Assembly: GCA_038503065.1 (NCBI GenBank)
Contig: JBCAMK010000011.1
Coordinates: forward strand, 1,364,001 to 1,428,000
Length of the DNA stretch: 64,000 bases
Direction of reading: 5' to 3'
Source: Paragyromitra xinjiangensis
Taxonomy: Eukaryota; Ascomycota; Pezizomycetes; Pezizales; Discinaceae
Position 1 is the first letter of the stretch. Each line of letters begins with the position of its first letter. Both the position numbers and the translations under genes were made by a program. The notes below the pieces were generated by a model. It was not told the origin of the DNA. It saw only the letters and a list, made by a program, of their open reading frames with translations, and did no database searches. Shown in pieces: positions 1-64,000 of the stretch.

Positions 1-348
1 TTTACTGCACATGAAATTTCCCAAAACCCTATGGGCGCTGGCCTTTACATCCATGGGAACCCTGCGCAAGAGAGAACCGATGGCATGCAGACCCCTACAG
101 TGCCCCAGCTTTCACGGGCGAATACTCTTGCGACTAGTACAGTTATGGGCACTGGAGGAAGCTCCATAAGTCCGGGTGGATATGTGGAGGGTATGAAGGA
201 TCTGCATATCAGTGGATCTGAACCGCGTGTTTGGCCAGGAGTTATTAGCAGGCGTCAGGCTAGTTCTTCGGAGAAAGATAGCTTAACTAGAGAAGGCACT
301 AAAGAAAGTAAGCCAAGCAGCGTCGCTGGAGGCATTGAAGGATCCTAA
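1..348 (+). CDS. 3' end of an unrecognised gene running off the left edge
   Basis: The frame is open from the first base of the window to a TAA at 346-348, so this is the C-terminal 115 residues of a longer protein whose start lies outside. The segment is rich in Ser, Gly and Thr and has no membrane segment or recognisable domain, as expected for a disordered tail. The first in-window Met is at 31 but the frame is open upstream of it, so I do not treat it as the start. The family is unknown. It could be the last exon of a kinase, phosphatase or transcription regulator with a low-complexity tail; nothing here decides that. Confidence 0.5.
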   Translation, partial: FTAHEISQNPMGAGLYIHGNPAQERTDGMQTPTVPQLSRANTLATSTVMGTGGSSISPGGYVEGMKDLHISGSEPRVWPGVISRRQASSSEKDSLTREGTKESKPSSVAGGIEGS

Positions 349-1295
349 CACTTGACTGGCTTTCTGAGGGGTTACTGGACGGGATTTTGTATTTGAGAGA
401 TACATGTAGTTTTGCTAATTCCTTTGCCCTTGAATCCTTTTAATCTCTCGCCTGCCCTCAAGTTGCATTTGTAACGAAGTAACAGTGCATTATGATATTC
501 TATTTTCTTGTACTTAGTGCGCCTCTCCTTAATAACATCTATTGTAGGGGATCGGAACAAAAATCACGTAGTGTGGGGGCTTTTTTTGCCGGGGGGCATT
601 GAAAAAGCTAAGTGAAGTAATAAGGTGAGATATTCGTTGCTTCTGTGGAAGCCTTGATATATTCGATAGAGAAGAAAGAAACGAAGAAGAGGCAGAAAGC
701 CTCTGTATATATACAAGTAATCAACCAATCAGAGCCCTTCCACCATATACCTCCCCGGTCAGCGCCTCCAGGCTCAAAGCAGCCTCAATTTCACTGAATA
801 GCCGCCAGAATAATCAACAGCCAAAGAAGCCCAAATTGGCAAGGAATAGTAAGAAACCTGAATAGTGGGAAAGCCTACGTATGCTATAAAAGCCTACGTA
901 GGTGGAGGAAAGAATAGAACCAAATAGTAAGGAAAGGCCGGAAGCGGCACGAAAGGAAGTAAATATATCCAACACTAAGCAATGAAGCGTATACGAGTGC
1001 TGGTCTGTGACTGCAATGTTCGGGATAAACTAGACCGGGGCACCGGTCACTCGTTGGTCACCACGGATCCCGGTGGTCGGAAACTTTACCCTCATAGGCA
1101 ATCGATCTTGGTAACTGATAATTCTACTCGAATGCCTAGGTGAATCCACCCTGCCTATTGTGAATTTTTGCGGTCGACACCAGCTTCTGGATATTACTAG
1201 ACTGCAATTTATGTCAGGGGCGAGTAAGACACCGTTTTCTTTCTAAATTCGCGATCGCATTGGATCTAAAAAAAAAAATTTGAGCGTTTGCTCTG
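349..1295. other. Intergenic stretch, no gene seen
   Basis: No open frame with protein-like composition and no RNA gene was recognised. It includes a T-rich stretch after the first gene, one TACATGTA octamer at 401-408, and a short repeated motif built on CCTACGTA around 875-901. It probably contains the 3' UTR of the preceding gene. Confidence 0.4.
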
Positions 1296-2161
1296 GTGTT
1301 TTGTGGGTGGAGTCTAGAAATTAGAGTTTTGCCTCTCCTTGATGAGTCAAAAATGTACTATTTCATTCGCATTTTTCCCTTGACGGAGCTATTTGCTAAC
1401 GGGGCTCTTGTTCCCTATTCTGACCCGCCTCCGCCAGCTCTTCCTAACCGTAAACCTTTCGGCTTTGCGGTGAATTCTACGGGGGGGGGGGCCGATGGGT
1501 GGCTCAATTCCACCTTTATCGTTGGAAGCATGTCCGATCTTCGTGCGGCTCTGAAACTTAACTATCCTAAAATCGTTTATAGATTAGTTCTATCAATAAT
1601 GTACATGGTAAGTTTGCTCTAGTACCACTATTGTTCCTATATCCCGAGAAGAGCGAAAAGGCAGAACTTAGGGATACAAAACTAATGCTCCCGGACAGTA
1701 AGGAACCTGAAGATCATGCCACCGAAAGACTGTTCCCCAGCACCGAAAGCATATCCCAACGCATGGTAAAGCTCTAACCTCGCCCCTACCCTAGTAGTGT
1801 ACAGTTCACTGCTCACGAGGTTAAAAGGGGAGATCAGTATGATCGAGAACCTAGGCTAACAAAACTCACTCCGCAGGAATGCAGGATACGATGCAATATC
1901 AGCCGTGGCAGCTACTAATCTCTGGTTTGACGGAAATGTTCTACAAGATGGGGACCAAGATGTAGGGCTAGAACCCTTTATCGGTGGCTGGTTTGTAGAT
2001 AGGTTCGGTGGGCTCTTTGATGCTGAGGATGGAACGGATAATGTCACCTTCTCTCACGTAGGTTTAGTCACATTCTCTGGCCAGGCCGCTTGATTTTAGT
2101 TAACATTGACTGGGGTGTAGAATGTTATTCGAAATCACCACAAGTCACTCCTATCCGGTGG

Positions 2162-2200
<39 letters not shown>

Positions 2201-2880
2201 TTCCTATTCGGTGGCGGGATTAAGGAGGCTGAGCGAGATTTAGGTAAAATGAGGTTTACGACCTACGGAAACCACTTTATTAAATCGGACTCCCGGAACC
2301 CACTAATGCGATTCGGAACCTTCCACGTTCTAAATAACATTTTCAGGTCTACCAACGACAAAGAACCATTCTTCAGTGACGATATCATTCAAACTAGAGG
2401 AGAAGCTACGAATTCTGATGTTCGCTCATTTTAGTATCACCTCGGGATTTATAACTAATCTAGAGTCCTTGTCATTGGAAACGTCCTTAAACAGGACGGA
2501 GAATCCAAATGGTTTAACGAGAATCTTTACATACAGCGATTTGACTCCGGCAGATATTTCTGCAACTTTGTGTATACAGCAGGATCAAAGTGGGTTCGTT
2601 GATATGTTCAATGGCAAGTGTATAGCCCTTGATAAAGTATCACGGGCTATATTTGAGTATCAAGTTAGGACTGGTAAGGCAATAAGTGGAGGACTTTTGT
2701 GGACGTGTGATGAATTCGGAGAGAAGGCGGTTTCGCAAAAGTTTGAAAGTGCGCTGGAGGTGGAGGGATGTGTTGTAGCTGAAGCGGGACAAGGTTTAAT
2801 CAGAGGATAGCTATAGTAGTGCAATGATGGCTGTGGAAGCAGCAAAAGCTGGTGTGAATGTTCATGGATTTAATTTCTGA
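1296..2880 (+). pseudogene. Decayed pectate lyase-like (polysaccharide lyase family 1) gene
   Basis: Three separated blocks resemble PL1 pectate/pectin lyases in the right order. Around 1450-1575 is an N-terminal block (KPFGFAV, then a Gly-rich stretch, then DLRAALKLNYPKIVY). Around 1884-2050 is the beta-helix strand containing YDAISAVAATNLWFDGNVLQ and DNVTFSHV. Around 2248-2345 is the block YGNHFIKSDSRNPLMRFG followed by HVLNNIFRS, corresponding to the conserved N-x-F ... R-x-P-x-x-R-x-G ... NN-Y/F region. The last block continues in the same frame through TAG (2432-2434) and TAA (2456-2458) into YHLGIYN and VLVIGNVLKQDG, so two in-frame stops interrupt it. A third break lies near 2091, where AA-stop appears where PL1 proteins read LIG. 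Family members degrade pectin outside the cell; this copy is very unlikely to. Exact ends are uncertain and the C-terminal part after about 2560 is not clearly recognisable. Confidence 0.6.
2160..2202 (+). repeat. (CTA)n trinucleotide microsatellite
   Basis: About 13-14 consecutive CTA/ACT units, visible by eye, inside the decayed pectate-lyase-like gene. It creates an artificial poly-Leu reading. It is most likely intronic or a post-decay expansion. Confidence 0.9.
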
Positions 2881-4625
2881 CCATGTGTACTCCCACTGCC
2901 GCGTTGTCTGCTTGGTACCTGTGTGTGCTAAACTAGAAGAAAACTATCCTAGGACCACCAACGGGGCAAGGCGATCCCGCTAGGGTACGCAGCATCTCTT
3001 CAGCTTTTCTAAAATAAAAGTCGGACTCCCCTAAAAAAAACCCCCCCTCCAAAAAAGACACATGAACCGGGTAGGTGAGAGAATTTTTGGAATCTAAAAT
3101 CACCTTACCTCCTGTGAGATCAATCAATACCAGGTCTTGGCCCTTTGTATGACATTGCTGCCAAGAATAATGCTTTCAGAAGCTCTGATAATCATAAATA
3201 ACTCTGCTTGCCTCAAAGAACTGTCAGATCAGCCATGCGCATGTCGCATTTAGGCAAGAAAAACTGTGTTGTATTTCAAGTTATCTCTACCTTGTGTGGC
3301 TCTGGACTCATGACTACATGTATATTTGGGTTAAATTTTGTACTAAGAGGTGCAGGAAAGTGACGCATATTTTGGCTTAGCAATACCTAAATACTCCATT
3401 TTGTCGCAACGTAAAACTCAATATAAGTGAATACTTGAGTGGTAGCCTTAATTAGCCACCTTATAGGACGGAATATCTAGTTTTACTCTGTGAAAAATGC
3501 ACATATTAAGCAAAGAGAACACGAGGCCATCAATTTTCAACCAAAAAGCTTTGCGATAATAAATGACAACAAGACTTATCTTGGTTTTCTTACTGGGCTT
3601 AGATTCCACTTATGCTCTACCATAATTACTTGAAAATACATTCGTGTGGCAGCAGTTTTTGATTCACACTACGGCAGCGCTTTACGACTTGGTTGGCCAA
3701 ATTCACACCCCTGTTTTCAGGTACTTAAGGCAGAGCATAAGTATGTAGCCTAACCTTCCATCTAATTTTTTTCATACTAGCCAGTTGCGTGGTTGTTGAG
3801 AATTGAGGGAATGTGCATCGCTTTCCCTCACCCCTTAGTACAGTCCTGTCCGCAAAGTCTTGGCACCCTCCTCTCCTCTGACTGCCAGCGAATTGGGGCT
3901 GTAATTTCTGTAGAAGATTGCTAAACAAAGCGTTGAATTTTATCTGGCGGTCAGTATCTACATATTTTTTCTTCTCTTTTATTTACTGTTCTCTGGCTCG
4001 GTCTACAATTATCTGGTTGTGACCCTCATTAGGTTGTAGGGTGCCAGGACTTTCCGGATGTGACTGTACATACCGGGGTCACCTCTCCAATTGGTGTAAA
4101 AATTTATGGCTACACCCAGTCAACAGGAAACCCACTTTAGCAAAGGTGAGTTCCTTCTTTGTGACTTCTAGACGCTGGAATTTTAATTAGTCTGATATCA
4201 ACTCTGATCTCTGTAATTATCACTATGAACTTTATTGAAGTGATTCTATCTAAATTCGCGTAGGTATAGGTCCGCTAACTGACCAGGCACGCCATCAGGC
4301 CGCGGGCGAGCTGTAGGTATATAAAGATTGGATTAGCATGGGGCAGGACTCGAAGGATAAAATTGACCTTTCGGTTGGCATTATTATAATACAACGACCT
4401 CTCGGTAACGGTCTGGAGACTCGAGAACTATAATTCCTTTCCTCCAAAATTGGTGGTTGGCAAGCATACGGGTAGCTACTAGCCAGGCAAAAGGTCCCGA
4501 AATGTGGCTGAGTCTCGCCCTTATCGATAAGGTAGTGGCAACAAACAGGTGCCATGATGAAATCTTCGCATTTCCCCGCGACCCCACCAAAGAGCCCTTA
4601 CTATTCTCATCTTTTGTTTCTCGCC
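2881..4625. other. Intergenic stretch, no gene seen
   Basis: No coding segment was recognised. AT-rich stretches and one TACATGTA (3315-3322) are present. The region just before 4626 should include the promoter and 5' UTR of the MMS19 gene, but I see no specific site I can support. Confidence 0.4.
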
Positions 4626-7600
4626 ATGGAAGCTCGATTGTTTATGCTAAATTTTGAGAAAGATCTCGCTGAAGCAACAAGAATAGCTGTCGAATCTGCC
4701 AAAAGTGCGTGCATTCTCGGAGCCTCATGACAAAATTGACTTCGACTCTCAGCGGTAATATGGTTACATTAGCTGACGTCCAGCCTCTCAGGGATCGAAA
4801 GCAAAGAGCTAAAGCTCCTTGATATCGTTCAATCGCTAGGGGAACATCTTACAAACGATGATAAAGTCGCGAGAGCTAAAGGTTTGCTGTTCCGCCCAGT
4901 ACAAGTTCATCATATTCTAACCCGTTTACAACTTAGCTATTGCATATCTCTCCGCTGTTCTAGACGCCCTGGATGCAAAGGCACTATCTCGACAATACGG
5001 TTGGTTATAGGCGTGATTACTTCCGATTTGTCAACCAGCTATTAATTCGAAGAGACAGTTTCGGTAATGAGTCAGTTCCTGTGCGATCGTCTCGATGATG
5101 AAACTGGATTGAAAGAGGCGACCCAAGGTCTTATTGCTGTGCACAAGATGCAGAGATTTGGAAAAGACGAAGCTGTGACAGTTGCTTCTGCGTAAACCTT
5201 GCCTATGTTGCTTCAACTGTAGATTTTCAGAATGCTGAGCGGCTCCACCTCGGATAGATTATGCAAAATAGATCTACAAAAACATCCCCAGGGGACTCGG
5301 TTTGTGGTTTTGACACTGTTGAACGGATTGATGTCAACCCATAGAGACGGTGAGTTCAAGGTGCTGAGAAATGAATTGCTAGGCTAATTCCAATGGTAAA
5401 AGTATTGAAATCAATGGGTGATGAGTTTTTAATAGGTCTGGTTGACCTGGTTGGTGGGGAGAAAGACCCGCGAAATTTGATGATAGTGTTCTCTATCATC
5501 AAGGTGATCTTGGTAGAATTTGATATCGTTAAACACGTTGAAGTAAGTACCACCAATTATAACAGGAAAATGATGTTATGGGGGCCGCAAAAGTTAACTG
5601 GAAACGCCTTGAGAATCTATAGCTTTTGTTTGATGTCGTTTATTGTTATTTTCCAATCACATTTCGGCCACCTCCAGACGATCCCTACGGCATTACTGCA
5701 CAAGATTTGAAAATACGATTGAGGGAGTGTATTGCGTCAACAAAATACTTCGCTGCGCAGGTGTTCCCGCAATTGATCGAAAAGTTGGATTCAACATCGC
5801 AAAGTGTCAAGGTATCCTAACGCCTCTCATCCATAATTTCGTGCAATGTGGTAATGTCCTTCACAACCATAGAAAGATGTCCTCCAAACAATAACTGCTT
5901 GCGCCCTCTCCTACGGTTCCCAGACAATCTCAGTTCATTCCAGCCAGCTGTGGGATGCTGTAAAGTTTGAGATATTTAATTCTGCCGATGAGGATGAATT
6001 GGCTACAGAAGCACTACTAGCTGGTAGAGCTATCGCGGAAACGCTCTCTTTTGGATTAGCTATTATCCCACCGGCAACTGCTCCACTAGCTAGATATCTT
6101 AAAGGTATAGTGAATGAATGCCTCAAGCTCCTCCAAGAGCCACAGCAGAAGCAAGCGAAACCGGCAGGTCAGATATTAGCTAAGGTAGCGACAGCCAGTG
6201 CAGTGGCGTACGCATACATAATACAAAACACTCTGCCTGCCCTCTTGCTGATATACTCCGATGCAGGCGGTATAGCAAAGCAAAGAGCCTTACTAGAGGT
6301 GCTGAACCTTCTCCTAGAGTCAACATTGAGAATCTATGGAGCATGGGGAGATATAACAATGCGTTCAGCTACTATGCTTGAAAATCCCTTAGGAAAGTTT
6401 AGAGAGAAGCTTTTCGAGATGTACTCGCGGGCATTGATGGGTAGCTCAAAGGAAGAAACTGGATTTAGGGTGACTGCATTGCGAGGTCTAGTATTGCTCT
6501 CAAGAGCTCTGGATTTTTTGGAGGAGAGTGAGGTAGGAATGGTGATTCAGTATCTTGATGAAGTTGCTCTCGAGATTCAAGAGAAGGAAGAGTTGAAGGA
6601 AGAAGCACTCCAGAGCCTGAAAGACATCTCAAGAGTAAAGCCAAACCTGATTATGAGCATCACTTTCCCAGCATTCATGGCGCAGCTTCCGGACGACGAC
6701 GTGAAAGATCCAAAAATGTCGTATACATCTACTTTGGAGGCTTTGGCGAAGTTAAGCTCTGAGAGGGCGGTATTTGAGGTGCTGCTAACGAGACTTCTGA
6801 ATAAGTTGGAAGTAGTTCTTCATGGTAAGATATGATTGAAACTATTTTACAGTACGAGATAAACTCCGAAACTTGCTAACATATATCGAAGCTGGTTGTA
6901 GTCCGTCATATCCTCGTGCCATCCTCTCCACCTTTTTGTATGTGCTGCAAAAAATGCCGGAGCGTACACAAGAAGACACAAAGGCACACTTTACAAGACT
7001 GGTGCCCTCCCTGCTCACGAAGATAATATTACCCCTCATTGAGGAACCTAGAGAATCCGCAAACCCGATGACAGATGATTCAGTCTTGGATGTAGCAGGG
7101 AGATTAATAAATATTCTCATCAGATCATTGTATACGGAACAACAGACGTCAATTGCGGAACAAGTATTTAACCTCTTTGGCCTCGGCGTGCCTTGCGAAT
7201 ATATGCCGATTGATAGTAGGGAAAAAGTGGCAAAGAGGTTTAAACCCTTTCAGTTTGATGCTGGAAAAGGACATAACGGATGTGTGATTGTGTTTGCTTA
7301 TGCACTAGCGGCGCTCAGGCAAGAGGTTTGAACGACAACATTCAAACATACAACATATGACTCTGCAGAAAGCTTACTTTTATAGGTTGTGCTACCGATT
7401 AAATCTTCGGCAGAATTTCTACAACAGAATGTGGAGTTGGCTATCCAACCGTGGTTGCCGGCCCATAGGATGGGGTACCTGCAAATAGTTGGTTTGATTA
7501 CCAACAAATGGACAAATTCACCTACGGATTTTCAGTTGCTTCAACGAATAGCGCACGAGCAGCTTGGTGTAGTTTTTGATGCAAGTTTAACAAACTTTAG

Positions 7601-8463
7601 CTCGCTAGTGAGTGAAAAACTGCGTGTCGTATTTTGGATTGCGAAAGCTTTAGTTTTGAAAGGGGATAAATTCGGGTTGGAGGTTACGGCAAGACTGGTA
7701 GAGCTACTTAGAAATCCTATATACGGGGCGACAGCTAGCAGGGGCTTTGGCGCTCTGTTGAGAGAAGACACTTTCCTTTGTAAGGAAAATTACGCGACGG
7801 TGAGGCTGTTGATGAAGCAGAAGGTATTCGCATTTTGTGTACCGAAGATCGTGGACGGATTTAAAGGTGCTCATCCAGGTATTTTTCCACTTCTAACCCT
7901 CTTATGTAGGTAAACATCCATATGCTAACGACGAATTTATCCTGCAGACGTAAAGCCAAACTACCTTATTGCCCTCTCAAAAATTCTTCCCAGCGTTCCT
8001 TCGAAAGTTATTCTCGCCGAGTTGCCTAATATTTTCCCTCTCCTTCTGCAGTCACTTGACTTGCAGGATCCAAACATTAAAGCTGCTACTATTGAGACGC
8101 TCCTCGTCACCATCAAGGAATCAGCCGATGTCCTCAAGGAGCATGTGTCTTCTTTGATATTAAGGTTGCTCACGGCATGCACTGAACGTACGTATAACCC
8201 ACCTAGGGTTCGTGCTGCCGCTTTGAGATGCCTGGGGGGTTTCCCGGGTACCATTAGGAATGAACTTTTGTTGCCGTTCAAGCGGCAAGTGCTCAAAAGC
8301 CTTACGCCCGTACTGGATGACCCAAAGCGAAATGTTAGAAAAGAAGTACTGAAGTTTCTTTCCATGACTGCTACCAAATATCGGTGCTTGCTAACTCAAG
8401 TACACCACATAGGCCGTAGACTGTAGAGCTAAATGGTTCTCCATGGACGAGCCGGAGGTGTAG
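4626..8463 (+). CDS. mms19: MMS19/Met18 homologue, cytosolic iron-sulfur cluster targeting HEAT-repeat protein
   Basis: Multi-exon gene encoding roughly 1,000 residues, the usual size of fungal Met18/MMS19. The ATG at 4626 gives MEARLFMLNFEKDLAEATR, matching the N-terminal style of filamentous-fungal homologues. Family hallmarks appear in order: LLDIVQSLGEHLTNDD; GGEKDPRNLMIVFSIIKVIL; YFPITFRPPPDDPYGITAQD; KLDSTSQSVK; and the C-terminal VRKE joined to AVDCRAKWFSMDEPEV. The last intron, 8346-8412 (GTACTG...CACATAG with a CTAAC branch site), gives the conserved C-terminus and a stop at 8461-8463. Introns are about 60 nt and the frame closes at every junction I checked, so the gene looks intact. 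In yeast and animals this protein belongs to the CIA targeting complex that delivers Fe-S clusters to DNA polymerases, helicases and TFIIH-associated proteins. It converges on the downstream peptidase gene. Confidence 0.93.
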
Positions 8464-10223
8464 ATTTTAGAAGAAGGCACAGTTGTTATAGGATCAAGAA
8501 GTTTCGGACGTTTGTATCCCTTAACTCGTAGAAACATGTTTCGTGGCCCTTGGAGACCACAAGAAAAATCATTTCATGTCTATTTTAGTAAAAATATGAT
8601 TAAGAAGCTCGCAATTCGCACAGCAGAAACTGTATCTCTTACCCCCCTAGGTTCGGGCCGTCAGGGTAGTATGTCTCATCTATTAGTTTATGTCAATGCG
8701 GTTTTTCAGTAAGAGACCAACTTTTAATTCTTACTCTAATAGTACCCATAACCAACCTTAAACTATCCCGCAGGCTTTGGCCTTTATTTGGTGGGATTGT
8801 GGTACATATACATGTAAGACTTGGATTTACGCTTCGCTGCCCTTGGAGGTTCCTCAATTCTATCCACAAGCGCAAGTTCGATTTCAGGGCTTTTGAGTCT
8901 ATCGTCATACCTTCACCGTTTCTACCAAGGATATCACAAAAAATACCGTTAAGCTACTATGATTCCTGGATATATCTATTGCGCTGCAAAGGGTGCGGGT
9001 AGTTGGTAATGTTCAAACATCACGACGCAAAACTAAATATTGGACCATAAAAAAAATGTGAAGGTTGTATTGGTGTTATCTTAGGGTTTTCGACTTGCTT
9101 TCTAACCAATGTTTTGGTGGCTTAAAAGCTCAAAAGGTGCAGCAGCGTCAATGATCATAACTGAAATTACGTTCTAGGCGATGTGATTACGCCGGGGGCT
9201 CCGAAGTAATCGCGCATCAAACACACATATGTTGGTTCTTAGACCTTTTGTGAATTGTTCAATATTCTCCGTCTGGTAATAGTGAGGTTAAGTTTCGACT
9301 TTTGGGGAAGGAAGTCGATCATTGCTGTGGTTGTCACGCAGGTGGCATGCAGACTTATGTCAATGAACAATAGGCACTGTTGCGTCTAACGAGCACTTGC
9401 GGCTTTTTTGAGATACTCGTGAGTTTGTATGGCGAAATATCCGTGCACCGCTCCGTAGAATACAAAGCCACACACCCCATGCTCCCTGGTTCTTATCCTG
9501 GTCCACGAGTACTACAACGCAACGAGGTGTCACGAGCCCTTACAGCACAGCACCCCTAAATTTACCACACCTCACACAACTAAACCTGAATCATGTCCAT
9601 ACAATAAATAAAGGACGTATTTTTATTACTTCGGGCAATAATGGTGAAACGTGGTGCTTTCTTTTTTATTGAGTCGTAAATATTTCCATAGTTCATTGTT
9701 GAACGGTTCATGGCGTCTCGCTGCATCATGCATGGTACTTCAAAAACCGCAATAACTTGCAGGATGCAACTGTACAACGAAATTAGTAGGTTCTACCCAG
9801 GTACCTACGAATAAGTGCTGTACGGTAGGGAAGTAAAGCGCTATCGGAGACTTTATCTGCGGAAGATAGATAAGCAAATTGGGATATCTCCTCAGTGTTT
9901 TGAATATGATTGAGCCAGTTTACTTGACATCTCTCAGTCTAGTTGTGAGTTACAAAGTCACAGGATCTTTGCTGGTAGGTTCTTCCGTCTCTTGTTGGTT
10001 GGTAACTTGGACACATAGGAATAACATTATATGAAATGAAGATAGTAAAAGTACAGAACTAGGCGAATGACACAAGCTAAAGTCCTTATTGAATATAGCT
10101 AAGATTGTAAAGTTAGGAAACAGAAGGATTGAATAATCAACATAGGGTGTCTCTTCCGTGCATTGCTGCTCGTAAATGATCTCGAAAGTAAGAGACTGGA
10201 GAGCGAGGATAGTATTTTTAGGT
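8464..10223. other. Convergent intergenic region, no gene seen
   Basis: Lies between the 3' ends of the MMS19 (+) and dipeptidyl aminopeptidase (-) genes. It contains one TACATGTA (8809-8816) and one copy of a dispersed repeat (about 9585-9780, listed separately). Small open frames here have no protein-like character. Confidence 0.4.
9585..9780 (+). repeat. Dispersed repeat, copy A (matches 25720-25925)
   Basis: This stretch aligns by eye with 25720-25925 in the same orientation. Shared blocks include the CTRAACCTRAATCAT region, a GGTGCTTTCTTTTTT-type block, CATAGTTCA, GCATCAT...GGTACTTC, and AAACCGCAA-AACTTG, ending in AACTGTAC. Identity looks like roughly 70%. No coding capacity is seen; probably an old non-autonomous element. 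Confidence 0.6.
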
Positions 10224-13200
10224 TTACTCAGATTCAGGTTTGTCCGAGATGGGCTTCAAGTTTTCAAGTTTCAAGAACTCCCCGTTGAACGCTCTGACAA
10301 GCCATTGAGTAAGCCCTTTGAAGTAGTTAGCGCAAGTATATAGATGGTGTGGAAACGGGGAAACAAGAATGCTTACGATCATAAACCATTCTATTAGCGT
10401 TATCTATTGTTTCCGTCAGTCAGAGTAATTTACGATAATATTAAGCAGCAGATGGTTTTGGTGTTGCATACGAAAATATATTGAATGATCAGAATCAGGG
10501 AAAACGTGAAGGTCATAATTTTCAACGCTGGCGAGGTCTAGCTTATCCAGTAAAGTGAGTGAGTTCTGCACATGGACGTTGTCGTCTGCAATGCCATGCA
10601 TTAGAAGAAAACGAACGCTACAAGACAATGCTGTAACATTCGTGATCGCAGAGCTTTGGTAACCTTCTGGGTTATGTTGTGGTGTGTGCATGTATCGCTC
10701 GGTATAAATTGAATCTTTGCTCTCTAGTTAGCTTTAATAACCACGGGAAGAAGATGGAGTGAATGTTTACCGTAAAATCTCCAATCAGTGACAGGCGCCA
10801 CCGCCATCCCATAGGAAAACGTCTGACCAGCATCTTGTTCTAATGTTTTGAGAGTCATGAAGCCGCCGTAGCTCCACCCCCAAATAGCAATGCGTTTCTC
10901 GTCGACATAATCCTTTGATGCCCAAATCTTTGCTGTCTCGATTTGATCGTGGGCCTCTAAATTACCCAAGTCGCCTCGAACAGCTACACGAGCTTCTCTT
11001 CCTATGAACCCTGTCCCTCGCCCATCGACTGTGACAACAATGTATTCAAGCCCCGCAGCAATATAAGCTTGGTAATCTATCTGGAATGATTTTGTCACAC
11101 TCTGACTTCCTGGACCTCCGTATACTTGGAAAAGAACAGGATATTTCTTTTGGGAATCAAATTGTGGAGGTCGTCGCTCGACAACCTCTAAATCAAACCC
11201 GCCTATATTGACTGTAGAATAATGGAATGTCGGGAGCTCATATTTCGCTGCTAAAGTCGCCAGTCTCTCATTTTTCTCTATGTCTTTCTCGAATAACTTG
11301 CCTTTAGACCCTGTACTCACAACCTTTTGCCAAGGTATACCAGGCCCAGAATAAGAAAGTAGGGCATAGCCTGCGAGCTTCGAGAAAGAAACATCGTAAC
11401 GTCCGTCCGTTGATGTATTTGTCACAGCACGTTTATCAGAGCCATCAAGCTTAACACTGTAAACGTGTCGTTCAATAGGGGAGCGCTCAGTTGAAATGAA
11501 GTATACTAGGCCGTTTTTCAAATCAATTGCCGAAGGGGCATTGACAACCTCCCATTTACCAGAAGTCAAGAAAATCGGGTTTGGGTTGTCAAGAGGGGTA
11601 AAGTAGGCAAGATGGTCATAGCCTTCATGAATGATGGTGTCGATATATCCATCTTGTTCGCGACCTTGTGCGGGTTCCGCAGGAATATATTCCGTGTTTT
11701 GGGTCTATCGCACGTCTTAGATTGGTATTACCTCCCCAAAAAGAAAGAACAGGATCAACACACCACTTCAAGCCAACCCCCATCAAGAGCCTGTACGTCT
11801 ACTTCTCTTACAACCTTTCCACTCCGTGTACCGACGTTGATTAAGACCACTTTCAGTAAATCGCTCTCGCGATTAGTCTCTTTTATGAGAACATTTTGTG
11901 CCCCAGCCCACAGGACCTCGGTGATCAATCTGTCTTCATCAACAAAATCATCATTAATATCAACAGAAAATGTTTGGCCCCTTTTCACGTCATAAAAGCA
12001 CAGGTCGACGACTGGGTTAGGAGCCCCAGCCTTCGGATACTTGATAAAGTCAAGCTCAGGGTAGTTTTCCTGACCGGGCTCGGGAGTTTCCCCAGAGGGG
12101 CGGGAGATGAAGTACTGGATTGGGTAGTCTGGCACTTCCGTCTCGTTCGTTCGTAAAAATGCGAGATATTCTCCGTCCAAACTCCACCACAAAGCCTTAT
12201 TACCCGAAAAAACTTCTTCTTCATAAACCCAATCCGGGATTCCATAAAAGAGTTCTGTTCCACCGTCCTTAGTAACTTGAGTGACTTTATAGATATCTGA
12301 AGTTGTTTCTTTATCAAGTTGATGGATATAAAGATTGTTGTTTAAGACAAATGCAATGGAGTCACTTCGCGGAGACCACACTGCTAAAGACAATCTTGCA
12401 TCTGGTTCGGCGGGTACCAGAGGGCGAGTAGTTTTAGCAGCAACGTCATAAATCCAATATTTAGCAGTGTAAGAATGGCGCCAGTTCTAGATAGCTCCCA
12501 CAATTAATCAGCAAAATGATCGGGTAATGTTTTGATGTAAGGAAGCCAGACCGACTGAACATTGGACGCAACAAGGACTTTCTTTAGGTCCGGGCTGGGC
12601 CACACTTTGGAGACTTGAATTGGCTGCCCCATACCCTCCAGGGTCCGACTTTGCATCAGGACAAATGTATTACTACTATTTGTGACGTCCTGCACCTCGA
12701 GGAAATTACTTGATCCGGGGGCGTTTTGTGTCAAAAGTAGCCCATCCTCGGCTCCGGTAGATCCATCAATCCACTGAATTTCGTGTCTCGAGCTTCTCCA
12801 GCTCCCTCCCATTACTTGATCAAGGGTGATCTTGTTCCCTGTTCCCACCGCAGTCGTTGTTGTAGGATCCAGGGTTTCTGTGAATCGGTAGTGCTCCCTA
12901 GAAACGTATATCACCAGCGCCAGGAACCAGGCTCCAACCATTAAGGCCCCAAGTACGTAGATCGCCCTTCTGACTTTTTTTTCTAGCTGTTTAGGGCGAA
13001 GAACGCCACCCTCAATATCGATTCCCTCGGGCTCTTTCTCTCTATGGCTAGACATCGTAGAATCATAGCCTATGTCGTCGTCGTCGTCACGATTAAGCCT
13101 TTCGAGAATGAGAGAAGTAGTTGAAGTCGAATCCATAGATGATCTAGGGGAACCACCAACCCCGGCGTGAGGTCGCGAGGCATTGTCCTCCGTATCTCGA

Positions 13201-13229
13201 TATGGTGTTGGATCGTACATTGCTGGCAT
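10224..13229 (-). CDS. dapB: Dipeptidyl aminopeptidase (Ste13/Dap2-type, serine peptidase family S9B)
   Basis: The start ATG at 13229 gives [19 protein letters not shown]. An acidic cytosolic tail with a DDDDD run is followed by one hydrophobic segment (about residues 92-112, within [20 protein letters not shown]), which predicts a type II membrane protein. Then comes a DPPIV beta-propeller region ([46 protein letters not shown]). The catalytic domain has the nucleophile motif GWSYGG, the Asp in HGIADDNVH and the His in PDSDHSIYF, so the triad is complete. At least five introns are needed, including one joining DWRFY to DSIYTERYM and one closing the C-terminus as [18 protein letters not shown] with TAA at 10224-10226. 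Homologues sit in the late Golgi (Ste13) or vacuole membrane (Dap2/DapB) and remove X-Pro/X-Ala dipeptides. Sequence alone does not settle Golgi versus vacuole. It looks intact. Confidence 0.93.
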
Positions 13230-13937
13230 AGCTCTAGCCGCTTTCTATCACACGGGTAAGATGCACCCTCAATGGAAGATAGGATTTTGTAACTGTAGGT
13301 AGTGGACTTGCTTGACGATGGATGAACTGCGTCGAGCTTTCGGCACTTTCCTGTGCGATCTATCAAGCTTCCTATGACCTACGCGCTTAGTGCGTAGCAA
13401 CTAATCATGAATCGGGGGCTTGGCAATCAACCTGGAGACAAGGGAATGTTACCCCAACCATATTTGAAATTTAGCCCCAGGAAATATCTATATGCTGCAA
13501 ACGCTCATGCAAGTGGAAAAAAACTAAAAAATTCTAAAGGGCAAAAGTTGACCAAAGTACCTTATCGTCTCGGGAATAGGAAATTAGCCTAGGCTAGACC
13601 GAAATACTTTAGTTAAAGTTATTCTCAAGAAAGTAAATTGTCGACTGGGCAGCGATCTCTGATGCTTAGCCGCCACTTTTGGTACTTTCCCGAGCCTTCT
13701 GGAGGGTCTATTAAGAAGTGCCTAGTCCAGGCCAGTTTCCTATTTCCGAGATAATACGGTACACCAAGGTTTGCCCAACTTCGAACACTATAACAAATTG
13801 TTAGCTTTAAGCTCTAGCCATGTGTTTTTCTGTATTCCTCATCTCTCTAACACTAAAATGGGGGCCTTTTATCCGTTGAAACGTTCTAGGAGCCATACAT
13901 ATAATTCAAACCTTAGGGTATCAAACCGTTCGCTGCA
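13230..13937. other. Upstream region of the dipeptidyl aminopeptidase gene
   Basis: No second gene is seen. It holds the promoter and 5' UTR of the minus-strand peptidase gene. A CT/GA-skewed stretch and several AT-rich patches are present, but I can identify no specific regulatory site. Confidence 0.35.
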
Positions 13938-14356
13938 CAGTTCAATCGCCCTATAAGGGTATACCCAGCAGTCACAACTTTTTTGTATGGTAAAATAAGG
14001 GTATCGCTTTATAAGAATATCCTTACGGTTTTGAAATTTCCTTGGTGGTATAGCCTTATAGCTAGTGTATGGCTAGGATTATCCAAGGAATAGATCTTCA
14101 TCACCCTCAACACATTTACCAGTATTTGAAATATATTATTATTATGGCATCCATCTCACAAGTCCTAGTTTTAAAAAAATGGCAGGCTTTCCCGACATCG
14201 GGCGGAAAAATGGGCCTAGAAGGCTCCAGATATTTTGGGGCTTGGTACAAAATCTAAAATAAGAAGTATCACTCGGTGGTACTATATATAATGGTAACTG
14301 CTCTATAAGGGTGTGGGCTCTGGCCCGGAGTGAACCCTTATAGAGAGGTTGAACTG
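13938..14356. mobile_element. MITE-like element with Tc1/mariner-pogo type terminal inverted repeats
   Basis: The left end reads CAGTTCAATCGCCCTATAAG and the reverse complement of the right end reads CAGTTCAACCTCTCTATAAG. The match continues as GGT and totals about 27 bp with roughly five mismatches. The right flank is TA and the left flank is CA, consistent with a TA target duplication with one decayed base. The CAGT...ACCTC...TATAA arrangement resembles pogo/Fot1-type ends. There is no coding capacity, and the interior repeats CTATAAGGGT-like blocks. Size about 419 bp. Confidence 0.6.
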
Positions 14357-15478
14357 TAGTGTTAATACATATTAAGCACCCTCTAACGACCTCCTTCGAT
14401 ACTTTGTATTTCTATGGGTGATATATAATAAACTGCCCTTTAGTGGTAACAGACTACTAAGTGACCATACATGTATAAGTGACCAACAAACCGGGCATCT
14501 GAAAGACCATATTCACTCAAAATCCATTAATTTTGTCCAAAGCATGGTGACTTCTGATGGTTAGTTTCTGAAACAACTCTGGTAGATTGGTCGTAAAAGA
14601 CAGCAGCAGTTCAGTTGCGGATGAACTTAGCAATAGATTCGGCCATGTATAGGTATTTTGACTATTTCTGTACGTATATTGAAATTAGACCAATGAAACT
14701 TAAGAGAAACTACTATTCGAACATGCTATAAAGGTTTGCATCTAAATAATTAGAGGACGAGAATCTGTTAATCGATGAGAGGTAGTTTGTCGTTCATGGC
14801 GCTGATTGTAGAGAGATAATAGAAGGGGAAAGAACAATGGGAGGTCCAAGAGATCTAGATGAAAGAGGTGTTTAGAGATTAAGATAGGTAGAGGGAACCG
14901 GAGGTGATGTAGATAGAGATCGGAATGATGATGGTAGAGGTGGTGATGGGAGGGATTGAAATAAAGACAGAGAGATGAAGGGAAGGGAAGAGATCTGGTA
15001 TGTGGCTCTACCTAAGAGCTTACCGTAATTCAGCATGAAAAGTGCGAAGCCATTTAGCAGGTCTTTTGTTGGGGAAATGCCCGTGGGCCATCTCCCAGAT
15101 ATTCATTTCAGGGCGGTATTTCTAAAGCCATTTAAAGGAACTATAAACGACTTCGTCACATTTCTATTGATCATAGAGTATGTAGTATCAAATCGTTGTA
15201 GCCAGCTGCACGTTAAAAGAGAAAAAAAAAGACCTATTGCAATGTCACACTACATACAGCCCATCCTCTGCCTCCATCTTTTCTAGCATTTTGAAGAACT
15301 AAAGAGACACACCGTCACGAATTTTACTTCATTCGTGAAACACATTTTCTTAAAATGGGAATACAGTTTATACGAATATGGGGTGGGCGAGTAACATAGA
15401 GAAAGGGGGAGAGGAGGTAGTACAAAGACGGCAAAATGCAAGTTCGCCAAGTTCATGATAAAACTCGAGTCTTGGTGT
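14357..15478. other. Intergenic stretch and probable 3' UTR of the ATP synthase alpha gene
   Basis: No coding segment recognised. It includes one TACATGTA (14468-14475) and a purine-rich AGAGATGAAGGG-type stretch at about 14810-14995. Confidence 0.35.
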
Positions 15479-17744
15479 TTACAAGAAAGATTTTACGAAG
15501 TTGACAATGACGTCTTTCAGCTTGGCCTCAGTCTCCTTGGTGAGAGCACCCTCCTTGTTAATGGTTTCAAGCAATCCCGGTTCGTTACTCTTGAGGTGGG
15601 CAAGGAAGTCTGTTCGGTTTGATGAGAAAGCTATCTCCTGATTCGAGCTGTGCTAAGAGGTACATACCTTGTTCAAATTGGCCAATCCTATTGACAGGAA
15701 CACTATCGAGGTGACCATTGACACCCGCATAGATCAAAGGAACTTGCTCCTCTACGGCCATAGGGGAGTACTGCTTTTGTCTATTATGATATTAGATGTA
15801 AGGAAACAAAACTGGGAGACTCCACATACTTTAAAAGTTCAGTAAGCCGCTCGCCACGGTTGAGAGTGGACTTGGTTGATGCATCCAAATCAGAGCCGAA
15901 TTGGGCGAAAGCAGCCACTTCACGGTACTGGGCTAAGAATAACTTCAAGGAGCTATGCCAAAACCACCATTAGTACTAGTACTAAGCTATTCAAAAAGTG
16001 CGGATGAGAACCTACCCAGCAACCTGCTTCATCGCTTTGACTTGCGCGGCAGAACCCACACGAGAGACAGAAAGACCGACGTTGATGGCGGGGCGGATAC
16101 CCTTGTAGAACAATTCGGACTCTAAGAAAATCTGACCGTCGGTGATAGAAATGACATTCGTGGGAATGTATGCAGACACGTCACCACCCTGGGTCTCAAT
16201 GATCGGGAGAGCAGTGAGGGACCCAGCGCCGTGGGTCTTGTTCATCTTAGCTGCACGTTCAAGGAGACGAGAGTGCAAGTAGAAGACACTACCATGGTTA
16301 GTATACATGTATCTGCTTTGAAAGGAATTTAATTCTTACTCCCCAGGATATGCCTCGCGTCCAGGAGGGCGACGGAGCAAAAGAGACATCTGACGGTAGG
16401 CAACAGCCTGCTTAGACAAATCATCGTAGATGATGACAGCATGCTTTCCGTTGTCACGGAACCATTCACCAATAGCACATCCTGTAAAGGGAGCAAGGAA
16501 CTGAAGAGGAGCAGCCTCGGAAGCGGTGGCAGCAACAACGACAGTGTACTTCATAGCGTCGTTTTCCTCCAAAGTTTTAACGAGTTGAGCAACAGTGGAA
16601 CGCTTTTGGCCAACGGCAACGTACACACAATAGAGCTTCTTGGATTCATCGGACCCATTATTCCAGCGCTTCTGGTTCAGAATGGTGTCGAGGGCGACGG
16701 CGGTTTTCCCGGTTTGACGATCACCAATGATAAGCTCACGCTGCCCACGTCCAATAGGAACCATGGCATCGACTGATTTTAACCCAGTCTGGACGGGTTC
16801 TCTGACAGATTGACGAGGAAGGATACCAGGGGCCTTGACCTCAGTACGTCTCCTCTCCTTGGCATTAAGAGGTCCCTTTCCGTCAATGGGGTTGCCGAGG
16901 GCATCGACGACACGCCCAAGAAGCGATTCTCCAACAGGGACGTCAACCTATCCAAAGTATTAGTATATGTCAAGCTTAACGAGTCGAGATTTCTGATGGT
17001 GACAATGATGGAATAATAAAGATATGACGCACAATCTCACCAGTACGCTTAACGGTCTCTCCTTCCTTGACAAGACGATCGGAACCGAACAACACAACAC
17101 CAACTTGGCCGGCTTCCAAGTTCAAGCACATACCCTTAACACCGGATGCGAACCTGGGGGAACATGAGTAATGTGTCTTGTCGATATTTTCATAATTACG
17201 GTTGAAACATTGATACTCACTCGACCAATTCCTCGGCCTGAACATTGGCCAAACCGTGGACTCTGGCAATACCATCTCTATAATAGCGAATAACCGATTT
17301 AGCGCTCATGCGGGACACAAAACCCCTTGAAATCATTATCCTACCCGATAGACAGAACTCTTCCAGTCTCGGCCAACCCAGCTTCCTCAGCAACACCTCT
17401 AATCCTCTGCTCAAGGATAGACGAAACTTCTGTTGGGGATGCCTTGGCCTCTCCAGCATATGAACGAACCTGGTTGGCGAATAAGGCAGGCGTGACATGT
17501 CGTGCCTAACGTAAAGAAATCAAAAATTAACATGTTTCTCAACAAATGAAACAATGTAAAAACATCTTGAAACACATCGGGCCTCAATTGAGCCATAATC
17601 ATATGACTTTCTCGGATGAAAGAGAAAAACTGAAGACAGGCCTGGATTGTGGCGATTTGGCTAAGAGAAACCTACCGCGACGATTCTGCCAGCAGAGAAA
17701 CCCCCGATAGAACGGGTAGACTGACGCAGGGCCGATCTAAACAT
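15479..17744 (-). CDS. atp1: ATP synthase subunit alpha, mitochondrial (F1 sector)
   Basis: Nuclear multi-exon gene. The ATG at 17742-17744 opens [20 protein letters not shown], a Ser/Arg-rich, acid-free presequence typical of mitochondrial import. Downstream exons encode the conserved alpha subunit: [35 protein letters not shown], the P-loop [32 protein letters not shown] with [13 protein letters not shown], and the signature region [16 protein letters not shown]. It ends FVKSFL with TAA at 15479-15481. The predicted protein is about 550 residues, the family norm. At least six introns interrupt it, one containing TACATGTA at 16304-16311. It forms the non-catalytic alpha/beta interface sites of the F1 hexamer in the matrix. 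No break was seen. It is divergent from rpb7 across a 482-bp spacer. Confidence 0.97.
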
Positions 17745-18226
17745 TGTGTATGATGATAGCGATGATAATGTGAGGTGGGGTGGGGGTATTGAGGGGAGAG
17801 GAGTCTGAGACCACAGAGAGCAGACGGCGGGGAAAGAATGATGAATTTTGCAGACAAGACAAGCGGGATGGCAGACAAGTGGGCAGCGGCGGAAGTCGGA
17901 GCGAATTTTGATTGGCTATGGGCCGTGGCGCAATATGACCTGCAGACAATACCCTTTGTCCGCTTTACTCGGCGAAAATTCAATCACCAGACGTTGCTTA
18001 CCGCCTGCCAAGAACAAAGGATAATGGTCTTGTGTGGCTGGGCTGCGTTATGATATACCATCTCGATAATTGATGTAAACGCGTTACCCCCGTATCACAT
18101 CACTCTCCTTCAGCAAACCCTTCTCCCCTTTCCTCCCTCTCCCGTCGGCAGGAGAACCTTTTTTGGAAATTTTCAAAGGAGATATCATCCAAGTAACGAT
18201 CAGGTCTCGAATTAGTCCTAGCGAGA
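17745..18226. promoter_or_regulatory. Shared divergent promoter region of atp1 (-) and rpb7 (+)
   Basis: This 482-bp spacer separates two divergently transcribed housekeeping start codons, so it must hold both promoters. It contains a G-rich/CT-rich tract near 17771-17830 on the atp1 side and a pyrimidine-rich tract (CCCTTTCCTCCCTCTCCCG) near 18125-18148 on the rpb7 side, both typical of fungal housekeeping promoters. No TATA box or specific factor site can be assigned with confidence. Confidence 0.5.
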
Positions 18227-18978
18227 ATGTTTTTTATTCACGAACTTCAACGTACTATCACGCTCCACCCATCCTATTTTGGCCCTCACATGCGGGAGTA
18301 CCTCATTCACAAGCTCCATGCTGATGTTGAGGGCTCTTGCACTGGGCGGTACTTTATCATCTGTGTCATTGAGCACGATAATATCACCTTAGGAAGAATT
18401 ATCCCAGGTAAAGGAGATGCAGAGTTCACGATAACATACAAGGCTGTTGTATGGCGGCCTTTCAAGGGGGAGACGGTAAGCTCAAGGTTTCTCGCGATCC
18501 ATCATTGCAGAAATCATCTTCGGCAGCTCACTGCAACATCCTATCACGCTAGGTCGACGGAATCGTAAGCTCTGTTAATAAGATGGGCTTCTTCGCGGAA
18601 GTTGGTCCTCTTACCGTCTTCGTCTCCAGCCATGTAAGTGCCATTGCTCCATTTCGACGTGTTCATTCTCACTAGTCAGCTTATCCCCCGGGATATCAAA
18701 TTCGACCCCACCTCCAACCCCCCACAGTTTTCGGACAACGGCGATCAGATTATCAACAAAGGATCCCACATCCGAATCAAGCTTATGGGTACTAGAAGTG
18801 ATGTCGGAAAAATGCATGCTATTGGTAGCATTAAAGAGGCACGTTCTCGCTGAATAGCTGTTTGTCAAATCTTGATGTTCTTATGGCTGACCAAATTTCT
18901 AGGATTACCTCGGGTATGGGCACTCAAAACTCGAGAATTCATATGTTAATAGACTGACTTTTCTTCAGCGTATTGTGA
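18227..18978 (+). CDS. rpb7: DNA-directed RNA polymerase II subunit Rpb7
   Basis: The start MFFIHELQRTITLHPSYFGP is the canonical Rpb7 N-terminus. It is followed by GSCTGRYFIICVI, the tip-domain segment GRIIPGKGDAEFTITYKAVV, then after an intron VDGIVSSVNKMGFFAEVGPL and SSHLIPRDIKFDP (S1/OB fold), and IRIKLMGTRSDVGKMHAIGS. The predicted length of about 171 residues matches the family. Four introns are inferred. The third starts at 18839 with GC rather than GT (GAG|GCACGT...TTTCTAG), and the fourth (18914-18968) gives a final exon ending DYLGVL with TGA at 18976-18978, very close to the usual KEDYLG terminus. Rpb7 pairs with Rpb4 to form the polymerase II stalk and binds nascent RNA. Confidence 0.96.
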
Positions 18979-20543
18979 TAATTTACAATCCATTCAAGCT
19001 ACTTCTGACGAGAGATAGCGTTACAGCACTGAAGTCTTCGATTTAGAGGCGTTTTTTCTTTTGCTTATCATTAACAACAACCCAGACTTTTAATCTCACG
19101 CACTCCCTAGTCTATAAGGGTAAATTCCAGGTACACAACAAAAAGGTCTTACCCCTTCACCTTTTTGTTCACCGATAGTTTTATCGGTGCAAGACTTCTA
19201 AAACTTTATTCCCTTCAAGTGCATCATGCGGCGTTGATGCCTTTACCTTTCTCTAACGGTGTTTACTATTCTTTTTTTATCCTACGTTATAACGATGTCC
19301 TTTACCTTTCCTTCAATGTTTAACATGTTAGCTAGCTTTTGCCTTGCCTTACGAGGGCTGCGGGAATCGCGGCGGGACTAGTACTGCTGTCTAGTATCGT
19401 GACATCGCAATGTAGCTCCCATTAGGCATTTTTAGGTCTTGTAACTGGTTGAAAATTGTGTATTGCATAGATATTCTTGACTTTTTTTGTATGTTTGGAG
19501 TTTGGATAAGCACGAGGTGGTGTTTCAGTCTTTGCCAGCGTTGATAAGCATTGATTGAAAAATTTAAGAGTCCATGTTTTTGAAATACAAAGGTACTAAG
19601 GAATAGCGACTACATGTAGTGAAATATACTCTACTTAAAAGGAACAATACACTAGTATAGCTATGGTGGGCTAAGTCTATAACTTACATGTATGTTGCGA
19701 TATTACTGGTTGCGAAGCCCGGACAATGAAAACCAGCAAACGTCGATAGACCCAAAAGTATCCGTCTTAACTACATGTAGCCTGGCCCGTGGGGCTGTCT
19801 TGAGTAAAACCCTCCATTACTATTTTCGGAACATTGATTAGATAAAAACGATTAAGTTTGCCCAGGCCCCTCTTTATTTTTTGTGCTATCATTTAAATAA
19901 CTTCGCGACCATTGATTTGGAACCAAGCCACCGGCCATACCCATTATCCACAAAGTGCTTTCGAATATAGTATTCTAGAAGGTCGATGATATGAGGGGAG
20001 CTTAGTTTCTGTGGCAAAAGGGTAAAAAAATTGACGATTTTTGTCGGGAAGGTTTGTGAGAGATTATTCATGATGATTGAATGTTCCCAACTTTATTTTC
20101 GCTCTATAGCTAACATATGCGTAGCAACGGTGCATTATTCAGGACTTAGATACAGATGAGTTGGGCCCAGGTCCTGAGTAGAGGCAGGGCTCAGCTTGAG
20201 AATCGTACCTCTCTATAGTCGTCGAGTAAGCTAGAGATGAGAAATTTAGGGAAAACATAGAAATTTAATTTGTAGTGGCTTCTTGGGATGCATGCGAGGC
20301 CAAAGTCCAAATTTGCTCTTCTCATCCTCCATCAGTGAGAGGAGGAAGCAAAAAGAGGAGAAAAAAAAAAGTTATCTGCTACTAATCGAAGTAAACGAAT
20401 GGGATGAAATATTAAAGAGCAATTAAGATCGGCTTTGGCAACTGTGCTGTCGCGCATGAATATTTCCTTATAGTTGCTTAGTTGCCTTTCCCATTGCTCC
20501 CCCCACCCTACCATACAGTTTTCGTGGACTCCCGTCTAAATCC
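18979..20543. other. Convergent intergenic region, no gene seen
   Basis: Lies between the 3' ends of rpb7 (+) and the F-box gene (-). It contains three TACATGTA octamers (19611-19618, 19685-19692, 19772-19779). Short open frames here look non-coding. Confidence 0.4.
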
Positions 20544-23500
20544 CTACCGTTGACTATCCCGTAGTTCATAATACCCTCTATCATCATTTCCATCTCCCAA
20601 TCTACGCCTATCCTCCACGGTACCATAGTTCTGAGGGGGCGGAGCCGAAATCGATATACGAGACATTACATTGTCCTTTGGAGAGCGCCTGACTACAGGG
20701 GCTGGGCTCTTCGATCTGTGCCTAGAATCTGTCCCTGTGGCTGGTAAGCGGGGTGACAGGTAATGAGGGCTTCGGGTCGGCGGGAACAGGGGTGGAGGCA
20801 GCAGGTCTCTCAAGATTACCGGCTTTCTATAATCAATCTTGTAGCAAGTGTTACAGTAACCAGTAACCAAGAACACCAGCGGTATTGGTAAAATGGGATA
20901 AACTACTGGAGGCTTACGGAATAAATGGATGCCTTGATATTCACTTCCACCATCTCTTGAGCCCCAGCAACGTTCATCAGGGCGTAGCGGATGATACTCT
21001 TCGTGGCGGCGCGTGTTGTTTTGCCTTGCATGAGGGTAGGCATTGCACTGCTCTTCGAAGTATATAGGCGATGGTGCTGAAGGTCGATTATTGGGTAAGT
21101 CGTGACTCGGAAAATGGGACATTCCGTCAGCTTCCTGCAAATCTAGTGGTGAAGTTGTTAACTGAGACCCACTGTTGTGAGTCGTTTTGCGAGGTCCAAA
21201 TTCATTGAGGTTGTACTTGTCCTTAGATCTCTGGGGCAACGGTATCCCATGTCTGTCATGTTGATCTGTGAGAAGTGGAACTGGTGCCATTCTGCAACTG
21301 CGCTCACATAACTTGCTAAGATTTGCTCTATTTTCAGGAGTGTAGCCACTCTTTGGCCCGGATTCTGAAGAATATTCTATCGCACGATCTTGGTACTTCG
21401 CACAGACCGAAGGAAACGAAGGTTCATCTTTTTCTCCTAGGGTTCGTAGTGGGGATTGTAATAGCTCTTTGATTTCACTTTCTTTAGGTCCTTTTTCTAG
21501 CCCAGCGTTCGCATTACCAAGGAAATTTTCCAGAAACCGTTCTGCAGCGTTCATGGTATACCTATCCTTATCTACCCATGATTGAGTGGGACCTTCCCGC
21601 AAAGTCGACCCAGGCATTCTTGGAAGAGGTCTGGTGAGATAGCCACATCCTTCAGATCTAACTATTGTTGAGCTAATAGATTGATTGAAACTATCACGGG
21701 GGTCTTGAGACTTAGATTCAGTAAGTGGGTCGATGAAACGGCAAGCTGAATGTCGAACATTTGAGCTTCGTGGATTTTGGCAATCAGGCCTCTCTACTAT
21801 TGTAGCTAGAGGGGAGGCTATTTGTAGGTGGTCCTTAATTTCGTACCGCTTGTCTATAAGTGAAAATTCTCAAATAATTAGTAAATTGGTGAATACGGAC
21901 TAAATTTAGTATCTGCCCCTAAGGGGTTTTAAGGAGAACTACCCTCACCTTTTTCATCTGATATAGTTGGATAGTGTAGCGAAGTGGCTCGATGAGTGCA
22001 ACCTTTTGAGGTCGACACGTGTGCTGCATGGTTGAATCCCTCGCTGGGCCCCATTTCAGGAAGAGGCAAAGAGAAAGCTTGCGTAAATACATCCTTGAGT
22101 AGTTCATATTTCTTCTCATCCATTCCCTGTGCTTGTTTAAGCATTCCAATTAACCTCGTTTCAGGCAATTTCACCATCTCGGTCTTCCAATCCGGCTTGA
22201 TTGTGGCTCTGTTTCGCGTGACATGCATGGTCTGGAAATGTTGAGCTAAGGCAGAGAAAGCAAACAGTCTAGCAATTCCATTGATTCGGGTTGAAGAAGC
22301 TGGCGGGGGGTTCTTGTGGCATTCAAAGCAATAAAGCCCGTTCGCATTTTTTAACGGTTTTAAAGACGCATATTCTTTAAGCGCCTCGATGCAGAGCGGT
22401 AATGGAGGCTCATAAGAAAATCTAGCCTGAAAATTGGCAACGGTTCTTGAAATAACATAATGAACCCGAACAGATGAAGGAAGATCCTTGATGCCCGAAA
22501 GTTGAAACCATGCTTCTCGGGCACTCTTTGCAATTTGTTCCAGATAAACAAGATGAGTTTGGTAAATAACTTTAGGTTTTTCAACTTTATGCTGTACTTG
22601 TTGCTGGCCCCATGAAGGATAATCACAGTATGCATACATCGTCGGACCGTAAGCAACTGTTGCAGTATAAAGGTCAGTCGGAGTGGGGACAGGGCGATTC
22701 GGAAATTGATGCGATGAAGCCTCGTGAAAAGGTGGATAAAAGGGTCTTTGGTCGCCTATCACCGCTTGCGATGGATCAAACGTAGTGGAACCCTGAAAAG
22801 AGACCGTATTGATTTCCAAAGGACCCGAATTAAATGGTAGTTTAACCGGCCAATCAGTTTTCCAGTGGACCACTGTCGATCCAACACTTAATTGTGAAGT
22901 ATGTTTGGCGGCGTAATGCTGGATGACACCTTCGAATGCATAAAATCTCGCGTTATACTCGCATCCATTACAGAGAAATAAATCTCTTTTAAATTGATCG
23001 GTTGAAGGTCTGATCTTGCTATCAAACACAAACTTCATGTTTTCTAACGTCAGTCTCCGTGTAGTGGGCACCTCCAAAGTTGCTTGACCAGTTCGGGTTG
23101 TGGTGTTAACAGGATTAACATGATGGGCGTCGTCCGCAGAGTATGGGTTCTCTTCATAAAATCGACGTCTACAATAGCTCAAAACATCAACCGCAAATCG
23201 AGGTGCAGTTTGTTCAGTGATACTTCCAACCCAGTGACTGATAATTTCATCAGCATAAACTCCCAGCTTTTCGCGCACTGGGATTTGGAAATCATCCCAT
23301 TCTTTCTCTTTTCTTCCTTTATATTCCTTTTGCTTCCGCTCCAGAGCCTTGCTCCCTTCTTGCAACTGTAATCCTTGCCATTCTTCTTGGTTGAGGCACG
23401 TCTGTTCCTTCGTGTGAACAAATTGCTCCAATAGTTTGATCTCCAAGGCCTTCAATGCATGTTTTTCAAGAGGAGGCACAGCGTTCATGGCGGCTTGACG

Positions 23501-25128
23501 ATCAGGTATATGTAAACGCAGCTCGGATTTCAAAGAGGGAACCATCAGAAGACAACGGGTCTTGTTATCGTCACGACATCTGGCCTTCATTTTAATTGTG
23601 TCCTGCGGTGTATCTATGAGAAACATTAGCTTATCAACTGCTCGCATTCATCTGCTATACCCATAAAGTAATCATCAACCAGGCGAGGAGGGAAAAAACA
23701 CAACATAGAAACTGAGAGCGGGAGATGTAAGAATGGGGCATCATAAGATATAAATATAACAACATACTATTTTGAGGCGGGTGAGCTCCTTCGAACGAGT
23801 TTTGTTGTGCGAGGCATGACTGTGACTTTGTGGGCTGGAAATTGACTGGTGTACTGATATAATCTATATATGCACTTTCATGTTGACCAGTTTTATCCTG
23901 ATACTGATACGAGTGTGATACATAACCCTCCTCCTTGATATCCCTATGCATCTGATGCGCTACGCCATACAGCAATTTTCCTTGCTCCGATCTTATCATA
24001 CTGCCAGTTTCGGAAGTATTCCCCACCTCAGTTCCGGGAACAGTTCTCTCATCAGTCTCAAACTTTTCGATCTTTATAATATCGAGTTTATGAGCCGATC
24101 CTTCTGCTGCGAGACTTTTTAGCCATTCTTTCCGAATCCCTATCTCAGTTGCATTGTCATATCTTTTAACTATATCGGTGATATCGGCGTTCCAAAAAAC
24201 TTTGGTCAGGCCAATATTTGGCTGATAATGGGTCGGATTAGAGATCCAGTTGTTACGCAAATCAACGATACCGAATGGTAAAGCAGACAATAGCGCCGCA
24301 GGGAACGATGCAGATGATAGAAGCGTAAATTCCTGGCCGGAGGGAGTGGGGAAATTAGAAACCCAAGGTTAATAAATAGGTCGTCGAACCTGTGGTAGTC
24401 CTCTTCCTTACCTTAACACTATTTTTTTCCAAGCACTCCCTACAGCATCTCACTCGGAAGGGCCAGTAGGCCATAGTGGCTTTGGCGCCCGTATTCCTAA
24501 CACTGCCTAGCCTTTCGCCGGCATCGTTCTCGCAGAGCATACAGGTACTTCCCCACATGATACCTAACATCTCTCGTTCCGCCAAGCCGAAAATAGGCTT
24601 CGGATAATATGGTAAATATCGTTTTCTGCTTCTTCGCCATATACTCTCATCGTTAAGACATTTCTCGAATATCTTGCAAGTACGGCGCTGACGACCTAGG
24701 TCTGCGGGATGGAGAAAGGCAAAGATCTCTGTCCAGAGGGTAACCGGGAGTTTCAAACAAACAGAAAAGTTTATTGCCACGGTGGAGGGGTAAGAGAATT
24801 TTGCTCGCTTAACTCTAATGAAAGAACCACTCTCTTCGGAGGCCAAAGGGGAGCGTTTTCGATTTATATAGCCGGAGTTGGGCTCCCCTCGAAACACCAA
24901 TCTGTAGGATGGTGGGCTTGGTTGAGAGTTCAAGTCATTTATACCCTTATCTAAATCATGATTATCTCCCCCTTCGGCATTCTCGTAAAAATTACGGACT
25001 GGAGTAAGCTTATATTCCCCAAATGCGTCGTACGAGGTTGCTGCTTGTAGAGCCGTTTGAGGAGGGTAGCCCTGGGCTATAGCATACTGAACAGCTGGAG
25101 GGGAGATTTTTCGAGGAAACTGAGACAT
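20544..25128 (-). CDS. Large F-box protein of a conserved fungal family (F-box plus DUF7892-like region)
   Basis: I chose the ATG at 25126-25128 (MSQFPRKISPPAVQYAIAQG). An in-frame Met lies upstream at 25290, but that extension is a hydrophobic, UTR-like stretch. The F-box is at about residues 130-180 (LPVTLWTEIFAFLHPADLGR ... NDESIWRRSRKRYLP), followed by a Cys-rich module (CMLCEND, then FRVRCCRECLEKNSVK). Introns then join VK to EFTLLSSASFPAALLS, QN to NTPQDTIKMKARCRDDNKTR, and DEKG to DKRYEIKDHL; the phase fits at each. The central part has repeated C-x2-C ... H-x3/4-H patterns (FLCNGCEYNARF...HYAAKH; LYCFECHKNPPP...HFQTMH) as in the DUF7892 family. The C-terminal ~400 residues are Pro/Ser-rich and disordered; a possible intron near 20830-20925 leaves that tail uncertain. 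Probable role: substrate adaptor for an SCF ubiquitin ligase; substrate unknown. Confidence 0.82.
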
Positions 25129-26545
25129 AAAAAAGGCCTTGTAAATAAAGAGGGATGCGCTAATTGATGATATATAGCAGCTATAGGACAAAGTAAGGAA
25201 GATCGAGGCAGAACGGGGGTGCTGTGTGTTTGTGGTAAGAACGTGCAGGCATGGGGTTGTGGAAATACGTATAAGTAGAGCTGGGCGCAACTATAAAATC
25301 AAGAAGAGAAGATAATGCGAGAAGAGCTTACCTTTAATTGACTCCTAAATCTGGAGATCAGATGATACGTCACAGTTGTGTACCTGGATCTATGGATGAA
25401 GTTAGGCTTGTGCCCAGACCCTTACACGTAGCTTGCTCATACTTGGTGAAGGACTGTGTTGGCAGGTAGGGTAACTTTCGCGACCCTTGCCCAAAAAAAT
25501 TCGGATGAAGATGTATCGTGGCTTGAGCATTGCCATATTTAGTGGAAGTACATGTAGGCATGCTATGGGATTCACAGACCGCTGCCTTATGGATCTTAGC
25601 ACCACAACTAGTAGAGTTGGGCAACATATTGTGTGCATGCTGTCAAAAACATTTTACTTGATAGAGCGGATTATGTATAGCGCGTCCAACAAGTTCTTGC
25701 ACTACATGTACGCCCCCATAACTGAACCTAAATCATTCCAGCACAAAAAAAGATGTACTGTTATTACTTTAAGTACATGTAGTGATGGCAAAACGTAATG
25801 CTTTCCTTTTTTGAACCTGAGTAGTAAGTATTTTCATGGTTCACGTTTTCATAGTTCACGGCACTTTATTGCATCATAGTACTTCGAAACCGCAAAAACT
25901 TGTTGGCCGTAACTGTACTATGGCATGCCTGGCAGTTTGAAGCTTAGAGGAGCGACGCCACCAGGTATTCCAGGTATTGGATGACATCGCTCTCTCCACT
26001 CACCCAGAAAACTTTGGCAATACATTTTATATCACAATAACGTTGCTGTGGCCGAAATTATCCGATAATAAGAGCAAACCTACCGTGTATATGTGCTAGG
26101 AGAGTGTAGGTAAATACATGTAGATCTGAAATAACTCCAGTTGCCTTCTGGTTTGCTGTGTTTCTCATTCCAGTGAATTATGCCGCAAGAAAACTAGATT
26201 TATGTGTCTTTCAATTGTACATGTATGTTGCTTGAATGACTGGCCATTGTCTGCAATAAAATACATGTATATACATGGTGTTCCTTTGAGCCTAGGTTGC
26301 TGTGGCGGTACTATATTATGTGTATTAGATCATGTCGGCGGCGCCACAACAATTTGTCTAGCCCCACGCTGTCGTCGTCACAGTATAGGCAATGTCCGGT
26401 GCTTCGGCGTCCCTTGTTGCCCTGCTTGATAGACATCCTTCCCTTCCTCTCCTCTTCTCCCTTTCCATCTTGTCCTTTACTCTTCTACCTTGTCTAGAAA
26501 AGCCCTCCTTTTGCGAACCCCTTTTTTTATCTCTCATACAGTGTT
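25129..26545. other. Divergent intergenic region between the F-box gene and abp1
   Basis: Contains the promoters of both flanking genes, six TACATGTA octamers (25549, 25703, 25774, 26115, 26218, 26262), and copy B of a dispersed repeat. A pyrimidine-rich tract (about 26420-26545) directly precedes the abp1 start, as is common in fungal 5' leaders. No separate gene seen. Confidence 0.45.
25720..25925 (+). repeat. Dispersed repeat, copy B (matches 9585-9780)
   Basis: Same-orientation partner of the repeat at 9585-9780; the shared blocks are described there. Two TACATGTA octamers lie in or just before this copy (25703-25710, 25774-25781) and are not conserved in copy A. Confidence 0.6.
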
Positions 26546-29290
26546 ATGGCCTCGCTCGACATCTCTCCCCAGATTGGGCGTTCCTACCAAACCCTCATCT
26601 CATCTCCAGCCCCCGCTAATAAATCTTCGACCTATGCCCAGTGGGCCGTTTTTGCTGTGTCCGCGCCATTGCAAAATGCTTTTGTCGCCAGTTCCACTTC
26701 CAAAGCTAGTACGCTAAAAGTGCACAGTACCGGGGGTAATTTTCATTCCTCTTCCTCCCAAGCATGCATTTATTAGTGTTATCACGGTCCACCGCTGTTG
26801 CCTGAACACCCTCCCCCACCATCATGAACACAGTCCTTCCAAACGCTGTCTTTTTAGTGGAAAACTTGGCTGATACTATAACATTCGTTCCTGCAGAGGG
26901 AGAGCTTGAGGATCTCATCGAAGAGTTCAATGATGGCAAAGTTCAATTCGCTTTTGTGAAGGTCAAGGATCCTAATTCTGGCTTACCAAAGTTTGTTTTG
27001 ATTGCTTGGGTAAGCTTAACGGTTTTATTCATCAACCGGAGCATCAAACACTAACTAAACGACGAAAGTGTGGGGAGGGTGTTCCTGAAAGAGTCAAGGG
27101 ATACTTTACCGGCCATCTTAGCGCGGCATCCAAAGTTCTCCACGTAAGTTAAGTTGATGCCTCTTTAGGTTCCAGTGCTCTCTAGATTTTACTTATAAAT
27201 CTCCTAGGGTTACCATGTTCAAGTAACTGCTCGTTCCGAATCGGATCTTTCACCTGAGTCTATAGTTCAAAAGGTTGGAGATGCTTCAGGTGCTAAATAT
27301 TCATCGTCAAGTGCCTCCACCGTTCCTCCAACTCCAGCTTCAAAGCCTGCAATCCCCCCATCAAAACCTGCGTACCAACCGACGCGAGTATCGGGCAGCA
27401 CTACTTCCCGAGCTCCGTACCGGCGCGACGAAAAGGCGGACAACGATGGCTGGGGCGAGGATGCTCCTCCGGTCACCAGGAGTCAGTTAGAGAAGGTTCC
27501 GCCCGCCTATAAGCCTACAAAGGTCGACATTTCTGCGATTCGCGCTCAGCCGACATCTACGACATCTGGTTTTGGTAGTTCTATTGATGACAGGCCAGAT
27601 GTTGTGAGGGGCGCCTACCAACCAATTGGCAAAGTTGACATTGCTGCCATTAGAGCTCAGGCACAGCAGAAGCCTGATCGCCCAGATATTGTCAAGGGTG
27701 CGTACGAGCCAGTGGGAAAAGTAGACATTGCTGCGATCCGAGCTCAAGCTCGGCCAAAGTCTCCAACATATCAACAGGAAGAAGAACGGCCTAAACCTTT
27801 AGCAGAGAGGTCAGCAGCATTCTCGCAAAGTGAACGCCTTACCTCTCTCCCAAAACCGAAACCAGCCAAGAAGTTTGGAGCAGGTGCACCCGGCTTTGGC
27901 ACAAAACCTCCTACGCCAGGCGGGTTCGGTCTGGGTCCCTCCGTGCCTGTAACCCCACCTGTTGGTGCTGCAAGCCGAGACTTTGGCTCCTCAGGTGGCA
28001 AAACACCGGCGCAATTATGGGCAGAAAAGAAAGCTAGGGAGCGGGGGCTGTCTGGTGCTAGCGATACTGCCCCACCAAATCCTCCATCAGGTTATACTGG
28101 TCAACATTATCCGCCTATTAGCACTTCTACTACCGGGCGTAGTTCGGGCAGTAATGATGAACTGCCGAGGAAATTCTCTCAGCAAAAATTAGACGATCTC
28201 GACCAAGACGTGCAAGCTCCTGCCGGTGGCATCACCGCGCTGAGGAACAAGTTTGCAGGCACACCACCTATGGGGGCCCCAACATCGCCGAATAGCCCTC
28301 CAAGGATTGGTAACTACCAATACCAGCAGGCTACTGGTGACCGAGCGTCCCCACCGCCACTTGTTAATACCTCGTCTAGACCTACAATTGTTGCTAGTGG
28401 AGAAGCTACTATTCCGGACTTCCCTCGACGACTTTCTGAAAATGAGGAATCGACGGCGGCAGGTGGTATCCCCCTTCCACCAGCTCAGCCACCAAGGTCC
28501 CCGACACCTCCCACCCCTGAGATTCCAGGGAGCCCAATCAGGATTGCCATGCCGGTGGCTGGAGGTGATCTTGTAGTGAAGCATGATCCAGAGCCAAAAT
28601 CCTCTATTCCAATGGAGAGCTTGACCAAATTTATCCCGCAGGAGCATGACTTAGGGGAGGAAGAGCCAGTGAGAGATCGCTCAGAAACTGTTGGGGTGGG
28701 CGCAGGAGGTGAGACAGTTGATGGAGGAAGTGCTGGTAGGCGAGCTTTGATTCTTTTCGATTATGAGGCAAGCGAGGAGAATGAAATCAATTTGATTGAA
28801 GGGCAAGTTGTCGGAGAAGTTGATATGGTGGACGCCGTAAGCCTTTCCCACTTAGCATCCTTTCCAATACTAGGTGTTGAGGGCGCTGTTCAATAAGCTG
28901 ACATTAACCAGGATTGGTGGGCTGGCCGTAACGCTGCCGGGGAGCATGGTCTTTTCCCTAGCAATTACGTCGAACTTATTGCGGAAACCGGAGAGGATCA
29001 AACTTCTCTAGCTATTAGACCTGGGGCTGAATCACCCAAACCTGAAGAACATCAAAACCCCAATGCACCCTTAGCAGTTGCGCAGTATGACTATGAAGCT
29101 ACAGAAGACAATGAACTCAGTTTCCCTGAGGAAGCGATCATCGAAGATATTGAGTTTCCGGATGATGATTGGTGGTTGGGCACATATCGCGGCAAGCGTG
29201 GCCTCTTTGTGAGTCCTGTTTTTAAGATCGCAGCCTTCGCAATACTAACAGCACGAATAGCCCGCCAATTATGTCGAGTTACAACAGTAA
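26546..29290 (+). CDS. abp1: Actin-binding protein Abp1 (ADF-H domain plus two SH3 domains)
   Basis: The ATG at 26546 gives MASLDISPQIGRSYQTLISS, the start of an ADF-homology domain that continues through three introns (STYAQWAVFAV, ELEDLIEEFNDGKVQFAFVK, PKFVLIAW|CGEGVPERVKGYF, GYHVQVTARSESDL). The middle is Pro-rich and disordered, with three copies of a KVDI(A/S)AIRAQ motif, as in fungal Abp1 proteins. Two SH3 domains close the protein: ALILFDYEASEENEINLIEG ... DWWAGRN ... GLFPSNYVELI, and AVAQYDYEATEDNELSFPEE ... DDWWLGTYRGKRGLF|PANYVEL. The final intron (GTGAGT...AATAG) leads to YVELQQ with TAA at 29288-29290. Abp1 binds F-actin at endocytic patches, activates Arp2/3, and recruits kinases and scission factors through its SH3 domains. 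All domains and the reading frame appear intact. Confidence 0.95.
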
Positions 29291-30122
29291 GCCAGGGCTA
29301 CATTTGCTATGTTACTTCTCTCTGGTGGACAAGTTTCCACCCCAGGGTTAAATAAGCCCTTTCGTGTCTGCTTCTTTCTGATATGGCTCTATCATCGCAA
29401 GCGATGTAATGGTGCTGAGCAGAACGTTCCGTGTTATGTTGTATAGCCTCTCTAAATTGATCCACTTTCTATTACAAGTATATGTGCCCCAGAACCACAA
29501 GAAAAGCAAATGGCTATACAATCTCTGGCAATTTTTTACCACGAACTGCGTCAGTTAATCCTTATACCGACCTCAAGCCCAAGTCACTTAATTTTGTATG
29601 CCTACAGCTCTACGAAGAGTTAACTTATCCTGCATTTCTTCCCCGACGGCAATTTACTTCGGAGGATAACCATGATTCGAATTGACGGCTACGGTGTGGC
29701 GCGGCAAAGACTAGACCCGTCATTAAGGCTTGAAAACAGCTCCGGAGAGTAGCACATATGCCCACACCAGCTTATTTCAACACAGGATTAAAACTACAGC
29801 CAAGGAGGGATCTTGTTTTGCGAACCGCTAGTAAACGACAGTCCTTCGGATTGAGGAGTAGCTTTAGGCATGCTTGGGAACGGCGATGGCTACCTGTGAA
29901 TGTGGGGAAGCGGTAATAGTCCCTGACTAATACGAATCTAGTGGATCTGCAATTTGATTCGGTGACTTCACCTCAGCTTTCAAATAGAACCTCATGAACC
30001 TGGAGAATACGGCCTAGCACAAGAACTTTACGAAAGCCACTCAGTAGAGTGTGTTGTGCAAAAGTGTACAGTACGGTACCAGTCGACGTTGTTGGGTGTT
30101 ACTACCTGGTAAGGCTTCCGGG

Positions 30123-30362
30123 ATACCGTATTATTTGGTGAAATTCAGTTTGGCGCTAGTGGGTAGAACATACATTGATGTGCATAGAGAGAAAGAAATC
30201 AGGTTGGATCCACGGAAATCAAAAGTACTAACACAAAAATAGTGTAGAGAAGCACTGGTAGAGCTTAGACCAGCTGTATTCCTTTCTTTTTATTATGCAC
30301 ATACGTTAATATATGTTCTACCCACTAGCGTCAAACCGAATTTCATCTGATAATACAGTATG
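30123..30362. repeat. Imperfect long inverted repeat (MITE-like)
   Basis: The left arm (about 30123-30186) and the reverse complement of the right arm (about 30294-30362) share ATACYGTATTAT, GATGAAATTC/GGTGAAATTC, CAGTTTGG/CGGTTTGA, and an exact CGCTAGTGGGTAGAACATA block, then TGTGCATA. Weaker matching continues inward. The arms of about 65-85 bp surround a roughly 100-bp spacer with no coding capacity. I saw no clear target-site duplication. Confidence 0.65.
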
Positions 30363-30824
30363 CAGTACCTAGCATGAAAAATTTGCTACTTAACCCCACT
30401 CCTATACTTGCAATGAGTCCATTCTCGCATCACACCCCAGAGAATCATGTAGGACTGCCTCCATTACAACCTATTGTAGACGGAGTGAAGTATGAGGTAC
30501 CTAATTAGAAATTTCCTGGAGGACAACGGTGATCATGGAACTTCCTTCAAGATGACGGTAGCTATCAGAAAGAAACCGAACTAATCAAACTTTTCCGAAA
30601 GCCGATAGATTTTCGAGGGTTATCTGGGAGAGAAAGTTCTCTAGCTATTACCGGGGGTGACCGAGCTAATTTTTAATGCTTAAGACGTAGTGTTAGCCCC
30701 TAAACTTGAGGACGTGGATGTCACTAGGAACCTTTTTACTAGGCGCATACACCTGAGAAATATCTTGGAACTCAATTGGCTTGTGGTGCAATACACACTT
30801 CATCCAAATCGTGGGTTGAAGGTA

Positions 30825-30998
30825 CAGTCGTACCTTGCTATATCGAACCTGCATAATTCACTAGAATTCGCTCGATATAGAAAATTATTCGTTACAGCAA
30901 ATTCAATATCTATGGGGTAGCACTGTGAAAAAAAAAAGGTGTGGCCGAATCAGCAAGGGATTCACTATGTGAAGGTTCGGTAAAGTAAGATACGACTG
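30825..30998. mobile_element. Pogo/mariner-type MITE with TA target duplication
   Basis: The left end reads CAGTCGTACCTTGCTATATC and the reverse complement of the right end reads CAGTCGTATCTTACTTTACC. Both continue with GAACCT, giving about 28 bp with five or six mismatches. The element is flanked by TA at 30823-30824 and 30999-31000. The CAGTCG-ACCTxGxTATAxCGAAC pattern is typical of pogo/Tigger/Fot1 ends. It is 174 bp with no coding capacity, so it depends on a transposase elsewhere. Confidence 0.8.
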
Positions 30999-32540
30999 TA
31001 TCTGTATTATGAAACGATTAGGAAAATTCTCAGGGCCAAAACCTCTAATTACAGGCTTCATCCATAGCTATTACGGGTCTTAGAGCATTTCCCGCTACCC
31101 CGTTATTGGTGTGGAGTCACATTGCAAGCGTAACCCAATACACTAGGTTTTAGATTACCACTTAAGCAATACGTGAATCTCCTTTTAAGGAGCTCCCTTG
31201 CTTCGGCCCTAAAATCCGGTTTGCGGAATGCAAGGCAGGGCATACATTGCAAGGCTTACCTGTTTCTTTGCCACTAGCTACCGTGGGTGACAGCTAGCTT
31301 CATCTAGTTGATCGATTTTTTCCCGCTTCCCTCGTATTTGTTGAATCTAGCATGTGGGCTTGGGGATAGGATAATGTCCATTCTACCTAAAGCTACCTAA
31401 GATGTAATTAGGTACTATTTGCTAAGGGGTTATTTTCTTTGTCCAGACCCCGTCACCAAAAATCACCCGCGTTAAGTCCTCCAACGAAACGTCGGGGGGT
31501 AAGAGCTTCATAATATAGCTGAATGGGATGACCTAACTATTTGAAGCTCTATCTTCCTGGGCCATTCGGCGGCTAATTGGGCTACTCCGTTACATCGCTA
31601 CAGCTGGATAATGTTTCTTTGCCTCATGGTTCAGCAAGCAGCAGAGTAAGCAACCTCGTGCCAACTTACTGGAGCCCTCCCCAACAAAAACCTCTGCCAG
31701 CTCTCATCCGCCTGTGCGGGTATTCTCTTGGGATTTTCTAGTAGCCAAAAGTAATTATTGCAGATTCTATGGTACCAAATATAGGACCAGTTCAGCGGAT
31801 GGTGCTTACCATATAACCCACAAATAATAAAGGTACCTAAGGTTGCTACTGGGGCACAGCAGCTTTGCTACACGGCTGTCTTATAGCCTCGGATATTCAT
31901 TCCTAAGTTAATATAGCATAATGACAATATAGAGATCACTAGGGGTATAACTGTGGAGAGGCTAATAGCAATGTCACTATTATGAATTGCGTAATATAAA
32001 AATCTAGGTGTGTTCACTTTCCACCTGATACTAGGGTAGGCCTAATGGTCAATCAAGATTCTCGGTGCTCTGGATATGAAGTGTGTTCTTCATTTAGGGA
32101 CCCCCAGTAGGGTTAGAGTCTGGTCTAGGGCGCCTGGGGGTCGCCCCGAGCTAAGGTAGAAGTGTGCTGTAGGTAAATATGCCTCATCTTACTGGTCATT
32201 TTGTTACCTGGCCTAGGCCTAATAAGTTTCAGCTCATTAATTAAACTTCCACGGCATTTAGCCTAGAATGAGATCGTAGGGTCGCCCATCACCCCTGGCA
32301 TCTAGTCACGATGCCCGATAGCCGCCCTACGCACAATAAAACCGTTCTCATCGCTCCCTTTCCTTCTTCTCCTTACTCCATTCCTTTGTGCAATTTCCGC
32401 TCATTCATTTTTCTTCTACCGTCACTCACTCATTTGTGCTCGGACAGTCACTCTTTCAAAACGTTTCTCTCACTTCAACCTCTTCCTTCAGAATCTGCGC
32501 CCGTTACCAGTTCAAGTTGAACCTATAAGATTGCTTCATT

Positions 32541-33483
32541 ATGCGTTTTCCTTCGACCTTTATTCTGGCATTTACTGCCTTGACATGTCTTGTTTCCTCG
32601 CAGGCAACTTCCGTCGCATCATCTCAGCCGACTTTGACCTCCGCCAACGGCAGCCAAAACCCAATCTCAAATCCTCTTGGGGGTACCCTCGAAGCTGGCA
32701 GCCCAATCACAATTACCTGGTGAGCTAGGGCAGAAACCCCTGGGCCTAGCGCTCTCTGAGACATGTCGCTTATTTGATATGAACACTAGGAATCCGACAT
32801 ACGGTAATTCTGTTGATCTTGTCCTCAGGCAAGGAAAAGAGACGGATTTGGACAAAGTTGAGACAATTGCTTGTAAGTCTTCAGAAGTCGTTCTTTCCCA
32901 AAAACGCACGATCCTTTCTCGATCACCTGTCTCGTGCTTTCTATATTCCATCTCACGATGAACGCGATTCAGTGCTATACTTTGCTACTAACATACTTCT
33001 TCAGCCGGTATCCCGAACTCTGGAGCTTTCGTTTGGGAAATTCCACAAGATCTCGTAGCTGGAAGTGATTACTCTATCCAAATAATCTCGGGTGCAGAGT
33101 CTAATTACTCGCCTCAATTTGGAATTGACTCCCTCGTCACATCTTCATCCACTTCATCCACTTCATCCTCCTTCTCCTTGTCCCCCTCCTCGTCCTCGTC
33201 CTCGTCTTCCCTCTCCACTTCAGGCACAAAAATCTCTACCTCGGCTGCAGTAACTGCAACTGCCAGTACTTCATCTCTAACGTTGCCTTCAACGATCACT
33301 GTTGGCTCTGGGACGTCCAACTCTTCCTCTGCGACTATGCGCACGAGTACTTCAAGCCCCACGATTACTGCGACAACGGCCCCAAATAGTGATCAAGCCA
33401 CTAGCATCAACGCTGGGGTCCATCTGGCTTCTCCCTTGGTTTTGATGTGGTGCTTGTTTAGCTGCCTCATTTATCTGGGCTAG
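32541..33483 (+). CDS. Ser/Thr-rich, probably GPI-anchored Kre9/KNH-like cell-wall protein
   Basis: The ATG at 32541 opens MRFPSTFILAFTALTCLVSS, a clear signal peptide. The N-terminal domain then reads NPLGGTLEAGSPITI|TW|NP, VDLVLRQGKETDLDKVETIA|S, GIPNSGAFVWEIPQDLVAGS, DYSIQIISGAESNYSPQF, which is the Kre9/KNH N-terminal domain pattern of fungal GPI proteins. Two introns with GTGAGC and GTAAGT donors join in phase. The domain is followed by a long Ser/Thr-rich linker and a C-terminal hydrophobic tail (LASPLVLMWCLFSCLIYLG) with small residues upstream, consistent with GPI attachment. Stop TAG at 33481-33483. It probably sits at the plasma membrane or cell wall. Related proteins affect beta-1,6-glucan or wall integrity, but this subfamily has no firm function. 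The linker is encoded by TCx-rich microsatellite-like DNA. Confidence 0.88.
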
Positions 33484-34787
33484 AACCTGAAATTAGTGTG
33501 GCTATTATTCTAGGGAGAGTAGGTTTCGTTCTTGATATTTTTGTGTTTTAATTGCTTCTTTGTATGCCGACACATTTTTTTATCATTAACAACGATGCTG
33601 TTGGGCCCATAAAGTGACATGACCCAAAGGGATTATTCCTTCGATTTATCATTTGGCCTTTTTTTATGCTATGTTGCCTAAAAATGCTTGTTGGTATCTT
33701 TTGTATATTTAATTTCTTCCATCTAGTATGGCTACTATTAAGGTTCATGATCAATTGAGCGACGCAATCAGTGCTCAGGGTAGTAATGCAACACCCCAAC
33801 TACACCAATAACATGAAAGCTACGGAATCTATGAATCTATCCTGCACCGTCGCGACATTAGAACTAGACCTGATCTTAAGGAGATTTTCCTCACTAGCCC
33901 TAAGTTATGTTTGTATCTGGTCAGTACTCGCCTCATCGCAATCTAGCGCAAGATGCGGTATCCCCTAGACGGTCAGCGACCCACAGGTGGGTTAGTTTTT
34001 GCATGAATTACAAATTTGCCCTTCAACCACCGGGACCAAAAGAAATATAAAATTTATAAGCTAAGTAACAGTGCAAGCAGCGACTAAGGTGTACCTATAC
34101 AGTCGCACCTCGTTATACCGGACACCCAGAATCCAGTGGATCTCGTATGGGATAGCAAGTTTTCCCAAAGAACCCGGGGCAGTAAATTTATTTTGCAGTA
34201 GAAAAAATGTTTCGGTCAGGGTATTTTGTACGAGACGGCAAGGGATTTGAAATGAGAAAACCTTTACTCTGCCAGCCATCTTGGCGCGCAACCTTTATTC
34301 TACCAGCCGACTTTAATGGATGCCAGTCCCACAGTGAAACCTTGAGAGACACCACTACCACCGTGACCACCACCACCATATCACATCACATCATTCAAGA
34401 CACAAGTCTAATAAAGAGCCCCGAAGAGTTGGCAGCACACGGGGGGTCTTGGGGGGTCCCCTGAGTCGTTCCCCACAGGCGAAACTGGGGCGGATCGGGG
34501 TTCGGGGGGCGAGGAGCCCCCGTTAAAAAATTTGGGCTATTTTGAGTATTTTGAAGCAAAATTCCGCAGATGTGCAACGCCTGTCATTACATGAAATGTC
34601 ACTCGATTTTCTCGCTCTCGCTAACTAATTATATACTACAACAGTATAATCACACGACAGGAAGCTCTACTATGACCGTATATCCCACACTTTCGACAGG
34701 ACTGACTACCTCTTGTAACGGGGGCCCTCTAGGCTCGTTCCCATCCCCTACTGCCTATGGCTGCTGCGCACCGTAGGGGCTGGTGTA
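33484..34787. other. Intergenic stretch with a partial pogo-like end; transition to repeat-rich DNA
   Basis: No gene recognised. At 34100 a sequence starting CAGTCGCACCTCGTTATACC, preceded by TA, looks like the left end of another pogo-type element. No matching right end was found, so it is probably a fragment. A CAC/ACC-rich microsatellite-like stretch lies at about 34349-34382. Confidence 0.45.
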
Positions 34788-34954
34788 TAGTGAAAACCGG
34801 TCATATGGTGGATCTGGTGTGTGGCGGACGGGTATTTTTTTTGGTTGAGGGACACAATATCCGCTGGTGGTGCGGCTCGGGAATATTGTGTCCCTTTGCT
34901 AAAAGCACCCCTGTCCGCCACACACCGGATCCGCCATATGACCGGTTTTCACTG
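34788..34954. mobile_element. Near-palindromic MITE with TA target duplication
   Basis: The left arm, from 34788, reads (T)AGTGAAAACCGGTCATATGG and the reverse complement of the right arm reads CAGTGAAAACCGGTCATATG. Matching continues through GGATC-GGTGTGTGGCGGAC and, after a small gap, GGGACACAATAT. Only about 20 bp in the centre are unpaired, so the whole 167-bp unit can fold as one hairpin. TA flanks it on both sides (34786-34787 and 34955-34956). The first base is T where the other end has C. There is no coding capacity. Confidence 0.85.
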
Positions 34955-35434
34955 TACTTACCCTCCCGAAATGTATCAAAAGTATTTAGCGTGGCAAACG
35001 GAGGTTCTCGGACCTCCATTGTGTGGAACCCTAACCCTAGAAGCTAAATGTAACAGGTACGCCGTTACTGCCTCTAGTGTTTTAGTGTTTTAGTGTTTTT
35101 ATTCTACGGCCCTAATACTAAAGTATATCGCCTCATCCCCCGTCATACTACATATTTCCTCCCCGAAAAAAAAAAAAAATACAAACATACTAACTTCCAA
35201 TCAAAACTAAAAATGTAAAAGAAAACATAAATCAAAGAAAATTCCCGACCAAGTTTCTTACTATGACACGCTATTTTTATAATTCAAGTTTTTCGATAAA
35301 AGAAAAAAATTCTGACAAATTTAACCGAGATGAAAAGAAAAGATTCCAATCTATGTTGGAGTCTTTGAAGAATTCCTGGCGCTCGACTGTTCGTAATTTG
35401 CAAAGCATAATGCGATGATGAGATGAATCAACAT

Positions 35435-37715
35435 CAGCAAAACCGATTCTTGGCTCCCGGGCGCTCCTGGACCCTCATGGATGGCGCGGACCAGATGGAG
35501 GCAAGTGCCAGTCCATGGAACAGCCATATCCCAAGGACCCTTGCACACGGTTCCCGGACCACACACCACTTCTCACGGACCCTCGTGGACCTCCCTGGAC
35601 CACCTACCATAGATGGCGGACCTTCCTGGAGCTCTATCAATTCCTGTGGACCACACTGTCGCTTGTAGGTCGCTTGTAGGCCGCTTATAGGGCAGCTGTA
35701 GGGCGCCAATAATACTACTACTAGGGGTACACGAATGCACATGATTATTGGTATCAATTCGGCTACGTATATTGAAAAGCTACACTATAGGATCTCTATG
35801 TACAAAATCAAGCAGTCGCCACTAGAGGCAAACCCCCCCCTGCACTAAACCCACCTGTGCCTAAATCAATTGTTTGGTCTGCTATTCAGCAGTTGTTTTA
35901 GGCGCTGGCACGCAGTCGATTCGGAGTCTATTCAGCAGTCAATTGAGCAGTCAATTCGGCAGGATTCGGAGGCTTAGTAACGGCCGATTCAGAGTCAATT
36001 CAGCAGTCAATTCCGCAGGATTCGGAGGCTTAGAAACAGCTGATTCGGAGTCTATTCGGGAGCCTATTCAGCAGTCAATTCAGCAGTCAATTCGGCAGGA
36101 TTCAGAGTCTATTCAGGAGCCTATTCCGCAGTCAATTCGGAGTCTATTCAGGAGTCAATTCAGCAGGATTCGGAGGCTTAGAAACAGCCGATTCGGAGTC
36201 TATTCGGAGTCTATTCAGCAGTGGATTCGGAGGCTCAGAAACAGCCGATTCGGAGTCAATTCGGGAGTCGATTCGGAGTCTATTCAGGAGTCTATTCATC
36301 AGTCAATTCAGCAGTCAATTCAGCAGGATTCGGAGTCTATTCGGGAGCCTATTCAGCAGTCAATTCGGAGCCTATTCGGGAGTCGATTCGGAGTCTATTG
36401 AGCAGTCAATTCAGCAGTCAATTCAGCAGGATTCGGAGGCTTAGAAACAGCCGATTCGGAGTCTATTCAGCAGTCAATTCAGCAGTGGATTCGGAGGCTC
36501 AGAAACAGCCAATTCGGAGTCAATTCGGGAGTCAATTCGGAGTCTATTCAGGAGTCAATTCAGCAGTCAATTCAGCAGGATTTGGAGTCTATTCAGGAGC
36601 CTATTCAGCAGTCAATTCGGAGCCTATTCGGGAGTTGATTCGGAGTCTATTGAGCAGTCAATTCAGCAGTCAATTCAGCGGGATTCGGAGGCTTAGAAAC
36701 AGCCGATTCAGAGTCTATTCGGCAGTCAATTCAGTAGTGGATTTGGAGGCTCAGAAACAGCCAATTCGGAGTCAATTCGGGAGTCAATTCGGAGTCCATT
36801 CAGAAGTCAATTCAGCAGTCAATTTGGAGCCTATTCGGGAGTCAATTCGGAGTCTATTGAGCAGCCAATTCGGAGTCTATTCAGGAGTCAATTCAGGAGT
36901 CAATTCGGAGGCTTAGAAACAGCCGATTCGGAGGCTGCTCGGGAGGCTCTCACACAGTCGATTCAGCAGGCTGTGGAAGTGAGCGAGGTCTGCTGCTGAA
37001 GGGGTCTGCGGCTGAAAGGGTCCAACCAAGCGAGGTCCGATGTAATAGGGTCCTATGTCTGCTGTCAACGATGTCTGAATGTATGTGGGATGTGGGAACT
37101 GAAGTCACGATGTTAGCAAAGTTCATGTAACTGCAAAGTAGGGAGGGAATGGCAATAGGGGGTGTGGGTGGGTGTGAATGGGTGGGAGTTGGAGAATAGG
37201 GGTAAGGTGGCAACGGTAGGGTACGGGTGGCAGTGAAAGGCGTTCACCAAAAATTCGCTAAGTCCCTAAGGTCAGGGTTATTGATTGTCGCTTGCAAGCG
37301 AGGTCTGAGTCCTGCGATCTCCTGTCAGCGGGGTGCGCAATTCGGGGGTCTAATAGAGGGCAGGTACGTGCCTCAGGGCGCTGGTGGAGTGGGGGTACGC
37401 ACTTCAGTGGTATCCAGAGAGCACCATGGACCTAGAAAAGCGAACCCTGATTGGCACCGGAGATGGGTATGAAACTCCAGAGAGGACCACGGACCGTGAA
37501 GCTGAGCTCCAGGAGCTCCAGGAAGGTCCATGGCCATGCAAGCGAGGTCCATGGGGTGTGCTGGAGCACAGTCCTTCATTCCTGCAGGTACCAGGGTGCG
37601 CCACAACACGGGTGGTTGATCCAGTTGCGCTCAGGACCCTCCCACACCAACACTCAGACATCCTGGAAGATGCGAGACCTGGAAGTGCAAGCCTGGATCA
37701 GAATCAGTTTTGCTG
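35435..37715. mobile_element. Non-autonomous DNA transposon, copy 1, with CAGCAAAA ends and a 12-bp repeat array
   Basis: It begins CAGCAAAACCGATTCTTGGC and ends with the reverse complement CAGCAAAACTGATTCTGATC, so the terminal inverted repeats are about 16 bp with one mismatch. AT lies on both sides (35433-35434 and 37716-37717). Removing the 2,281 bp plus one AT restores the LINE-1 ORF2 frame exactly, which fixes the ends and supports a 2-bp AT duplication. Subterminal regions are dense in GGACC/GGTCC motifs. The centre is a ~1 kb array of a 12-bp motif. No transposase is encoded. Copy 2 (48231-50556) is highly similar throughout. Confidence 0.88.
35910..36970 (+). repeat. 12-bp-motif tandem array in copy 1
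   Basis: The array is built of variants of a 12-bp unit, (G/C)AGTC(A/T)ATTC(A/G)G. It is interspersed with CAGGATTCGGAG and a longer GCTTAGAAACAGCCGATTCG block. Because the period is a multiple of three, long stop-free frames arise, encoding monotonous Gln/Ser/Ile or Val/Tyr/Ser repeats. These are by-products of the array and not convincing proteins. Confidence 0.9.
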
Positions 37716-40700
37716 ATGAAGTTCCCCACATTTGCAGTATTTGGGATCGGTGAACGTGGTGGGATCAATGTGATGTAGATGGTTTCGTATTCGCATGAGT
37801 TTAGAGCAGCGTTTGCGTGATAGGTGTGCTAGGTGCTTTGGGATCTTCAGAGCGGTGGGATAAATGGATTTCATTGACCATTGTTGAAGAAGGTGTTTGC
37901 GCGGAAGGAGTGAGAGATGTCCTAGCGTGAGGCGTTGCCATGAGCAGGGAGATTTGTTGTGGGCTAGTGTGGCGAGGCGATCAGCTTCCTTGTTGCCGGG
38001 AATTTTGGTGTGCGATGGTGTCCAAATGCCTCGTATGGTGCATCCAATATCAGTGAGGGTTTTGCAGGCGTTGAGGGCGTGCCATAAATGTTCCTTGTTT
38101 TGCGTGGGTCCTCCGAATAGGGCGCATAGTGCATTTTGGTTGTCCACGCAGAGATAAATGTCTGCGGGGAAGATGATGTTTTGTAACAGTAGGGTGAGGG
38201 CTTTTTGTATGGCGTGGATTTCTGCATCTTCGTTTTCAGCATGGAAGCCGAAGGCACATGAATGTTGAAAGGTTTGTGTGGGAATGCCATGTCTGATGTG
38301 AATGATGTGTGCTGCTGCGGAAGTGTGCTCATCTTCTCGCTGGGAGCCGTCAGAGTAAAGTAACCATGCGTCGTTGAGAGAGCCTATCCAGGAATTATGT
38401 TGTTGGGCGGTGGCTTCTTTGGAGAGCGTGGAGATAATGAGTTGTTGTGCAGGTAGGTGGGGGCTTTGAAATGGGAAATTTAATCGTTCAAGTGGTAAGT
38501 TGCTTGTAAGGTTGTGAAGTAGGGACGCAATTCTTTTGAGGCCTGTGCCCTTGTATTTGGTGGTTTGTGGTAATAATTGTAGAAGTGGAAGAAAGGCTGG
38601 ATTTTTGGCGTTGCTTTTGAGTATGCGGATGGCGTACTTCTGGGAGTGATAATCGAGGAGTAAATTTAATGGCAGGAGGGCTGCTTCACGTAGAAGATCT
38701 GATATGTGGGTGTGTTTGGGAAGCCCTGTGATGAGGCGGGCAAGGTTATTATAGGAGGGTTGAATGTTTCTGAGGATGGTGGGTGTTCCCGTCCACCATA
38801 TGGGGGAACCCCAGAGCATTTTGGGTATGTGTATTAATTGTATTATGTGATGAATGTTGGCGGGTGTGAGGTGGATGGAGTGAAGGAGAGGATAGATGGT
38901 TCCTCTTGCTTTCAAGAGGGAGGCTGTGATGTGATCGGTGTGTTTATGAAAGTTGATTCTTTGGTCGATGGTGAGGCCCAGCACTGTGCTGTGTTTGGTT
39001 GGTAGGATTTGTTGGCCATAGAGGGTGATGGGTATGGGTAGCGGGTCTTTGATTCTGGATGGTAATCTTAGATGCATGAGTTCGGTTTTGGGGGGGGAAA
39101 AAGTAATGTTTAGCAGTGAGCCTCGTTCGATTTTTAGGTTGAGGCGTTGTTGAAGTGTTATAGTGGTGAATTTTTGTGAAAAGCTCGCTTGGAGCATAGC
39201 GTTGTCATCGATGTAGGTGTTGGAGCGCGTTAGGTTAGAGGCGGTAGGTTCAATGTCTAGGGCTGCACTGTAAATTGTAAAGGCGATGGAGGAAATTGGT
39301 GAGCCTTGGGGGAGGCCGCTGTGAAAGGGGAATGTAGAGCTAGTAGTATTATTGAAGCGGAAGGAAATGGTTCTATTTGCTGTGAAGCTAAGATACCATT
39401 TGATGAGGTACGCTGGGAATTCGTAGTGTGTGAGGATATTTGCCATTTGTTTGTGTATAACACAATTGAAGGCTCCTTCTATGTCTGTGGTGAGAAGGGA
39501 TGGTCGGAGTTGTTTTTGATGTCCAGTCGTGGCGGGAGTATCTAGCCATTGTTGTGCTGGGGTGATGATTTGTTGTAGCGCATCGATGGCAGAAATGCCT
39601 GTGCGCCCTCCTGTATGCTGTTGGTTTATTGTGCCTGAATTGATTGCTGCTATTTCAAGTTGTTTTGTGACTAGGCGTTCGAGTAATTTGCCTAGGCATG
39701 AGAGGAGTGAAATCGGGCGGTAGGAATTGGGCTTGGAGTAATCGCCTTTGCCTGCCTTTGGGATTGGTGTGATGATGGCTTGTTTTCAGATGTCAGGAAA
39801 GATGCCGAATTTTAATGCTGCGGTGAATATTTTTGGAATGAGGAGGGGGGAGGCCTGATGGGCTCTAGAGATGTGAGGGTAGAGTATGCCATCTGCGCCG
39901 GGGGAGGATACCGGTGAGGTTTTGGCGAGGAGTTTGGAAATGAGGTGTGGGGTGATTAGCAGTGTGGTATGGGATTGTTTTAAGATGGGAGGAGGAAGCC
40001 AGTTATTAGGTAGCTCTTGTGAAGTATTTGTAACTGGTGGGAAGAAGGTTGAATGAAAGAGGTTGCATTGTGCGTTAAAGTCTGATGCATTTAAGAGAGG
40101 TTGTACGATTGTGGGGGGCCGTCTGCCATTTGTTTGTTTGATGGCTTGCCATATTTGTTTTGGGTCATTTGAGGAAAGGCGTTGGTGCCAAAGGTGTTTC
40201 TTGGCTTCCAAGATTTCGTTTTTCCATTGTTTTCTTAAGTTTTTGAGGGTGTGTTTGATGTGTGGTGGATGAGGGAAGTGCGTCAGTCTATTGACTGCGT
40301 TTATTTTCTTTTTGAGTTGTGAAAGTTTGTTAGTCCACCAGCCTTTTGATTTGCTGTTGGGCTTAGAAAGAGGGATGGCTGAGGTGACTGCTTGTTGTAT
40401 GAGGGATGAAAGAAGTTGACATTCGCGCGTGGCTTCGGCTTCATTGATTGGGACTGAGTGGTTAAGTGGTGATTGTGTTATGATCTGGTTGAAGAGGATC
40501 CAGTTTGCTTTGTGCAGTGATCGTTTTGGGGTGGCTGTGGGTGTGGGTGGTATGAAGAGTGTGGTGGTAAGGAGAGTGTGATCTGAGCAGTCTCTGAGGT
40601 CTTGGTCTGCGTGCCATGCTATGAAGTATTGTTGCAGATTTCTGAGGAGTGAAAGGTCGATGACAGAGGGTTTGTGGCCATTTCTGGGGAAGTGTGTGAG

Positions 40701-41247
40701 GATGCCAGGTGAATTGGCGAGATGATAGTTTTGATCTTTGAGTAGTTGTACCAGTTGGTTTGCAGGTATGCTTGTGTTTCTTAGCGATGTGATGTGATTT
40801 TCAGCTTCGCTGCCGTACCACCATACGTGGTGGAGGTTGGTATCAGCTAAAATGATGTGTTTGGGGAGAAAGTTGAATGTGGTTAGGTAGGTGTGTGTTG
40901 TTGGGAGGTGGTTGGCATATATGTTTGTGATCTCAATATTGCCAATGGCTGTGGTGACTATTATGGATAAAGCGTTGTTGAAGAAGGTGTGTGATATTTG
41001 TGGATTGAAGTTCATGTTAGCGTTGATGTATGTGACGCATTTAGGGTTGGTTGGAGTAGGTGAAAAACGATGAAAGTTTGAAATGTTGGGTGGGAGACTG
41101 TTATGTTCGGACCATGGATCTTGTAGTGCAAGGAAGGCTAATTGTGGATTGTTGTTTGCGTGCTGTAGTACTGAAAGGGTGGTGGCTTTGCCTTTGGCGC
41201 AGTTCAGTTGCTGTGCCTGGGCTATGCCTGCAGTTTGTTTGTTGTAA

Positions 41248-42683
41248 TTAATCATGTTGTTGGTTTGATTTTTGAGCGCATTGTGCTAGATATAGGGCTC
41301 TTGTTTTGAGTTTTTCTGGGCAATCGATGGCAGTGTGTTGGTTGGTGTTGCAGCAGGCGCATCTGAGTGGCATATGTGTGCATCTGGTGCCTCCTTTGCA
41401 GGTGATTTGGTCACATCTGTGGTCTTTGGTGTGGTGTGCAAGTGCGCATATGGCGCAGGCGACTTCATGTTTGCAGGTGGCATCGTGATGTCCAAGCTTT
41501 TGGCAGTTGCGGCATTGTGTCGTTGGATTGATGGGGTGGTATTCGCGGATTTTGCAGGTGGCGTTGAGGATGTTGAGATAGGTGAAGCCAAGGGTTTTAA
41601 GAGTGTGTCTCACTGGTAGTGCAATGACGATGGAGGAAGCTTTCTTGCCAATGCGTTTTTCGTCTGTTGATAGCCATCTTGGGGCTTGGGCTAGTTGGAC
41701 GTTGGGGAGGGCGTCTTGTAGGGCGTTGGTGATTGTTGTGGGCGTAACGGGTTCGAGGTTGAAGTTGAGGGGGACGGCGTCGATGATAAATTTGGACCAT
41801 CTGCTGTTGACCCTGATGTTGGTGATGGGGATTTTGAGTAGGTTGCAGGCTGAGGTGATTTCGTGTTCATATTGTTCGATGAACTTGTCTGCGGCTTCGT
41901 TTGGTCTGGTGGTGAGGATGATGTTGTTGTTGTTTGTTTTGCGTGCGGCTAGGATGCTCGTGTTGACCGAGCCGAGTCTATTGTTGATGGCGTTGAGGAT
42001 GGAATCTGGGGTGGCCGAGGCAGGGAGGGGTTCTGTGAGCTCAATTATGATTTCCCTTTTGTCGGTTGTGAAGTCGGGTTTGTACAGTGGTTGGATCTTG
42101 GGTGTTTTTTTATTTGTGACGGTGGTGAAGTTGCTTTTGCCAGGTGCAGCTGAGGCTTTGTTGGCGTATGTTTCTTGTGGTTTGTGGCTGGTGGTTGTGA
42201 CTGGGTTTTTGTTGGTGTTTTGCGTGGTATTTTGGTTTGGAGCGGGAGGGTTGGGCTTGTTGTTTTGGCTGGTTTGGATGTGAAGTAGTCTGGCGTCTAA
42301 GGATCGGACTGTGTTTTGTAGCGAAATGTTCTGTGCTTTGATTTCGGCGAGTTTGGAGGTGGTATTTGTGTTTTGGATGTTGTTGAATTTGATTTGGGCT
42401 TGGAGGCTGTCCATTTGCCTTTCGAATTCATCTTTTATGGTGTTAAACTGGGTTGGTATGAACCAGGCGAGGTAGTTGGTGGAGGTGGCATTGGACATGT
42501 TTGCCATTTCCTCAGCAGGGATTTGAGTGAAGTTGAGGTTGGAATTATATTCCTGGCCTCCAACGCTTTCATTATCATCGTGTTCGCTGGAGGTGCTGCT
42601 GTGGTTGGAGGTGGGTTTGCTTCCATTGGGAGGTCTGTGGGGTCAAAGGCGGAGAGGGCGGTGCTGCCTTCTAATGCAGACAT
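41248..42683 (-). pseudogene. LINE-1 ORF1 (gag-like, zinc-knuckle protein) with an apparent N-terminal frameshift
   Basis: The frame from a Met at 42507 to TAA at 41248-41250 encodes 419 residues. After an Asn/Thr/Pro-rich middle it ends in knuckles CRNCQKLGHHDATC, then CAICALAHHTKDH and CACCNTNQHTAIDC, as in ORF1 proteins of fungal Tad-like LINEs that bind the element RNA. Protein-like sequence continues upstream of 42507 in this frame (NESVGGQEYNSNLNFTQIPA) until about 42640. There a different frame carries a better start, MSALEGSTALSAFDPTDLP at 42683. One base appears to be missing near 42625-42640, so I call the ORF broken. An alternative is a true start at 42507. It overlaps ORF2 by 8 nt (ATGATTAA), suggesting termination-reinitiation. 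Confidence 0.7.
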
Positions 42684-42859
42684 GTTGGAGGTTCGGGTGA
42701 GATGGGGAGAGAGGTGGCTGGAAGTGCGTTTGCGCCCAGCAAGGGGTGTGGGTGTGACGGGTGTCCAAACAAGTTGGACAGGAGTTGCGGGTGGTGATCA
42801 TCAGCAAAAATAATTATCGCCTCCTGGAGTTTGGGCATGTCTCCCCGGGAGGCAATTTT

Positions 42860-42912
42860 CTCCCTGACCTCCATGTGCTCCCTGACCTCCATGTGCTCCC
42901 TGACCTCCTTGA
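42860..42912 (+). repeat. Short tandem repeat, 18-bp unit, left subterminal region of the Plavaka-like element
   Basis: Nearly three units of CTGACCTCCATGTGCTCC in direct order, 60 bp inside the left terminus. CTCC/GGAG motifs continue on both sides. Such subterminal repeats are the usual transposase-binding sites of CACTA-type elements. Confidence 0.85.
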
Positions 42913-43365
42913 GGAGTGGTCGCGCTACTACATCCTCATGGAGGATATACCTAATCCTTTCGACTCCAGCCATCTCCTGGAGGAAATGACTACTCTTCGT
43001 CGCTGCAGTCAACTCGTGGAGCGCCTAACAACTTCTTCATATCTCTAGGAGGATAATGCTTCTCTTTCCCGCAAAGTTTCAGGAGTTTTGCTTAGTAATT
43101 GCAGCCAAGCACGTGGTATCTAGATTTGATTGGCTCTATTCGCTTGATTGATACAGTATTGCCACGTAGGATATTAAGTATCCTACGCCTACTCCCATCC
43201 TTTGCCTACTTCCATCCTTCGCCCACTTCCATCTCTCATCTACTCTATGTTCTCCGAGTCTCTGACTATATACAAGCTCCCACGGTCCCCAATCCTTGAG
43301 GATGCCCTGTCTCCCAATCCACCCATGTTCCCATGTTCCTAGTCCTGCGAGGATACTCAGTATCC

Positions 43366-46300
43366 TCAATTCTCTAAAGTATAGATCTCATTAAACGTTG
43401 TAAGGTCAATTTGGTTGTTGACTAGCCATTTAGTATTATACTCTTGGAGCTCCAGCTGCTCGGGAATGAGATGCGCGATTCCCATGATATTCTTTATCCC
43501 TACAATGAATCGATCATCTGTCAACCTAGTAGATACTCTCACCATCCCATGGATGCCCGTAATCCTCCCTCCACCCGGAGAGGCTCGTAGCATCCTCACA
43601 AGGACTAGTCGATGTGTATACTGTGTATGAGGATCTCGAATCTTAAAAAGGCAAAGCACTTTGGCTGGAAGGCGTCCTCGAAGAGCGCCAAACTGGCCCT
43701 CGTCTCCTACCTGGACCCACACCCAATCGTTTCGTGGAGCCTGACCCCTAAACGCTCGCTCCCCTGTGCATCTCACACGATGAAGCTCAAACTCCTCAGG
43801 TTGCTGGAACTTTGGCACAGGGACTCGAAGGTGAGAGAACATCTCAGCTGGGTATGTAAGAAGAGCCTCTGTATCCTCCTCAAGACGACGCTCATCCTTC
43901 AAATTCTGACTGCTGTAATATAGTATTCGTTCTGGTAGATCCGGGATATTCATTTGGGAGATGATGTCATACAGAAGGGAAACCTTCGCCTGTCGACCAC
44001 ACAATCGCCGGAGGGATGCCCTTTCTCCTGTATGTTGGACCTTCGATCGTCTGGGTTTAAGGATATCGTGCAGCTGCGAATTGGGAGGCTCGGCATCCCC
44101 ATAATTGGGAGGCTCAGCATCCCTAAAAGGGCCCGGAGGTTCAATATACGCATACCCAATGCTTGTCGACGTGCGTAGTAGTGCGGGATTTGCTTCGTCC
44201 AATCGTTTTGTTGGATGCCCTATATCCTTCTTTGATCTGCTGCCGATGTGCCGTCTCCCCAACCTCAGTAGAAAACATGGGGATCCCTCCATACCGCTCA
44301 ACGTGCTCATGGAAGTGCGTTAAGAGGTGCATCTTTGGAAAGTTGAAGTGGCTTTCTTCCTGCTGCGTTTCAACGAGTAGCTCCCTCCTCTCAAGCCTAT
44401 CTGCATCCTTCAATTGTCTTTTTTTGGATCCTGTAGGAGGAGGCCTGGCATCCTGCGATAGCTTCAAGCGTTTGACTGTTGCGCGTGCCTTTGCGCTTGC
44501 CTTCTTGGAAGCTCTGAATTCTATGAAGATATCTTTATGCTTGTGGAAGTCGGCCAGATACTGGTCCATATATCGCAAGGTTTCAGGTGTATGGCTCCGA
44601 TACTGTGCCATAAGGTGGAAATCGATAAAACTCCGCACGCAAAGGATAGCTCGCTTGAAAGGATATAGCTCATCCTTCGAAGGATTGAGCAGCGCAACTG
44701 CAAAAGCCCCGAGAAGGATACGGCCGAGATTGCACATCTCCTTGCCCTGCCACTGGGAAACCTCTCGATAGGCTTTAGTTGGCCTAGCCAGGCCTGGGAA
44801 GAGGGGTATCGACATCCAGACTTCGTCAAATGCCTGCTGCCTCTTGTGCTTCTCGAGGAAGCTCTCTATCCACTCCATCAAATGCTTCAATATACCGAGA
44901 TATATATTATGCAGGAGGTCTGGCTTGTGGAGGTCTCCAGTGCGAGGGAGATGTGGCATCCCCCAAAAGACGTTGAATGGCGCTTTCAGCCCTCGTTCAG
45001 CAAGATATTCCAATTCCTGAGGATCCCCAGTATCGGCAAAGGATTGAGCCACTTTCTGATACTCCTTGTCGTTTCGCTTTGGGCTGCTGACGAGCTCACC
45101 AAGTTGGTCTGGCTTGACTTCGCACTTTGGGCAAGCGTTTTGCTCTAGGTTGTGGAGTTGGCAATGCTCTGCGTGGTCAGCCATCCAAGCACAAAGGATT
45201 GGATAGCACATTCGGTACTGAGCATCCGCACATGCTAATCGGATTCCAGTCATCCCAGCCTCTTTCATATCCTTGAAAAGGATGCTGAGGACCTCGTATA
45301 GTATATCTCTATTGGCTTCTCGGCGGAGCCTATTGGTTGAATTGTCTTTGGTAAACTTTGGAGGGATCGGGAGGAGTGCCACAAGAATCATAGCCATATT
45401 CGTTGGCTTATTTCGAACTTCGGAAGGGATATTCCCTATCGTCAAGTAGATTGGCCAAGCCTTCTTATCACCTGAGAAATTGGTGAGATGTGTGCCATCC
45501 AAGCCGCAGATGACTGGAATCACCGTGGCTCCGTGAGGTAAGCTTTCCTAGCCACGAGAATTAGCAGAATAATAAATATTTGGGAGCAAATAGCTAACCT
45601 GTACTTCCCACCACCAGTCTGCTGTATGGAGCTCAGAATACATCCTCTCTCCGCTGTTGTTGTATTCTCGAACTGGAAGATAGACCATATCCTCGGCATA
45701 TGCTGGCTGTTTGAGCAAATATTGGATACAGGCCGGTATTGGCCTGAAGTAATACCACGTCACTCTCTTCCTCATCCCTTCCATGACTTCACAACTCCCT
45801 CGCTGCCAGTGCGCTTGGCCTAAATCCGGATCTATCCTATCGAGGAGTCTGTACATCGTATGGGCAGACCTAAATCCTGGCGTAGGAGTGCAGAGCCCCT
45901 TGTTGAAATACTCGTTGATACGGGTTTTTGCTATTCCACTCTCTATTATCCACCTAGCGAGCTTGAAGTCAAAAGCCGTCTCAAATGGAGTGTATGGGTT
46001 TGAGAGGAGGAACTCCACAACCTCCTGATGATCCTCCACATCCCCCAAAGAGCACGCTGCATTGGTATATTGAATTATCCTTGGGCTAGATAGCTGGATG
46101 GGTCCTGTACCATTATTCGCGTCGTCATCCTCCGTATCAGATGGTGAAGGATTCTCATTATCCTCCTCATTTCCACCTACAGTGCTCCCATTTGATGACC
46201 CACCTCCAGAGCATATGTCTTCCCAATCACTGTCTGGATTCTGTCGGCGCCATGAACCAACTCCTGAGCCATCCTCCTCATCCTCTTCGGATTGAGTGCC

Positions 46301-46432
46301 TCCTTGGCCAAATACCAGTGCGATGGAGGCATACTTAGGGTGGATAGCCATCATATGAGCATGCAACGACAGAGCTGAGCTGTAAGTGCGGCGGCACAAT
46401 GGGCAGCGGGATCTTGGAGCCTCCGAATCCAT
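43366..46432 (-). pseudogene. Plavaka-family transposase with N-terminal C2H2 zinc finger, with two apparent frame breaks
   Basis: The ATG at 46432 opens MDSEAPRSRCPLCRRTYSSA, a C2H2 finger (C-x2-C ... H-x-H-x4-H), then an acidic Ser/Gly linker and the transposase N-terminal region (FKLARWIIESGIAKTRINEY). An intron joins WWEVQ to ESLPHGATVIPVICGLDGTH, giving the hallmark LDGTHLTNFSGDKKAWPIYL with TIGNIPSEVRNKP, then CPKCEVKP, HKPDLLHNIYLGILKHLMEW and FPKMHLLTHFHEHVERYG. After GYRASNK the sense passes to another frame (NDWTKQIPHYYARRQAL), as if one A were missing in a short A run near 44195. Past about 44060-44130 it moves to a third frame, which carries the typical C-terminus (VRCTGERAFRGQ, NDWVWVQ, GALRGRLPAKVLCLFKIRD, HRLVLVRMLR, WLVNNQIDLTTFNEIY) and stops at 43366. 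One break could be an unrecognised intron. Expected role: transposition of this element. Confidence 0.85.
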
Positions 46433-47171
46433 ATCAACTTGAAGGATACTGTGTATCGGCTGTGGAGCAAGATGCTAGGGGTGGGATGCTGGAGCTCGTT
46501 TCAAGTTGGGAGTAGAATGCACCCTCCGGGTTGATTCTGGTCCTGGAAGGAAGTATGATATCAATACTCGCTAAGAGAAATTAGGATGCTGACACTCGCT
46601 GATAGAAAATAGGATATTTGCTCACTAATGGGAGGATGCAGACAGGAGCTTGCGCGGAAACGGAATGTTGCCCCGTGGAGGATTTGCTGCGATCACTGGA
46701 AATCAGCCTCGGGGATGCTAATGCCAAGGAGAAGTAGGATGCTGAGAGGGGGTAGGATACTGGAAGGGAGTAGGATGCTGTAACTCGCTGAAGTGGAGTG
46801 ATATTGGTCGCTAGAGTAGGATTCTGCTGCTTGCAAAGGTAGGAAGCTCTTGCTGCTGCTCGTTGGAGTTCAGGGGGTGTTGATATGAAGTTGAAATATG
46901 GGAGCAGGCTAATCCCAAAATAGGAGGTGTAGGCGTCGCTTAGTGGTTTCAAGGTGGGTTAGGGTTGGCCTGCGCACAGATCCTATCAATACCTCACATA
47001 TGACCTCATAAACGCTGCCAGGGCAAACAAATCCTGCTTCTCCTCCTCTTCAGCTTCCTCTTCAGCTTCCTCCTCGCTCTCCTCCATCCTCTGCAACCTT
47101 CTCTCCTAGCTTGCCTAAGCTCGCGATACCATATATCCTTCCTAAACCAACTTGATATTACTATTTCAAGA
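46433..47171. promoter_or_regulatory. Divergent intergenic region inside the Plavaka-like element
   Basis: This 739-bp spacer separates the transposase start (-) from the unknown Lys/Pro-rich gene (+) and must contain both promoters. It is packed with (A/G)GGATGCTG, AGGATACT and ACTCGCTGA-like motifs, recurring roughly every 30-60 bp between 46440 and 46800. The same GGAT(A/G)C word recurs through the rest of the element. Confidence 0.5.
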
Positions 47172-48230
47172 TGTCCAATATCCTCAAATCGGCAGTAGAC
47201 TCCGCGGGGAAAACTCAGCAGTGGGCGGTGAGCAAACTCCATAGCGCAGGGCATCTTGATACGTTGATGCTAATACAAATAGGCGGTGAATAACTCCAGT
47301 AAATCGAATCCAGAACCAGGACCAAGTGCTATTCAGAATCCTGCGAAAGATACAGAGACTCCCTCGAAAGAACGAAAACGCCCGTCCAGTAGCGACGGCT
47401 ATCAACTCAGAAAGTTTGCCCACCTCTCCGCAGCTCCTTCATCTCCTTCATCTCCTTCATCTCCTACTCCTCGCACTCGGAGGACTGATATCGCAACTCC
47501 CCCCCCAACTCAAGCTTGGGGCCTCTTTTTGGACCAGGTACTTATACCATTCAAGGATACACAGTCTCCTTCTCTCCCCATGGCTGCTCTAGATAAAGGT
47601 AAAGGCAAAGCTAAGGAACCATCGGAGGATCCGGAAACCCCAAAGGATACGGAGACTCCGAAGAAAGACCCAAAAGCTCCGGAGGAGCTTGAAACTCCAA
47701 AAAAGCCCGAAACGCCGAAGAAAGTGGTAATAAAGGGAAAAGCGCCAAAGAAGGAAACACCAAAAAAAAAACTCATGAAGGCCACTGACTATAAGCCACT
47801 CCTTGGGTTTAGAGAGGATAATCCTCATCATTATACCGTCCTTCGGAGTGATGTTGTATCCTATTTGAGGATGCATGGTATCCGAGGCATCGCTAATCCT
47901 ACCGCAGAGGCATGGGCATCATTAACAGAATGGGCTACAGGGCATCATTCTATTGTGACCTACCGCCCGAGGCATACAGAGGATAAAGAGCAGGTAGATC
48001 AGGCGATGCAGAGTCTCCTTCGGGATTGCCTGCATCAGGTGCAGCAGACGGATACTGGTATGATCGAGAGAGAAAAGGATGTGGAAGGTAAGATTTTGTT
48101 TATGGCCCTCTATTTGTTTGACTGAAGGATGCTTACTATCGTGCGGGTGATTTAGAATTCAAAGAAGTCCCAGTCCGAGTGACGCTCTGTGACCCGGATG
48201 CCTGGTGGAGGGTTTCCACCAAGGAGACAT

Positions 48231-50556
48231 CAGCAAAACCGATTCTCAGCTCCCGGGCACTCCCGGACCCTCATGGATGGCGCGGACCAGATGGAGGCAA
48301 GTGCCAGTCCATGGAACAGCCATATCCCAAGGACCCTTGCACACGGTTCCCGGACCACACACCACTTCTCACGGACCCTCGTGGACCTCCCTGGACCACC
48401 TACCATAGATGGCGGACCTTCCTGGAGCTCTATCAATTCCTGTGGACCACACTGTTACTTGTAGGTCGCTTATAGGGCGGCTGTAGGGTGCCAATAATAC
48501 TACTAGGGGTACACGAATGTACATGATTATTGGTATCAATTCGGCAACGTATATTGAAAAGCTACACTATAGGATCTCTATGTACAAAATCAAGCAGTCG
48601 CCACTAGAGGCAAACCCCCCCCCCCCGCACTAAACCCACCTGTGCCTAAATCAATTGTTTGGTCTGCTATTCAGCAGTTGTTTTAGGCGCTGGCACGCAG
48701 TCGATTCGGAGTCTATTCAGGAGTCTATTCAGCAGTCAATTCAGCAGGATTCGGAGGCTTAGAAACGGCCGATTCAGAGTCAATTCGGCAGTCAATTCAG
48801 CAGGATTCGGAGGCTTAGAAATAGCTGATTTGGAGTCTATTCGGGAGCCTATTCAGCAGTCAATTCAGCAGTCAATTCGGAGCCTATTCAGGAGCCTATT
48901 TGGGAGTCGATTCAGAGTCTATTGAGCAGTCAATTCAGCAGTCAATTCAGCGGGATTCGGAGGCTTAGAAACGGCCGATTCGGAGTCTATTCAGCAGGAT
49001 TCGGAGGCTTAGAAACAGCCGATTCGGAGTCTATTCGGAGTCTATTCAGCAGTCAATTCGGAGCCTATTCAGGAGCCTATTCAGCAGTCAATTCGAGGCC
49101 TATTCGGGAGTCGATTCGGAGTCTATTGAGCAGTCAATTCAGCAGTCAATTCAGCAGTGGATTCGGAGTCAATTCGGGAGTCAATTCGGAGTCTATTCAG
49201 GAGTCTATTCAGGAGTCTATTCAGGAGTCAATCCAGCAGTCAATTCAGCAGGATTCGGAGTCTATTCGGGAGTCTATTCAGCAGTCAATTCAGCGGGATT
49301 CGGAGGCTCAGAAACAGCCGATTCGGAGTTGATTCGGAGTTGATTCAGCAGTCAATTCAGCAGTCAATTCGGAGTCTATTCAGGAGCCTATTCAGCAGCC
49401 AATTCGGCAGTCAATTTGGCAGGATTCGGAGGCTTAGAAACAGCCGATTCGGAGTCAATTCGGGAGTCAATTCGGAGTCTATTCAGGAGCCTATTCCACA
49501 GTCAATTCGGAGTCTATTCGGGAGTCTATTCGGCAGTGGTTCGGGCGTCGATTCGGAGTCAATTCAGCAGGATTCGGAGGCTTAGAAACGGCCAATTCGG
49601 AGCCTATTCAGCAGTCAATTCGGAGCCTATTCGGGAGTCGATTCGGAGTCTATTGAGCAGTCAATTCAGCAGTCAATTCAGCAGTCAATTTGGAGGCTTA
49701 GAGACAGCCAATTCAGAGGCTGCTCAGGAGGCTCTCAGGCAGTCGATTCAGCAGGCTGTGGAAGCGAGCAAGGTCTGCTGCTGAAGGGGTCTGCTGCTGA
49801 GGGTCCGACCAAACGAGGTCCGATGTAATAGGGTCCGATGTCGATATCCGAATGTATTTGAGATGTGAGAACTGAAGTCACGATGTTAGCAAAGTTCATG
49901 TAACTGCACAGTAGGAAGGGCAATAGGGGGTGTGGATGGGTGTGGATGGGAGGGAGTAAGAGAAAAGGGGTAACGTGGCAACGGTATGGGTGGCAGCAAA
50001 AGACTTTCGCTAAAAATTTGCCAAGTCCCTAGGGTCAGGGTTATTGACTCGCTTGCATGCAAGATCCTGCGATCTCCTGTCAGTGGAGTGCACAATTTGG
50101 GACCCTAATAGAGGGCAGGTACGTGCTTCAGGGTACTGGTGGAGGGAAGGTACGCGCTTCAGGGTACTGGTGGAGGGCAGGTACGCGCTTCAGCAGTACC
50201 CAGATCGGTACTGGGGAAAGGTACACGGCTCCAGAGAGCACCATGGACCTAGAAAAGCGAACCCTAATCGGTACTGGGGGGAGATATGCAACTCCAGAGA
50301 GCTCCATGGACCGTGCAGCTCAGCTCCAGGAAGCTCCAGGACGGTCCATGGGCTTGTAGGCGAGGTCCACAGCATGTACTGGAGCACAGTCCTTCCGTCC
50401 TGTAGCAACCAAAATAGGCCAGAAGACGGGTGGCTGATCCAGTTGCGCTCAGGACTCTCCCACACCAAGGCTCAGACCTCCTGGAGCACGCAGGACCTAG
50501 AAGCTGGAGCACGCAGGACCTAGAAGCGGAAGCCAGGATCAGAATCAGTTTTGCTG
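48231..50556. mobile_element. Non-autonomous DNA transposon, copy 2, nested in the Plavaka-like element
   Basis: It starts CAGCAAAACCGATTCTCAGC and ends with the inverted complement CAGCAAAACTGATTCTGATC. AT flanks it at 48229-48230 and 50557-50558. At 2,326 bp it is close in length to copy 1 (2,281 bp) and highly similar in the left GGACC-rich arm, the 12-bp array and the right arm. It splits a coding exon of the host transposon, and excision with one AT restores that frame. Confidence 0.9.
48698..49745 (+). repeat. 12-bp-motif tandem array in copy 2
   Basis: Same 12-bp unit family as the array in copy 1, but with a different order and number of unit variants. The two arrays have therefore rearranged internally since the copies separated. 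Stop-free frames inside it are by-products. Confidence 0.9.
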
Positions 50557-51546
50557 ATGGACTCGTTATCCCTGGGAAGCACCGGCTGGGGTCAATTGGG
50601 GTTTAGTCAAGTCTTGGGTTGCCAGAATTAGTGCTCCTACCCTCAACGAGTGCCTTCGCGTAGCCACGAGGCAATTACCTGCGGGCCGTACTCCTCGAAG
50701 GATGCTAGGAGCCCTTGTGGATGCTGTTCCTGAAGAGGTTTCTGCGACTTACCCAATCTCTACTATTCTTGCCGATGATGAGGATGTTGCTGGCTGGCTG
50801 GCTCAGATACAGGGTCTAACCGCTCCGAGGATGCTGGTCATCCTTCATCGGGCCCCATACGATGGTCCGGGCCCTAAAGGGGAGCCTGCGGAGGAGTATG
50901 ATGGTTCAGATACGCCACCTGCGTCAGGGGACCCTGATTATTTTACGGCTGAAGCGCTTGCTGAAGCCTTGCTTGCGTTGAAGGGAGTGGAGGATAAGGG
51001 GAAAGCGAAGGATAAAGGGAAAGCGAAGGATAAGGGTAAGGGTAAAGCGAAGGGTAAGGGGAAAGCGAAGGATACGGAGGAAGTGGGTGATGATGATGAT
51101 GATGAGCAAGCAGGCCCTGCTTGAACGATTGGTATACTCCCTTCTGATGGCTATTACTAGATCAGCAAATGCTTATAATATGGAACAGGAAAACGAAAGG
51201 TAGGGATATTGGGATTAGGGGCATTGGTTATTAGGATTGGTATTGGGATTAGGGGCACTTGATGGAGATTACCGCGAGGATGCAGGGCATCCTTTGATAT
51301 TTGCTATCCGTGTATTTTTATTTTTTTATTTTTGGGAGGTCGAAGCGCTGCGTCAGTAGTATTATGTTAGGGCTAGAGTTAATTCAAATATGTCTTAGAG
51401 ATCAGACCGCACTCCTTATAAGCATCACCCCCAGAGGTCCTGAGGATTCTCTCTCTCCTCCATACGCTCTTCTCTCTCCTCCATACGATCTTCTCTCTTG
51501 TACGATATCACCTACCCCTTCCAAATCATATATTCTCCATCCAAGG

Positions 51547-53487
51547 ATGACAGCCATCTGCAAGAGAAACCTCGAAGCAGCAAAACGAATGCCACCACCC
51601 CCTCGCCCCTCCGAAACAAGAAGGAGAAGGCGTATCGTGGATCCGGAAGCTGAGCCCCTCAATTATAGTCGATGTGGCAGAGAAAGAGAAAGAGGACTGG
51701 CATCGCAGGAGGAGGAGGCGGAGGAGGAGGAGGAGGAGGAGGAAGAGGAGGAGGAAGCCGAGGAGGAGGCTGAGGAGGAAGTAGATGAAGAAAATTCAGC
51801 GGACGAAGACTTCTATGAGGATGAGCAAGCTCCCCCCCCAAGTCAGAACCGGACCAAAAGACCACAGACGAAGATACAGGCTGCTGCGTCTGAAATGGCT
51901 CGTAATGCTATCTATCGAGGGCAGGCTCGCTTGGTAGGAACTCCTGAGGATAATGCAAATCCTAAATTATCGAGAGCTTTTCTAACTGATATAGCGTGTC
52001 CCCGAACCCCTTGAGCAGGCGCCAGCTCAGCGAGCTAGGCCAGGCCGCCCTCCGGCAACTCCCGCCAATTCTCCGAATCGTAGCAGTGGAAGGTCTGTAT
52101 CTCCCAGGGGCGATGCAGAGAGTCGTAGTGGAGGTGACCTCCATAGAAGGAGTAGCAGAAGCGTATATTTGTTGGGAGAGCCTTTCCGTGCCTTGGTCCA
52201 TGCATCTCAGGAGGATATCCTGCAGAAGACCCTGTTTTGTGAGCCCCTGCCATCTGCTGAGACGTTGCTCAAGTGGATACGTACTGCTTGGGCGAAGGCT
52301 TCGGAGGATATGGAGCGTCAGGCTCCTCTGGAGGCAGCTTGTTCTCGTCAGGTAATCACTCCCAACCCACGGACTACTACCCACAGCTGGTCAGATTTGC
52401 TTGCCTTAGAGAGCTTGGAACTGACGACAGAAAACATTTGGCAGGTAATTACCCCTTTCCTGAAGGATACTGCATATCCTCACATGAGATATAGATTAGC
52501 CAGCAACACTGCCGCGTGCGCTCTCACCTCGTCAGTGCAGCCAAGGTGAGCATTATCCAGCTCTATGAGCTGGATGAGCATTATCCTGAGATTATTAGAA
52601 ACAAAGTGGAGTATTTGCTAGTCAAGGACAGGTTTATGTGCCTTGAATCTACCATGGCGGTATGTCGAATTCGGGAGCAATAGGAGTAGGAAGCTGACCA
52701 TCCTACTAGGATTTTAAGAATTGCTTTCTAAATGATACGATTGCTAAGCTCATCTTCCTCAAGTATTATAGGGGGAGGAGGATGAGGGGACGCTCCAATG
52801 CTGCGTTTAGCTCCTTAATCAATAAGGAGTTCGTTTGCTTTGTCACAGCAGTGCTCCAGTACAATTTGAAAGCCTGGAGGACTGGCATGTATGTGGAGCC
52901 TGCAGACTTCACTAGGGAGACCTGTTATCGTACTGCTGCCCCCCCTTTCCACTCCTATATCTTTCCGAGACCTAGGATGACTGACATCCTTTATAGCGGT
53001 CTGGCGCAGACACTGCAGCATGTGGGATACCATAGCACTCAAAGCTCCTGAATGGGAAGTGGAAGTTCTGCATGCGATTCGGTACGAGGTAGAGAGAAAG
53101 GTTGCCAGGGTGACTAGGAGGCCTGTGGACGAGTCGGCCACTCCTTGGAGCGATGATGACGATGACGACGATCATATGGGTGAGTTACTGAGTCGCAAGC
53201 GGAAACGGGACTTCGAAAGAGTAGGCTATCAAGGTACTCGAAACAAAGCCAGGCGAAACGGTTCGGAGTCTCCTCATCCTGAGGATAAGGAGCAGGCACC
53301 GGGGCCTGTCAATATTCCTACCCTTCTCTTAGAGCAAGAAATCGAGAATGAGATCGAAACTGAAGTTGATACCCCTCCTCCAACTCCTGCAGCCAATACT
53401 GGTCCTCCGACTACTAATGATATGCAGGTCGACCTTTCTGGGGCTGTGGCAAGCTTCGAGCGGGAAAGGGAGGCTGTGTATCTTTGA
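51547..53487 (+). CDS. DUF6532-like protein gene carried by the Plavaka-like element
   Basis: The ATG at 51547 gives MTAICKRNLEAAKRMPPPPR, followed by Arg-rich and very acidic (Glu-run) low-complexity sequence. An intron (GTAGGA...GATATAG) joins QARL to RVPEPLEQAPAQ and an Arg/Ser stretch. The folded part then begins (YLLGEPFRALVHASQEDILQ, SAETLLKWIRTAWAKASEDM, LVRFACLRELGTDDRKHLA, YPEIIRNKVEYLLVKDRFMC). After an intron (GTATGT...ACTAG) it continues with DFKNCFLNDTIAKLIFLKYY, EFVCFVTAVLQYNLKAWRTG and MYVEPADFTRETCYRTA. The helical pattern with an AVLQYNLKAW-x-TG segment resembles the fungal DUF6532 family. A charged tail with a DDDDDDD run ends at 53487. The junctions near 52440-52560 and 52930-53030 are unclear, so the gene may be slightly damaged. 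Function is unknown; its position inside the transposon marks it as a companion gene. Confidence 0.65.
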
Positions 53488-53499
53488 GGGGATGTTTGG

Positions 53500-53820
53500 A
53501 GCTATGGAGGATACACTGCATCTTTCTCTTCGTTCGTTATTCGTCTGTCTTTTCGTTAGTCCTGAGGATACACCGCCTCTTTCCCTTTGTCTGTTTTTTT
53601 GTCTGTCGTTTAGTTAGTCTTGGGGGCTGTGGAGGATACACTGCATCTTTTCTTTCGTTGGTCGTTGGTCGTTGGTTTTGGGTCGTGGAGGATACACTGC
53701 ATCGTTTCTTTGGTCCGTTTTTTAGTCTGTCTTTTGGTTAGCGTTAGGAGCTTAGGAGGATACACTTCATCTTTTGTTTGGTTGGTCTCAATTTGCGGAG
53801 GATTATCTATATCGTATTTT
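53500..53820 (+). repeat. Degenerate tandem repeat, about 60-bp unit, around GGAGGATACACTGCATCTTT
   Basis: Five or six units between 53500 and 53820 start with (G)GAGGATACAC(T/C)GCATC and continue with T/C-rich CTTTCGTTSGT-like sequence. The core word GGAGGATAC also occurs elsewhere in the element. The array lies between the last gene and the right terminus. Confidence 0.8.
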
Positions 53821-54039
53821 GGTAGATTCTCGCTATAATAGTAATTTTAATCCGTATATGCTCTATTCCACAAGTCCGAGTGATATCATGTGAATAGCTT
53901 TAAACTCGGTCTGAAGCAAGGCTCCTGGGCGAGAATATGGCACGCCCTAATGAATATGGAGAGTTCAGGAGGATTCAGGATATCTCGGGGAGGGATAAAT
54001 GCCACGGTATGGAGTAGTAAAGTAAAGGACATCGACTCC

Positions 54040-54290
54040 CTGAGAGGAAGCTCGATAACGTGCATTCCTTGGAGAAAATGGTCATGCCTCTACGCTCCTT
54101 GGGAGGATGCGGAATGTCGCATACTTCAGGGAGGTCGAAGCCGCGCTGCTGCTCTCCATGGGAAGATGCTCGATATCGCATACTTCATGGAGAAGGTAGT
54201 TGTGCCTCCGCACTCCCAGGGAGGAAGCTCGATATCGTACACTCCATGAAGAAAGCAGCAATGCGACTGCTCTCCCCAGGAGATTGAGTA
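54040..54290 (+). repeat. Degenerate tandem repeat, about 60-bp unit, right subterminal region
   Basis: Four or five units carry a GGAAGCTCGATATCG-like core, CATACTTCATGGAGAA and a CTCC(C)AGGGAGGA linker. GGAG/CTCC-rich sequence continues up to the right terminus at 54498, matching the CTCC/GGAG-rich left end. Probably transposase-binding subterminal repeats. Confidence 0.75.
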
Positions 54291-54500
54291 ATTACTTGCG
54301 CATTATGGAGGCGCCCGGAGGAGCCTCAGCGTCTCCAGGGAGACTCGTGGAGTGGGCGGCGTGGGCTCCCGGAGTCTCCAGGAGGATGAGGAGTATCCAC
54401 CGCTCCTCCAGGTAGGCACATAAACTCCTGGAGTCTCCCGAGTCTCCTGACGATCCCGAGCCTCCTGGAGCTGAGGGAGGAAATAATTATTTTTGCTGAT

Positions 54501-55005
54501 GCACCAGTGCCCTGAAGCACGTACCTGCCCTCTATTAGACTCCCAAATTGCGCACCCCACTGACAGGAGATTGCAGGACCTCGCTTGCAAGTGACAATCA
54601 ATAACCCTAACCTTAGGGACTTAGCAAATTTTTGGCGAAGGTCTTTTGCTGCTACCCATACCGTTGCCCGTCACCCCTATTCTCCTACTCCCACCCCCAT
54701 CCACACCTATCCACACCCATCCACACCCATCCACACCCCCTATTGCCCTTCCTCCCTTCTGTGCAGTTACATGAACTTTGCTAACATCGTGACTTCAGTA
54801 CTCACATCCCACGGACATTGTTGACAGCAGACATAGGACCCTATTACGTCGGACCTTGCTTGGTTGGACCCTCAGCAGCAGACCCCTTCAGCAGCAGACC
54901 TCGCTCGCTTCCACAGCCTGCTGAATTGACTGCTCAATAGACTCCGAATCGACTCCCGAATAGACTCCCGAATTGGCTGTTTCTAAGCCTCCAAATCCTG
55001 CTGAA
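54501..55005 (-). mobile_element. Truncated third copy of the 12-bp-array element, inverted
   Basis: Read on the minus strand, this matches the right-central part of copies 1 and 2. In order it has a short end of the 12-bp array (CAATTCAGCA, GAGTCGATTCGG), GCTGTGGAAGCGAG, CTGAAGGGGTCTGCTGCTGA, the CACGATGTTAGCAAAG segment, the GGGTGTGGATGGGTG repeats, and CTAATAGAGGGCAGGTACGT. It ends abruptly where the Plavaka-like element begins. Most of the array and both terminal inverted repeats are missing. Confidence 0.85.
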
Positions 55006-55149
55006 TGTGTTCTACTCCGGAAGACCTTCTGTACTTCCGGGGGCTATGCTCCAAGAGCTGCCGCACCTCCATTAGCAATCTGACCACTCTAGACTCTATG
55101 AACCACCGGCATAGTCCTGCACACTGCAGTCCTACATGCACGGTGCAGT

Positions 55150-55660
55150 TCAGTCTAATCCGCATGTGTATTTATTTTATTTATTTTTATATGGCCCTGA
55201 TACAAAGTATATCACCTCAACTACCACCACTAAAAACTTCCCCTAAAACATAACGTAACCAAGGAAATTAAAAACAAAAACAAATAACAAATAACAATAA
55301 AATATAAAAATAATTTTAAAATAATTTTAATTTTAAATATCAAGTGCATCCAGAGAAGAAAAACAATTTGCAATATTCAAATCATTTTCGAAAGGAAAAT
55401 CCCATTTAATATCCCGTTGTTCAAAAAATGAAGCTCGTTCAGTAGCGTAGCGGGGACAGAAAAGTATGTGATGTTTGGTAGAATCTTTTTCTCTGCATGG
55501 GCAGGTGGTGGAGGGTTGTCCCGGTAAGTGATCCGCTTTAGAAAGTTCATTTCTGGCTTTCCAAATTCTTTTTGTGCGGTGTAGAGGCAGTTGAGCTAAC
55601 TTTGGGTTCAGTCGTTTGGAATAAGGATGTGGAGGAATCCATTTTTGATGTAGGATTTTG
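55150..55660 (-). mobile_element. LINE fragment: ORF2 C-terminus and 3' UTR of a LINE-1 relative
   Basis: On the minus strand an open frame from the 55660 boundary to TAA at 55333-55335 reads KILHQKWIPPHPYSKRLNPK, then CPCREKDSTKHHILFCPRYA, and ends SSLDALDI. This is the C-terminal zinc-binding tail of a LINE ORF2, and it parallels the LINE-1 tail reconstructed at 35277-35432. The 3' UTR (ATACTTTGTATCAGGGCC) corresponds to LINE-1's ATACTTTAGTATTAGGGCC and ends in an AAATAAATAAAAT tail. The 5' part is missing, cut by the next LINE copy. Confidence 0.8.
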
Positions 55661-56943
55661 TTATTTATTTATTTATTTATTTATTATTCATACTCGCATG
55701 CATCCGAAACGGATATGGCGTACAGCAGAAGAAAACCCAACAGGAACATAAAAGAAAACAAAACAAAACTAACTAATCCTCCACCAGTTCCAACTCAGCC
55801 TCTTCTAGGCTCGTCATAAGTGAATGTGTTAATACCCCGATCTAGTGACTCCCTCTCACTGTGTTAATACCCCGATCTAGTGACTCCCTCTCACAGTGTC
55901 AAGACTACCCTGGGCATTCTTCCTTTACCATCGCTTGCTTTGTGCCTATAGCACTCCTTCCACCAGGTCCAAAGACCCCTGAAGGTTGGATACATCAATA
56001 AGGGTGGGGTGTAACTTAAGTTACCATGTGATCCTGACGTTCGCTGGCACTAAGTTTGGCTTGGGTGAGTTTGAGGCAACCAGAGAAGTTACCACGATGC
56101 GGTTCGTTACACTTCTTGCAACGGATGATAGTGTGGAGGGAGGGAGCTCCCTTGATGGTGCAAGAGGAGGTTGTGCAGGAGTGGGAGGATGCTGTATGAG
56201 GCCCAGCACAGATGTTGCAGAAGGGTGTCTTGCTGGTACAGCGTTATTGTGGGTGGCCAAAGGCCAGGCAGGTAGTGCATTGGGTGTCTGGCCCAAAGCG
56301 AAGGTATTTGGTGACTTTGTGACGAAGTCCAAACATGGAGAGCCCTCTCTCAAGGGCAGTGGTGGCAGGCTGCTTCCCCACAATGGTAAGAACCATGGAG
56401 GATGCCTGTTTCCCCTCTCTCTGCTCAGGTCTAGTGAGCCAGTGGGGGTCGCGGAGTAGGGTGGTGCCTGGGTTGAACTGCTCAACCTCAGATCTGATTT
56501 GCTGGAAGCCCTCTTCGCCAGAGGGAATGGAGGTGGGAATGTTGTGTACAACAACCTGGGTCAGGACTGCTTCCTTTTCGATGCTGTTGGCATTGGGAAT
56601 GGTGTTGCGAACAACTTCCTCAAGCTTCTGTCTTTGCTTAAGGAGGGAGTCAGAGGTGGTGGAGGTGACAGCAATGAGCTGCACATGGTGAGCTGGTGTG
56701 AATCGCACCTCTGCAATCAATGGCCTTTCCAGGGCAGCATTGACTGCATTGCGAATGAGGAGTGGGGTGATGACATCAGGAATGGGTAGACCATTCTTGG
56801 TGATGATGAGGGTACGGTTGCGTTTTGGGGGGTTTGATGGTGTTTTGGTAGGCTTGGAGGCCTTGCTGGCGGGTCTAGGAGCCCTTTTAGAGGCAACCTG
56901 AGCCCAGGAGGTGGTAGCTGGCGGGGGAGGTGGGGGGAGGTTG
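55661..56943 (-). mobile_element. LINE fragment with ORF1 but no ORF2, LINE-2 relative
   Basis: Minus-strand ORF1-like sequence (LPPPPPPATTSWAQVASKRA ... LTQVVVHNIPTSIPSGEEGF ... DTQCTTCLAFGHPQ) has one in-frame TAA in the first knuckle. It continues with CNICAGPH and CKKCNEPHRGNFSGC and ends at TAA 56016-56018. It then passes directly into a 3' UTR with the CATATCCGTTTCGGATGCAT motif and an (AAAT)n tail at about 55661-55690. No endonuclease or RT sequence lies between. The 3' UTR matches the one on the + strand at 63575-63860. The N-terminal side is cut at 56943, where LINE-2's tail begins. Confidence 0.75.
55826..55895 (+). repeat. Perfect 35-bp tandem duplication in a LINE 3' UTR
   Basis: Two consecutive near-identical 35-bp units start GTGTTAATACCCCGATCTAG. 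A single related unit (GGGGTATTAACAC, inverted) occurs in the homologous 3' UTR near 63685-63700, so the duplication is specific to this copy. Confidence 0.85.
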
Positions 56944-57364
56944 GCAGATTTATTTATTTATTGCTCATATTGCATAAATCCGTAACGGATATGGCATACA
57001 ATGAAAGGAAACCCCATGACCGCACAATAACTAACAAAAGAAAATCCTCCGTGAACATGAACCAACTAATTAGTAGATATCCACATCAAATATCTTTTGC
57101 GAAAACATAAGAAAAATAAATCAAAAACAAATAACATCAAAGAAAACAAAAAAGGAAATAACAATTTATCTCAAAGTTCTACCGAACAGTAGAAACGAAC
57201 GGAATATCAATCGACAGGGTAAAATCATAGGGAAATACTCAAACAGTTTTTATAATCAGAAATCCTCCACACGGTCATGTTCCATCTCACCCCACTTTCA
57301 GGGTATTCATCAGTTTTCTATCGTCCTTCACCATCACATGCTTTGGGCCTGTAGCCCGTTCTTT

Positions 57365-60300
57365 CTAGCCGTTCTCTTCTTCTCCTTCGTTTTCTTCCTC
57401 TTCGTCGTTATAAAGGTATATTCCTTGGTGGGAATACCTGTTGTCTTCTTGTCGTTCCAGGGTCCAATTTCTGGTAGCGATTTGGGTTGGTGTGAGGAAT
57501 GTTTCAATGGTGGCAGCCAGGCCAGCATTGGTGTGCATCGCAGTTCTCCATGTGAGTGGCATAGGTTTGAGGGCTGCTTTGAGTGCTTTGCGATGGGCAG
57601 GAAGAGGTTCCTGGCCACACTCTAGCAGTAGGTGTTGTGGTGTTTGGTTATCGAAGCCACATCTGCATTTGGTGTCTTTGATGTTGTTGGTAGGGATTCT
57701 GGCAAGGTAGGATTTAGTGTATCCATGTCCGGTTCTCATTTGGGTGATGGTGGAGGCTGTTCTTCTGGGGATGTTTCCCCTCAGCGGGGCACTTGGTTTG
57801 AGTGCTGGTTGTCCATAGTAGCTGCGGCCTTTCTTTGCCTGCTTCCATTTGGCTTTCCATGTCGTCAGGGAGTGTTCCTTGATGTTTCTCTTGAGGTATG
57901 TAATGGAGGTGAGGACATCTGATTCTATCTTGGTTCCTTGGGCTCCTATCTTGGCGAGCTTATCAGCTAGTTCGTTGCCAGCAACATTAACATGTCCTGG
58001 TACCCAATAGACATGGGTTTTGATGCCACTGTCTTCGAGTTGAAGCAAGTTGTTGCGAGCTTCAATGACCAGGTGTTGGCCAGGCATGGGGAGGGGTGTG
58101 GTCATTCGTTGTACTGCTGCTTGGTTATCACAGTAGATGTAGACATCGTTGGTAAGGTGAGGTGATCGCTGAACTTGGAGGATTGCATGCTTGGTGGCTT
58201 TTGCAATACCATAAAGTTCTGCGTCGAAGACTTCATTTTCTTTGCCAAGGTGGTAGGATTTGTTGACCACAGAGTGACCTCTGCGGAAACCAGCAACTCC
58301 AGCTCCTGTTTTGCCTTCCAGGAGGGAGCCATCAGTGTAGAAGACTAAGCGATCAGTCCTAGTACTGTCTCCAGCTGTCTGGTTCCGATGGTTTTCTGCT
58401 GCAGTGTCTTTGTCTGCGGGGTCAATATAGATGTCTATGGTGTTTTGGTGCCATGGTGGGCATGCCAGATTGTCTACGTATTCAATCTCTGATTGTGGCT
58501 GGACCCATTTGTTGGTAGATGCCAGTATCCTATGTAGTCTTGTTTCGTATTTGGGGGAGGTGGTGGTTTGGTGCCATGGAGTGTTGTTGGAGCTGTCTGG
58601 GTTGTCGTTTTCCTGGGTTGAAGGCCAGGAATCAGGGCAGAGGGAGGTGATAGGATGGGTGTTGGGTAGGGAAAGGACTCGGAGTGCATATTTTCTTTGC
58701 AACTCATCCAATCTGATTGGGGTAGGGAGGAGTCCTGTCTCTGCTTCCAGGGCGTGGACAGGTGAGGTTCTGAAGGCTCCAGCAATCTTGCGCATTGCTT
58801 GATTCTGGACTTTCTGGATGGTGTTGCTGAGTCCAATCTGCCCGTTCCACCACACTTCAGCTCCAAAGTCACTGATGGTGGCTACACAGGTTTGGTAGAG
58901 TTGGCGAAGTGCCTTGTAACTCAGTCCTTTTTCTGTGCTTGCGAGACGGGAGATAGCCATGAAGGCTCGAAGTGCAGAGGCAGCTTTGGTCTTCACATGA
59001 TGTTTGAATGTGAGTTTGCGGTCAAACCAGACACCCAGCCATCGCTGGACATCTGCAGCCTGGATCACGTTGCCGTCAGGCATTGTGACTTTGGCTTCAT
59101 CAGAGGTGTCAGTTGTTCGTCTGGAGTGGAAGTGAGTGAGTTCTGTCTTTGGATTGTCAAAGTACAAGGCATTTTTCTCACCCCATTCGGAGGAGGTGAG
59201 TGCCATTGCTTCCAGTGTTCGAGAGTTTTCTGCTTCAGACTTTCCTGTAACCAGAAGGCCGACATCATCAACATAGCTGGGGCAGGTGGAATCAGGATAT
59301 TTTTCTTCTAGCTCATTGAACAACGGAGCCAGGTAGAGGAGGAAGAGGATAGGGGAGGTGGGGGATCCTTGTGGGATTCCAGTTTGAATGGGTGCCATGG
59401 ATTCAATTTCACCGTCGAATGCCATGCAGGCTGTTCGATTGCTGAGGAAGGAGTCCACCCATCGGCAGATGGGAAGTGGGAGGTCCAGTTCTATCATGGT
59501 CTTGATCAGTCGTCGTTTGAATACAAAATCATATGCACCTTTCACGTCCATGCAAAGTGCAGAGAGTGTTAGGCCTTTCTTTTTGGCTGCATCGGCAAGC
59601 GTGCTGATAAGCATGCAAGCATCCACAGCTGATCTTTTTGGTCGACCTCCAATTTGCCATCTATGGAGAAGGTGATATCTTTCTGCCATAAATGCTAATC
59701 GGGTTGCTATGATCTTTTCTGAGACTTTGCCAAGGCAGTTGAGGAGTGATACTGGTCTGTAGGCTTTTGCTATCGTATAGTCAGGTTTATTGGCCTTTCT
59801 GATGATTGCAATTGTAGCTTCACGCCATATGGTTGGGTGGTATCCTGCTTTCATGGTGGCTTTGTAGAAGGAATTGAACTGCGTTGGGTCGACTTGGTAT
59901 GCTTTTTGAATGCATAGGAAGCCAATTCCATCAGGTCCAGGGGCTTTCTTTGGTGCTGAGGTCATGATTGCTTTCCGAATCTCATCGTTGGTGAGGTCTT
60001 TCCATGGGATCTTGTGTTTTCCTGCTGGAACAGGTTCATCAAGTTCCACTGAGGGAGGGGGAGGGAATAGAGTTGCTCGGAAGAGATTGGCTTTCTCTTC
60101 AAAGGTTTTGGACTCTTGGAGGGTGGTGGGATTATGTAGGGTGGGGGTGCGTTCACATCTGCGAGGCTTGGTGTACCTCATTGCTGTGAAGACATCTTTT
60201 CCGTGAGCTTCTTCTAGGAATGTATTCCAGTGTTCACTTTTTGCTGTTCTGATTCGTCTGAAGTAGGATGTTCGCAGGTTTTTGAATCTTCGCCACATGG

Positions 60301-61369
60301 CTGGAGTCTGATCTGTTCTCCAGTCCCTGAGGGCTGTCTTCATATGTCTGCGTCCTTCCTTGATGTCTTCATTCCACCAAGGTTTGGCGAAGGGCGATGG
60401 TTTTCGTTTGGGCACATGGATGTTAGCAGCTGCTATGATTGAATCTCGTAGGTGTTGAGCTGCCTCGTCTAGGTTTGAATGGGTTGGGTGGGAGTGTAGG
60501 AACTCCCAGGTGTCTTTAGTAGTGATGGAGGAAAGGGTGAAAGTTTGTTGGAAGCCGTCCCAGTCCGCCTTGGCCCAATTAAATTGTTCCGTTGATGGTG
60601 GGGGGGCACATTCCAAAGAGTCGGAAGCAATTTCAAACTGAACCACTTCATGGTCGGATCCTGTTGCAAGGTCTTCCATGACTGCCCAGTTCATAATCAA
60701 GTCTGTCATTGGTGAGGAGGAGAAGGCAAGATCCAAAACGGATCTGCCAGTGCCTGTTGGGTAGTTGTAGGTATAAATGTCAGGTTCGTTAATGAGGGTG
60801 TAATTGAATTCTTCTAGTATAGCTAGAAGAGCTTCATGTCGTTTTGGTGAACGGACTCGTGAGTCCCAGAGAGGATGGTGGGCATTGAAGTCACCTGCCA
60901 TGATACAGCGTTCTGGTAGCTTTAGTCCCACAAGTACACGTTCAACTGTGTATTGGGGGTGGCTGTCAGGAGATCGTTGTGATGCTGCAGGTTGTTCATT
61001 GTAGATGTTGAGGAGGGTAAAGGAAGGAATGGAGGGGGTTGACAGCTCTATGGCCTGTACATCTTCGTTATTGATGATGTCGGGCCTTGGCTGATATTTC
61101 AGGAAGAGGTTGGATTTTGATATAAAGGTCATTGTTCGAGGGCGGTTAATACAGCTCGGAATCATTCTTGCGAATGACCCATGAGATATTGATGTCCAGG
61201 AGTTTGGTGGTGCGTCAGGGGAAGTATCGGGCATAACAAAGGGTTCTTGAATAATAACTATATCAGCCGTTTCTGAGGCTGAGTCGAGGAGGGATAACAT
61301 AACATTTTGGTTTCTTCGGCAGTTGTGTTGTATCAGGCGAATCTTGTGTGGGTTTGGTTGCACAATCAT
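57365..61369 (-). CDS. LINE-2 ORF2: endonuclease, reverse transcriptase and RNase H
   Basis: 1,334 residues without interruption. The N-terminal APE-like endonuclease shows IRLIQHNCRRN, VIIQEPFV, LNIYNEQPA, MAGDFNAHHPLWDS, VLDLAFSS and GSDHEVV. The reverse transcriptase (about residues 480-760) shows KKAPGPDGIGF, YRPVSLLNCLGKVSEKIIAT, ALCMDVKGAYDFV, IPQGSPTSPILF and the catalytic YVDDVGLL. RNase H (about residues 1010-1150) shows VFYTDGSLLEG, FDAELYGIAKA, IYCDNQAAV and WVPGHVNVAGNELADKLAK with its acidic residues in place. A Cys/His tail follows (CRCGFDNQTPQHLLLECG). The protein makes target-primed cDNA of its own RNA. The start ATG sits in the ATGA overlap with the ORF1 stop, and all key catalytic residues are present. 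Confidence 0.93.
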   Translation of the reverse strand: MIVQPNPHKIRLIQHNCRRNQNVMLSLLDSASETADIVIIQEPFVMPDTSPDAPPNSWTSISHGSFARMIPSCINRPRTMTFISKSNLFLKYQPRPDIINNEDVQAIELSTPSIPSFTLLNIYNEQPAASQRSPDSHPQYTVERVLVGLKLPERCIMAGDFNAHHPLWDSRVRSPKRHEALLAILEEFNYTLINEPDIYTYNYPTGTGRSVLDLAFSSSPMTDLIMNWAVMEDLATGSDHEVVQFEIASDSLECAPPPSTEQFNWAKADWDGFQQTFTLSSITTKDTWEFLHSHPTHSNLDEAAQHLRDSIIAAANIHVPKRKPSPFAKPWWNEDIKEGRRHMKTALRDWRTDQTPAMWRRFKNLRTSYFRRIRTAKSEHWNTFLEEAHGKDVFTAMRYTKPRRCERTPTLHNPTTLQESKTFEEKANLFRATLFPPPPSVELDEPVPAGKHKIPWKDLTNDEIRKAIMTSAPKKAPGPDGIGFLCIQKAYQVDPTQFNSFYKATMKAGYHPTIWREATIAIIRKANKPDYTIAKAYRPVSLLNCLGKVSEKIIATRLAFMAERYHLLHRWQIGGRPKRSAVDACMLISTLADAAKKKGLTLSALCMDVKGAYDFVFKRRLIKTMIELDLPLPICRWVDSFLSNRTACMAFDGEIESMAPIQTGIPQGSPTSPILFLLYLAPLFNELEEKYPDSTCPSYVDDVGLLVTGKSEAENSRTLEAMALTSSEWGEKNALYFDNPKTELTHFHSRRTTDTSDEAKVTMPDGNVIQAADVQRWLGVWFDRKLTFKHHVKTKAASALRAFMAISRLASTEKGLSYKALRQLYQTCVATISDFGAEVWWNGQIGLSNTIQKVQNQAMRKIAGAFRTSPVHALEAETGLLPTPIRLDELQRKYALRVLSLPNTHPITSLCPDSWPSTQENDNPDSSNNTPWHQTTTSPKYETRLHRILASTNKWVQPQSEIEYVDNLACPPWHQNTIDIYIDPADKDTAAENHRNQTAGDSTRTDRLVFYTDGSLLEGKTGAGVAGFRRGHSVVNKSYHLGKENEVFDAELYGIAKATKHAILQVQRSPHLTNDVYIYCDNQAAVQRMTTPLPMPGQHLVIEARNNLLQLEDSGIKTHVYWVPGHVNVAGNELADKLAKIGAQGTKIESDVLTSITYLKRNIKEHSLTTWKAKWKQAKKGRSYYGQPALKPSAPLRGNIPRRTASTITQMRTGHGYTKSYLARIPTNNIKDTKCRCGFDNQTPQHLLLECGQEPLPAHRKALKAALKPMPLTWRTAMHTNAGLAATIETFLTPTQIATRNWTLERQEDNRYSHQGIYLYNDEEEENEGEEENG

Positions 61370-62970
61370 TGTTCCACCATGATGTCTTTTTCAGTTCGGG
61401 AGAGGTCTGGGCGTGCAACACAGGATCTGTCAGTGGCTTTATGTGTGCCACCACAGTTGATGCATTTGGGAGGCATGTGGGCGCAGGAGTCAATGGCTCT
61501 GCAAGTCCCGCAGAAGTGCTTGTTGGTAGCATGTTCGTGTCCACAGTAGGCACAGGCTGGCTTGGAGGAGGGGCATCTCTGGAACTTGTGTCCAAACTTT
61601 TGACAGTTAGAACATTGGTCCCCAGGGCGCGCAGTCAAGTAGGCTCCGGTCCTGTGTCTTTGGCCGAAGATGAGGATTCCGTTTTTGATCAGTTTGTTGT
61701 ACATGCTTTTGCTGGTGATGGCAATCATCACCGAGCTGTGGGACTTTCCGTTCCTCTTGTCGGGGTGGGTCATGTAGCGAGGAGGTGCTGCCAGTTTGAG
61801 ATCACTGTTTTGGTATTCCAGTTCATTTTGCAGGTCGCTCATGCCGGTACGATTGTCGGGGTATTCCATGATTGGGACTCCGTGGATGGCAACCTTGTGC
61901 CAGGACTCCTGTTTGGAGAGAAAGAGAGCTTTCTCATCGCTTTCCTTCACAACTTTCTCAATGGTGGCCTTGTGCAGGTCAAAGTCAGTGCTGGTGAATC
62001 CATTGCGAGTGTAGAGCAGGAGATTTGCTTTCAGGTTCCAGGAGATTCCTGAGATCTGGAGGCTTTCTGGTGCTTTGGCAGTCAGGAGTTCTTTGTTGAT
62101 GGTGTTGCGCAGGACAAGGAGATTGAGGCTTTCTTCTTTCTGATCACCACTGCGTTGGACAATCATGTTCTTGGTGAGTTCTGGGGTTGGAGTTGTGGGG
62201 GTGTCAGTGTTGGCCTTCGCAGGCTTTCCATCTTTCGCCACAGTGGCCCAAGTCTTTGGTGCAGGAGGTGGAGGAGGGGGAGGAGGTGCTGGCGCGTTTT
62301 CAGTTGCCTTTCCCTTTCCCTTGTTTTTCTTGGGTTGTTGGGGAGCGGTGGGGATTGTTGTTGCTGTGATTGCTGGTACGACAGGAGTTGCTTTCAGGGT
62401 GCGGTGGATTGAATCCACTTTCCCGATCACAGTGTGGCTCATGGAGCCCAGGGAGGTTGAGATTTGGGTGGTGAGGTTGCTAACCATCATTTTGAGCTCA
62501 GCGATTTCCTTGTTCAGGTGTTCATTCTGTGCCATGAGGTGCTGGTTGACATCGTTTTGACTCATTGGGAGTGCAAAGTAGCTGGGAGTGCGTTTGGGAG
62601 GGGGAGCAGATTGTTGTTGGTTGCCAAAGGTTCTCTTTGACGGGCCAGCTGCGGATCTGGTCCTGGTCATTGGTTCTGGCTCGTAGGTGAGGTCAATTCC
62701 TCCCAAAGTGTTTCTAAATGATAGAGGATGTGTGGGGGAGTTGCCAGCTGAGGAGAAGAATGGTGGTGGGAGTGTGATCTTGCGAGCAAATGGTGCCGGG
62801 AGAGGTTTGGTGGTGGAGGAAATAGGGTCGCTGCTCATGATGTCTGGAGCATGCTGGCTGACGTTCAAGAATCGGTTGGTGGCCGTCATGGTAGGGCTGG
62901 AGGGAGGTGAAGATGGAGGTACGACAGGAAGTTCCGTGTCGTCTTGCATTTCATCCCCGTGGGCCGACAT
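61366..62970 (-). CDS. LINE-2 ORF1: gag-like RNA-binding protein with zinc knuckles
   Basis: 534 residues from MSAHGDEMQDDTELPVVPPS to ...KDIMVEQ and a TGA inside the ATGA overlap with ORF2. The N-terminal half is Pro/Ser/Thr-rich. A helical, possibly coiled-coil segment follows (HLMAQNEHLNKEIAELKMMV), then a poly-Pro run and a WATVAKDGKP motif. The C-terminal part carries CSNCQKFGHKFQRC, CAYCGHEHATNKHFC and CINCGGTHKATDRSC. ORF1 proteins of this type coat the element RNA and form particles with ORF2. No break is visible. The poly-Pro plus W-A-x-V-A segment is shared with the ORF1 fragment at 56016-56943 (SWAQVASKR), showing common ancestry. Confidence 0.92.
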   Translation of the reverse strand: MSAHGDEMQDDTELPVVPPSSPPSSPTMTATNRFLNVSQHAPDIMSSDPISSTTKPLPAPFARKITLPPPFFSSAGNSPTHPLSFRNTLGGIDLTYEPEPMTRTRSAAGPSKRTFGNQQQSAPPPKRTPSYFALPMSQNDVNQHLMAQNEHLNKEIAELKMMVSNLTTQISTSLGSMSHTVIGKVDSIHRTLKATPVVPAITATTIPTAPQQPKKNKGKGKATENAPAPPPPPPPPAPKTWATVAKDGKPAKANTDTPTTPTPELTKNMIVQRSGDQKEESLNLLVLRNTINKELLTAKAPESLQISGISWNLKANLLLYTRNGFTSTDFDLHKATIEKVVKESDEKALFLSKQESWHKVAIHGVPIMEYPDNRTGMSDLQNELEYQNSDLKLAAPPRYMTHPDKRNGKSHSSVMIAITSKSMYNKLIKNGILIFGQRHRTGAYLTARPGDQCSNCQKFGHKFQRCPSSKPACAYCGHEHATNKHFCGTCRAIDSCAHMPPKCINCGGTHKATDRSCVARPDLSRTEKDIMVEQ

Positions 62971-63574
62971 GGTTCCGGAATTTTTCGGAATTTTTCGTGT
63001 AACGGAAACTAAAAATAAATTGCCGAGACAAAAGTTGATTGGACGTTGAAGACTGGAGGCTGATTGGGTTCCACCGATGGAATGTTCCAGAAGGTAGCAG
63101 GTGATGTGCTGTCAGTCAGAATTGCAATATTCCGAGATTTCTGGCGATTTTCGGCGATAAAATGAGTACTACTCGGGCGCCTGTGGGCCGATTTGGCTGA
63201 AACTAAAAATCCTGGGCCGTAGTATGTAGGCGGCGTGGATGTGCAAGTTTCAAGTCAATCGGACAAGAACTGGTTGACTGGCGACGATTTTGAGGGGGGG
63301 CTCGGCGGGTTTTTTGGTGGGGTGAGCCCCAAAGAGGGGAAATGAAGGGGAAAATCACAACAACTTCTGCAATAGAAGAGATGGATTTCCCAGGAGGTGT
63401 AGAAGGGGGTAAAAGGGGGCGCTGATTCCGAATATGAAGTCGGTTTGATGATATCTCTGTTGCTAGGAAGGAAGAGATCGAGGAAAGCTGTGCAGGTTTC
63501 GACGAAGGCTCTGCAAGCGAAAGACAGAATCGCATGCAAATCTAAGTCTCCCAACCACCCTTACGAATTCATCT
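62971..63574. other. Probable LINE-2 5' UTR
   Basis: No gene seen. The sequence lies directly upstream of LINE-2 ORF1 and contains a direct repeat of GGAATTTTTCG just before the start codon and a G-rich stretch at 63290-63325. Its border with older DNA is not identifiable by eye. Confidence 0.4.
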
Positions 63575-63860
63575 CCCTTGACAGTGCTCGGATTGTTGGA
63601 GGGACATGCTATAGGCACAAAGCATGTGCTGGTGAAAAAAGAATGCCCAAGGTAGTCTTGTCCTGTCAGAGAGGGCACTAAATCGGGGTATTAACACATA
63701 TACCGAAGAATAGCCGTAGAGGGCTGAGTTGGACCCAGTGGGAGGAATCGGGTAGTTAGTTGCGTTTTGTTTTTGTTTTCTGTTTTGTTTTCTCTACATG
63801 TATGCCATATCCGTTTCGGATTTATGCAGTATGAAATATAAATGGATAAATAAATAATAA
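63575..63860 (+). mobile_element. LINE 3' UTR fragment on the plus strand
   Basis: Matches the reverse complement of 55690-55990. Shared blocks are ATGCTATAGGCACAAAGCA, GAATGCCCAAGGTAGTCTTG, ATCGGGGTATTAACACAT, GGGCTGAGTTGG and GCCATATCCGTTTCGGATTT, followed by an A-rich (AAATAAAT)-type tail near 63840-63860. Only the 3' end of the element is present, a typical 5'-truncated LINE insertion. Confidence 0.8.
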
Positions 63861-64000
63861 TAGTTCCTCTCAAGGCAGAGCCTGAGAGATTGTTTGTAGT
63901 AGATGAGGATAGTGATCCTGAGATCTACTAGCTAGCCGTTCATTGGTCTTAATATCATTTCGTTCATACAACAGTTGTACTGAGGAGGCCTGATAGGCCG
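63861..64000. other. Right edge, nothing recognised
   Basis: No gene, repeat or element end can be supported in these last bases; they may belong to another repeat continuing outside the window. Confidence 0.3.

What the first reader, a model, noticed from the sequence alone, without database searches (positions are those of the whole stretch)
42802..54498. A multigene Plavaka-like transposon with two companion genes and exact 16-bp ends
Identical inverted ends (CAGCAAAAATAATTAT) bracket a Plavaka-family transposase fused to a C2H2 finger plus two other protein genes on the opposite strand, one unknown and one DUF6532-like. Companion genes in this superfamily can be accessory factors that bind or demethylate subterminal repeats, as TnpA/TnpB-type pairs do in plant CACTA elements. 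A fixed association of an unknown protein and a DUF6532-like protein with Plavaka would be a little-described system. The element borders and gene positions are seen in the sequence; the functional link is inference.
Basis: partly seen in the sequence, partly recalled or inferred. Interest (0 to 1): 0.88.

Follow-up and report, generated by a model that had tools for sequence, protein, structure and literature searches.

The report
Three-gene fungal transposon with conserved helpers
A jumping gene in what looks like a mushroom-type fungal genome carries, beside its cutting enzyme, two other genes that recur in the same order across distant relatives in that genome, which suggests they are working parts of the jumping machinery and gives a first context to a protein family of unknown function.

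Summary
The element is window 42799-54501; its ends are 19 bp (CATCAGCAAAAATAATTAT), the mark of PlavakaB. The window copy is dead: its transposase frame is broken, gene A is split by a nested 2,332-bp Plavaka-type insertion, and the outer target duplication is missing. Only the DUF6532 gene (B) is whole. All 7 of 7 full-length copies, in two subfamilies, carry A and B. Genome-wide, 62 of 68 A loci lie within 8 kb of a divergent Plavaka transposase, against 3-5 in other orientations. Of 96 transposase loci, 52 have both A and B (B within 10 kb) and 20 show no companion. Transposase, A and B are under purifying selection (dN/dS 0.15-0.30). A has a confidently modelled helical N-domain and, less surely, a PB1/ubiquitin-like C-domain. 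A second, very divergent Plavaka lineage has DUF6532 too (9 of 12 loci), with an unknown protein and a SNF2-type helicase in place of A. Palindrome arrays fill both ends and are kept by non-autonomous relatives. I read this as a three-protein transposition system that works like CACTA TNPD/TNPA. The association is shown in one genome; the mechanism is inferred.

The parts
42799..54501 (.). PlavakaB element, whole; no target duplication in this copy
42799..42817 (+). left terminal inverted repeat CATCAGCAAAAATAATTAT
54483..54501 (-). right terminal inverted repeat
42799..43098 (.). left subterminal array: 7 CTCC(N0-3)GGAG palindromes (1 mismatch allowed) in 300 bp; 60 shuffles mean 0.8, max 2
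53902..54501 (.). right subterminal array: 20 palindromes in 600 bp; 60 shuffles mean 2.2, max 7
45599..46432 (-). transposase exon 1 (predicted), with the weak N-terminal C2H2-like finger (about 46340-46408)
43366..45547 (-). transposase exon 2 (Plavaka domain); reading frame broken in the C-terminal part in this copy
47171..48227 (+). gene A, first part (predicted exons 47171-47227, 47283-48087, 48156-48227); helical domain
48228..50559 (.). nested non-autonomous Plavaka-type insertion (2332 bp, TSD GA) that splits gene A
50560..51124 (+). gene A, rest of the last exon (most of the PB1/ubiquitin-like domain and the charged tail)
51547..53487 (+). gene B, DUF6532 protein, 570 aa, predicted exons 51547-51933, 51995-52444, 52495-52659, 52710-52929, 52997-53487; unbroken here

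Best explanation
This is a decayed copy of a three-gene PlavakaB transposon. The transposase is transcribed leftward; gene A and the DUF6532 gene B run rightward from the same central region. Shown by sequence: A and B are standing parts of the element, inherited with the transposase over long evolutionary times. Inferred: the transposase cuts at the CATCA..TGATG ends, while A and/or B bind the palindrome arrays in the terminal 300-600 bp and bring the two ends together. In this view A supplies the bridging through its PB1-like domain, as TNPA does for TNPD in CACTA/En-Spm. Non-autonomous relatives that keep only the ends and arrays would be moved in trans. I put the standing association in this genome at about 0.93, and the end-bridging role of A and/or B at about 0.45; the confidence given is a blend, and the rivals on function are not exclusive.
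Against: One genome only; no relatives could be searched. 20 of 96 transposase loci show no A, B or SNF2 (15 if B is sought to 16 kb), 10 show A without B, and 21 of 95 B loci have no divergent transposase within 16 kb, though decay and missed exons explain at least some. Loci are partly near-identical copies and not independent. The PB1 match rests on a low-confidence whole model (pLDDT 62.9, pTM 0.38) and PB1 Foldseek E-values of 0.13 or worse. The A N-domain matches no solved fold, so DNA binding is not shown. The palindrome was chosen after looking at the ends, and the L030 family lacks it. The transposase's own C2H2 finger could be what reads it. No binding, expression or transposition was measured.
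Confidence: 0.6

Rival explanations
1. A and/or B are anti-silencing or expression factors (they bind the element and counter chromatin or methylation silencing) rather than bridging subunits of the transposition complex.
For: The second Plavaka lineage has a SNF2-type helicase on the same strand as DUF6532, and chromatin remodelling is what SNF2 proteins usually do (recalled). Some Plavaka families in other fungi carry TET/JBP genes (PMC12730594, passages read). TNPA itself also regulates its element (PMC2613891, passages read).
Against: No TET/JBP match in the element genes or within 72 kb of a listed Plavaka transposase. A has no recognised enzymatic domain. Arrays at both ends are more directly explained by end recognition.
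Confidence: 0.3
2. The transposase's own C2H2 finger reads the palindromes, and A/B do something else such as host-factor tethering or target choice.
For: A C2H2-like finger is fused to the transposase in both lineages.
Against: Only one finger is seen, weak in this family, which is little for reading a palindrome array (inference); A is held in position as strictly as the transposase.
Confidence: 0.2
3. A and B are passengers captured once and carried along without a role.
For: Copies with broken A or B persist: A in the window and L010, B in L010, L012 and L013.
Against: dN/dS 0.24-0.30 for both genes, not far from the transposase, and retention across families with as little as 23% identity in the A C-domain. 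The transposase is broken in some copies too (window, L012, L013).
Confidence: 0.06
4. The association is an artefact of Plavaka elements nesting in the same genomic clusters as unrelated A and DUF6532 genes.
For: Plavaka loci are clustered on several contigs.
Against: Clustering does not give one orientation and spacing: 62 of 68 A loci are divergent, against 3-5 in other orientations; median A spacing 1.8 kb. In L029-L031 A and B lie inside bounded elements with target duplications.
Confidence: 0.02

Closest known systems
PlavakaB DNA transposons (Kojima 2025, PMC12730594, passages and one section read; group named by Iyer et al. 2014, not held, known only through citing papers)
   Same: PF18759 transposase; termini 5'-CATCA..TGATG-3'; 2-bp target duplications.
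   Different: The passages I read describe the transposase and, in some families, a TET/JBP gene; a term search of that paper gave no DUF6532 or SNF2. No TET/JBP domain was found in this family.
CACTA/En-Spm TNPD + TNPA (PMC2613891, passages read)
   Same: Transposase plus an element-encoded second protein; repeat arrays in the subterminal regions; non-autonomous copies that keep the ends. Plavaka transposases show recognisable similarity to EnSpm transposases (PMC12730594).
   Different: CATCA, not CACTA, ends; accessory proteins encoded as separate divergent genes, not spliced from the transposase transcript; two or more accessories; no sequence relation of A or B to TNPA was tested.
KDZ transposons with CxC2 cysteine-cluster genes in Pleurotus ostreatus (PMC7641404, passages read)
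   Same: Fungal transposons whose intact copies were all preceded by a companion-coding region of unknown role.
   Different: Different transposase group (Plavaka shows no similarity to KDZ, PMC12730594) and a different companion.
Nuwa/Harbinger transposase + Myb/SANT protein (PMC12730594, passages read)
   Same: Two-protein DNA transposon with a separate DNA-binding partner.
   Different: Different transposase superfamily; no Myb/SANT match in A or B.

Membership tests
PlavakaB | Plavaka transposase domain PF18759 | tested here: met
   E 4.2e-58 and 5.9e-16 on the two exons
PlavakaB | termini 5'-CATCA..TGATG-3' | tested here: met
   window, 6 further full copies, and L029-L031
PlavakaB | 2-3 bp target site duplication | tested here: met
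   2 bp in 5 of 7 full copies and in 3 of 3 bounded divergent elements; absent in the window copy and L013
PlavakaB | C(2)C and H(3-4)H motifs between catalytic D and E | not tested
   CPKC and HLLTH are visible in the translation, but no alignment to the published figure was made
TET-positive Plavaka | encodes a TET/JBP dioxygenase | tested here: not met
   no Pfam TET/JBP match in the element genes; 4 genome matches, nearest 72 kb from a listed Plavaka locus; the distant PE type was not tested
CACTA/En-Spm | CACTA-type termini and 3-bp TSD | tested here: not met
   CATCA ends, 2-bp TSD
CACTA/En-Spm (works like) | subterminal repeat arrays as cis sites | tested here: met
   arrays above shuffled controls at both ends, also in 4 of 4 non-autonomous copies examined; their role as cis sites is inferred
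CACTA/En-Spm (works like) | element-encoded protein binds the arrays | not testable with these tools
   needs a binding assay
DUF6532 (PF20149) | score over the Pfam cut-off | tested here: met
   71.1 bits against 24 for gene B of L009
Tri-helical domain (PF24465) | score over the Pfam cut-off | tested here: inconclusive
   10 of 13 A N-domains match at E<=1, best 2.2e-5; first member 16.9 bits, under the cut-off of 27. 11 of 11 genome matches lie beside divergent Plavaka transposases, 6 of them over the cut-off
PB1 domain | PB1 fold and sequence signature | tested here: inconclusive

The most novel reading that the evidence does not exclude
Plavaka transposons run a modular multi-protein transposition complex in which DUF6532 is the common subunit. 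PlavakaB pairs it with a new two-domain protein (tri-helical-like plus PB1-like). A second, very divergent lineage pairs it with an unknown 448-aa protein and an element-encoded SNF2 remodeller. DUF6532, a fungal family of unknown function, would then be at root a transposon accessory protein.
Probability: 0.45. Interest if true: 0.82.

Novelty: new variant of a known kind. Interest (0 to 1): 0.7.

Why it matters
It gives a first context, and testable candidate roles, to DUF6532 and to a second unnamed protein. It would make Plavaka another transposon in its DDE clade with dedicated partner proteins, beside En/Spm with TNPA and RAG transposons with a RAG2-like protein (the latter recalled). 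Helper proteins with a fixed partner and visible candidate binding sites make the question of why some eukaryotic transposons need accessory proteins directly testable in fungi. Annotators who see DUF6532 genes expand in mushroom genomes should consider transposon copies before host adaptation.

Tried and rejected

Counts: many loci are near-identical copies, so k of n is not a count of independent events. The independent units are at least six divergent groups: subfamilies I/II with L029, the L030 type, the L031 type, the L032 type, the Tri-helical-only type, and the SNF2 lineage. Loci are hits merged by my own gap rules; the SNF2 and 448-aa hits (30 and 21) were merged by hand to 14 and 15. 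The tools score only the best candidates, so totals are lower bounds. Dropped before counting: of the 49 exact ends, only inward pairs 9-12 kb apart were taken as full copies (7). Three wider inward pairs (C1 33 kb, C5 17 kb, C19 18 kb) were left out; two of the three (C5, C19) have A and B hits between their ends, the C1 pair none listed. One search used 45 of the matches; one search repeated the tally with 150 of its 165 matches (those listed) and gave the same classes, one convergent B locus more. The null was rerun for the enlarged lists (true lengths for 16 contigs, 1.5 Mb for the rest). The pair L009-L010 for A (66 codons, L010 frame broken; dS 2.6, ratio 0.22) is left out of the quoted range; the transposase value 0.22 rests on 458 codons because L012's frame breaks.
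Full report
What is there. The window lies in a 48.2-Mb genome of 22 contigs whose name is not given; that it is an agaricomycete is my inference from its transposons and was not tested. All 49 extend by CAT, so the terminal repeat is CATCAGCAAAAATAATTAT and the element is 42799-54501. With up to 3 mismatches there are 370 such ends against 10 in the control. Kojima 2025 (PMC12730594; passages and one section read) gives 5'-CATCA..TGATG-3' and 2-3 bp target duplications as the marks of PlavakaB.

Copies. From the 49 exact ends I took inward pairs 9-12 kb apart: 7 full copies (the window, L009-L014). They form two subfamilies, with long aligned blocks 98% or more identical within and 76-91% between; the six other copies are 9.35-9.45 kb long. 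5 of 7 have 2-bp target duplications (TG, AA, CA, AA, TT); the window and L013 do not. The window copy is longer because a 2,332-bp insertion with CATCAGCAAAAC ends and a GA duplication sits in gene A (48228-50559); a relative with an AA duplication lies at 35432-37718. The window copy's right flank (54502-54966) is an inverted relative of part of that insertion, while its left flank differs. A recombination between two copies would explain the missing duplication; that is inference.

Genes. All splicing is predicted. The transposase is 1005 residues in L009 (two exons) with a Plavaka domain and a weak C2H2 finger. It reads through in L009, L010 and L011, breaks in the window (746 residues), L012 and L013, and my pattern did not resolve L014. 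Gene B is a 570-residue, five-exon protein with an acidic N-terminal part and a DUF6532 domain at 71.1 bits. It is unbroken in the window, L009 and L014, broken in L010, L012 and L013; in L011 the last acceptor pattern was not found and the gene was not judged. Gene A is about 500 residues with a short first exon. Past that exon it is unbroken in L009, L011, L012 and L014, broken in L010, split by the insertion in the window, and not resolved by my pattern in L013, where tblastn finds both parts without stops. All 7 copies carry recognisable A and B. A of L009 matched no Pfam family at E<=1.

Fixed association. Genome searches with PF18759, PF20149 and protein A, merged, gave 96 transposase, 60 A and 82 B loci. 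Adding PF24465 and the listed protein-B matches gave 68 A and 95 B loci. 62 of 68 A loci lie within 8 kb of a transposase in divergent orientation, against 3 (same strand upstream), 5 (convergent) and 3 (same strand downstream); random placement gives 0.95 (max 4 over 200 runs). For B, 63 of 95 lie within 10 kb, against 3, 11 and 8 and a random mean of 1.55; 74 of 95 lie within 16 kb, against 6, 15 and 12 and a random mean of 2.2. Of 96 transposase loci, with B sought to 10 kb, 52 have A and B, 10 A only, 2 B only, 6 B plus a SNF2 helicase, 6 the helicase only, and 20 none; with B sought to 16 kb, 53, 9, 7, 9, 3 and 15. Exon-level searches miss genes: the Pfam search alone missed B in the window, L009, L013 and L014. 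A sits at a median of 1.8 kb from the transposase domain.

Divergent families. Four more loci were read in full. L029 (401-9689, TSD CA), L030 (162-9476, TSD GA) and L031 (737-9718, TSD TG) are bounded by CATCAG ends (2, 2 and 3 mismatches in 16 between the two ends) and hold transposase (-), A (+), B (+); L032 has the three genes, but its ends were not found. Among six families A's C-domain is as little as 23% identical, B's exon 4 32% and the transposase 52%, and the three proteins group the families alike: subfamilies I/II with L029, L030 with L031, L032 apart (rank correlations 0.69 and 0.67 over 15 pairs that are not independent). Between subfamilies I and II dN/dS is 0.15-0.22 for transposase, 0.28-0.30 for A and 0.24 for B exons 3-5 (Nei-Gojobori, two pairs each). 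This is purifying selection on all three.

A second lineage. At C17:897300-911300 (L044, L045) a transposase 28-32% identical to the others is followed on the opposite strand by an unknown 448-aa frame, a SNF2-type helicase (PF00176 E 1.6e-9, PF00271 E 2.4e-6) and DUF6532 (E 5e-20). 12 of 14 loci of the helicase and 12 of 15 of the 448-aa protein lie beside divergent Plavaka transposases, the same 12; none of them has a detected A, and 9 of 12 have DUF6532 within 16 kb (6 of 12 within 10 kb). DUF6532 is thus the shared companion, and the slot between is lineage-specific. The ends of this element were not found.

Cis sites. The palindrome CTCC(N0-3)GGAG (one mismatch allowed), chosen after inspecting the ends, occurs 6-7 times in the left 300 bp and 19-20 times in the right 600 bp of 7 of 7 full copies, and 7 and 17 times in L029. 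For the six elements of this group that were shuffled, means were 0.5-1.0 and 2.2-2.9, maxima 4 and 7. Of three other half-sites of the same composition two give at most 1 and 7; the overlapping CCTC gives up to 6 and 12. L031 has fewer (3 and 6; shuffle means 0.5 and 1.4) and L030 is at chance (0 and 2), so the motif is family-specific. Four non-autonomous elements (two in L016 with identical flanks, so three independent; L025; L028; 1.75-2.12 kb, 2-bp TSDs in 4 of 4) share only about 60-140 bp at each end with the full element, yet have 7-8 palindromes in the first and 5-8 in the last 300 bp, against shuffle means of 0.9-1.6; part of these lie in the shared ends. That is what one expects of binding sites needed in cis.

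Mechanism. Established for En/Spm: TNPA binds subterminal repeats, TNPD is the putative transposase, and both are needed (PMC2613891, passages read). By analogy I propose that the Plavaka transposase cuts the CATCA ends and that A and/or B load on the arrays and pair the ends, with A's PB1-like domain as the joining surface. The arrays, the selection and the recurring gene set are shown; binding, pairing and need are not. The main rival is a role in overcoming silencing, which the SNF2 helicase of the second lineage would suit.

Novelty. Searches of the held library for Plavaka, DUF6532, 'tri-helical domain', the Pfam accessions and combinations gave no paper whose listing or read passages link DUF6532 or A to Plavaka as a companion. 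Of the 19 papers listed I read passages of five. One lists Plavaka and DUF6532 among additional domains of two Ganoderma genomes, without linking them (PMC8955403). The element is a member of a known superfamily; the conserved accessory set makes it a new variant of a known kind.

Noticed in passing
35432-37718 and 48228-50559: Two relatives of a non-autonomous Plavaka-type family (ends CATCAGCAAAACCGATTCT, 2.29 and 2.33 kb, TSD AA and GA) with internal repeats; one splits gene A.
   Followed up: partly
L044 1-10000 and L045 1-4001 (C17:897300-911300): A very divergent Plavaka lineage with a SNF2-type helicase, an unknown 448-aa protein and DUF6532 in one divergent array; the helicase recurs beside 12 Plavaka transposases.
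   Followed up: partly
L016 133-2023 and 7634-9532: Two non-autonomous copies 7.5 kb apart with the same 30-bp upstream flank and the same TT duplication, suggesting a segmental duplication that includes the insertion.
   Followed up: no
41248-42642: Minus-strand frame with zinc-knuckle-like cysteines directly left of the element, like a LINE ORF1 (recognised from memory).
   Followed up: no
genome G000, C6:1157158, C15:1341155, C1:3431858, C12:824328: Four TET/JBP matches in the genome (two over the cut-off), the nearest 72 kb from a listed Plavaka transposase.
   Followed up: partly
genome G000, 21 of 95 DUF6532 loci: DUF6532 loci without a divergent Plavaka transposase within 16 kb: decayed copies, missed transposases, or host-adopted genes.
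   Followed up: no
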